DNA of 32,847 nucleotides. Origin: a virus. Made by a program: the position numbers and the translations under genes. The stretch is taken from IMG/VR virus record IMGVR_UViG_3300034682_000235, positions 1 to 32,847 of that record. The stretch is one strand, 5' to 3'. The notes under the pieces are model-generated. The model saw only the letters and a list, made by a program, of their open reading frames with translations, was not told where the DNA came from and made no database searches. Of the stretch, positions 1-32,847 are shown in pieces; positions within the stretch are counted from its first letter, which is position 1, and the number at the start of each line of letters is the position of its first letter.

Positions 1-78
1 ATCCGGGTGTATGAGCGCATCGGCGATTCAGAAATGTACCGGCCTATTCCTCTGGATATCGCGGCGGTGCAGTTATGA
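1..78 (+). CDS. 3' end of an unidentified middle-region gene (partial)
   Basis: An open frame enters from the left edge and ends in TGA at 76-78 after 25 residues (ending ...PIPLDIAAVQL). The stop overlaps the next start in an ATGA arrangement, which shows translational coupling and supports this as a real coding tail. Too little remains to assign a family. Its position before GemA suggests one of the small early/middle genes of a Mu-like phage. Confidence 0.55.
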   Translation: MRVYERIGDSEMYRPIPLDIAAVQL

Positions 79-278
79 CAGCTCCAGCACGTAAGCCAGC
101 CCCACGGCCTGACGATGAAGCCATTCAGCGTGAAATTGCGGTGTCATTGGCCATTCGGGAGCAGTACGTCACTAATCATCCAGGTGACACCTTTGAGCAA
201 GGCGTTGCAGCTGCATTGCTCTGGGTACTCGGCAATGGCGAACTGCCAAACGGGGAGGTCAAGGGATGGATGAACTGA
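75..278 (+). CDS. Small hypothetical phage protein (67 aa)
   Basis: I do not recognise the family. The 67-residue product starts with a proline/alanine-rich basic stretch, followed by a probably helical part around residues 14-55. The ATG overlaps the upstream stop (ATGA), and the gene runs 13 bases into the next one, so it is part of a tightly packed operon leading to GemA and Mor. There is no membrane segment, signal peptide or cysteine motif. The location fits the variable small genes between the Mu early genes and gemA. It is probably cytoplasmic and of unknown role. Confidence 0.6.
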   Translation: MTAPARKPAPRPDDEAIQREIAVSLAIREQYVTNHPGDTFEQGVAAALLWVLGNGELPNGEVKGWMN

Positions 279-493
279 CCAAAGCCTTATGGGAAATGCG
301 CCAGCACATGATTTCACTCTGTGTGCTTTACAAGCTGGACGTATGGCCGCAAGTGCCCGGCTATGAATGCCTGATGAAAGGCATCGCCAGTACAGCCGGC
401 ATTGACGAAGACACACTCTGGAACTGGTTTGAAAACACTTGCGAGAGCGTTGAACAGCTGCAGGAGTTTGTCGAATTCCATAAAACAGCGTGA
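266..493 (+). CDS. Small hypothetical phage protein (75 aa)
   Basis: Unrecognised 75-residue acidic protein that looks mostly helical. It is rich in Trp and Cys (three Trp, four Cys), but the cysteines are scattered and do not form a clear zinc knuckle. The ATG at 266 is chosen because a strong ribosome site GGAGG (254-258) lies 7 bases upstream. It overlaps the preceding gene by 13 bases, and its TGA overlaps the GTG of the next gene (GTGA), so translation is probably coupled through the cluster. Function unknown. Confidence 0.6.
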   Translation: MDELTKALWEMRQHMISLCVLYKLDVWPQVPGYECLMKGIASTAGIDEDTLWNWFENTCESVEQLQEFVEFHKTA

Positions 494-1143
494 AGCGAAA
501 CAGTCCGGTATTGATGACCGGGCTGTCTATCCAGCGTCGTGGCTGGGTACTGATGAGCAGCGAAGAGGTAAGAGTTTTGCAGACGAAAACATCAAAGCAG
601 CATTTGATAAAAATGCTCCACATTGGCAAAAGCCAACTGCACATGGCCGACGAAAGCTATCGGGCGCTATTGGCCCACCACGGCAAAGGTAAAACCAGCA
701 GCACTCAGCTGACCATTGCAGAACTGCAGGCAGTGCTTGATGCCATGGTTAATCTGGGTTTTAAGGTCGTTAAAAAGCCGGTTAAACCGGGGCAAAAACG
801 CTTAAGCCCAACCAGTAGCGATGGACCGCAAGATATCCGGGCAGTGATCCGCGCTGTTTGGGTGTTTATGGCCAAGGCCGAGTTCCTGAACAATGGCAGC
901 GAAACCGCGCTGAATAGTTGGGTGCAACGCATGACCGCCGAAATGAATGGCGGCATGGGCGTCGCTGAAGTGCAGTGGCTGCAGGATGACATGGCCGTGA
1001 AGGTGCTGGAGTCCTTAAAGCGCTGGTGCCGGCGTGAAATGTTTAACGCTCTTCGGTCCGACGGTCACGAAATCCACCCACAAGCCAGTTACAGCCAAGT
1101 GCTGTCGAAATGGCAACGAATTTATGAAGGGCAGAGTGCATGA
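490..1143 (+). CDS. gemA: GemA-like regulatory protein (Mu gp16 / DUF1018 family)
   Basis: The stretch around residues 33-64 (KMLHIGKSQLHMADESYRAL) and the following T-x-x-Q-L-x-x-x-L-D-x-M pattern are characteristic of the GemA/DUF1018 family. In Mu, GemA is an early/middle protein that modulates host gene expression and DNA topology; its exact action is unclear. The frame opens at GTG 490, overlapping the upstream stop. GemA proteins usually begin close to the KxLIxxIHxxK motif, so ATG 553 is a reasonable alternative start and the first 20 or so residues are uncertain. The gene is followed by an overlapping zinc-motif gene and then Mor, the usual Mu-like order. Confidence 0.85.
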   Translation: MKRNSPVLMTGLSIQRRGWVLMSSEEVRVLQTKTSKQHLIKMLHIGKSQLHMADESYRALLAHHGKGKTSSTQLTIAELQAVLDAMVNLGFKVVKKPVKPGQKRLSPTSSDGPQDIRAVIRAVWVFMAKAEFLNNGSETALNSWVQRMTAEMNGGMGVAEVQWLQDDMAVKVLESLKRWCRREMFNALRSDGHEIHPQASYSQVLSKWQRIYEGQSA

Positions 1144-1622
1144 AGTTAGGCCGCTGTCCCGTTTGTCACAGTCACATTCAGCTGGATGCATTGATCCAGG
1201 ATGAAGCCGGCCGGCAGTTGCTTGGCCTGATGTCAAAGCTGGGTTACCAGCTGGCGCCAGTCCTTGTAAGTTATCTGGGCCTGTTCCGGCCAGCGAAGCA
1301 AGACTTATCCAATGGCCGTGCCTTAAATCTGGCGCAGGAAACACTGGCCCTGACATCTAACCAGCCGTTACTGGCCGAAGCACTGCGCGAAACCGTGCAA
1401 AGCATTCACAACAAACGGCACCAGGGCGAAAACAAGCCGCTGGCCAATCACAACTATTTAAAGCGGGTGATGGAAGCCAAAGCGCAAGCGCCGGTTGCCA
1501 ACCGTTCGCCCAGTATCGAACTGAAACAACAGCACCAGCTCTCACCCGCGGAAGACCGCAGATTATTTGAAGAGCGCATGCAGCAGTTAGGCGGCCGTGT
1601 ATTTACCAAGGTGGAACCATGA
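1140..1622 (+). CDS. Hypothetical phage protein with N-terminal CxxC motif
   Basis: 160 residues with an N-terminal CPVC pair at residues 6-9, suggesting half of a zinc knuckle. A helical middle and a polar, Gln-rich C-terminal part (from about residue 100) follow. Both ends overlap neighbouring genes by 4 bases (ATGA type), so it is co-translated with GemA and Mor. Position and layout match the conserved but uncharacterised gene that often sits between gemA and mor in Mu-like prophages. Only one CxxC pair is obvious, so zinc binding may need dimerisation. Role unknown. Confidence 0.65.
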   Translation: MKLGRCPVCHSHIQLDALIQDEAGRQLLGLMSKLGYQLAPVLVSYLGLFRPAKQDLSNGRALNLAQETLALTSNQPLLAEALRETVQSIHNKRHQGENKPLANHNYLKRVMEAKAQAPVANRSPSIELKQQHQLSPAEDRRLFEERMQQLGGRVFTKVEP

Positions 1623-2041
1623 GCGAACAGCAGTTAGATGCCTTTTCGACACCAGAAGAGCTGCAGGATTTACTGCAGCAGTTAGAGAATTTGCCGGACG
1701 ACCAGCGCCAGGATGTGGTGAAACGCATTCCGGCCATGCTGCAAAGCCTGATGGCTCTGTTTACCAGTGAGTTGCGCAGCAAAGGTGCCAAGGATCCGGA
1801 ACGGCTGGCAGAACACCTGGTGATTTGCATGGCGAACTACTTCGGTGGCATGCAGCTGTATTTACCACGCAACGACAAGCTGGCGCTGGAGCTTCGCAAC
1901 ATCCGGATTTACCAGCAACACCGGGGCGGTAACACAGAACAGCTGGCTCGCCAGTATGGCCTGACGGCGATTCAGATTTATCACATCGTGCGGGAGCAGA
2001 CTGTTGCTGAGAGGGCAAGGCGGCAGATGGGGTTGTTTTGA
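1619..2041 (+). CDS. mor: Mor/C family transcription activator
   Basis: Residues 76-84 (GGMQLYLPR) and the following basic helical segment up to a helix-turn-helix at about 104-127 (GGNTEQLARQYGLTAIQIYHI) match the Mor/C family. In Mu these are dimeric activators that recruit RNA polymerase to middle and late promoters lacking a good -35 box. At 140 residues the length is normal. No second family member (C) is visible in this window, so this protein may switch on the whole late region alone. The gene overlaps its upstream neighbour by 4 bases and is followed by a strong terminator, so it closes the middle operon. A dyad before 3881 is a candidate target. Confidence 0.92.
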   Translation: MSEQQLDAFSTPEELQDLLQQLENLPDDQRQDVVKRIPAMLQSLMALFTSELRSKGAKDPERLAEHLVICMANYFGGMQLYLPRNDKLALELRNIRIYQQHRGGNTEQLARQYGLTAIQIYHIVREQTVAERARRQMGLF

Positions 2042-2061
2042 CTACATTTGATAGTTCTTTA

Positions 2062-2090
2062 AGAAAGCCGCATTTTGCGGCTTTCTTTTT
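2062..2090 (+). terminator. Rho-independent terminator after mor
   Basis: A perfect 10-bp stem (AGAAAGCCGC at 2062-2071, GCGGCTTTCT at 2077-2086) with an ATTTT loop is followed by a T run. It ends the gemA-mor operon. Confidence 0.9.
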
Positions 2091-2117
2091 ATTTGAAAAA
2101 TAATTTAACTAAATCGG

Positions 2118-2145
2118 TTGAATTGCTCAGTAGTCGTGCTAATCT
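2118..2145 (+). promoter_or_regulatory. Candidate sigma-70 promoter for the XRE-ImmA pair
   Basis: TTGAAT (2118-2123) and TAATCT (2140-2145) are separated by 16 bases, about 90 bases before the XRE start. A second perfect -10 hexamer, TATAAT, lies at 2197-2202 but has a poor -35. Either could drive the pair independently of Mor. Assigned by pattern only. Confidence 0.35.
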
Positions 2146-2234
2146 AGAATTGAGCTTACGTGGTACGGCTCAAGATTTTAAAAAACGGATTACGAATATA
2201 ATACGGTGGCAGCCGTTTAGAGTGAGGCACTGGT

Positions 2235-2600
2235 ATGGCACTGACAGAGTTTGGGAAAGCGGTTCGAAAAGCAAGGATAGACATAGGTCATACTCTACTG
2301 ACTATGTCGAATGAGCTGGGAACGACCCCTGCATTTCTCAGTGGTTTGGAGACGGGCAGCAAAAAAATCCCAGTTAAATGGGTAGAAAAAATTAATGTGT
2401 TTTTTAAAGAAAAGGGCTGTCAAATTGACCGCTTGCAGGATTTAGCTGATGTGTCTAACGAAATGGTTCTGATTGATAGCCGACTTTCGCAACAACAGAA
2501 AATGTTGGTGGCTGGGTTTGCAAAGTCTCCTTTCACTAGTGACCAGTTAGCTAAATTTTCTGCGCTTTTAACCGAAGTGAACGGCGATAAGGACCAATAG
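2235..2600 (+). CDS. XRE-family helix-turn-helix regulator paired with ImmA-like peptidase
   Basis: The first 60 residues form a cro/C1-type helix-turn-helix (about 8-45: GKAVRKARI... then TMSNELGTTPAFLSGLETG). A C-terminal part without clear features follows. It sits 2 bases before an ImmA/IrrE-type metallopeptidase gene, the arrangement seen in ImmR-ImmA and in XRE/DUF955 stress or toxin-antitoxin pairs, where the peptidase cleaves or controls the repressor. Base composition is more AT-rich than the flanking phage genes, consistent with recent acquisition. It might control its own promoter, superinfection immunity or induction. A long overlapping frame upstream (from 2075) was not accepted. 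Confidence 0.8.
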   Translation: MALTEFGKAVRKARIDIGHTLLTMSNELGTTPAFLSGLETGSKKIPVKWVEKINVFFKEKGCQIDRLQDLADVSNEMVLIDSRLSQQQKMLVAGFAKSPFTSDQLAKFSALLTEVNGDKDQ

Positions 2601-2602
2601 CA

Positions 2603-3079
2603 ATGTATCAATTGCGAGGACAAAGAGTAGTCGCAATACCCGAGCATCATATTGCTCGGGTTGCGCAAAACCTGTGTAAAGTATTGCAACTTTCAACGCC
2701 AGCAGGAAGACGAAAGAAGCGGCTAGATAAAGCGTTTGAAGACCTTTGGAAATATTCAATTACGCTTCGGATTGTGGATGATAAAGACTGGAAGTTAGAA
2801 ACTGGCAATCATATCGTAGGTCACTATGACCCTCATACCCTCACGATAAGCGTACCTAATTATATCTATTTAGATGCTTGTGCTGGTGAGCGTTTTGCGT
2901 TGTCGGTAATTCTTCACGAGTTAGGGCACTTGGTATTGGCGCACCAAGCAAGCCTGCATTACTCTTCGCTGCCTGCAACTGAAGAAGAAGACACCGAATA
3001 TCAAGCTGATTTATTTTCGGATTATTGCTTGTCTAACATGGGTTTCGACGTACAGCAGCTGTGTTTTGAGTTTTATTAA
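2603..3079 (+). CDS. ImmA/IrrE-family zinc metallopeptidase (DUF955)
   Basis: Residues 105-109 read HELGH, the zinc-binding HExxH motif. A downstream ExxAxxF element (E132-YQA-DLF) supplies the expected third ligand. This is the signature of the ImmA/IrrE (DUF955) family, cytoplasmic peptidases that usually cleave or de-repress a partner XRE repressor, as ICEBs1 ImmA does with ImmR. All catalytic residues are present and the 158-residue length is typical, so it looks active. It is in one operon with the XRE gene (2-base gap) and is followed at once by a terminator, so the pair is a self-contained unit inserted between mor and the lysis genes. Confidence 0.88.
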   Translation: MYQLRGQRVVAIPEHHIARVAQNLCKVLQLSTPAGRRKKRLDKAFEDLWKYSITLRIVDDKDWKLETGNHIVGHYDPHTLTISVPNYIYLDACAGERFALSVILHELGHLVLAHQASLHYSSLPATEEEDTEYQADLFSDYCLSNMGFDVQQLCFEFY

Positions 3080-3105
3080 AAAGCCCTGTTGACGCAGGGC
3101 TTTTT
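3078..3105 (+). terminator. Rho-independent terminator after the ImmA-like gene
   Basis: AAAAAGCCCTG (3078-3088), loop TTGACG and CAGGGCTTTTT (3095-3105) form an 11-bp perfect stem with built-in A and T tracts, so it could stop transcription in both directions. It overlaps the TAA stop of the peptidase gene. Confidence 0.9.
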
Positions 3106-3111
3106 AGGGGT

Positions 3112-3255
3112 GGCAAATGTTGACGCATTTGCCGAATCACAGGAGGTAATCCAGCTGTGAAACTTGCAGATAGCAACGCAAGTGTAGTGGCTCTCCCAAC
3201 AAGATGCAATCTGTATGGATTTACAGCATGGCATTGCCACTACAAGGTGAATCAC
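3112..3255 (+). ncRNA. Candidate structured RNA leader: chain of four hairpins
   Basis: Four successive inverted repeats tile this gap: GGCAAATG/CATTTGCC (3112-3133), TCACAG/CTGTGA flanking an AGGAGGT ribosome site, ACTTGC/GCAAGT, and TGTAGTGGC (3183-3191)/GCCACTACA (3236-3244) enclosing a smaller CTGTA/TACAG hairpin. The last stem ends directly at AAGGTGA, a ribosome site before ATG 3256. The density of perfect stems suggests a folded 5' leader or small RNA controlling the zinc-ribbon ORF. No known family is recognised. The region is also open from GTG 3157, so it may be partly coding instead. Confidence 0.4.
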
Positions 3256-3399
3256 ATGAAGACAGGATACTGTTCGAAGTGTGGTAACACTTGCGAGGTG
3301 ATCTTCACTCGATACGTGAAGAAAAATGGCAGAACCATCTATCCAAAAAATGGACGGTTTTTTGTCTTCCCTCAATGCAAGTGTTCCAAGCACAATTAA
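3256..3399 (+). CDS. Very small zinc-ribbon protein (47 aa; possible longer start at GTG 3157)
   Basis: Residues 5-11 carry CSKCGNTC and the C-terminal part carries CKC, so four or five cysteines can form one zinc ribbon. ATG 3256 has the ribosome site AAGGTGA nearby and gives a compact zinc-ribbon protein. An in-frame GTG at 3157, with a perfect AGGAGGT 9 bases upstream, would give 80 residues, but the extra N-terminal stretch looks unstructured and coincides with the hairpin chain. Both starts are possible and the shorter is preferred. Small zinc proteins in Mu-like phages include RNA-binding regulators such as Com, but no sequence relationship to Com is seen. Function unknown. Confidence 0.5.
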   Translation: MKTGYCSKCGNTCEVIFTRYVKKNGRTIYPKNGRFFVFPQCKCSKHN

Positions 3400-3421
3400 C
3401 ATATACCTATGTTGTGCTGAA

Positions 3422-3449
3422 AAAAACGCTCTGGCTTCAGGGCGTTTTT
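3422..3449. terminator. Bidirectional terminator between convergent genes
   Basis: A 12-bp stem with one G-T pair (3422-3433 with 3438-3449) and a GCTT loop is flanked by an A run and a T run. It can serve both the + strand zinc-ribbon ORF and the converging minus-strand gene that ends at 3451. Confidence 0.85.
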
Positions 3450-3450
3450 A

Positions 3451-3684
3451 TTAGATATTTCCACGGATTAACTCTGAATAACCAGAGTTCAGATATTGTC
3501 CAACTTGAATACGCTTATCTGCATCTGCAGCACTTTTATTTGTGTGTGATTTCGAATATGTTTTCTGCAGGCCTTTTGAAAAAGCCCACTCTTCGACGTC
3601 CTTTAGACGTGCGCCGTCTAATTTTCTTGCCGTTGCTGTAAATTTTTTAGTTTGATTGTTAGACCACACTATTACCATATACAT
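3451..3684 (-). CDS. Small minus-strand hypothetical protein (77 aa)
   Basis: The only convincing gene on the minus strand. The chosen ATG (first base 3684) gives a protein beginning MYMVIVWSNNQTKKF. Reading along the minus strand it has a good AGGAGAG ribosome site a few bases upstream. The frame remains open back to 3807 without a better start. The product is basic, with a beta-like N-terminus, a helical middle (DVEEWAFSKGL) and a Lys/Ser-rich stretch. I recognise no family. It converges on a shared terminator, and its promoter region is shared with the divergent late operon starting at 3881. An orphan opposite-strand gene in a phage late region is typical of lysogeny-expressed cargo. Confidence 0.6.
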   Translation of the reverse strand: MYMVIVWSNNQTKKFTATARKLDGARLKDVEEWAFSKGLQKTYSKSHTNKSAADADKRIQVGQYLNSGYSELIRGNI

Positions 3685-3769
3685 TTTAGCTCTCCTGTTG
3701 AATTGCAGATTCTGCCAATTGCTAGATTGAGTTTTGTCTGTTTGGATGGATTTCAGATACGAGAAACTA

Positions 3770-3791
3770 TTGCACATATCGCAATCTGCAA
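3770..3791. promoter_or_regulatory. Candidate operator dyad for a Mor-type activator
   Basis: TTGCA at 3770-3774 and TGCAA at 3787-3791 form a dyad with N12 between. Further symmetric bases inside make 16 of 22 positions symmetric. It lies just upstream of a good -10 (TATACT, 3822-3827) that has no recognisable -35, the layout expected of an activator-dependent Mu late promoter. The centre is about 53 bases before the inferred start of transcription. Assignment to Mor is inference. Confidence 0.35.
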
Positions 3792-3821
3792 CAGCATGTT
3801 TTAGCAAACTTCATTAATTCA

Positions 3822-3827
3822 TATACT
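3822..3827 (+). promoter_or_regulatory. Candidate late promoter -10 box
   Basis: TATACT matches the sigma-70 -10 consensus at five of six positions. The region 16-18 bases upstream (TTTTAG) is a poor -35. It precedes the first gene of the lysis/packaging operon by about 55 bases. Confidence 0.4.
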
Positions 3828-3841
3828 TCGTGGCAAAAACT

Positions 3842-3875
3842 TAATCTGCGGTCACCAATGACCAACCGCAGATTA
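3842..3875 (+). promoter_or_regulatory. Perfect 11-bp hairpin abutting the first late-gene start
   Basis: TAATCTGCGGT (3842-3852) and ACCGCAGATTA (3865-3875) pair perfectly around a 12-base loop. The 3' arm ends 5 bases before ATG 3881 and there is no T run, so a terminator is unlikely. In mRNA it would sit directly on the initiation region, suggesting translational control or 5'-end protection. As DNA it could also be an operator. Confidence 0.5.
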
Positions 3876-3880
3876 GGCCG

Positions 3881-4315
3881 ATGTCTCCCAAGCTTAAACT
3901 CCATTTAAAAACCCATTCTTTTTCCCACGGCACCTATGGTGAACTGTTTGACGGTAATACCGGCGAACGACTTTGCGTCACAGTCGAATGCCCCTGGTTA
4001 AACAACGAAGCAGGCCGCAGCTGTGTGCCGGCAGGCGACTATGTCGTTGAATTGCATGTCAGCCCGCGCTTTGGGAAATCCCTGATTATTGCTGCGCCAA
4101 GCCTTGGTGTTACCCACGAAGGCCCGAGCCTCCGTACTCACTGCTTATTCCATGCCGCTAACCGGGCGTCTGAACTCAAAGGCTGTATTGCGCCAGGTGT
4201 GCGCTTTGGCTCTGTTGAAGGCGATTGGGCTGTACTGGATTCGCGCAAAGCGCTCGACAAACTGTTGGTGCTGGTTGGCAACGACAAAGTGCCACTGCGT
4301 ATCGAGCGTGCCTGA
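3881..4315 (+). CDS. DUF5675-family protein in the lysis module
   Basis: 144 residues. The segments GTYGELF, CVTVECPWLNN, CVPAGDYVVELHVSPRFG, HCLFHAAN and LKGCIAPG follow the DUF5675 pattern, a family common in phages at the place where an endolysin would be expected. The conserved His and Cys in the C-terminal half (TH-CLFHAAN, GCIAPG) resemble an L,D-transpeptidase-like active-site layout, so a cell-wall enzyme is a reasonable but unproven guess. There is no signal peptide. It is the first gene of the late operon, its start is preceded by a perfect hairpin, and its TGA overlaps the next ATG. Confidence 0.75.
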   Translation: MSPKLKLHLKTHSFSHGTYGELFDGNTGERLCVTVECPWLNNEAGRSCVPAGDYVVELHVSPRFGKSLIIAAPSLGVTHEGPSLRTHCLFHAANRASELKGCIAPGVRFGSVEGDWAVLDSRKALDKLLVLVGNDKVPLRIERA

Positions 4316-4572
4316 TGGGGCAGAACTGGGACTGGAGCTTTGAGCGTGGCCGCGAAAAGCGCCTGCAGGCAGAACATGCTGCCGCCCACGGCGGCGCACC
4401 GGTTCCGGTTAAACCACCTCTGCATAGCCATGACGGCACAATGCAATCTTTCTTCGAAAATGGCTGGGCCTCGCCAACACCGGTTGAGATCCAGCGTCAT
4501 ATCCACCCACCGCCGCCGCTTGGTTTACAGCTCAAAACGAACCAACGCCTGCGCGACCTGTTAGGAATCTGA
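4315..4572 (+). CDS. Small hypothetical protein of the lysis module (85 aa)
   Basis: ATG 4315 overlaps the preceding stop (TGATG), giving an 85-residue protein starting MGQNWDWSFERGREKRLQAE. An upstream extension to 4225 is possible on paper but would overlap the DUF5675 gene by about 90 bases, so it is rejected. The sequence is rich in Pro and His (HIHPPPPLG) with a charged N-terminus and no membrane segment. I do not recognise the family. The position between the DUF5675 gene and the holin suggests a lysis or host-interaction accessory. Confidence 0.65.
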   Translation: MGQNWDWSFERGREKRLQAEHAAAHGGAPVPVKPPLHSHDGTMQSFFENGWASPTPVEIQRHIHPPPPLGLQLKTNQRLRDLLGI

Positions 4573-4574
4573 TT

Positions 4575-5153
4575 ATGTCTATTGCACTTGTGGCCAGTGT
4601 GGCCGCTATGGCCGTACGCCAAGGCCCAAACGTGATCCGGGGTATCGCATCTTTATTTGGCGGAAATGAAACCGCCGATAAAGTTGCCAATATTGTGGAG
4701 CAGGTTGGCAGTATCACCGGTATCAGTCAGGAGCAAAAAGTTGCGAAAGTCGCTGAGAAAATCGCAGCGCTGCCACCCGAAGTTTTGCTTGGCTTAGAGC
4801 AGCTCAAAGTCGAGCTGGAAAAAGAACAAACCCGGCGCCAGGAGCTGGCATATACCGACCAGCAAACCACGCACCGCGAAACCCAGATGACGATCCGAAA
4901 CGGCGATAACGCCACGGACGAATACGTCCGGCGCACCCGGCCGATGATGGCCCGGCAGTCGTTTTATCTCGGGTCGCTATATGTGATCGCGATGGAGCTG
5001 TTGCTGACGCTTGGTAAAGCAACCACTGGTGCCGACTGGGCGCTTGCCATGGCGATTTACACCCCAGCGCTCAGTTATATGGGGCTGCGGACTCTGGATG
5101 GTTTTGCCCCCTTTGGTAAAAACAGCAGCCAAAAGCCAGGGAAGCCGGCATGA
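4575..5153 (+). CDS. Holin, 3-TM GTA-holin family
   Basis: 192 residues. A charged Glu/Lys/Gln-rich middle (about 60-110) leads to EYVRRTRPMMARQSFYLG. Two hydrophobic segments follow at about 127-147 and 153-175, with a weaker N-terminal hydrophobic stretch (2-16). The RRTRPMM element before paired membrane segments is characteristic of the 3-TM holin family found in gene transfer agents and Mu-like prophages. The holin permeabilises the inner membrane to start lysis. It follows the upstream gene by 2 bases and overlaps the next by 4. Confidence 0.8.
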   Translation: MSIALVASVAAMAVRQGPNVIRGIASLFGGNETADKVANIVEQVGSITGISQEQKVAKVAEKIAALPPEVLLGLEQLKVELEKEQTRRQELAYTDQQTTHRETQMTIRNGDNATDEYVRRTRPMMARQSFYLGSLYVIAMELLLTLGKATTGADWALAMAIYTPALSYMGLRTLDGFAPFGKNSSQKPGKPA

Positions 5154-5383
5154 CAGATGTAATCGACCAGGCATCCCTGCGGGAAGAACAACTCCGACAG
5201 CTGGCTATAAATGCTGCGCTTAGCAAACCGCTTGAATCTCAGGATATCGATGAGTCGGGTAATTATTACTGCAATGACTGCGGCATTCAGATCCCGCCAA
5301 AGCGCATTGCTGCAGTGCCCCATGCCGTGTGCTGTATCGACTGCCAAACCATCCGCGAACACAAAGGAAAGCACTTTGTTTGA
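5150..5383 (+). CDS. DksA/TraR-type C4 zinc-finger protein
   Basis: 77 residues with the zinc-finger signature C41-x2-C44 ... C62-x2-C65 (YYCNDCGIQIPPKR ... VCCIDC), as in TraR/DksA proteins. Small TraR-like proteins bind the RNA polymerase secondary channel and alter transcription without ppGpp; many Mu-like phages carry one between the lysis genes and gp25. The N-terminal half is a short helix rather than a full DksA coiled coil, as in TraR. Start and stop overlap both neighbours. Confidence 0.85.
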   Translation: MTDVIDQASLREEQLRQLAINAALSKPLESQDIDESGNYYCNDCGIQIPPKRIAAVPHAVCCIDCQTIREHKGKHFV

Positions 5384-5714
5384 AGACATCAATTACACCG
5401 GGGCCAAGTTCTGGCTGGACTTCCTGCAAGTCGCTTTTACCGCGTTGATTGGCTTGTATGTCTGGCTCAGTAAGCCGACCAAGCAGAACAAAATCGCCAC
5501 TGAGCAGCTGAAAGACATTCTGGTGGCGCAGGACCGTCGACTGGGAGAACTGGAGTTAAAGCTGCAGTTCATCCCGGACCAGGACGAGTTCCACGCCCTG
5601 GACAAAAAGGTATCTGAGCTGGTCGGCAAGATGGACAACGTGCATGGCCGGATGCGCAGTGTCGACCAAAAGCTGGATTTATTAATCGAAAACGAACTGC
5701 GAGGGAAATCCTGA
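5376..5714 (+). CDS. Mu gp25-like protein (DUF2730), membrane-anchored coiled coil
   Basis: A TTG start at 5376 is preferred. It follows an AAGGAAA ribosome site, overlaps the end of the zinc-finger gene by 8 bases, and places a single membrane segment (about 12-31, FWLDFLQVAFTALIGLYVWL) near the N-terminus as in DUF2730 proteins. The rest, to residue 112, is a charged coiled coil. The longer frame from 5211 would bury the upstream gene and is rejected. The function of Mu gp25 is unknown. A single anchor plus coiled coil makes a spanin-like role conceivable, but that is speculation. Confidence 0.78.
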   Translation: MFEDINYTGAKFWLDFLQVAFTALIGLYVWLSKPTKQNKIATEQLKDILVAQDRRLGELELKLQFIPDQDEFHALDKKVSELVGKMDNVHGRMRSVDQKLDLLIENELRGKS

Positions 5715-6004
5715 TGTTGCAGGAATTGATGACCGAACATCAGCGGCTGGCCATTTTACGCCTGCTGGCTGAGGACTCCGGGTATGACCTGAACGAGTCC
5801 ATTTTGCATGATGGCGTGAATGCGCTTGGGCTGGATATCAGCCGGGATCAGTTGCGGACACAGTTAGCCTGGCTGAGTGAACAGGGCTGTGTGACGCTCG
5901 ACAAAGTTGGCTCTGTGCAGGTCGCCAAATTAACAGGACGCGGCTTGGATGCCGCCGCAGGCCGTGCCCGCATCCCTGGGATTAAACGCCCAACACCACA
6001 ATAA
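5714..6004 (+). CDS. Mu gp26-like winged-helix protein (VpaChn25_0724 family)
   Basis: 96 residues with a small winged-helix fold: helix (HQRLAILRLLAED), second helix (NESILHDGVNALG), recognition-like helix (SRDQLRTQLAWLSEQG) and a beta wing (VTLDKVGSVQVAKLT). It ends in GLDAAAGRARIPGIKRP, a tail typical of the phage family that follows gp25 and precedes gp27 in Mu-like genomes. It overlaps the gp25-like gene by one base. It may bind DNA or a terminase component; the real role is unknown. Confidence 0.78.
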   Translation: MLQELMTEHQRLAILRLLAEDSGYDLNESILHDGVNALGLDISRDQLRTQLAWLSEQGCVTLDKVGSVQVAKLTGRGLDAAAGRARIPGIKRPTPQ

Positions 6005-6015
6005 AAGGTGCCCCG

Positions 6016-6597
6016 ATGAATGACAAAGTCACCAGGGGCCGTCGCAGCAAAATCCATCTGTTACCCGAAGAGATCCGGCGTGAGCTGGACGCCAAGCTGC
6101 GTGATGGCCGCCTGACCCAGCAAGACGTGCTGGACTATATCAACGAACTAATCGAACAAAGCCAACTACCCGAAGAAGAAAAGTCAGAGCTGAAAATCAG
6201 CCGCTCTGGCCTCAATCGTTACGCAACCCATCTGGAAACTATCGGTAAAGATATCCGCGAACTTCGGGAAGTCAGCAATGCTCTGGTCGCGCAGCTGGGT
6301 GATAAGCCCACGGGCGATGTCAGCAAAATGATTCTGGAGATTGGCCGCACTCAGCTGTTCAAAGCCATGATGCAGCAGTCCTCAGCAGAAGAAATGGATA
6401 TCGGCCTGATTAAGGACGCAATGCTGGCTGCACAGCGCCTTGAGGCTGCAGCCATGCAAAGTCATAAACGCGAAAAGGAGATCCGTCAGTTGTTTGCTGC
6501 CGAGGCTGCCGAAGCTGCAGAGAAAGTAGCGAAGCAAGCAGGCTTAACAGCCGAAGGTGTGGCCACGCTTAAACGTGAAATTCTGGGGATCGCCTGA
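6016..6597 (+). CDS. Mu gp27-like protein (DUF3486), probable small terminase subunit
   Basis: 193 residues. The N-terminal RRSKIHLLPEEIRRELDAKL, followed by a helix-turn-helix (LTQQDVLDYINEL... ISRSGLNRYATHLE, about 33-75) and a long helical part to the end, is the DUF3486 pattern. In Mu-like phages this gene directly precedes the large terminase and is taken to be the small, DNA-recognising terminase subunit. Its stop overlaps the terminase start (ATGA), supporting coupled production. The C-terminal region is Ala/Glu-rich and coiled. Confidence 0.85.
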   Translation: MNDKVTRGRRSKIHLLPEEIRRELDAKLRDGRLTQQDVLDYINELIEQSQLPEEEKSELKISRSGLNRYATHLETIGKDIRELREVSNALVAQLGDKPTGDVSKMILEIGRTQLFKAMMQQSSAEEMDIGLIKDAMLAAQRLEAAAMQSHKREKEIRQLFAAEAAEAAEKVAKQAGLTAEGVATLKREILGIA

Positions 6598-8297
6598 TGA
6601 AGCTGCGTAAGGTCATTCAGGCTTCTGTGCTGGCTAGCAGCCTGGTGCTGTCACCATTAGCACAGGCCATTCAATCAAAGGCGCCGGCCAGTCAATCCGC
6701 ATTGGCAACCAATGCGCCAGTGCTGCAGGTGACTGCAGCACAAAACGCCCAGGCGGTGGCTGACCACAACGCTGGCCAGCTCAGTCTGTTCGACCCAGGC
6801 GAAGTCTTACTGGGTTATCAAAAGCGCTGGGTTGCCGACGAAAGCCCGCTAAAAATTGCCGAGAAAAGTCGGCGAACCGGCATTACCTGGGCAGAAGCCT
6901 GTGATGCGGTGCTGTGTGCATCCACCCGACGCCAGGACGGCGGCTGCAACCATTTTTATGTTGGCAGCAACAAAGAGATGGCCCGCGAATTTATTGAAGC
7001 GGCGGCCATGTGGGCGCGGGTCTTTAACAAAGCCGGCACCGAAATTCAGGAAGAGCTGTTTGTTGATGACGGTCAGGAAGGCAAAGAGATCCTGACCTTT
7101 GTCGTGCATTTTGCCAGCGGCTATAAAATTCAGGCGTTAAGCTCGAACCCGTCAAACCTGCGGGGTATGCAGGGCAACGTCACTATCGACGAAGCCGCAT
7201 TCCACGAACGTCTGGCCGAAGTATTAAAAGCCGCTCTGGCACTGACCATGTGGGGCAGTAAAGTCCGTTTAATCAGCACTCATAACGGTATTGAAAACCT
7301 GTTTAATCAGCTGATTCAGGACAGCCGCGCCGGCAAAAAACGCTATTCAGTTCATACCATCACACTGGACGACGCTTGCCGGGATGGCCTGTATCAGCGC
7401 ATCTGCCAGACGCGCAAGCTCAGCTGGAGCATGGAAAAAGAAATCGAGTGGAAGGAAGGTCTGCTTAAAGACACCGCCACCGAAGAAGATGCGCTCGAAG
7501 AATATTTCTGTGTGCCCAAGGCGGGTTCTGGGGTCTATCTCAAACGGACGTTGATTGACCGGGCCATGGTTAAAGAAGTGCCGATTGTGCGCTTTAAGCC
7601 TTCTAAAGATTTTGAACTCTTGCCAGAGGCCACCCGCGATAAGCTGGTGCTGGACTGGTGTAACGACGTCTTGAAACCACTGCTCGATGCGCTGCCGGAT
7701 AACTGCCGCCATGTGTTTGGTGAAGACTTTGCGCGCCGGGGCGACTTATCCGTTTTTGTCCCGTTGACTATCAAACCAGATCTCACCAAACGGGTGCCAT
7801 TCGTGGTGGAGCTATCCGGCACCACTTATGACGCCCAGCGGCAAATCATGTTTTACATCCTGCAGCGGTTACCCCGGTTTACCAGTGCGGCTTTCGATGG
7901 AACTGGTAACGGTGGCTATCTTGCTGAGGCGGCGCGGCTTCGCTACGGCACTGAAGTCATTGACTGCGTGATGCTAAGCCAAGCCTGGTATCGCGAGTGG
8001 ATGCCAAAACTAAAAGCCGAGTTTGAAGACGGCAACATCGAGATCCCGCGTCACCAGGATATCCAGGACGACCTTTGCAAAATCCAGCTCAAAAACGGTA
8101 TTCCACAAATTGAGAAAGGCTCTGGCAGCGGCTCTGATGGCCAACAGCGTCACGGCGACTTTGCAGTAGCGCTGGCCATGGCTATCCGTGCCAGCTGGAT
8201 GGAAGGCGGCAGTATTGATTTTATTCCATTGCCCGGACGCTCTGAAGCCGGCGATGACGACGATGACTTACCCAGCCATGACATTGGCTGCTTCTGA
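6597..8297 (+). CDS. Terminase large subunit (Mu gp28-like) with a signal-peptide-like N-terminus
   Basis: 566 residues. An ATPase domain shows a Walker A at 89-98 (EKSRRTGITW) and a Walker B at 184-191 (NVTIDEAA). A RNase H-like nuclease domain follows, with acidic residues in GEDFARRGDLS (365-375), FDGTGNGG (423-430) and HGDFAVALAMA (509-519). It packages phage DNA into proheads and cuts the end of the headful; in Mu-type phages packaging starts in the phage end and runs into flanking host DNA. Unusually, residues 1-24 read like a Sec signal peptide (MKLRK, hydrophobic core, AQA). The start is supported by overlap with the upstream stop and a GGGGA ribosome site. Confidence 0.95.
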   Translation: MKLRKVIQASVLASSLVLSPLAQAIQSKAPASQSALATNAPVLQVTAAQNAQAVADHNAGQLSLFDPGEVLLGYQKRWVADESPLKIAEKSRRTGITWAEACDAVLCASTRRQDGGCNHFYVGSNKEMAREFIEAAAMWARVFNKAGTEIQEELFVDDGQEGKEILTFVVHFASGYKIQALSSNPSNLRGMQGNVTIDEAAFHERLAEVLKAALALTMWGSKVRLISTHNGIENLFNQLIQDSRAGKKRYSVHTITLDDACRDGLYQRICQTRKLSWSMEKEIEWKEGLLKDTATEEDALEEYFCVPKAGSGVYLKRTLIDRAMVKEVPIVRFKPSKDFELLPEATRDKLVLDWCNDVLKPLLDALPDNCRHVFGEDFARRGDLSVFVPLTIKPDLTKRVPFVVELSGTTYDAQRQIMFYILQRLPRFTSAAFDGTGNGGYLAEAARLRYGTEVIDCVMLSQAWYREWMPKLKAEFEDGNIEIPRHQDIQDDLCKIQLKNGIPQIEKGSGSGSDGQQRHGDFAVALAMAIRASWMEGGSIDFIPLPGRSEAGDDDDDLPSHDIGCF

Positions 8298-8308
8298 CGG
8301 TACTCACC

Positions 8309-9877
8309 ATGAAACGACAATCACCCATCCTCGACCGCTGGGGCAACCCCATCAACATTGACCTTGAAGTGCCGCAGACCAAAGATGAAGCCGCATTGGC
8401 TCACTTGCAAAGCCACTATGGCGGCCATCCATCAGCTGGCTTGACACCAGGCCGCATCGCCTCGATATTAAAAGACGCCGAGCGGGGCAACCTTATTGCC
8501 CAGTGTGAATTGGCAGAGGATATGGAAGAGAAAGATGCTCATATCCAATCTGAGCTTGGCAAGCGCCGGCTGGCCCTGATGTCTGTGCCTTGGAATATCA
8601 CCGCACCACCTAATGCCAGCGCTGAAGAAAAGCGCGATGCTGAGATGATTGAATCACTGCTGCGCTCTGCGACCTGGCTTGATGATGCGATTTTTGATGC
8701 AGCGGATGGCATTCTAAAAGGCTTTAGCAATCAGGAACTGCACTGGGACTACATCGAGAACACTCATGTCATTGTGGGCTGTGAGTGGACGGATCCAAGC
8801 TGGTTTCAGGTGCATCCGGAGGCGCGCAATCAACTGATGCTAAGGGATGGCAGCCATACCGGCATGGCGCTTCGTCAGTTCGGCTGGTTAAGCCACCGCG
8901 CAAAATCCAAAAGCGGATACATCTCCCGCACCGGTTTGGCCCGAGTTCTGGCATGGCCATATCTCTTTAAAAACTACAGTGTGCGTGACTTAGCGGAGTT
9001 TCTGGAGATTTACGGTTTGCCGCTTCGGATTGGTAAATATCCTGAAGGGGCCAGTCAGTCTGAAAAAGCAACGTTGCTCAGGGCCGTCATGTCGATTGGC
9101 CACAATGCCGGCGGTATTATCCCTAAAGGCATGGAGATTGAGTTTGAAAAGGCTGCTGATGGTGCGTCGGACCCGTTTATGGCCATGGTCGCCTGGGCGG
9201 AAAAATCGCAGAGTAAAGCTATCCTCGGCGGAACACTCACCAGCCAGGCTGATGGGAAAAGCTCAACCAATGCGCTTGGAAACGTGCATAACGATGTGCG
9301 TGAAGATATCCGTAATGCCGATTTAAAAGCCCTTCAAAACAGTATTACAAGGGACATTATTTATCCGTTGTATGCACTGAACTGTAAGAGTTACCAAAGC
9401 CCACATCGTCATCCGCGGTTTGAGTTCGATACGTCAGAGGCAGAGGATTTATCTGCGCTGACCACGCCGCTCAAAACGCTGGTTGAGCTGGGTATTCAAA
9501 TACCGCAAAGCTGGATCCACGAAAAAGGCCGGATCCCGATGCCGGCAAACAATGAACCCGTGCTGACACTGCAGGCAGTAAAGACTGAGCCTGTTGAGCA
9601 GCTGCGCGGAGTCGCGGTATTAAAGGCCGGCGTCAATGGTGATGACCAGACGGCTATCGAGCAGGCGCTGGATGCGTTGTCTGCCGGTGAACTCAATACA
9701 GATATGGTCAGTGTGTTAAAGCCACTGATGGTTTTGGCTGAGCAAGATCCGGATGGCCTTGGTGCCAAACTTGGCACTATCTGGCCCCAGATGGATGATG
9801 AAGCTCTGACCGAGCGAATTGCCCAGGTTATGTTTGTGGCTGAGTTGTGGGGGCAGGTGAATGCCGAAGCCATTTAG
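8309..9877 (+). CDS. Portal protein, Mu gp29-like (DUF935)
   Basis: 522 residues. The N-terminus (LDRWGNPI), the following LTPGRIASILKDAERGN, and the later ALGNVHNDVREDIRNADLKAL are hallmarks of the DUF935 family, the portal of Mu-like phages. Twelve portal copies form the DNA entry channel at one head vertex and bind terminase. Length is normal. The gene starts 11 bases after terminase and overlaps the gpF-like gene by 17 bases. The region 270-330 (WAEKSQSKAILGGTLTSQ) is the well-conserved core. Confidence 0.93.
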   Translation: MKRQSPILDRWGNPINIDLEVPQTKDEAALAHLQSHYGGHPSAGLTPGRIASILKDAERGNLIAQCELAEDMEEKDAHIQSELGKRRLALMSVPWNITAPPNASAEEKRDAEMIESLLRSATWLDDAIFDAADGILKGFSNQELHWDYIENTHVIVGCEWTDPSWFQVHPEARNQLMLRDGSHTGMALRQFGWLSHRAKSKSGYISRTGLARVLAWPYLFKNYSVRDLAEFLEIYGLPLRIGKYPEGASQSEKATLLRAVMSIGHNAGGIIPKGMEIEFEKAADGASDPFMAMVAWAEKSQSKAILGGTLTSQADGKSSTNALGNVHNDVREDIRNADLKALQNSITRDIIYPLYALNCKSYQSPHRHPRFEFDTSEAEDLSALTTPLKTLVELGIQIPQSWIHEKGRIPMPANNEPVLTLQAVKTEPVEQLRGVAVLKAGVNGDDQTAIEQALDALSAGELNTDMVSVLKPLMVLAEQDPDGLGAKLGTIWPQMDDEALTERIAQVMFVAELWGQVNAEAI

Positions 9878-11186
9878 CCTTGCTTCTGCTTTTGGCATGC
9901 CACCCAAAGATGCGGTGGCTTACTTTCGGGCCAAGGGTTATGCCGTGTCTGACAACTGGTGGGAAGTCTGGCAGGCGTCTCATGCCAGGGCGTTCACTGT
10001 GGCCAAGGCCATGCGGATGGATGTGCTGACCACTATCCGGACAGAGCTGGACAGAGCTATGTCTCAAGGCAGAACTGCAGACCAGTTTGCTAAAGATCTG
10101 GCGCCGACCTTAAAAAAGCTCGGTTGGTGGGGAAAGCAAATCTGGGCTGATGCAGCCGGTAATGCTCAAGAAGTGCAGCTTGGCAGCATGCATCGCCTTC
10201 GCAATATCTATCGGGTCAATATGCAAACCGCGTACATGGCAGGCCGTTATCGGGAGCAGCTGGCCAATGTGGATGACCGACCTTACTGGATGTATGTCGC
10301 TATCAAAGACAGCCAGACCCGGCCAAGTCATGCCCGGTTAAACGGCCGGATTTTTCGTTACGATGACCCTATATGGAAGCACATCTATCCGCCAAACGGG
10401 TGGGGCTGTCGTTGCCGGGTTCGGGCGCTGACAGAAGCCCAGGTGAAAAAGCTTGGTCGTTCAGTTGAAAACGGCGCCGGCTACATCGAAGCAATTAAAG
10501 CTGAAGCCGGTGTTGATAAACGCACGGGCGAAGTTATTACGGTGGACCATGTACGGATTAACCTGCCTGGTGGCAAGAGCATGCAGCCGGATGTTGGCTG
10601 GGCCTATTCTCCAGGGGAAGCTGGATTCGGGGCTGACGTGGCCATCGCACAAAAGCTGGCTCAAGCCAAAGACATCGACCTTCGCAGTCAGCTTATCCAG
10701 TCTCTGAATAACAGCGAGCTGCGTCAGGCACAGTTTGCCAACTGGGTAGACAAGGCACTGGAGAATCGCAGGGCGGGAAACTCGGTGCAGACACTGGGGT
10801 TCATGCAGGATTCTATTCGTGATGTGGTTAACAATAAGCTCGGTATCGAAGCCAGTTATCTGATGGCCATCTCTGAAAAAGAGCTACTGCATGCGGACAG
10901 TCCCAAGCACCAGGCAAAAGGTGTCACGTTAAGTGCCACCGAATACCAGCAGTTGCCATTGTTGCTGCAGCAGGCTGAAGCGGTGCTTTGGGATAAGGCG
11001 AATAACAATCTGATGTATGTGTTGCCATCGGTAGATGGTCAGGCCATCAAGATAATCGTCAACGCGAACTGGCTCATAAAGAAACAGCCGCAGCTCTTAA
11101 ACGCTGTGATCAATGTGTACAAGGTGCAGTGGGAAATGCTCGGCGGCGAGCAGTACGAAGTCATTCAGGGGAAATTGAGCAGGTAA
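9861..11186 (+). CDS. Minor head protein gpF-like (SPP1 gp7 family) with C-terminal nuclease-like domain
   Basis: 441 residues. The N-terminal 200 residues are the Mu F / SPP1 gp7 head-morphogenesis domain, with the diagnostic SHARLNGRIFRYDDP followed by PPNGWGCRCRVRAL (about 156-192). The C-terminal part (about 320-435: HADSPKHQAKGVTLS, WDKANNNLMYVLP, IKIIVNANW) resembles the phage Barnase-EndoU-ColicinE5-RelE-like (PBECR) nuclease domains fused to head proteins and thought to be delivered with the DNA. That second assignment is from pattern alone. It overlaps the portal gene by 17 bases and is followed by a 99-base gap. Confidence 0.88.
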   Translation: MPKPFSLASAFGMPPKDAVAYFRAKGYAVSDNWWEVWQASHARAFTVAKAMRMDVLTTIRTELDRAMSQGRTADQFAKDLAPTLKKLGWWGKQIWADAAGNAQEVQLGSMHRLRNIYRVNMQTAYMAGRYREQLANVDDRPYWMYVAIKDSQTRPSHARLNGRIFRYDDPIWKHIYPPNGWGCRCRVRALTEAQVKKLGRSVENGAGYIEAIKAEAGVDKRTGEVITVDHVRINLPGGKSMQPDVGWAYSPGEAGFGADVAIAQKLAQAKDIDLRSQLIQSLNNSELRQAQFANWVDKALENRRAGNSVQTLGFMQDSIRDVVNNKLGIEASYLMAISEKELLHADSPKHQAKGVTLSATEYQQLPLLLQQAEAVLWDKANNNLMYVLPSVDGQAIKIIVNANWLIKKQPQLLNAVINVYKVQWEMLGGEQYEVIQGKLSR

Positions 11187-11256
11187 CGGTGGGCCTCGAA
11201 CCTCACACTCCCAACGCATAGCGACGGCGATTTACCAATTAATCGTACGTTACCTG
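11180..11256 (+). repeat. Long-range inverted repeat in the gpF-gpG gap
   Basis: CAGGTAACG (11180-11188) and CGTTACCTG (11248-11256) are a perfect 9-bp inverted repeat around a 59-base loop, in an otherwise unexplained gap in a densely packed operon. A competing GGTGG/CCACC pairing (11188-11192 with 11261-11265) is also possible. It may be a structured mRNA segment or processing site. No ORF is seen here. Confidence 0.45.
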
Positions 11257-11285
11257 TCTCCACCAGTATAAATCGAGGATAGAAA

Positions 11286-11744
11286 ATGACCAACCCCTTT
11301 GTGGTCGAACATAACTTTGATCAGCTATCTGCCACACTGACTGGCCTGCAGCACCGGGCGGAAGATTTAACTCCGGCCATGCGCAAGATTGGCGGCCTTT
11401 TATCAGATATCACGGAAGAAGCGTTTGAGACGGAGTCTGACCCAGTAACTGGTGAATCTTGGCCGTGGCTCTCTGAAAACTACTTAAAGCGCCGACCAAA
11501 CCGACGCAACGGCCAAATGCTGCAGGCGAGCGCCGGTGGTCTGGCATCCAGTATCGCAGTCGATACAGGGGATATCTGGGCACAGATTGGTAGCAACAAA
11601 CCTTATGCCGCTATCCATCAATACGGTGGCACCGATGACATGGCGCCAGGACCAGCTGCTATTCCTGCCCGACCTTACCTTGGCTTTGGGGAAAGTCACC
11701 ATGATGAGATAGTTGGGATCATCAGAACTTACATCGAAGGATGA
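11286..11744 (+). CDS. Phage virion morphogenesis protein, gpG-like tail completion family
   Basis: 152 residues. The pattern KIGGLLSDITEEAFETESDPVTGESWPWLSENY-like at 38-70, then IAVDTGDIWAQIGSNKPYAAIHQYGG and IPARPYLGF near the C-terminus, matches the Phage_tail_S / Mu gpG family. These proteins act at the head-tail junction or in tail completion. Length is typical. A GAGG ribosome site lies upstream (CGAGGATAGAAA). The next phage gene in Mu order, the protease, is displaced about 1.8 kb by the cargo insertion. Confidence 0.9.
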   Translation: MTNPFVVEHNFDQLSATLTGLQHRAEDLTPAMRKIGGLLSDITEEAFETESDPVTGESWPWLSENYLKRRPNRRNGQMLQASAGGLASSIAVDTGDIWAQIGSNKPYAAIHQYGGTDDMAPGPAAIPARPYLGFGESHHDEIVGIIRTYIEG

Positions 11745-11837
11745 TTTGGTAATCCTCAATAGAATCAATTCTCAGCGATTTTGATTTGTTTTTGTCCCGA
11801 TATGTTGGGTAGACTCAGTTAAACGCACCCAGCGATT

Positions 11838-11854
11838 TTTAAACGGGGTTTAAA
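11838..11854 (+). repeat. 17-base motif shared with 29581-29597 (copy 1)
   Basis: TTTAAACGGGGTTTAAA differs by one base from TTTAAACAGGGTTTAAA at 29581-29597. Copy 1 lies at the left edge of the cargo insert, within a larger AAACGG/CCGTTT inverted repeat (11841-11846 and 11857-11862), upstream of the zinc-cluster gene. Confidence 0.4.
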
Positions 11855-11884
11855 CACCGTTTACAGTTTGCTGAGACTCAAAAT

Positions 11885-12715
11885 ATGGACGCTGAGGTTA
11901 TTGCTATGGATATTGCTGAATGTACTTTGGATGGTAAAAAATATTATGCGACTCAATTTGAGTCCCTACCTCCTGATGAGCAGCGGCAAAAAAGACAGAT
12001 GCTTATTTGCACGGCCTGTAAGGCAAAAGCTTTTTTTCGTAAGCAAGCCGATAGTGGTCAGGCCGCATGCTTTGGTGCTCGCCCTCACAATCCAAATTGC
12101 GACCTTGGGACGCCGGAAACACAACGTGTCAGCGTTTTAGGTGGCGAAGAAGACGCTCTATTTAACCCAGGGCAAGTCATAAAAATTGATTTGAAGTTTG
12201 GTGCTTCTGTTCAGAATTATGATGTTGCAGACAATCCTGACGACGCTACAAGCAGTGGCCGCGGCTTGTATAAAGGAACTGGACCTCGACCGCCATCCAA
12301 AATGGTGCGCCGATTAAGTACCATTTTAAATAACCTTATTGCGTCCGATGAATTCAGGAACTCAGATCAGCTCGTCGAATTTGAAGATAAGCACCCCAAA
12401 ATGGTCAAGGACTTTTTTGTTCAATTTGATGAAATAACAGACCAGTATAATGGAGTTCTTGCCGGGTATTGGGGAATGCTTACAGACGCGAGAAATGGTG
12501 CTACCGCAGTTTGGTTGAACACCGGTGGGAAAAATCATCCGAGCATACCTTTGGGAACCGAATGGACTGAAGTTCAAAAACGATTCCATATTGATAACTT
12601 AGAACAGCTTGCGGGTGCGTACGTGCTCGTTATTGGAACCCTTCGACGCTCAGGTAACAATAAAAAATACATAGAATTTGCAGGCATTGAGTTAATTACG
12701 ATCAAACCAGAATGA
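11885..12715 (+). CDS. Cargo gene: cysteine/histidine-cluster protein of unknown function
   Basis: 276 residues from ATG 11885. ATG 11906, with GAGG about 8 bases upstream, is an equally good start. A zinc-binding cluster occupies residues 42-72: CTAC (42, 45), C62, H68 and C72, in an order recalling the N-terminal finger of CoiA-like proteins. A linker and a helical stretch (142-190) follow. The C-terminal 60 residues are beta-rich (LAGAYVLVIGTLRRSGNNKKYIEF, split) and OB-fold-like. The family is not recognised. The gene is markedly AT-rich (23 G+C in 60 at 12301-12360) relative to the phage and sits 12 bases before an FRG gene. A DNA- or RNA-sensing partner of the FRG protein is a guess. 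Confidence 0.7.
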   Translation: MDAEVIAMDIAECTLDGKKYYATQFESLPPDEQRQKRQMLICTACKAKAFFRKQADSGQAACFGARPHNPNCDLGTPETQRVSVLGGEEDALFNPGQVIKIDLKFGASVQNYDVADNPDDATSSGRGLYKGTGPRPPSKMVRRLSTILNNLIASDEFRNSDQLVEFEDKHPKMVKDFFVQFDEITDQYNGVLAGYWGMLTDARNGATAVWLNTGGKNHPSIPLGTEWTEVQKRFHIDNLEQLAGAYVLVIGTLRRSGNNKKYIEFAGIELITIKPE

Positions 12716-12727
12716 TAGGTGCGTTAA

Positions 12728-13447
12728 GTGTCTGAGAATTACATAAAAGGCAGTAAATTAGTTGCGACTGTTCAAGATTTTATAACTGAGATTAGTTGGC
12801 ATCGTTTGGTTGATTTTACTGTATACCGTGGACAACCGGTTCAAGGTAATTTGCTACCAAGTATCGCTCGTAATAGCCCATCCACGGACACGACTAAAAA
12901 AGAGAAAAACCAGTTAAAGCAGTTAACTCTATTGGGTGGCGGTCTATTACCAGCTACCCAGATGTCGCAGTTAGATTTGATGGTTCTTGGGCAGCATCAT
13001 GGTTTAAAAACAAGATTGTTAGATTGGACGAGTAGTCCATTGGTTGCGTTATGGTTCGCTTGTAAAGACGATGATCTAAGAGACGGATTTGTTTACTCGC
13101 TATGGGTGAGCAAAATGGCTAGGTCCGTGGATGGAGTTAGTGATCCTTTTTTCATCGACCGGACCATAATTTTTCAGCCAAGAGTTAACAATAATAGGGT
13201 TGCAGCTCAGTCTGGTTGGTTTACCCTGCACCGATTTTCGGTATCTAATAAATGCTTTGTGCCTTTGGAAAAACAAAGCCAGTTTGAGAATGCACATTTG
13301 TATGAGTTTAGAATTCCAGCGGAAAACAAAGCCGACATAATAGAACAACTTTCAACGCTGGGTATAAACGCAAGGACAATGTATCCAGATTTGCTTGGGC
13401 TTTGCGAGTTTCTAAACAATAACGAATTCCATAGTACTACAAACTAG
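12728..13447 (+). CDS. FRG-domain protein (candidate defence effector)
   Basis: 239 residues from a GTG start. FRG motifs appear in order: YRGQ (33-36), LLPSIAR (42-48), a QHHGLKTRLLDWTSSP block (89-104) continuing into LVALWFAC, and the later AAQSGWFTLH (159-168). The whole protein is essentially one FRG domain. FRG proteins are widespread in bacteria and often sit with mobile elements and defence genes; the biochemical activity is not established to my knowledge. Here it follows a zinc-cluster gene by 12 bases in a two-gene AT-rich insert that interrupts the conserved gpG-protease order. This is classic 'moron' cargo, so a role in blocking competing phages or in host effects is plausible. 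Confidence 0.85.
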   Translation: MSENYIKGSKLVATVQDFITEISWHRLVDFTVYRGQPVQGNLLPSIARNSPSTDTTKKEKNQLKQLTLLGGGLLPATQMSQLDLMVLGQHHGLKTRLLDWTSSPLVALWFACKDDDLRDGFVYSLWVSKMARSVDGVSDPFFIDRTIIFQPRVNNNRVAAQSGWFTLHRFSVSNKCFVPLEKQSQFENAHLYEFRIPAENKADIIEQLSTLGINARTMYPDLLGLCEFLNNNEFHSTTN

Positions 13448-13488
13448 CAAAACCCTTTAATCCAGCCCTCTAAACTTTCCCCCGCAAA

Positions 13489-13521
13489 ATCAGCTCAGTG
13501 AATTTTTTGACCTGAGCTGAT
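13489..13521 (+). promoter_or_regulatory. Perfect 10-bp hairpin ending at the protease start codon
   Basis: ATCAGCTCAG (13489-13498) and CTGAGCTGAT (13512-13521) flank a T-rich 13-base loop. The 3' arm ends exactly one base before ATG 13522, and any ribosome site would be inside the stem. This should restrict initiation of the protease, or mark an mRNA processing or operator site. It could have been retained when the cargo inserted upstream. Confidence 0.55.
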
Positions 13522-14625
13522 ATGTCCACCAAAACCGCCATCGCCCTTGCTGTTCTGACCGCCACTACTGGCGGCATGGCTGTATTGACCAGTGTGCTTG
13601 ATTTGTCTATTGACGATGAATGGGCACAGCTGACACCAGATGGTGAGTTCTCTGCTGTCGACGGCCGGCCTTTTGATGTGCCTGGTCGCAAATGGCTGAT
13701 GAATGCCGATATCGCCGCTCAGGTTATTGCCCGTGTGCAAAGCCGTGCCAATGACCTGGTCATTGACTACGAGCATCAGACTCTGGAAACAGAGAAAAAC
13801 GGCAAGCCAGCCCCGGCTGCCGGTTGGTTCAAAGAAATTGAGTACCGCCCTGGGCTTGGTCTCTTTATCAAACCTGTCTGGACAGAAAACGCTGCGGAGT
13901 TCATCCGCAAAAAAGAATACCGCTATCTGTCCGCCGTTTTCCCATACGACAAATCTACTGGCGCCGTGCTCGATGTCCGCATGGCGGCAATCACTAATTT
14001 TCCTGGTCTTGATGGCATGCAGTCCCTTGCCGCATTGGCCGCCCGGAAGTTTCAAACCAACCAACCAAACCACGGAGACGCCCACATGTGGAAACAACTT
14101 TTAGCCAAGCTGGGGATCACCCTCGCTGATGGCCAGGAGCCGACAGCTGAACAAGTTGCCCTGGCTGAAACTGCGCTGGCTGCTTTAAAGAGCAAAGCAG
14201 ACCAATCCGACAGCCTCAATGAGCAAGTCGCAGCCCTCAAAGCCAATCCTGGCAATGTCGACCTGCAGCAATACGTACCGGTGAGCACTTACAACGCTTT
14301 ACTCGGTGAAGTGGCCGCACTGCGTCAAAACGCTGAAACCGGTGATATCAATCAGCTGATTGAGAAAGGCCATCAGGACGGCAAGGTGCTGGCCGCTGAA
14401 AAAGACTACCTGCAGCAGTTCGCGACTCAGCACGGCTTTGCTGCGCTCAAGTCATTGATTGCAGCCCGGCCGGTTCTGGCGGCACTGAAGTCAACTCAAA
14501 CCTCCCAAACCCAACAATCTGAATCCGAAAAAACGGAGCTGAGCGCCGAAGATCTGGCTGTGTGTAAAGCCTGTGGTATCAGCCCTGAAGATTTCCGGAA
14601 AACCAAAGAAGGAATGACTGCGTGA
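13522..14625 (+). CDS. Prohead protease (Mu gpI-like) with C-terminal scaffold region
   Basis: 367 residues. The N-terminal half carries the Mu I protease signature: WAQLTPDGEFSAVDGRPF, NDLVIDYEHQTL, AAGWFKEIE and YRYLSAVF (about 35-145), with catalytic Ser and His expected in YLSAVF and DYEHQ. The C-terminal half (from about 189) is a charged coiled-coil scaffold. As in Mu, the scaffold is also likely made alone from an internal start at 14086. The protease cleaves scaffold during prohead maturation. The start follows a hairpin that ends at the ATG, so expression may be restrained at translation. Confidence 0.92.
   Translation: MSTKTAIALAVLTATTGGMAVLTSVLDLSIDDEWAQLTPDGEFSAVDGRPFDVPGRKWLMNADIAAQVIARVQSRANDLVIDYEHQTLETEKNGKPAPAAGWFKEIEYRPGLGLFIKPVWTENAAEFIRKKEYRYLSAVFPYDKSTGAVLDVRMAAITNFPGLDGMQSLAALAARKFQTNQPNHGDAHMWKQLLAKLGITLADGQEPTAEQVALAETALAALKSKADQSDSLNEQVAALKANPGNVDLQQYVPVSTYNALLGEVAALRQNAETGDINQLIEKGHQDGKVLAAEKDYLQQFATQHGFAALKSLIAARPVLAALKSTQTSQTQQSESEKTELSAEDLAVCKACGISPEDFRKTKEGMTA
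14086..14625 (+). CDS. Nested scaffold protein (Mu gpZ-like), internal in-frame start of the protease gene
   Basis: In-frame ATG 14086 (MWKQLLAKLGITLADG) is preceded by GGAG (14074-14077) with 8-base spacing, a clear ribosome site inside the protease gene. The 179-residue product is Ala/Gln/Glu-rich and coiled, as expected of a scaffold around which capsid subunits assemble. It matches the known Mu arrangement in which Z is the C-terminal part of I, allowing far more scaffold than protease. The residue just before the start lies at the likely domain boundary. Confidence 0.75.
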   Translation: MWKQLLAKLGITLADGQEPTAEQVALAETALAALKSKADQSDSLNEQVAALKANPGNVDLQQYVPVSTYNALLGEVAALRQNAETGDINQLIEKGHQDGKVLAAEKDYLQQFATQHGFAALKSLIAARPVLAALKSTQTSQTQQSESEKTELSAEDLAVCKACGISPEDFRKTKEGMTA

Positions 14626-14996
14626 GCTTAGCAACCCGTGAAGGTTTAAAGCGTCGCTACCCAGTGAAGGCTGCGACCAAGTTAGCGGCTAATACCGCCA
14701 TTTTGCTGGTGGCCGGCCTTGCGACTCCCATCGCGATGGTCGCCGGCTTATCAGGCGGTGTCAGCACTTTTGAAGTGGATAACACGGCAGGCGCGGACGG
14801 TGCTGCATTTGTGGAAGTGACGGTGGGTGAGCACAAGTTTGTGAACTCCGGCGACATCACCCGCGCTGAAGTTGGCACCACTGCTTATTTCGTCAACGCC
14901 CGTTCTCTGTCCAAGGTAAACACCGGTGGCCGTCCGGCTGCAGGGAAAATTACCCAGGTTGACGAAGACGGCGTGTGGGTAGTGCTTGGCGTTTAA
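14622..14996 (+). CDS. Capsid decoration/stabilising protein (DUF2190-like)
   Basis: 124 residues from a GTG that overlaps the protease stop (GTGA). An N-terminal basic arm (about 1-25) precedes a small beta-rich domain (VEVTVGEHKFVNSGDITRAEVGTTAYFVNARSL, split, to the terminal GVWVVLGV). The VGTTAYF-VD-GR-AAGKI-VD-DGVWV sequence order is typical of phage cement proteins located directly before the major capsid gene in Mu-like siphophages. It would bind the outside of the expanded head. Confidence 0.72.
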   Translation: MSLATREGLKRRYPVKAATKLAANTAILLVAGLATPIAMVAGLSGGVSTFEVDNTAGADGAAFVEVTVGEHKFVNSGDITRAEVGTTAYFVNARSLSKVNTGGRPAAGKITQVDEDGVWVVLGV

Positions 14997-15034
14997 CGCC
15001 AGGCACTAGTTTTAACCGGTTTTAGGAAAACAAC

Positions 15035-15928
15035 ATGAAGATTTCAGCAGCTGCTTTATCAGCACTTTATACCGCGGTCAGTACCGCATTTAACCAGGGG
15101 CGTAATTCTTACACACCTTCCTGGAGCCGTATTGCCACATTGGTTAACTCGACCACATCGCAGGAAAACTATGCGTGGCTTGGTGAGTTCAGCCGTCTGC
15201 GCGAATGGATTGGCGATCGCCAGGTCAACAAAGCCAAAGTGTTCGACTACTCGATTAAAAACAAAAAGTTTGAAGCCACTGAAGGTATTCAACGCGAGTA
15301 CATCGAAGATGACACCTACGGCGTTTTAATGCCGAAGTTTTCGGACATGGGCTATGCCGCCGCATCACACCCGGATGAACTGGTGTATGCGTTGTTAGCC
15401 GCCGGCTTTACCAGCAACTGTTTTGACGGCCAGTTCTTCTTTGATACCGACCACCCGGTAGGTCTTGAAGGTCAGGAAGTGTCTGTCAGCAACATGCAGG
15501 CCGGTGCTGGTTCGCCATGGTTCCTGCTCGATACCAGCCGTCCGTTAAAGCCGCTGATTTTCCAAAAGCGTCGTGAATACAACCTGGCAGCAAAAACTGA
15601 TGCCGGTACATCTGATCACGTGTTTATGAAAGATGAGTACCTGTACGGCGTGGATGCGCGGGTCAACGTGGGCTTCGGTTTCTGGCAGATGGCGTTTGGT
15701 TCAAAGGCAGCTCTGGATGAAACCAACTTCAACGCTGCTGTGGAAGCGATGATGAGCTTTAAATCCGACCAAGGCCGCCCACTGGGTGTCAATCCTAACC
15801 TGCTGGTTACAGGGCCGAAAAACCGTGCTGCAGCCAAAGCACTGATTGAAGCCCAGCAAAAGGCCAACGGTGCCAGCAACCCGAACTACAAAGCTGTGGA
15901 AGTTCTGGTTGTCCCTTGGCTGCAATAA
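15035..15928 (+). CDS. Major capsid protein, Mu gpT-like
   Basis: 297 residues. The N-terminal ISAAALSALYTAVSTAFNQG, the SWSRIATLVNSTTSQENYAWLG-type block (split, 29-50), FSRLREWIGDRQV, and the FFDTDHPVG and GVNPNLLVTGPKNRAAA segments are the gpT/Mu-like major head subunit pattern (HK97-like fold). About 400 copies form the T=7-type shell in Mu; the number for this phage is not known. It follows the decoration protein, and a strong hairpin comes directly after the stop. Confidence 0.95.
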   Translation: MKISAAALSALYTAVSTAFNQGRNSYTPSWSRIATLVNSTTSQENYAWLGEFSRLREWIGDRQVNKAKVFDYSIKNKKFEATEGIQREYIEDDTYGVLMPKFSDMGYAAASHPDELVYALLAAGFTSNCFDGQFFFDTDHPVGLEGQEVSVSNMQAGAGSPWFLLDTSRPLKPLIFQKRREYNLAAKTDAGTSDHVFMKDEYLYGVDARVNVGFGFWQMAFGSKAALDETNFNAAVEAMMSFKSDQGRPLGVNPNLLVTGPKNRAAAKALIEAQQKANGASNPNYKAVEVLVVPWLQ

Positions 15929-15936
15929 GCCCCGGT

Positions 15937-15965
15937 GAGTGACGGCTTGCCGTCACTCCTTTTTC
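15937..15965 (+). terminator. Hairpin with CTTG tetraloop downstream of gpT
   Basis: GAGTGACGG (15937-15945), CTTG loop, CCGTCACTC (15950-15958) and then a CTTTTTC tract, 8 bases after the capsid stop. It looks like an intrinsic terminator or attenuator that raises capsid yield relative to later genes. A conserved RNA motif named Mu-gpT-DE is described at exactly this position in Mu-like phages, so this may be an example; a covariance search would decide. Confidence 0.7.
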
Positions 15966-15993
15966 CTGTTCCTGACAAAGAGGACATCATGCG

Positions 15994-16377
15994 ATGGAAA
16001 CAATCGTTGTTGTATCGGGTGCTCATAGCGGTTACCGCCGTGCTGGGCGCGCATTTGAACCCGGTGAAAATATTGTGGAGCTTTCGACAGTTAGCGAAGA
16101 GCAGTTATGTCAGCTCAAAGCTGATCCGCGGCTGGTTGTATTACAAGCGCCATCAGATGGCGTATCTGCGACCGGCAATGCTTCGAAAAGCGTTCAAACC
16201 TTAGAAGAAGCCTTTGCTCTGCTGGACCCAGCTAACACTGAGCACTTTACCGGTTCTGGTCTGCCGCAAACTCAGGCACTGAGCAAGCTGGTGGGGCGCA
16301 CAGTTAACGCGGCTGAGCGTGACAGTGCCTGGGCGGAATTTAAAGCCAAACAAACACCAGCTGACGGTCAGGTCTAA
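15994..16377 (+). CDS. FluMu_N-domain / HI1506-related head-tail protein
   Basis: 127 residues. The N-terminal METIVVVSGAHSGYRRAGRAF with E-LST-SEEQLCQLKADPRLVV (to about 50) is the FluMu N-terminal domain, a small beta fold seen in HI1506-related proteins immediately after the capsid gene. The C-terminal part is helical and variable (DSAWAEFKAK). A GAGG ribosome site lies before ATG 15994. An overlapping frame from 15935 has no such support. Its role is unknown, presumably in head-tail joining. Confidence 0.8.
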   Translation: METIVVVSGAHSGYRRAGRAFEPGENIVELSTVSEEQLCQLKADPRLVVLQAPSDGVSATGNASKSVQTLEEAFALLDPANTEHFTGSGLPQTQALSKLVGRTVNAAERDSAWAEFKAKQTPADGQV

Positions 16378-16379
16378 GC

Positions 16380-16799
16380 ATGTACGCCTCAGTCTCTGAT
16401 TTGCAGCAACGATTCTCAGACAGCGAACTGGTCTCACTGACCGATCGCATGCAGACAGGTGTCATTGATACGGAGCTGCTGCAGGGGCGCATCAGCAGTG
16501 CTTCAGCGCGGATGGATAGTTACCTGGCTGGCCGTTACAGCTTGCCACTTGCGCAAGTGCCTGTGGTGCTTGTCGATGTTTGTGCAGATCTGGTGCGTTA
16601 CAGCCTGTATGACCAATCGGTGCCAGAGGTCGTGAAAAGCCGTTTTGATGATGCCGTTCGCTTTTTAGAACAAGTCAGTAAAGGGGCTGTCCAGTTGCAA
16701 ATTCAGGGGCTTGGGCCTGCAGCACAGCCAGAGAATCTTATTGTCATTGAGTCCGATGGCCATGTCTTTGGCCGGCGCAACAGCAAAGGGTTCATCTGA
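16380..16799 (+). CDS. Gp36-like head-tail connector protein (DUF1320)
   Basis: 139 residues beginning MYASVSDLQQRFSDSELVSLTD, with a following SASARMDSYLAGRYSLPL motif (about 39-57) and a helical VCADLVRYSLYDQ segment. This is the DUF1320/gp36 family of Mu-like phages, related in role to head completion/adaptor proteins that extend the portal. Spacing is 2 bases from the preceding gene and the stop overlaps the next ATG by one base. Confidence 0.9.
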   Translation: MYASVSDLQQRFSDSELVSLTDRMQTGVIDTELLQGRISSASARMDSYLAGRYSLPLAQVPVVLVDVCADLVRYSLYDQSVPEVVKSRFDDAVRFLEQVSKGAVQLQIQGLGPAAQPENLIVIESDGHVFGRRNSKGFI

Positions 16800-17236
16800 T
16801 GCTCAAACAGGTCGTTGAAAAGCTGCGTCAGGTTACGGACAACCAAGGGGGGCTGCGGTTCCCCGAGGTGGGTAGTGCCATGACTGTCGCCAATGCCTTT
16901 GATAACGGTTGCCGGAAGCCGCTGGAACTTTACGTGGTGCCGCTCCCTGGGAGTTACCGCGCTGCCAGTCAGGATTTGGGGCCGCTTGTTCAGGTCGGTG
17001 TTGAAGATGTCGGGGTCATTGTCGGGATGCGCTCTCCAAACGATGCAACCGGTACAAAGGTCGCGTCAGAGCTGGATGCGCTCAAAATTGACCTGCTGGC
17101 GTGTTTGCTGGGCTTTGCTCCCACTGAAAATCACGAGCGGTTAACTCTCAAATCGTTCGATCCGATAGGCCTTAAAAAAGACTGCTTTTGGGTCATATAC
17201 CGCTTCAGTAGCGCTGTGTATATCCGGCAGAACTAA
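16799..17236 (+). CDS. Gp37-like protein, probable tail terminator
   Basis: 145 residues. The middle contains LELYVVPLPGSYRAASQ and a beta segment VGVIVGMRSPNDATG with DALKIDLLACLLGF, a pattern of the gp37/tail-terminator family. Such proteins form a hexameric ring that ends tail-tube growth and docks the tail to the head. The position between the gp36 connector and the tail tube fits. The start overlaps the preceding stop. Confidence 0.78.
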   Translation: MLKQVVEKLRQVTDNQGGLRFPEVGSAMTVANAFDNGCRKPLELYVVPLPGSYRAASQDLGPLVQVGVEDVGVIVGMRSPNDATGTKVASELDALKIDLLACLLGFAPTENHERLTLKSFDPIGLKKDCFWVIYRFSSAVYIRQN

Positions 17237-17246
17237 GGAAAGCCAA

Positions 17247-17387
17247 ATGGCAAAAAAACAAGAGCAGCCGGCCGAACCGGCAGAGTTTACCCCGCCAGGT
17301 GGCGGTGGTCGTTATCAACTGATTGACGGTGTGCCCGAGCCAGTGACTGACGCTGAGCAGGCCAACGAAGAACCAACCGGAGAGTAA
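17247..17387 (+). CDS. Very small Pro/Glu-rich protein (46 aa) before the tail tube gene
   Basis: ATG 17247 follows AAGGAAA at 6-7 bases and gives MAKKQEQPAEPAEFTPPGGG..., ending in EEPTGE and TAA at 17385-17387, two bases before the tail tube ATG. The product is acidic, proline- and glycine-rich and probably unstructured. Its position matches the small DUF2635/gp38-type gene in Mu-like phages, but the sequence similarity I can see is too weak to assign it. The clear ribosome site and tight spacing make it likely to be real. Confidence 0.6.
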   Translation: MAKKQEQPAEPAEFTPPGGGGRYQLIDGVPEPVTDAEQANEEPTGE

Positions 17388-17389
17388 GC

Positions 17390-18337
17390 ATGCCCGCATT
17401 ACGTGCCGAAGAAGAATATATCCTGGTCAAAGTCAGCACTGCTGCCTATGGCCTCGACCAAGCGCTGGTCGCTGCAGATGCAGTACCGGTGTTTGATGTG
17501 CAGTACAGCCCTGAGTACAGCAAAACCACCATGAAAGAAGCCCGTGGCTTTCCAGGTGGCGCTGCTGACAAAGTCACAGGCGGCTATCAGAAGCTGACCT
17601 TTAAAGCTTACATCCGTGGTTCATCTGCCAAAGACGTCCCAACCATCAATGGCAAGCTGCTGCGCTTGTGCGGTAACAGCGAAACCATCACGGCGACCAC
17701 CAGCGTGACCTATGCGCCGGCAACCGATAGTTTTGAGCACGGCATCATTTACTACTACGTCGGTGGTGCAAACGGTGTGCTGCACAAAATGGCCGGTGTC
17801 CGGGGTAGTGCGAAGCTGGTAAGTAAAGTCGGTGATTTGGACTATTACGAGTTCGAATTCATGGGCCTCGATACCGGTCCAGTTGCCGCCGGCGCGTTGC
17901 CTGCAGTGAGCTGGGTCGGCTTGTCGACGCCGATGCACACCGCTGCTGCAACGGTCGAGACCATGACCTTGTTTGGTCAGTCTGTCGGGATGGCCAACAT
18001 GACCATCACGCTTGGCAACAAGTTCAGCCACATGCATGTCACCGGTGAAGAAGAGATCGCCTTTGAAAGCCGTGAAGGCTCGGTGGATATCTCCATCGTG
18101 GAGCCGAACCCGGCCACCATCAACTGGTGGAACAAATCGCGGGCCGGCGACCAAGGCGCCCTGGTTTACCAGCGCGGCAAAACAGCCGATGCAACCAACA
18201 TCCTGTTAGCCAACATTCCAAACCTGCAGCTCGGGGGTGTCACCCGCCGAAAAGAAGCCGGCAAGCTCTTCCTGGACATCAAGCTGAGCATCGTGCCAAC
18301 GGCCAAAAACAGCGATTACACCATCGTTACCAAGTAA
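17390..18337 (+). CDS. Phage tail tube protein (non-contractile type)
   Basis: 315 residues and beta-rich. An N-terminal repeat of short strands (EEYILVKVSTAAYGLDQ) leads to a tube core with PVFDVQYSPEYSKTTM and GGYQKLTFKAYIRGSS, and a C-terminal Ig-like part with GGVTRRKEAGKLFLDIKLSI. The arrangement (after gp37, before chaperone and tape measure, without a sheath gene) identifies it as the major tail tube protein of a long-tailed siphophage. The family resembles those of B3-like transposable phages. It is probably the most abundant tail protein. Confidence 0.82.
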   Translation: MPALRAEEEYILVKVSTAAYGLDQALVAADAVPVFDVQYSPEYSKTTMKEARGFPGGAADKVTGGYQKLTFKAYIRGSSAKDVPTINGKLLRLCGNSETITATTSVTYAPATDSFEHGIIYYYVGGANGVLHKMAGVRGSAKLVSKVGDLDYYEFEFMGLDTGPVAAGALPAVSWVGLSTPMHTAAATVETMTLFGQSVGMANMTITLGNKFSHMHVTGEEEIAFESREGSVDISIVEPNPATINWWNKSRAGDQGALVYQRGKTADATNILLANIPNLQLGGVTRRKEAGKLFLDIKLSIVPTAKNSDYTIVTK

Positions 18338-18363
18338 ACCCGCTGCAGTCTCCCTGGAGTCGT

Positions 18364-18386
18364 GGGCACGGATGCCCCCTCTTTTT
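18364..18386 (+). terminator. Weak terminator or attenuator after the tail tube gene
   Basis: GGGCA (18364-18368), CGGA loop and TGCCC (18373-18377), followed by CCTCTTTTTT. The stem is only 5 bp, so partial read-through into the chaperone genes is likely. Confidence 0.5.
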
Positions 18387-18415
18387 TAAACCACCTTTTA
18401 ATCGAGATTTAAACC

Positions 18416-18841
18416 ATGAAATTTCAACTGACCGCTTTAAAACAACAGTTATTCAAAGCCGCGATTTGTGCCCGTATTCCGACTGACCAGATTGATGCAA
18501 AAGGCAACACCGTGTTTGGTGAAGCCCATTTCATTGGTCTGTTTAAGACCCAGCCGATTTCGTTTGCCCGTGATCAGTTCGAGCAGCTGGAAGTCCTTCG
18601 TGAGAGTGGCGATACCAAAGGCGCGTTGGCGCTGGCCGCTAAGCAGCTGGACGATGCCTTTATCGGTTTTGAAAAGCATCCTGCGCATGAATTCCCATTC
18701 TTAGAAGGTGACGAGCCGATTGCCTGCACCCCGGAGAGCATCAAAGCGCTCTTGGACATCAAAGAAGTGCGCGAAGCCATTCAGGACGCCTTTAACAATG
18801 CGCGCTCTGGAGATGTCCTCGCAAAAAACTTGAAGAAGTAG
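18416..18841 (+). CDS. Tail assembly chaperone (lambda gpG-like), short product
   Basis: 141 residues, helical, starting MKFQLTALKQQLFKAA and ending in a Lys-rich tail. It is located between the tail tube and tape measure genes, as for lambda G. Near its end, A AAA AAC (18823-18829) lies in the phase needed for -1 slippage, so a minority of ribosomes should continue into the downstream frame to give a 259-residue G-T type fusion. Such chaperones coat the tape measure before tube polymerisation and are absent from the virion. Confidence 0.85.
   Translation: MKFQLTALKQQLFKAAICARIPTDQIDAKGNTVFGEAHFIGLFKTQPISFARDQFEQLEVLRESGDTKGALALAAKQLDDAFIGFEKHPAHEFPFLEGDEPIACTPESIKALLDIKEVREAIQDAFNNARSGDVLAKNLKK
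18823..18829 (+). promoter_or_regulatory. Programmed -1 ribosomal frameshift site AAAAAAC
   Basis: The codons are GCA AAA AAC, so the heptamer A AAA AAC is in the canonical X XXY YYZ phase, 10 bases before the zero-frame TAG. After slippage, reading continues CTT GAA GAA GTA GCC without a stop into the DUF1799-like frame. A possible stimulator is the CTGGT (18846-18850)/ACCAG (18865-18869) stem, although it is spaced further than usual. Confidence 0.85.
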
Positions 18842-19194
18842 CCACCTGGTGGGCCGGCGGTGCAACCAGCAAGGCAAGCCTGGTGCGAGAGCGCATGGAA
18901 GCCATGGGAGCGCCACCGGAAGCCATCGAGGCCGCTACGACTGGAATTGATTCGACCCCGGATATTCAGCCGGGAAATTTGATGACCGTGCAGGTGTTTT
19001 TTGCCGTGTCGACCCAGTGGGTGCATGCCGGCATGTCTGGTGTCCGGGTCGGTTTGAACTACCCGGCGGTCGAGGCCAGATGCCGTGTGATGCCTGATTA
19101 CCAGGCATTAGATCTGGACGAGCAGAACCTGATTTGGTCAGGACTGCAGCGAATGGAAAAAGCCGCGCTGGAAGTCTGGCGCAGTAAAGACTGA
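18829..19194 (+). CDS. Tail assembly chaperone extension (lambda gpT-like, DUF1799), reached by -1 frameshift
   Basis: This frame is open from the slippery site onward and encodes LEEVATWWAGGATSKASLV, then a conserved segment (QVFFAVSTQWVHAGMSGVRVGLNYPAV) that matches the DUF1799 family of T-like tail chaperone domains. An independent start (GTG 18883 or ATG 18895) has no good ribosome site, so it is most likely made only as a 259-residue G-T fusion: 138 codons of the first frame, then 121 here. In lambda the G:GT ratio is critical for tails; the T domain binds tube subunits while G binds the tape measure. Confidence 0.8.
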   Translation, partial: LEEVATWWAGGATSKASLVRERMEAMGAPPEAIEAATTGIDSTPDIQPGNLMTVQVFFAVSTQWVHAGMSGVRVGLNYPAVEARCRVMPDYQALDLDEQNLIWSGLQRMEKAALEVWRSKD

Positions 19195-19205
19195 TGTAAG
19201 GATGG

Positions 19206-22200
19206 ATGATGAGTGACTTAACCTTAGCGATCAAATTGACCACAACCGGTGGCCAGGTGGTGGTTAAGGATATTGCCTCAATCAACGCGGCGGCAAAGTC
19301 AGCGGCGGTTTCACTGGATAGCATTGGCGAAGCGGGTAGCGAAGCCGGTGAGGGCTTAGAGCAGACCGCTAAAAGCGGCAAAGCCGGTGCGCAAAGCCTC
19401 AAACAAACCGGTGAAGCCGCAGCTGCAGCCAAACGGGGTCTTTTACAAACCAGCGAAGGTGCGGATGCTTTAAGTCGCCAGGCAAAACAAGCTGATGCAG
19501 ACTTAAACAGTCTGCGTGGTCAAATGCTGGCCATGGTTGGTATTGGTGCCGCCTTTTATGGCGCACTGGCTGCCGGCTCTGGCCTGGTCGATTTTGCTTA
19601 TCTGGCCGATGATTTCAATACACTACAGCAGCGCATCAAGACGGCCACCAAAGAGACCCACGATTACAATCAAGTCTCCGCCGAGATGTATGCTATTGCC
19701 CAGCGTAATGGCGCAGAGCTGCAATCGACCGTAGAGCTATTTCAGCGCCTAAGTTCAAGCCGCAAAGATCTCAAAGCCACGAATGACCAGATGCTGCAGT
19801 TTACCGATGCGGTGCAAAAGCTTGGTGTCATTGGTGGTAGCAGCAACGATGCCATGGCCAATGGCCTGATGCAGTTAAGCCAGGGTTTATCAGGCGGCAT
19901 TCTGCGCGCCGAAGAATTCAACTCAATCCTCGAAAACATCCCGGAGCTTGCCGTTCGCATCGGTGCCGGCATGGATGACATCGGCAAAAGCAGCAAAGAG
20001 CTGGGCCTTGGCGACCTTCGCAAGATGGTGCTGGCCGGCGAACTGCTGTCCAAAGATGTCTTAAACAGTATCCTGGTGCAGTTGCCACAAATTCGCGCTG
20101 AGTTTGAACAGATGCCGGTAAGCCTAGGCCGCGCATCCCAGATGATGGAAAACAGCTGGTCAAAAGCTGCCGCACAGCTTGATTTAATGCTCGGTCTTTC
20201 TACCAGCATGGCCGGGCTTTTCCAGCAAATTTCCAAAGATTTAGACGCCTTTAGCACTGGCGATTTAGATAATTTATCGCCAACTATGCAGGCGACTATC
20301 GAAACTGCTGAGCTGCTGATTTACATCCTGGGCACTGCTGCAGTGGTGGCCATGGGGCGCTATGCCGCTTCAGTAATTGCCAGTGTGCAGGCACAGCTAC
20401 TGGCCAACACGCAAGCAATCCGCACAGTGTCTGCACTTGGTATGGTAACCACAGTCACCGGCACCGCAACGGTCGCGACCAATGCCCTGGCGATGGCGCA
20501 GCGCCTGCTGCTTGGCCCGGTGGGGCTTGGCCTTACCGCCATCAGTGCGTTGGCCGTTGCCTTTGGGGTTTATAAAGACCGGGCTGCAGAGACTGCACAG
20601 AAAAATGCAGAGCTAACAGATAGCTTTAAAAAGATGACTGCTGCAGCCCAGGAAAGCACCATTTCGCAGTACAAGCAGCAACTGCAGGACGTCCAGCAAG
20701 CACTGGCTGAGGCGCAAAAAGAGCTGCAAAGCGCCATGAACAAAGCACCCACCGGCCAGTTTGGTGGCTTTGGTGACTTGGCAGGCCAGTCTGCAAAAGT
20801 AGCCGAGTTAAAGGCCAAACAGGCAGAACTGACTGCCACCATTGAAGCGCTGAGCACAGCGCAAAAAGCCGGGAAAGCCGACGCCGATGCGATGGCCGAG
20901 GCAACCGCCAATCTTGCAGCCCAGTCAGCCTCCAGCGCAGACAATATGCTCAAACTCTACAACGCACAGATGCTGTCCGCACAGGCGGTGGATGCACAGG
21001 GCCGGGCACTGGCCGGTGTTGATTTGGAGCTGTTTAAAGCGCAGTTCGTTGAAGCCAAAGAGCTGCCTAAAGAGGCTGCGGCCGCAATCCGTGAATTTGC
21101 CCAAACCGCTAAAAACGCGGCTACTGCGCTTGATATGTCCAAAGCCCTTACCAGCCTTCGCACTGAAAACAGTCTGCTTAAAATCAAAAACACTGAGGGC
21201 GAGCGGGCCTATCAAATTGCCAAAGCGCTGAGCCAATACCAGGGCGCCCCGGAGAAGTTATTGGCAGCCCTTCGCCAGGAACTGCAGTTGCAGATGTCGC
21301 TCAATCAACTCAAAGAGCAGCAGGACTATCTAAAGAATATCCAGCAAGAAAATGATTTGCTGGTGGTCCGCATTCAAAAGGGCGAGCAGGAATATCAGCT
21401 ACAAAAAGCGATTCGACAATTAAAGGCAGACGATCCGGCCTATATTGCCGCGCTTGAAAAAGAAATCACCCGGCAAAAAGAGCTGAACGAACAATTAGAG
21501 CTGCAGAAGTATTTTAAAGATGGTGGCTTTGATGCGGCGTTAGATAGTTTGACCCAAATGGGCCGGATTGGCGGTGAAGTCGGCAATGTCCTGATTGATT
21601 CTTTTGGTGACTTGGCCAATGTGCTGGAGCACATGACCGAGCAGCAGGACGATTTCACTAAGGCCTTTATAAAACTCAGTGAAGAGCGCGCCAAAGCCAG
21701 CAAACTGGATGACCCTGCCAAAAAAGAAGCGGCCCTTAAAAAAGTATCGGCCACTGAACAAGATTTAATGCGTAAGCAAACGCAGGCACAGCTTGGCAGT
21801 TACGCGAGCATTGCCGGCGCGGCTAGCAAGATGTTCAGTGAGAACAGCAAAGGCCGGGAAGCGTTGCACCGCATGGAAATGGTTTTCACCGCTGCTGAAA
21901 TCGCCCTGGCTATTCAAAAGGCTGCAGCCAATGCGCTGGCCGCCATCACCAACCAAGGTAATGGCGATCCATACACGGCATTTGCCCGGATTGCTGCAAT
22001 GGCCGCACTGATGGCCGGTCTTGGCGTCTTTAGCGGCTCTGCATCTGGCAGCGCGCCAAGTGCAGCCCAGCGCCAGGAAACACAGAGCACCGGCACTGTG
22101 CTTGGCGATAGCAGCGCTAAATCCGACTCTATCGCCAATGCCCTTGGCCGCATTGAAGATCTGGAGCTGGACCAGTACGCCGAGCTGCGTTCGATTAACG

Positions 22201-25061
22201 GCAGTATCCGCGAACTTTCTGCCGGCATTAAAAATCTGGCGGTCAATCTGGTCGCGAGTTATGGCCGTTTCAATGAGTCCAATTACCCAGGCGAATTGGG
22301 TAAGGACTACAACCTGCAGTTAGGCAGCGGCCTCGCGTCGATGGTGGGCGGCGGTGTGATTGGCCTGGTCGCCGATAAGCTACTGGGTGGTCTTGTGGGT
22401 GGCCTTACCAACAAACTGCTTGGTGGTCTGTTTGGCTCGACCAAAAAAGAACTGGTCGACAGTGGCCTCTCGTTTGGCGCACAGGAACTGGGCGATATCA
22501 TCAGCACGGGCCTGATGAATGCCACGGTTTATGACGTGATCAAGACCACGAAAAAGAAACTGTTTGGCCTTAGTAAATCATCAAGCGAGTCCACCGAATA
22601 TCGCGCAGTAGACAATGCGCTTCGGACTGAGTTTGCCCGTATCTTTGCCCACATGGGCGAGTCTGTGACTGAAGCTGTAAGCCTCCTTGGTCTTGAAACC
22701 AATAAAACGCTTGAATCCTTTGTTATCAACCTGCCGGCGCTGTCGTTTAAAGACCTCAAGGGCGATGAAATCGAGAAAGAGCTGCAGGCGATGTTCTCGC
22801 AGCAAGGCGATTTAATGGTTCAGTACCTGGTGCCTGGGATTGCTGAGTTCCAGAAAATGGGCGAAGGCCTGTATGACACGCTTATCCGGGTTGCCCAGGA
22901 ACAGGCAGTGTTTAACGCAGCCATGAGCAATCTGGGCCTGCAGCTCAGCCGGTTCTCTGGCGTGACCAAGGCTGTGGAGCTTGAAGTTGCCCAGGCACTG
23001 ATTGAACTCATGGGCGGGATTGAGGAATTCCAGAGCGCGACCAGCACTTATTTCAGCGAGTTTTATAGCGAGTCTGAGCAGCTGCAGGCCATCACCAAGA
23101 ACCTGCAGGCACAGTTCACATCGCTCGGTGTAGCCATGCCGGCAAGCCGCGATGGCTTTAAAGACTTGATTGACGGTTTGGATCTAACTACCGACGCCGG
23201 CCAGGCGATGTTCGCGGCCCTGATGAAGCTGGTGCCGATGATGGATGAATTCTATGACGCGGCAGAGCGTGCCGCCGAGGAAGAAAAACAGCGCCTGCAG
23301 GACAAAGCCAACCTGGAGAAATCCTTTGCAGATCAGCTCGCAAAAATGGGTATGTCTGATGTGCAAAAGTCACTGTTTGATCTCAATGCCTGGTTTGAAG
23401 AGCAGAAAAAGGCCGCTGAAGAAGTCGGCGCCGATACGGTATTTCTGGAACGCCTGTATGGCCGTAAACGCCAGGAAATATTTGATCAGCAACTCGCTGC
23501 CATTAACAGCACCACTGAGCAGGAACTGTCAGCCCTTAAAACCAAGTTTGAAAGCTTGTTTAACAGCTTAAAACAGCTCGGTGAAAGTCTGACGGGATCC
23601 ATGCTGGAAGTCCGCCGGCAGATGGCCGGGTGGGATGAATCTGGTTATCAGCAGGGCCAAATTGTTGCCCTTAAAGCTGGACTTGGCCAAGGCACGATTG
23701 AAGAGCAGATGTCTCAGGTATCCCGGCTGCAATCGGCTGTCATGGCGCGCTACAACGCCGAGATGGCGGCCAATAACCAACTGCTGCAAAGCCAGCTGCA
23801 GGCGATTGAAACGTTAAAATCTAACTACCAGGCGTTTGTCAGCCAAATGCAGGCGGCAAAATCGGCCCTGGCTGATTCGATGTTATCCATTCGCCGGCAA
23901 ATGCCTGGCTGGAATGAAGTGAGCTATCAGCGCGGCAATATCAATAGTCTTCGCGCGAACGTCGGCAAGGGCAGCACGACTGAGCAGCTGACCAACCTGC
24001 AGCAGCTGCAGCAAGCCATCATGGACCGCTACAACGCGGAACTGTCGCAGCAGCAAGCCCTGCAATCTGCAGCTGAATCACGCTACCAGGCGGATATGGC
24101 GGCATATGAAGCGGCACAGGCGGCAGCCCGGCAACTACTGGCTGCAGCGGATGCGCTGCTGCTCAGTGACCTGTCGCCGGCCAAGATGGGTGAGCAGTTT
24201 GGCGAGGCTCAGAGTCAGTTTAATGCGCTCTTGGCCAAGGCGAAGTCTGGTGATACTGATGCGATGTCCCAGCTCTCTCAGGTGGGAAATGATTACCTCA
24301 GTATTGCCCGCGATTACTACAGCAGCGGCAGTAGTGAGTATGCGTCCATCTTTAACCAGGTGCAGGCTGCTTATCGCAGTTTCGCCGGCACAGCCAATGG
24401 CACAGACAACTCGGTGCCGCGTCCGGTGCTGCAGTTCCAGGCGCAATCGCTGGAGCTTCAGACCGGTGCGTTGGCCGAACTGGAAGAGTTGCAAAAGCTG
24501 ATGGACGAACTCGCGAAAAAGGCTGAGGAAGAACAAAAGGCAGAACTGGAAAAAGCGGAAGCTGCGCTCAAGGCTTACCAGGACAAAACGGTCGAGCTGC
24601 AAAGCGGCGCACTGGATGAACTCAAGGCACTGAAGCTTGTGCAGGAAAAACTGGCCGAGCAGGCGCAGGCGGCCTATGCCGCAGAGCAGGCCAAAATTCT
24701 GGCAAAACAAGATGAAGAAATTGCCAACCTGAAAGCCTTGTTTGGCCAATCGGATGCGACCATCGGCAACAAGCTCGATGGCATCGCAGCAGCGATTTTA
24801 GACCTCGACTTGGCCCCAGTGATTGTGATCCCGCCAGTGGTCGTGGCGCCGCCTGCAGCGACATCCGATGCAACGGGTGGCCTGCAAAACTCAGGTGCGC
24901 CGGTAGTGCGTGATGGCTCCAACCCGATTGTGGATGCACTCGATACGCTCAATCAATCGCAGCAACAGCAGACCGATACGCTTCGCCGGGAGCTGGCCGA
25001 GGTGCGCCGTGAACTGACGCGCACACAGGAAATGGCGATGAATGCGCGGAGGCTGGCATGA
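19206..25061 (+). CDS. Tape measure protein (1951 aa)
   Basis: The largest gene. A TMP_3-type core near residues 130-340 (AEEFNSILENIPELAVRIGAGM and neighbouring helices) follows an Ala-rich coiled coil. Hydrophobic segments lie at about 103-130, 365-395, 435-455 and 1040-1075. Long coiled coils occupy 470-740 and the C-terminal third. Two 93-residue repeats occur (MLEVRRQMAGWDESGYQQG at 23601, MLSIRRQMPGWNEVSYQRG at 23880). The C-terminal part is Gln/Ala/Leu coiled coil. It sets tail length and helps DNA ejection. A rule of about 1.5 angstrom per residue implies a tail near 0.3 micrometre, a rough estimate. Either ATG 19206 or 19209 could be the start. Confidence 0.93.
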   Translation: MMSDLTLAIKLTTTGGQVVVKDIASINAAAKSAAVSLDSIGEAGSEAGEGLEQTAKSGKAGAQSLKQTGEAAAAAKRGLLQTSEGADALSRQAKQADADLNSLRGQMLAMVGIGAAFYGALAAGSGLVDFAYLADDFNTLQQRIKTATKETHDYNQVSAEMYAIAQRNGAELQSTVELFQRLSSSRKDLKATNDQMLQFTDAVQKLGVIGGSSNDAMANGLMQLSQGLSGGILRAEEFNSILENIPELAVRIGAGMDDIGKSSKELGLGDLRKMVLAGELLSKDVLNSILVQLPQIRAEFEQMPVSLGRASQMMENSWSKAAAQLDLMLGLSTSMAGLFQQISKDLDAFSTGDLDNLSPTMQATIETAELLIYILGTAAVVAMGRYAASVIASVQAQLLANTQAIRTVSALGMVTTVTGTATVATNALAMAQRLLLGPVGLGLTAISALAVAFGVYKDRAAETAQKNAELTDSFKKMTAAAQESTISQYKQQLQDVQQALAEAQKELQSAMNKAPTGQFGGFGDLAGQSAKVAELKAKQAELTATIEALSTAQKAGKADADAMAEATANLAAQSASSADNMLKLYNAQMLSAQAVDAQGRALAGVDLELFKAQFVEAKELPKEAAAAIREFAQTAKNAATALDMSKALTSLRTENSLLKIKNTEGERAYQIAKALSQYQGAPEKLLAALRQELQLQMSLNQLKEQQDYLKNIQQENDLLVVRIQKGEQEYQLQKAIRQLKADDPAYIAALEKEITRQKELNEQLELQKYFKDGGFDAALDSLTQMGRIGGEVGNVLIDSFGDLANVLEHMTEQQDDFTKAFIKLSEERAKASKLDDPAKKEAALKKVSATEQDLMRKQTQAQLGSYASIAGAASKMFSENSKGREALHRMEMVFTAAEIALAIQKAAANALAAITNQGNGDPYTAFARIAAMAALMAGLGVFSGSASGSAPSAAQRQETQSTGTVLGDSSAKSDSIANALGRIEDLELDQYAELRSINGSIRELSAGIKNLAVNLVASYGRFNESNYPGELGKDYNLQLGSGLASMVGGGVIGLVADKLLGGLVGGLTNKLLGGLFGSTKKELVDSGLSFGAQELGDIISTGLMNATVYDVIKTTKKKLFGLSKSSSESTEYRAVDNALRTEFARIFAHMGESVTEAVSLLGLETNKTLESFVINLPALSFKDLKGDEIEKELQAMFSQQGDLMVQYLVPGIAEFQKMGEGLYDTLIRVAQEQAVFNAAMSNLGLQLSRFSGVTKAVELEVAQALIELMGGIEEFQSATSTYFSEFYSESEQLQAITKNLQAQFTSLGVAMPASRDGFKDLIDGLDLTTDAGQAMFAALMKLVPMMDEFYDAAERAAEEEKQRLQDKANLEKSFADQLAKMGMSDVQKSLFDLNAWFEEQKKAAEEVGADTVFLERLYGRKRQEIFDQQLAAINSTTEQELSALKTKFESLFNSLKQLGESLTGSMLEVRRQMAGWDESGYQQGQIVALKAGLGQGTIEEQMSQVSRLQSAVMARYNAEMAANNQLLQSQLQAIETLKSNYQAFVSQMQAAKSALADSMLSIRRQMPGWNEVSYQRGNINSLRANVGKGSTTEQLTNLQQLQQAIMDRYNAELSQQQALQSAAESRYQADMAAYEAAQAAARQLLAAADALLLSDLSPAKMGEQFGEAQSQFNALLAKAKSGDTDAMSQLSQVGNDYLSIARDYYSSGSSEYASIFNQVQAAYRSFAGTANGTDNSVPRPVLQFQAQSLELQTGALAELEELQKLMDELAKKAEEEQKAELEKAEAALKAYQDKTVELQSGALDELKALKLVQEKLAEQAQAAYAAEQAKILAKQDEEIANLKALFGQSDATIGNKLDGIAAAILDLDLAPVIVIPPVVVAPPAATSDATGGLQNSGAPVVRDGSNPIVDALDTLNQSQQQQTDTLRRELAEVRRELTRTQEMAMNARRLA

Positions 25062-26485
25062 GTTTCGCGCAGTGGATAAAGCTACCGGCCCTCGATCGCT
25101 GCTACCTGTTGGAGGTGTCCTATCGCCTTGCGGGTCAGGGCTATGTGCTGCGCCGCTCGACGCACCCATATCGGACGCACCCTGGCGATACGCCGGCACT
25201 CACGCCATACCCGGACACCATCCTGCAGCTGCCGGAATTTGAGCGCGATATGACCGAAGTCTTTGCCGGCTTTAGCCGCACCGGGTTTGGCGACTTGCAG
25301 CTTTTCCTCGATGACGACATCCAGATGCTGATTGACTCCGCCAACGTGGCCGGGATGAGTGTGACGCTGCGCTGTGGTGACATGAGCTGGCCATTGTCTG
25401 ACTTTGGGGTGGTGCTTGCAGGCGCTCGGGTTGAGCAGCTCGATGCGGTCAGTAGTGATACAGCCCGTCTTAGCTTTAAAGATGCAGCGACTCTGTTTGA
25501 CACGCCAGTCCCGAGGGCGACTATCAGCACCGGGCCGAATGCCGGCAAACCCGTGCCACTGACTTATGGCCGCTGCTTTAACGTGAGTCCTGAGCTGATT
25601 AACGAAGCGACGCGCACTTATCAGGTCCACGATGGCGCAGTGCAGGCCATCACTGCTGTTCGGGAAAATGGCCTTGCCATTCCTTACACCGCGAACCTCG
25701 CAGCCGGCACTTTTACGCTGACCAACAATGCCAAAGGGCGCATTACCGCAGACGTCGACGGCGCAGTCGTGAGCAGTACCTGGCTGCAGTCCGCCAAGCA
25801 AATCATTGATGCCCTGATTGGCCGGATCGGAATTGCGCCTTCAACCGGCATACTGCCGGGTTACGCACTGGGCCTTTTTATCGGCCGTGACCAAACAGTG
25901 AAATCGGCACTGGATGATTTGGTGTCATCAGTGGGCGGTTCCTGGGCATTTAACCGTGCAGGAACACTGGTTTTAACGGCCTTTAATGCCCCGTTAAATC
26001 CATCTGCAAATCTCACTGCAGACGATATTGCCGACGCAAGTTTGCTACCGCGCCGCCGCATAGCGCCTGCCAAAAGTATCAAGCTGGGCTATCGGCGCAA
26101 CTGGACGCCGCAGGCTGACGGCCTTGCCGGTAGTGTGCGTGAAACCATGCCGGCACAAGCCGCCCTTTATGAAGCACAAGAGAGCCTGGTGACTGCCAGC
26201 AACGCGGCCAGTCCTGACTATCCAGATGCAGCGGTCATTAGTCACAGCACGCTGATTGTCAGCCAGGAGGATGCACAGACTGAAGCAAATCGCCGGGCGC
26301 TTTTAAGTGCCGTACCACGCACTGTTTTTGAACTGACGGCCTTTACCGCGCCGCTTGCTATGGAGCTTGGCCAGGTTGTTCAGGTGACGTATCCGCAGTA
26401 TTTCGAGGCAGGCGCGCCTGCCGTCATTACCCGCATTGTTGATGTGCTTTCTGACAATACCTGCAAGCTGGAGATTTACCGATGA
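25058..26485 (+). CDS. Tail tip/hub protein
   Basis: 475 residues. The order tape measure, then this gene, is that of distal-tail/hub proteins in siphophages. The N-terminal part has two short beta-rich motifs (PALDRCYLLEVSYRL, TGFGDLQLFLDDDI). The middle shows VPLTYGRCFNVSPELIN and VHDGAVQAITAVRENG, and the C-terminus has VIPR-like strands (AMELGQVVQVTYPQYFEAG). I am confident it is a tail-tip structural protein but not which exact family. It overlaps tape measure and the next gene by 4 bases each. Confidence 0.65.
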   Translation: MSFAQWIKLPALDRCYLLEVSYRLAGQGYVLRRSTHPYRTHPGDTPALTPYPDTILQLPEFERDMTEVFAGFSRTGFGDLQLFLDDDIQMLIDSANVAGMSVTLRCGDMSWPLSDFGVVLAGARVEQLDAVSSDTARLSFKDAATLFDTPVPRATISTGPNAGKPVPLTYGRCFNVSPELINEATRTYQVHDGAVQAITAVRENGLAIPYTANLAAGTFTLTNNAKGRITADVDGAVVSSTWLQSAKQIIDALIGRIGIAPSTGILPGYALGLFIGRDQTVKSALDDLVSSVGGSWAFNRAGTLVLTAFNAPLNPSANLTADDIADASLLPRRRIAPAKSIKLGYRRNWTPQADGLAGSVRETMPAQAALYEAQESLVTASNAASPDYPDAAVISHSTLIVSQEDAQTEANRRALLSAVPRTVFELTAFTAPLAMELGQVVQVTYPQYFEAGAPAVITRIVDVLSDNTCKLEIYR

Positions 26486-27324
26486 ACCGCATCCGGATGC
26501 TGGTTAAAAACTTATGGGATATCGCGGCGCTGACGCTGGAGCAGGGCGGCGCGGTCGGGACGTTACCGCTCTCGAACAGCCAGCGCTATGGCAAATCATT
26601 AACCGCAGCTATCACGCCTGCGGCAGGCAATTCAGCGGTTGTTTTTACATTACCGGAAATGTCGCTGGCTAGTGGCCTGGTGATTTATCGGCATTGGCTC
26701 AGCAACGCCGGCAAGTGGCGCGTGGAGCTGTTTGATGGCCCGAACGCCACTGGTACAAAGGTCTATGACTCAGCGCTTTTGGATGCTGTAGCGACTAAAT
26801 CACTCGGTGAACTGGATTGGTTAGTCGACCCGCTCATTGCAAGTCCATTTGATGCATGGCCATTTAAATTCAGCCAGCACTGGTTTGCGCCTCAGTTTTT
26901 CCGCTCAGGACGCCTGACGATTTCAGATGCTGATGGGCGGGATGGGTTACACGAATTTGATCGGATTTACTTAGGTCAGGTGTTTGAGCCGACGGTCAAC
27001 TTTAGCTGGGGCGTTGGCCATCAATGGCAAAGCACCGAACGGCAGTATGTGACTGCTGCCGGCAGCGTTTTTGCCAACGAGCGCATCAAGACCCGAGAAA
27101 TCAAATTCACCTTAGATCACCTGTCAGAACTGGAGCGGCCGCATTTATCGGCGGCAATTCGAACTGTGGGGCTTTCAAAGGACTGGTTTATCAGCCTGTA
27201 TCCGGAAGCCGCCACAGTGAAAGAAATCGAGTACGCCATGAGCTGCAAATTCACATCGCTGCCAGGCCTTACCAACACTCACTTTAACAACTACGCCGCG
27301 CCATTCGCGGTACGGGAGGCATGA
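26482..27324 (+). CDS. Tail tip structural protein of unknown family
   Basis: 280 residues and beta-rich. It has a predicted jelly-roll-like region around 55-170 (LASGLVIYRHWLSNAGKWRVELFD; RLTISDADGRDGLHEFDRIYLG, split) and a C-terminal part with EIKFTLDHLSELERP. The GDLWD-type N-terminus (LVKNLWDIAALTLE) recurs in tail genes of B3-like phages, but I cannot name a family. It overlaps both neighbours by 4 bases. Likely part of the distal tail or baseplate. Confidence 0.6.
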   Translation: MNRIRMLVKNLWDIAALTLEQGGAVGTLPLSNSQRYGKSLTAAITPAAGNSAVVFTLPEMSLASGLVIYRHWLSNAGKWRVELFDGPNATGTKVYDSALLDAVATKSLGELDWLVDPLIASPFDAWPFKFSQHWFAPQFFRSGRLTISDADGRDGLHEFDRIYLGQVFEPTVNFSWGVGHQWQSTERQYVTAAGSVFANERIKTREIKFTLDHLSELERPHLSAAIRTVGLSKDWFISLYPEAATVKEIEYAMSCKFTSLPGLTNTHFNNYAAPFAVREA

Positions 27325-27731
27325 TGACGGCTTTAGAAAAGCCCGCCGTTGTTTTTGATGTAACAGACCGGGGTGGTGAGTATTTCTCAAAGCTCCAGGC
27401 ATTGGCCGCTGGCGTGGATACCGCGTTTGAAGCCTTTAATCAGCAACTTGCTGCAGCGCAGACCGCAGAGCAAATCCGGCAAGCAACCGACCAGTTGCGC
27501 CTGCAAACAGCTGCATTAGTTCAACAGGCTGAACAGAACCTGCAGGCGGCTTATGCCGCCATCGGTACTGCTGGAAATACTGCGACCTTTGCCGTGCAGC
27601 TTCAGACCACTCGCACTATTAACGGCAAACCATTCAATGGCACGCAAAACGTGACCATCGGGATGGCGGATATCGCCGGACTTACACAACGCATTGCAGA
27701 CGTTGAATTATTAGCATTGGCAGGGATTTAA
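27321..27731 (+). CDS. Small tail-fibre-associated protein (136 aa)
   Basis: An N-terminal part (EKPAVVFDVTDRGGEYFSKL) is followed by an Ala/Gln coiled coil (about 35-85) and then a fibre-like motif RTINGKPFNGTQNVTI (about 100-116) typical of phage tail fibres. The end is a short helix. The composition suggests a trimeric coiled coil that links a fibre to the tail tip. It overlaps the upstream gene and precedes the large fibre gene by one base. Confidence 0.65.
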   Translation: MMTALEKPAVVFDVTDRGGEYFSKLQALAAGVDTAFEAFNQQLAAAQTAEQIRQATDQLRLQTAALVQQAEQNLQAAYAAIGTAGNTATFAVQLQTTRTINGKPFNGTQNVTIGMADIAGLTQRIADVELLALAGI

Positions 27732-27732
27732 C

Positions 27733-29226
27733 ATGACGGTGACCACCAATTTAAAAACAGAGTTACAGGCAAGGATGAATGCCGTGACATCGGCAACAAC
27801 CATCATTGACCTCATTCGACTTCGCCGTGCAGCCCGCGGGCTGTTTTTGGATGAAACGGTCCTGAACAACGAGTTATCGCAGCGCATCGCCAACAATAAT
27901 GGCGCGACAACACTCGATGAGCTGTTTCAGGAAGCCATCGCGCTACCGGTGCAGACGCCGCTGTCTTACATCAATGAAATCCGGCCATTTTTCTCTGACA
28001 AAGATAGTTTTACAGATATCTATGGCGGGATTTGGCTGCGGGCCGGTGTCATCACCTATGACGCGGCATCTTATCCGGATGCCAATAAATTACCGGTCAT
28101 CAATAATGATGCCTCAGCGGCGCCAACGCCTGTAAATCAGCCAGCACTTGCCGGCATTACGCAAAAACGTGTTGCCAGCAATGGGACTGTAGTGGTGGCA
28201 ATCAATACTGCAGGGACATCTCTGACGCGCTGGTCTGGCGACTTTACCACTGTCGGCACCACCATCAGTGGCGCGAGCGGTGCTCTGTCAGGTTCGGTAT
28301 GGGTCTCCATCACCTGGGATGCGCGCCTTGGTGTTTTTGTGATGATCGGCCGTGGTAGTACCAAAATGGTGAAGTCCACAGACGGCACCAACTGGACGGT
28401 TGTTACGCTGCCAGCCAGTCCACCAACTTGGTCAGCAGATGCGAACGCCCTGGTCTTTGCAGGCAGTACCAAGTTTCACCTGTTTATCCTTAATAAGCAT
28501 TGGACCTCAGACACCCTGGCCAGTTGGTCGGCGCAGGCTGATATCGCAGCACCTAACGCGGATGGGGAAACACTGGCGCTTCGGGATTTACGCGGTGCGG
28601 TTGAAACCACCAACGGCCAAACGATGCTGTGGGGGAATTATTTCTCGACCTCGATGAACCGCAATGCCCCTTTTATTGCTGTCAGTGAAACCTTTGCAGG
28701 GCTTGGTTGCAGCTTCAGTTTATCGCTGTTCAATCAGGCGTCGGACATGGTGATGCAAGCTGCTGCAGCAAGATCTGCCACAGACTTTGAGGTTTGGATC
28801 CAATCCAGTACCAATAACCGGGCAGGGCTGGTAATAAGCCGTGTAAGTGCAGGTGTCTTTACTGTCCTTTCTCTGGAGAGCGGGCTAACGGGTATGGATA
28901 CCACCTATGTTCCCCAGCATGCAGTCAATTATCAGGGGCTGGTAATTCGCGTCAGTAGCTCAATAGTGACGGCCTTTAATATTGCCCGTCAAAAGCCGCT
29001 TCCGTATACCCAAATAGGTTCCTATGCCGCCACAGCGAATATTCGCTCTGGCGGTGGGTTGGTGCTTATTCGGATTGGCAATTTCTTCTACCAAGTTGGC
29101 AACGGCAATAGCGTCAGTGCTTTTGATTTCAAATGGATGGTCGGCCTGCCAGTAGCAGCGCCGCTTGATGGTGCTTCCGCTGCGACTACCGGCTCATACG
29201 CCGCCCATTTCGTGAGGATTAAATAA
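27733..29226 (+). CDS. Probable tail fibre / receptor-binding protein (497 aa)
   Basis: The N-terminal 80 residues are helical (TNLKTELQARMNAVTSATT) and probably attach to the tail. The rest is a run of beta strands rich in Thr, Ser, Gly and Trp (SVWVSITWDARLGVFVMIGRG; KSTDGTNWTVVTLP; FAGSTKFHLFILNKHW), which resembles bladed or beta-propeller surface proteins. No catalytic motif is visible. A receptor-binding role is inferred from position and composition; it is likely the most variable gene between relatives. Confidence 0.65.
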   Translation: MTVTTNLKTELQARMNAVTSATTIIDLIRLRRAARGLFLDETVLNNELSQRIANNNGATTLDELFQEAIALPVQTPLSYINEIRPFFSDKDSFTDIYGGIWLRAGVITYDAASYPDANKLPVINNDASAAPTPVNQPALAGITQKRVASNGTVVVAINTAGTSLTRWSGDFTTVGTTISGASGALSGSVWVSITWDARLGVFVMIGRGSTKMVKSTDGTNWTVVTLPASPPTWSADANALVFAGSTKFHLFILNKHWTSDTLASWSAQADIAAPNADGETLALRDLRGAVETTNGQTMLWGNYFSTSMNRNAPFIAVSETFAGLGCSFSLSLFNQASDMVMQAAAARSATDFEVWIQSSTNNRAGLVISRVSAGVFTVLSLESGLTGMDTTYVPQHAVNYQGLVIRVSSSIVTAFNIARQKPLPYTQIGSYAATANIRSGGGLVLIRIGNFFYQVGNGNSVSAFDFKWMVGLPVAAPLDGASAATTGSYAAHFVRIK

Positions 29227-29585
29227 TGAGTGAATTTATCCGCATCGACCCGCCGAAGGTTTCTGAAGCAAACCTCGGCCGCAAAATTACAGTGAACGCC
29301 CTTCGTAGCCGGTTCACACCCGCTGAATCTTTGGCGTTTGAAAACGCCCTGGCATCGAGTGCACAGCTGCGAGTCCTTGATAAACGTCTTGCCGCTGTCG
29401 TGGCAACACACGTTGATTTGGACGACCCGACTTATTCAACAGTCGCGATGCCGGCATTGGTTGCGGCCGAGATCCTAACCTCCGCCAGAGCAGCAGCAAT
29501 CCTTGCGGCACCTGTGCAGTGGAAAGAATTACCGCCCTTAATCCAGCAGCAGTTCATTGCTGCAGGCTATCAAATCGACGTTTAA
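29226..29585 (+). CDS. Small tail accessory protein (119 aa)
   Basis: Helical, with two Ala-rich parts (FENALASSAQLRVLDKRLAAVVATH; MPALVAAEILTSARAAAILAAP, split) and a final IAAGYQIDV. The start overlaps the upstream stop (TAATG). I do not recognise the family. Its location between fibre and peptidase genes suggests a small tail-tip or fibre-assembly protein. Confidence 0.6.
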   Translation: MSEFIRIDPPKVSEANLGRKITVNALRSRFTPAESLAFENALASSAQLRVLDKRLAAVVATHVDLDDPTYSTVAMPALVAAEILTSARAAAILAAPVQWKELPPLIQQQFIAAGYQIDV

Positions 29586-29597
29586 ACAGGGTTTAAA
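29581..29597 (+). repeat. 17-base motif shared with 11838-11854 (copy 2)
   Basis: TTTAAACAGGGTTTAAA spans the stop of one gene and the first base of the next start. It differs by one base from the copy at 11838. Function unknown; it may be chance in AT-rich gaps. Confidence 0.4.
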
Positions 29598-30058
29598 TGA
29601 TGGATAACTTACAAAAAGTGACTTTGATATTTGCGCGTGGGCACTCAGTCGGCAGTTATGCCATCCGCCTGCGCTACCAGTCCCGCTGGTCCCATGTCGC
29701 AATCATCATTGGCGATGTGGTACACGAGGCCATCTACCCCGATGGCGTCGTTAAAACGCCGCTGCAGGATTTTAAAGACCGTTATGGCACCGGCAACTGG
29801 GAAATCGCAACCGCATACGCCGCGCCCGGCTGGCAGATGCGAGCAAACTCATTGCTGGGTCTTCCTTACGATTTCTGGGGCGCTGTGGGTATCGGGATTG
29901 GTACTCGCAAACTGGATAACCCGTTTGCGCTGTGGTGTAGCCACCATACAGCAATCATCCTTGGCACTTTGCGCCAGGAACGCCTGAACCGTTTAGCGCC
30001 GGAGCATTTATGGATTGTGACACAGCCGGCAAATGACATCGTTGGAGTGGCAGCATGA
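29597..30058 (+). CDS. Permuted NlpC/P60-like (YiiX/LRAT-type) cysteine peptidase of the tail tip
   Basis: 153 residues. The order is His first (H33 in RWSHVAIII), an acidic residue (E44 in VVHEAIYPDG), then Cys (C114 in LWCSHHTAII), with the GLPYDFWGA segment between. This is the permuted papain-like layout of the YiiX/LRAT group. Tail-tip peptidases of this type are thought to open peptidoglycan during DNA entry. All proposed catalytic residues are present. It may start at either of two adjacent ATGs, and the stop overlaps the next gene. Confidence 0.78.
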   Translation: MMDNLQKVTLIFARGHSVGSYAIRLRYQSRWSHVAIIIGDVVHEAIYPDGVVKTPLQDFKDRYGTGNWEIATAYAAPGWQMRANSLLGLPYDFWGAVGIGIGTRKLDNPFALWCSHHTAIILGTLRQERLNRLAPEHLWIVTQPANDIVGVAA

Positions 30059-30744
30059 GCCTAAGTTCAGCAATGGAGGCCATGCGTGGCCAGCCATATA
30101 CAGTGATCCTCGAAACGTTACGCCAGCAATCAGCACCTGCCATTGGCAAAATCCAAGGCGGCCAGCTGAAGCTCCTGCAGTCGTTTATCGGTGCTACCGG
30201 GTTACGTAACCGGTTGGCCAATGCCACGCAAGCGCAATCCGCAGCAGCTGCATCAGTCACAGAAGCCATTCAACCAGCTTATTTGGCGCGGGAAGATTCA
30301 TACAGTATCAATCTGGCTGATCCGCAGGTTTCGCAGCTACTAACCGATGCAGTCAGTGCTGGCGTCTTGGCATCAGTTGAAAAGGCCTATCTGGTGCAAT
30401 TGGCCACTTATCAGAAGCCTCTGTGGCCAAACGTGACCTTGCGTGATGTCGTGGCCTATTTTGAGCCTAGCTTGGTTGATGTGGGTGACTGGGTCGAAGT
30501 AGAACCAGGTGAGTCCCACCGGTTGCGGCTCAAGCTGACGACTCCGACGCCAGAACCCACATATATAGTGGTGCAGATGCAGGAATACGATGGTGATTGG
30601 TCTGACTGGTTTCATGTCACTGCACACCATGGGATCCAGCAGCTGCGGTCATACACCTTTGCGGTGCCTCATAACGGTTTGCCGCGCCGGATGCGCTGGC
30701 GTGGTGGTGAATACCGTATCGACGGTAATGTGACGGCGGTCTGA
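30055..30744 (+). CDS. Tail tip / fibre-linking protein of unknown family (229 aa)
   Basis: A helical N-terminal half with a coiled coil (ATQAQSAAAASVTEAIQPAY, about 57-76) precedes a region around 80-140 with strands, then a C-terminal beta-sandwich (VEVEPGESHRLRLKLTTPTP; YIVVQMQEYDGDWSDWF; RRMRWRGGEYRIDG). The aromatic C-terminal domain resembles a carbohydrate-binding or fibronectin-like fold but is not assigned to a family. It overlaps the peptidase gene by 4 bases and the fibre gene follows after one base. Confidence 0.6.
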   Translation: MSLSSAMEAMRGQPYTVILETLRQQSAPAIGKIQGGQLKLLQSFIGATGLRNRLANATQAQSAAAASVTEAIQPAYLAREDSYSINLADPQVSQLLTDAVSAGVLASVEKAYLVQLATYQKPLWPNVTLRDVVAYFEPSLVDVGDWVEVEPGESHRLRLKLTTPTPEPTYIVVQMQEYDGDWSDWFHVTAHHGIQQLRSYTFAVPHNGLPRRMRWRGGEYRIDGNVTAV

Positions 30745-30745
30745 T

Positions 30746-32005
30746 ATGCCTAATGCTCTGAGCACCCAAGGCCAAGGGGCGACGTCCTACATTACAATGC
30801 CGGCTTGGGGTTTTAACGCCAACGCTGGCACGAATGGCGTTTCTAAAATTGAGATTGAATTCAAAATTATCAGCTTTAGAGGTGCGGCTTTCGCATACCT
30901 TTTAGCGTCGTCCGGCTCAACGCAAAACGCGTTGCGTATTGACCCGGCGACAATGCGGTTACAGTACCGCGCAGGGGCCACTAACAGAATAGAGACCGGC
31001 GACAATGCAATACAGTTAGGTCAGATTTATAAAGCCCGTCTTGAATACAATAAGGCAACCACACGAACCACGCTGTATTTGAATGATGTTTATGTCGGCG
31101 AGTACGTTGCTTCAAATACGCTGCAATTCAATCAGATAAACAGGTTCTCAACGACAGCCAACACATATGTTGACATGTTACTTTATTCGCTTTCTACCGC
31201 AAGCGCCGCTAATTACAGCACCTATATCGACTCTTGGCCTCCTGAAACCGCACCAAACACAGGGACTTCCTGGACTAGTTCTGGCGGGACCAGAAACTTA
31301 ACGGTTACGAGCTTTACTGGGGCTACAGACAGTTGGTGGGTGTTTTACAGCTCCATGTACATCGGCGAAGGTACTTTAACTGCCGCCGCTACGGCGAACG
31401 TCGAACTGACGGGTTCCAAAATAGGTCTGGCAAATATCCCGGCTGTCATTGCCGCAGCTTTAGCTGTAGACGATTGTAAGATTGGCACTGTTCAGCTCAG
31501 CATACCGCTGACTGCCGGCATTGATTTGTCTGCAGCAAAAGTTGGCCTGGCTGATATGCCTATTCAGGCAAATGCGGACGTAAACCTTTATGCGGGCAAT
31601 GTGTACATCGGAACGGGCACTTTTTCCATGTCCGCTGACGCAAACGTGGCATTGATTGGTTCAAAAGTTGGGGATAGTCAGGTTGAGTTTGCTGCTGTAG
31701 CTGCAGCCTATCTGCAAGGTACTAAAACAGGAAATAGCATTGCACCTGTATCTGTCGGTTCTGCGCTGGCACTTGATGGCTACAAGATTGGGCATGCCAC
31801 AGCCGTAGTGCTTGCATCTGCCACTATAACGTTTTCAGGTGGTCGTGTTGCGACTGAGTCCTCGCCTGTAACTGTCGTATTCATGCGTACATCCAGCAAG
31901 TTGTCATACAACGTCAAAACATCAAGTCGAATCATTCACAGCGTCAAAACGACCAGTCGTTACCAATACCACATTAAGACTTTTAGCGGAGGCGACCATG
32001 CCTGA
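30746..32005 (+). CDS. Tail fibre with lectin-like N-terminal domain and tandem repeats
   Basis: 419 residues. Residues 20-165 look like a LamG/concanavalin-type sandwich (KIEIEFKIISFRGAAFAYLL; IYKARLEYNKATTRTTLYLN; VYVGEY). About eight repeats of 19-22 residues follow (210-385) on an A-x-A-x-x-L-x-G-x-K-(I/V)-G pattern (for example ANVELTGSKIGLA and ANVALIGSKVGD), likely a beta-helix shaft. The last 30 residues contain three decapeptide repeats (SYNVKTSSR, HSVKTTSR, YHIKTFSG). This is typical of host-recognition fibres. Confidence 0.7.
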   Translation: MPNALSTQGQGATSYITMPAWGFNANAGTNGVSKIEIEFKIISFRGAAFAYLLASSGSTQNALRIDPATMRLQYRAGATNRIETGDNAIQLGQIYKARLEYNKATTRTTLYLNDVYVGEYVASNTLQFNQINRFSTTANTYVDMLLYSLSTASAANYSTYIDSWPPETAPNTGTSWTSSGGTRNLTVTSFTGATDSWWVFYSSMYIGEGTLTAAATANVELTGSKIGLANIPAVIAAALAVDDCKIGTVQLSIPLTAGIDLSAAKVGLADMPIQANADVNLYAGNVYIGTGTFSMSADANVALIGSKVGDSQVEFAAVAAAYLQGTKTGNSIAPVSVGSALALDGYKIGHATAVVLASATITFSGGRVATESSPVTVVFMRTSSKLSYNVKTSSRIIHSVKTTSRYQYHIKTFSGGDHA

Positions 32006-32327
32006 TCCATTAGTGCAGTTCAGACAGGGGACTGGTGGAGTCATCAGCATTGAACACGATATCGATGGCCAACCAATTAGCGGCATAACAGCCGCTAAAT
32101 ATGAGATCAGAGACCGAGGCGGCAACGTCTTGCTGACCTTAACAGAAGGTTCAGGCATCACCTGGCAAGACGGGTTTATCACCATTTCTATCACAAAAGA
32201 CCAGTGCAAAACGCTGGATGGCAATTTCGAACATGAATGCGCAGCTACTGATTTAGCTGGGCGCGATTTAACGATCCTTGATGGACCTATTCACTTTAAA
32301 ACACGTAAGACTTGGAGCGAATTATGA
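31998..32327 (+). CDS. Small beta-sandwich fibre/tail accessory protein (109 aa)
   Basis: An Ig-like beta domain is suggested by alternating strands: GVISIEHDID, AAKYEIRDRGGNVLLTL, GFITISITKDQC, GNFEHECAATD and LTILDGPIHFKT. It overlaps the fibre gene by 8 bases. Similar small proteins follow fibre genes in many siphophages and may cap or assemble the fibre. No specific family was recognised. Confidence 0.62.
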   Translation: MPDPLVQFRQGTGGVISIEHDIDGQPISGITAAKYEIRDRGGNVLLTLTEGSGITWQDGFITISITKDQCKTLDGNFEHECAATDLAGRDLTILDGPIHFKTRKTWSEL

Positions 32328-32677
32328 GCATGTCAGACAAAGCAAAAAACAGAGCAGCGAACGCTATCATCGCAGTACAGGCGTCATTGCATAGCGGTGA
32401 CCCTGGCGCGGATGGTGCAGCCAACGAGCTGCCGACAGCAGGTGGCATCTATTCTCGCAAGGCCACTAATTACGGCGCTGCCGTGGCGGGAAAACGCAGC
32501 CTGCCAGCAGATATTCTTTTTGACATACCGCCGGCTTCATCGGTGTCACACTTTGTGATTTGGGATGAAGCCGGTGACGTAGTTAAAATAGGGCAGTTTG
32601 CTAAGACAGAAACTTACTCTGGCCAAGGTCAGCACAAAATAAAAGCGGTAGGCAGTGAGCTGACTGTCAACGGTTAA
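32324..32677 (+). CDS. Gp80-like phage tail fibre protein (last gene)
   Basis: ATG 32324 is chosen for the GGAG ribosome site (32314-32317) with 6-base spacing and the ATGA overlap with the upstream stop. The frame extends to TTG 32312, which is less likely. The 117-residue protein has the SLHSGDPGADGAANELP then YSRKA sequence seen in a family of small phage tail-fibre proteins, followed by beta strands (VSHFVIWDEAGDVVKIGQF). It is probably a fibre tip or cap. It is followed by the phage terminator and the end repeats. Confidence 0.75.
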   Translation: MSMSDKAKNRAANAIIAVQASLHSGDPGADGAANELPTAGGIYSRKATNYGAAVAGKRSLPADILFDIPPASSVSHFVIWDEAGDVVKIGQFAKTETYSGQGQHKIKAVGSELTVNG

Positions 32678-32709
32678 GTCAAACCAGTCATACATGTTTC
32701 AGGTGAATG

Positions 32710-32731
32710 AAAGCCCCGTTTAAGGGGCTTT
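32710..32731 (+). terminator. Terminator ending the late operon
   Basis: AAAGCCCC (32710-32717), GTTTAA loop and GGGGCTTT (32724-32731), 32 bases after the last stop. Rho-independent type, with a short T tract. Confidence 0.85.
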
Positions 32732-32766
32732 TAACTATCTCAAAACTCAGTACACCGATTCGTTTA

Positions 32767-32847
32767 GTTTGATAAATTTGTATCGTTGAGTTTGATAATT
32801 TATCAAACCGTGCGGCGCAAATTTATCAAACCGTGCGGCGCGCTACA
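32767..32847. repeat. 23-bp-spaced repeat array, probable right-end transposase binding sites
   Basis: TTTATCAAACCGTGCGGCGC occurs as a direct repeat at 32799-32818 and 32822-32841 (23-bp period, two extra matching A bases upstream). Inverted forms GTTTGATAA(ATT) occur at 32767-32778 and 32790-32798, also 23 bp apart. The inner pair makes the 19-base palindrome GTTTGATAATTTATCAAAC at 32790-32808. The window ends with ...GCTACA, and CA is the terminal dinucleotide of Mu-like phages. Together this suggests the phage right end (attR) with multiple transposase (MuA-type) binding sites. The host junction itself lies outside. Confidence 0.6.

Follow-up and report, generated by a model that had tools for sequence, protein, structure and literature searches.

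Antisense systems built on kissing loops include CopA/CopT, ColE1 RNAI/RNAII, the immunity RNAs of P4 and P1, and Fst/par. The locus described here lies in a virus record of 32,847 nucleotides (IMG/VR IMGVR_UViG_3300034682_000235, positions 1 to 32,847, referred to as "the window"), which GemA and Mor matches identify as a Mu-like prophage. It resembles these systems in that its loop sequences vary freely between replicons and in that YUNR (U-turn) loops occur, and its paired loops recall the repeated target sequences of P4-type immunity; it differs from them in that a search for an antisense RNA or a complementary segment found neither. Autogenous leaders of ribosomal proteins and translational riboswitches offer a second comparison, being likewise pseudoknotted, conserved leaders in which a segment may pair either upstream (here with GGAG) or with the ribosome site, although the present RNA matches no Rfam 15 family, and we know of no counterpart of its twin loops in either class. 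The third comparison is Com/mom of phage Mu, with which the locus has in common a small four-cysteine phage protein, here a putative zinc binder, and an RNA structure close to a ribosome site, with possible translational control (PMC6483171). Com acts on the mRNA of another gene, mom, whereas here the RNA precedes the zinc-ribbon open reading frame (ORF) itself, and the RNA is longer and contains a pseudoknot and twin loops. The Com motif, GAGNNCC / CC(N)2-3GAG in a hairpin adjoining the start codon of the target (PMC6483171), occurs in the leader family as GAGNNCC in the L070/L077 variant only, as read by eye from the aligned cores, and the likeness to Mu Com is regarded as an analogy only.

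The element (Table 1) consists of a conserved RNA of ~170 nt (3077-3250), with a compact core at 3142-3236, which is located 5' of the zinc-ribbon ORF. A sequence-only reading of the window had described four perfect stems (8, 6, 6 and 9 bp) at this place, and all four are present: GGCAAATG/CATTTGCC at 3112-3119/3126-3133, TCACAG/CTGTGA at 3137-3142/3155-3160, ACTTGC/GCAAGT at 3162-3167/3178-3183 and TGTAGTGGC/GCCACTACA at 3183-3191/3236-3244, the last of these with an inner hairpin CTGTA/TACAG and running, as claimed, up to the ribosome site AAGGTG (3244-3249). Dinucleotide shuffles average -39.6 +/- 3.8 kcal/mol, whereas the corresponding 149-nt stretch folds to -52.4 kcal/mol (z = -3.4), a value reached by 1 of 200 shuffles. 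The chain of hairpins starts earlier than had been proposed, hairpin P0 (3077-3106), in which AAGCCC[U/C]G..CAGGGCUU is kept among homologues, having been omitted; moreover, not every stem belongs to the conserved element, as stem two and the 9-bp outer stem are confined to the window and L015, a close relative, the 9-bp stem being missing from the other aligned leaders; the pairing conserved in this region is instead that of the bulged helix and the pseudoknot of Table 1. The minimum-energy fold of the window favours two local stems, both of which are absent from relatives other than L015. The hairpin observation was correct, and its importance was, if anything, rated too low.

Table 1. Features of the leader RNA, the zinc-ribbon ORF and their surroundings in the window
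Feature	Position	Strand	Basis
ImmA/IrrE-like M78 peptidase gene, upstream neighbour	2603..3079	+	PF06114, phrog_87
Hairpin P0, terminator-like, immediately 3' of the ImmA/IrrE stop codon	3077..3106	+	12-bp perfect inverted repeat
P0 loop TTGACG	3089-3094	+	
Hairpin P1 (first stem of the sequence-only reading)	3112..3133	+	perfect stem; covariation; twin loops
P1 loop TTGACG, same as P0 loop	3120-3125	+	
Bulged helix, GGAG 3142-3145 with CUCC 3193-3196	3142..3196	+	30-core alignment, covariation
Bulged helix, continued: 7-nt bulge, then 3153-3167 with 3178-3192	bulge 3146-3152	+	
Hairpin P4 (inner hairpin CUGUA/UACAG of the sequence-only reading, plus outer AUGC/GCAU)	3204..3234	+	alignment, covariation
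Pseudoknot, AAUCC 3148-3152 with GGAUU 3217-3221 (P4 loop)	3148..3221	+	covariation
Alternative 9-bp stem UGUAGUGGC/GCCACUACA	3183..3244	+	window and L015 lineage only
Ribosome-binding site AAGGUG	3244..3249	+	read from sequence
47-aa zinc-ribbon ORF, MKTGYCSKCGN...CKCSKHN	3256..3399	+	amino-acid conservation from about ATG 3256
Terminator-like hairpin 3' of the zinc-ribbon ORF	3421..3450	+	read from sequence; not among the hits of the consensus scan

In the fold shared by the homologues, hairpins P0 and P1 are followed by a long bulged helix and by P4, the loop of which forms a pseudoknot with the bulge. For the core, an alignment of 30 sequences supports GGAG/CUCC, a 7-nt bulge, the long helix AACCGCUACACU/AGUUUAGCGGUU, P4 and the pseudoknot. 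The bulge strand of the pseudoknot occurs as AACCC, AAUCC, AAUUC, AACUC or CACCC, and the P4 loop as GGGUU, GGAUU, GAAUU, GAGUU or GGGUG. In the proposed structure 89.8% of alignment cells are paired, 13 pairs show double changes compared to 5.3 +/- 1.4 in shuffles (none of 500 reaching 13), and double-change cells amount to 36 compared to 9.8 +/- 2.6 (none of 500 with as many). When the partner strand was slid by 1-3 columns the covariation collapsed, a control which is somewhat favourable because the structure was drawn up after inspection of the sequences; stronger evidence comes from the double changes and from the comparison with shuffles. Double changes were found at six of the ten P4 pairs and at four of the five pseudoknot pairs, the latter with 94.7% of cells paired. 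The P1 stem, for which a separate test was run on 18 ungapped hairpins, is paired in 146 of 162 cells (90.1%, compared to 72.6 +/- 2.1% in shuffles; 0 of 5000 as good), with one pair showing CG, GC, AU and UA across the hairpins. G-U pairs assign the RNA to the + strand, and a covariance model matches the window with 82.4 bits at 3142-3236, the window being part of the training set. The proposal of a structured RNA before a small zinc-ribbon ORF is thus supported, and covariance modelling on homologues, which had been suggested as one way to check it, revealed compensating pairs and a conserved structure.

Screening of the window and seven homologous loci with the Rfam 15 covariance models returned only Hammerhead_II, elsewhere in the sequences, and nothing relevant was obtained for locus L007 at a relaxed threshold. 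A search of open-access papers found no description of the leader RNA, large candidate-RNA lists such as that of PMC8040213 lying outside this search. A conserved pseudoknotted RNA family without an Rfam model, carrying co-evolving twin loops, is the core finding of this work. As a separate observation, a type II hammerhead ribozyme (63.8 bits) is located at 493-566 (+) of the window, at the start of a gemA-like ORF, and the same ribozyme is present in the related contigs L004 and L005; hammerheads in prophages were already known (PMC3088659).

Outside the closest kin of the window, similarity between the proteins mostly begins at or just before ATG 3256, and this is where the coding region starts. 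Across 40 members of the protein family C6, C9 and C41 are invariant, C13 is common to them and C43 is nearly always present. The AlphaFold2 model of the 47-aa protein is an all-beta ribbon (mean pLDDT 85.7) with paired cysteine knuckles on the ribbon, by which the modelled protein is classed as a zinc ribbon and zinc binding is predicted, while nucleic-acid binding would follow from the fold class. A fold search against the PDB gave no match at E <= 0.001, a viral fold search gave two uncharacterised phage proteins only, and no convincing family was obtained from Pfam, NCBIfam or PHROGs.

Similarity searches detected the same arrangement of RNA and ORF in two Klebsiella phages and about 70 IMG/VR contigs, as well as in genomes of Rheinheimera and Pantoea. 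Of 5426 complete E. coli genomes, 56 contain it; four E. coli records carry two copies per genome, the second copies of which were not located. A model search in 395 + 369 further genomes yielded one extra match beyond the seed genomes, which was weak and partial. The upstream gene is mostly ImmA/IrrE, its alternatives being an unrelated 146-aa family (once beside hicAB) or a ~180-aa family, and the zinc-ribbon ORF is found 3' of the RNA at every locus with readable sequence. Considering that the upstream genes differ and the ORF is constant, the RNA accompanies the ORF and not the upstream neighbour, and the module moves as RNA plus ORF, as an accessory gene of prophages. The ORF of 46-49 aa, for example in the E. 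coli prophages L074 and L077, is unannotated in most RefSeq E. coli records carrying it. At L027/L032, around 2800-3135, two zinc-ribbon ORFs are arranged in tandem, the second without a leader RNA of its own. Yersinia phage YP3 (L013) retains only a remnant (2000-2110), in which P0 and P1 are followed by no more than the beginning of the core, where the element breaks off beside a gin invertase gene; its twin loops TTTGCAG are still equal.

The loops of P0 and P1 are identical within nearly every locus and different between loci. For 37 loci, the loops of which were excised by hand from the leaders and tabulated, the string shared by P0 and P1 has a mean length of 8.19 nt, compared to 5.11 +/- 0.29 upon random re-pairing (0 of 20000), the clear exceptions being L021, L045, L054, L070 and L097/L188. 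On a tree built from core and ORF, with P0 and P1 left out, the P0 loop changed at least 18 times and the P1 loop at least 15 times. The 35 rows with equal loops contain 12 different twin sequences, each of which required that both loops had changed, and imply at least 13 joint changes on the tree, a number that does not represent independent inventions, given that tree support is modest and that P0-P1 may have recombined as a block. For three loop sequences both orientations have been observed, namely TTGACG of the window with CGTCAA of L015, TTAGCG of L038 with the CGCTAA group, and TTTGCAG of L013 with CTGCAAA of L192. The feature that is kept is therefore the equality of the two loops, and neither their sequence nor their orientation. 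Leaders further removed from the window (groups B, C and D, among them L037, L033 and L164) have no clean twin loops, so that twin loops are not required by the whole protein family. Within group B, comparison of L028 with L037 revealed the long P1 loop in reverse-complemented form (CAACTCCCCAGTCC / GGACTGGGGAGTTG), about 100-150 bases 5' of the ORF start at 3001, and this comparison suggests that loop inversion in hairpins may be common in these leaders.

The RNA has the covarying, conserved structure before one gene that is expected of a structured cis-regulatory leader, and the best explanation, in which we place moderate confidence, is that the RNA is the cis-acting leader of the 47-aa zinc-ribbon protein and probably controls its translation. 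The segment UCUCC hardly varies, and its partner in the conserved fold is GGAG; it can, however, pair with any ribosome site, its pairing to ribosome sites being calculated at -8.5 kcal/mol compared to -4.7 kcal/mol for other 11-mers of the leader, and predicted folds often bury the ribosome site. The pairing of UCUCC at 3192-3196 with the ribosome site of the window itself is weak, and pairing between UCUCC and the ribosome site covaries no more than when leaders and sites of different loci are combined, about 10% of such permutations doing equally well. Judged from these pairings, a translational switch by alternative pairing of UCUCC is plausible. In one state GGAG (3142-3145) would hold UCUCC (3192-3196) and leave the ribosome site free, and in the other UCUCC would cover the ribosome site. 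In a weaker extension of this mechanism, the twin loops would be read by one complementary nucleic acid which sets the state, this partner being either an antisense RNA encoded at the locus or one that acts in trans.

That twin hairpins with one freely changeable loop are recognised twice over by another nucleic acid is put forward as a tentative reading. YUNR, a U-turn motif typical of kissing loops, is present on the sense strand of 9 of the 12 twin loops, compared to about 17-23% of random loops, where eleven loops were scored together and CUGCAAA of L192 was judged by eye to be without YUNR; many twin loops carry the motif on the antisense strand as well. Kissing loops would agree with this frequency, which is no proof of them. 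In five phages or prophages the sequence outside coding genes contained no complement of >= 8 nt to the twin loops, the flanks of the element yielded no partner for them, and near the element in the window a scan detected no antisense promoter and no consensus terminator. A fixed host RNA is unlikely as partner, with three E. coli prophages (L074, L076 and L077) having three loop sets.

Among the rival explanations, autogenous control, in which the zinc-ribbon protein would bind its own leader, in the manner of ribosomal proteins or of Mu Com on mom mRNA, and the twin loops would be incidental, is rather unlikely but survives best: the protein is small, with an all-beta CxxC..CxC fold, the RNA lies directly 5' of its ORF, and conserved unpaired bases of the core could be protein contacts. 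However, the loops vary while the protein hardly does, so that the protein cannot keep the loops equal, and the Com family is absent among the Pfam matches at E <= 1 of the window protein and six members of A1. A single residue separates the protein of L042 from that of L047, and the loops of these loci are CUGAGAA and CUCUAA; the zinc protein thus does not set the loop sequence, and as a reader of the loops it is ruled out by such near-identical proteins with unlike loops.

An RNA acting in trans, either alone or as a ribonucleoprotein with the zinc protein and with the ORF merely co-transcribed, would use the twin loops as a pair of identical seeds that target DNA or other mRNAs. The compact fold, the loops that are variable yet equal and the U-turn in most of them would suit such a function; nevertheless, we consider it improbable, as the RNA was never found without the ORF at readable loci, no 3' end is conserved between RNA and ORF, and no target was found in the own phage. 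The independent small RNA offered as an option in the sequence-only reading is less likely for the first of these reasons, the RNA preceding the ORF at every readable locus.

Even less credit is given to an action of the twin loops in DNA, as equal short sites inside inverted repeats (a recombinase overlap or a guide reading double-stranded DNA). Conservation of identity alone, and the three loop sequences seen in both orientations, would fit such an action, but the arms of P0 and P1 are unlike, and the covariation of P1 is that of a stem formed in RNA. The sites lie about 30 bp apart, so that exchange between them would ruin both hairpins, and no recombinase gene accompanies the element. Finally, an 80-aa protein starting at GTG 3157, with the stems as by-products of coding, is practically discounted although the window and L015 have an open frame preceded by a good ribosome site, because in-frame stops precede the ATG in 31 of 39 distinct homologues and the similarity of relatives outside the closest kin mostly starts at about residue 29-34. 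The result named in the sequence-only reading as its own refutation, a GTG 3157 frame kept while the stems vary uncompensated, did not occur, as the frame is interrupted and the pairs do compensate.

The locus provides a strongly covarying RNA without an Rfam model, the gene of which lacks an annotation in the majority of the E. coli records containing it, and the concerted twin loops of this leader represent an unusual evolutionary pattern. Through these loops a recognition code that varies between prophages may come to light; if the reading of the twin loops as a double recognition site is true, each prophage would have a recognition code of its own while the controlled protein stays unchanged.
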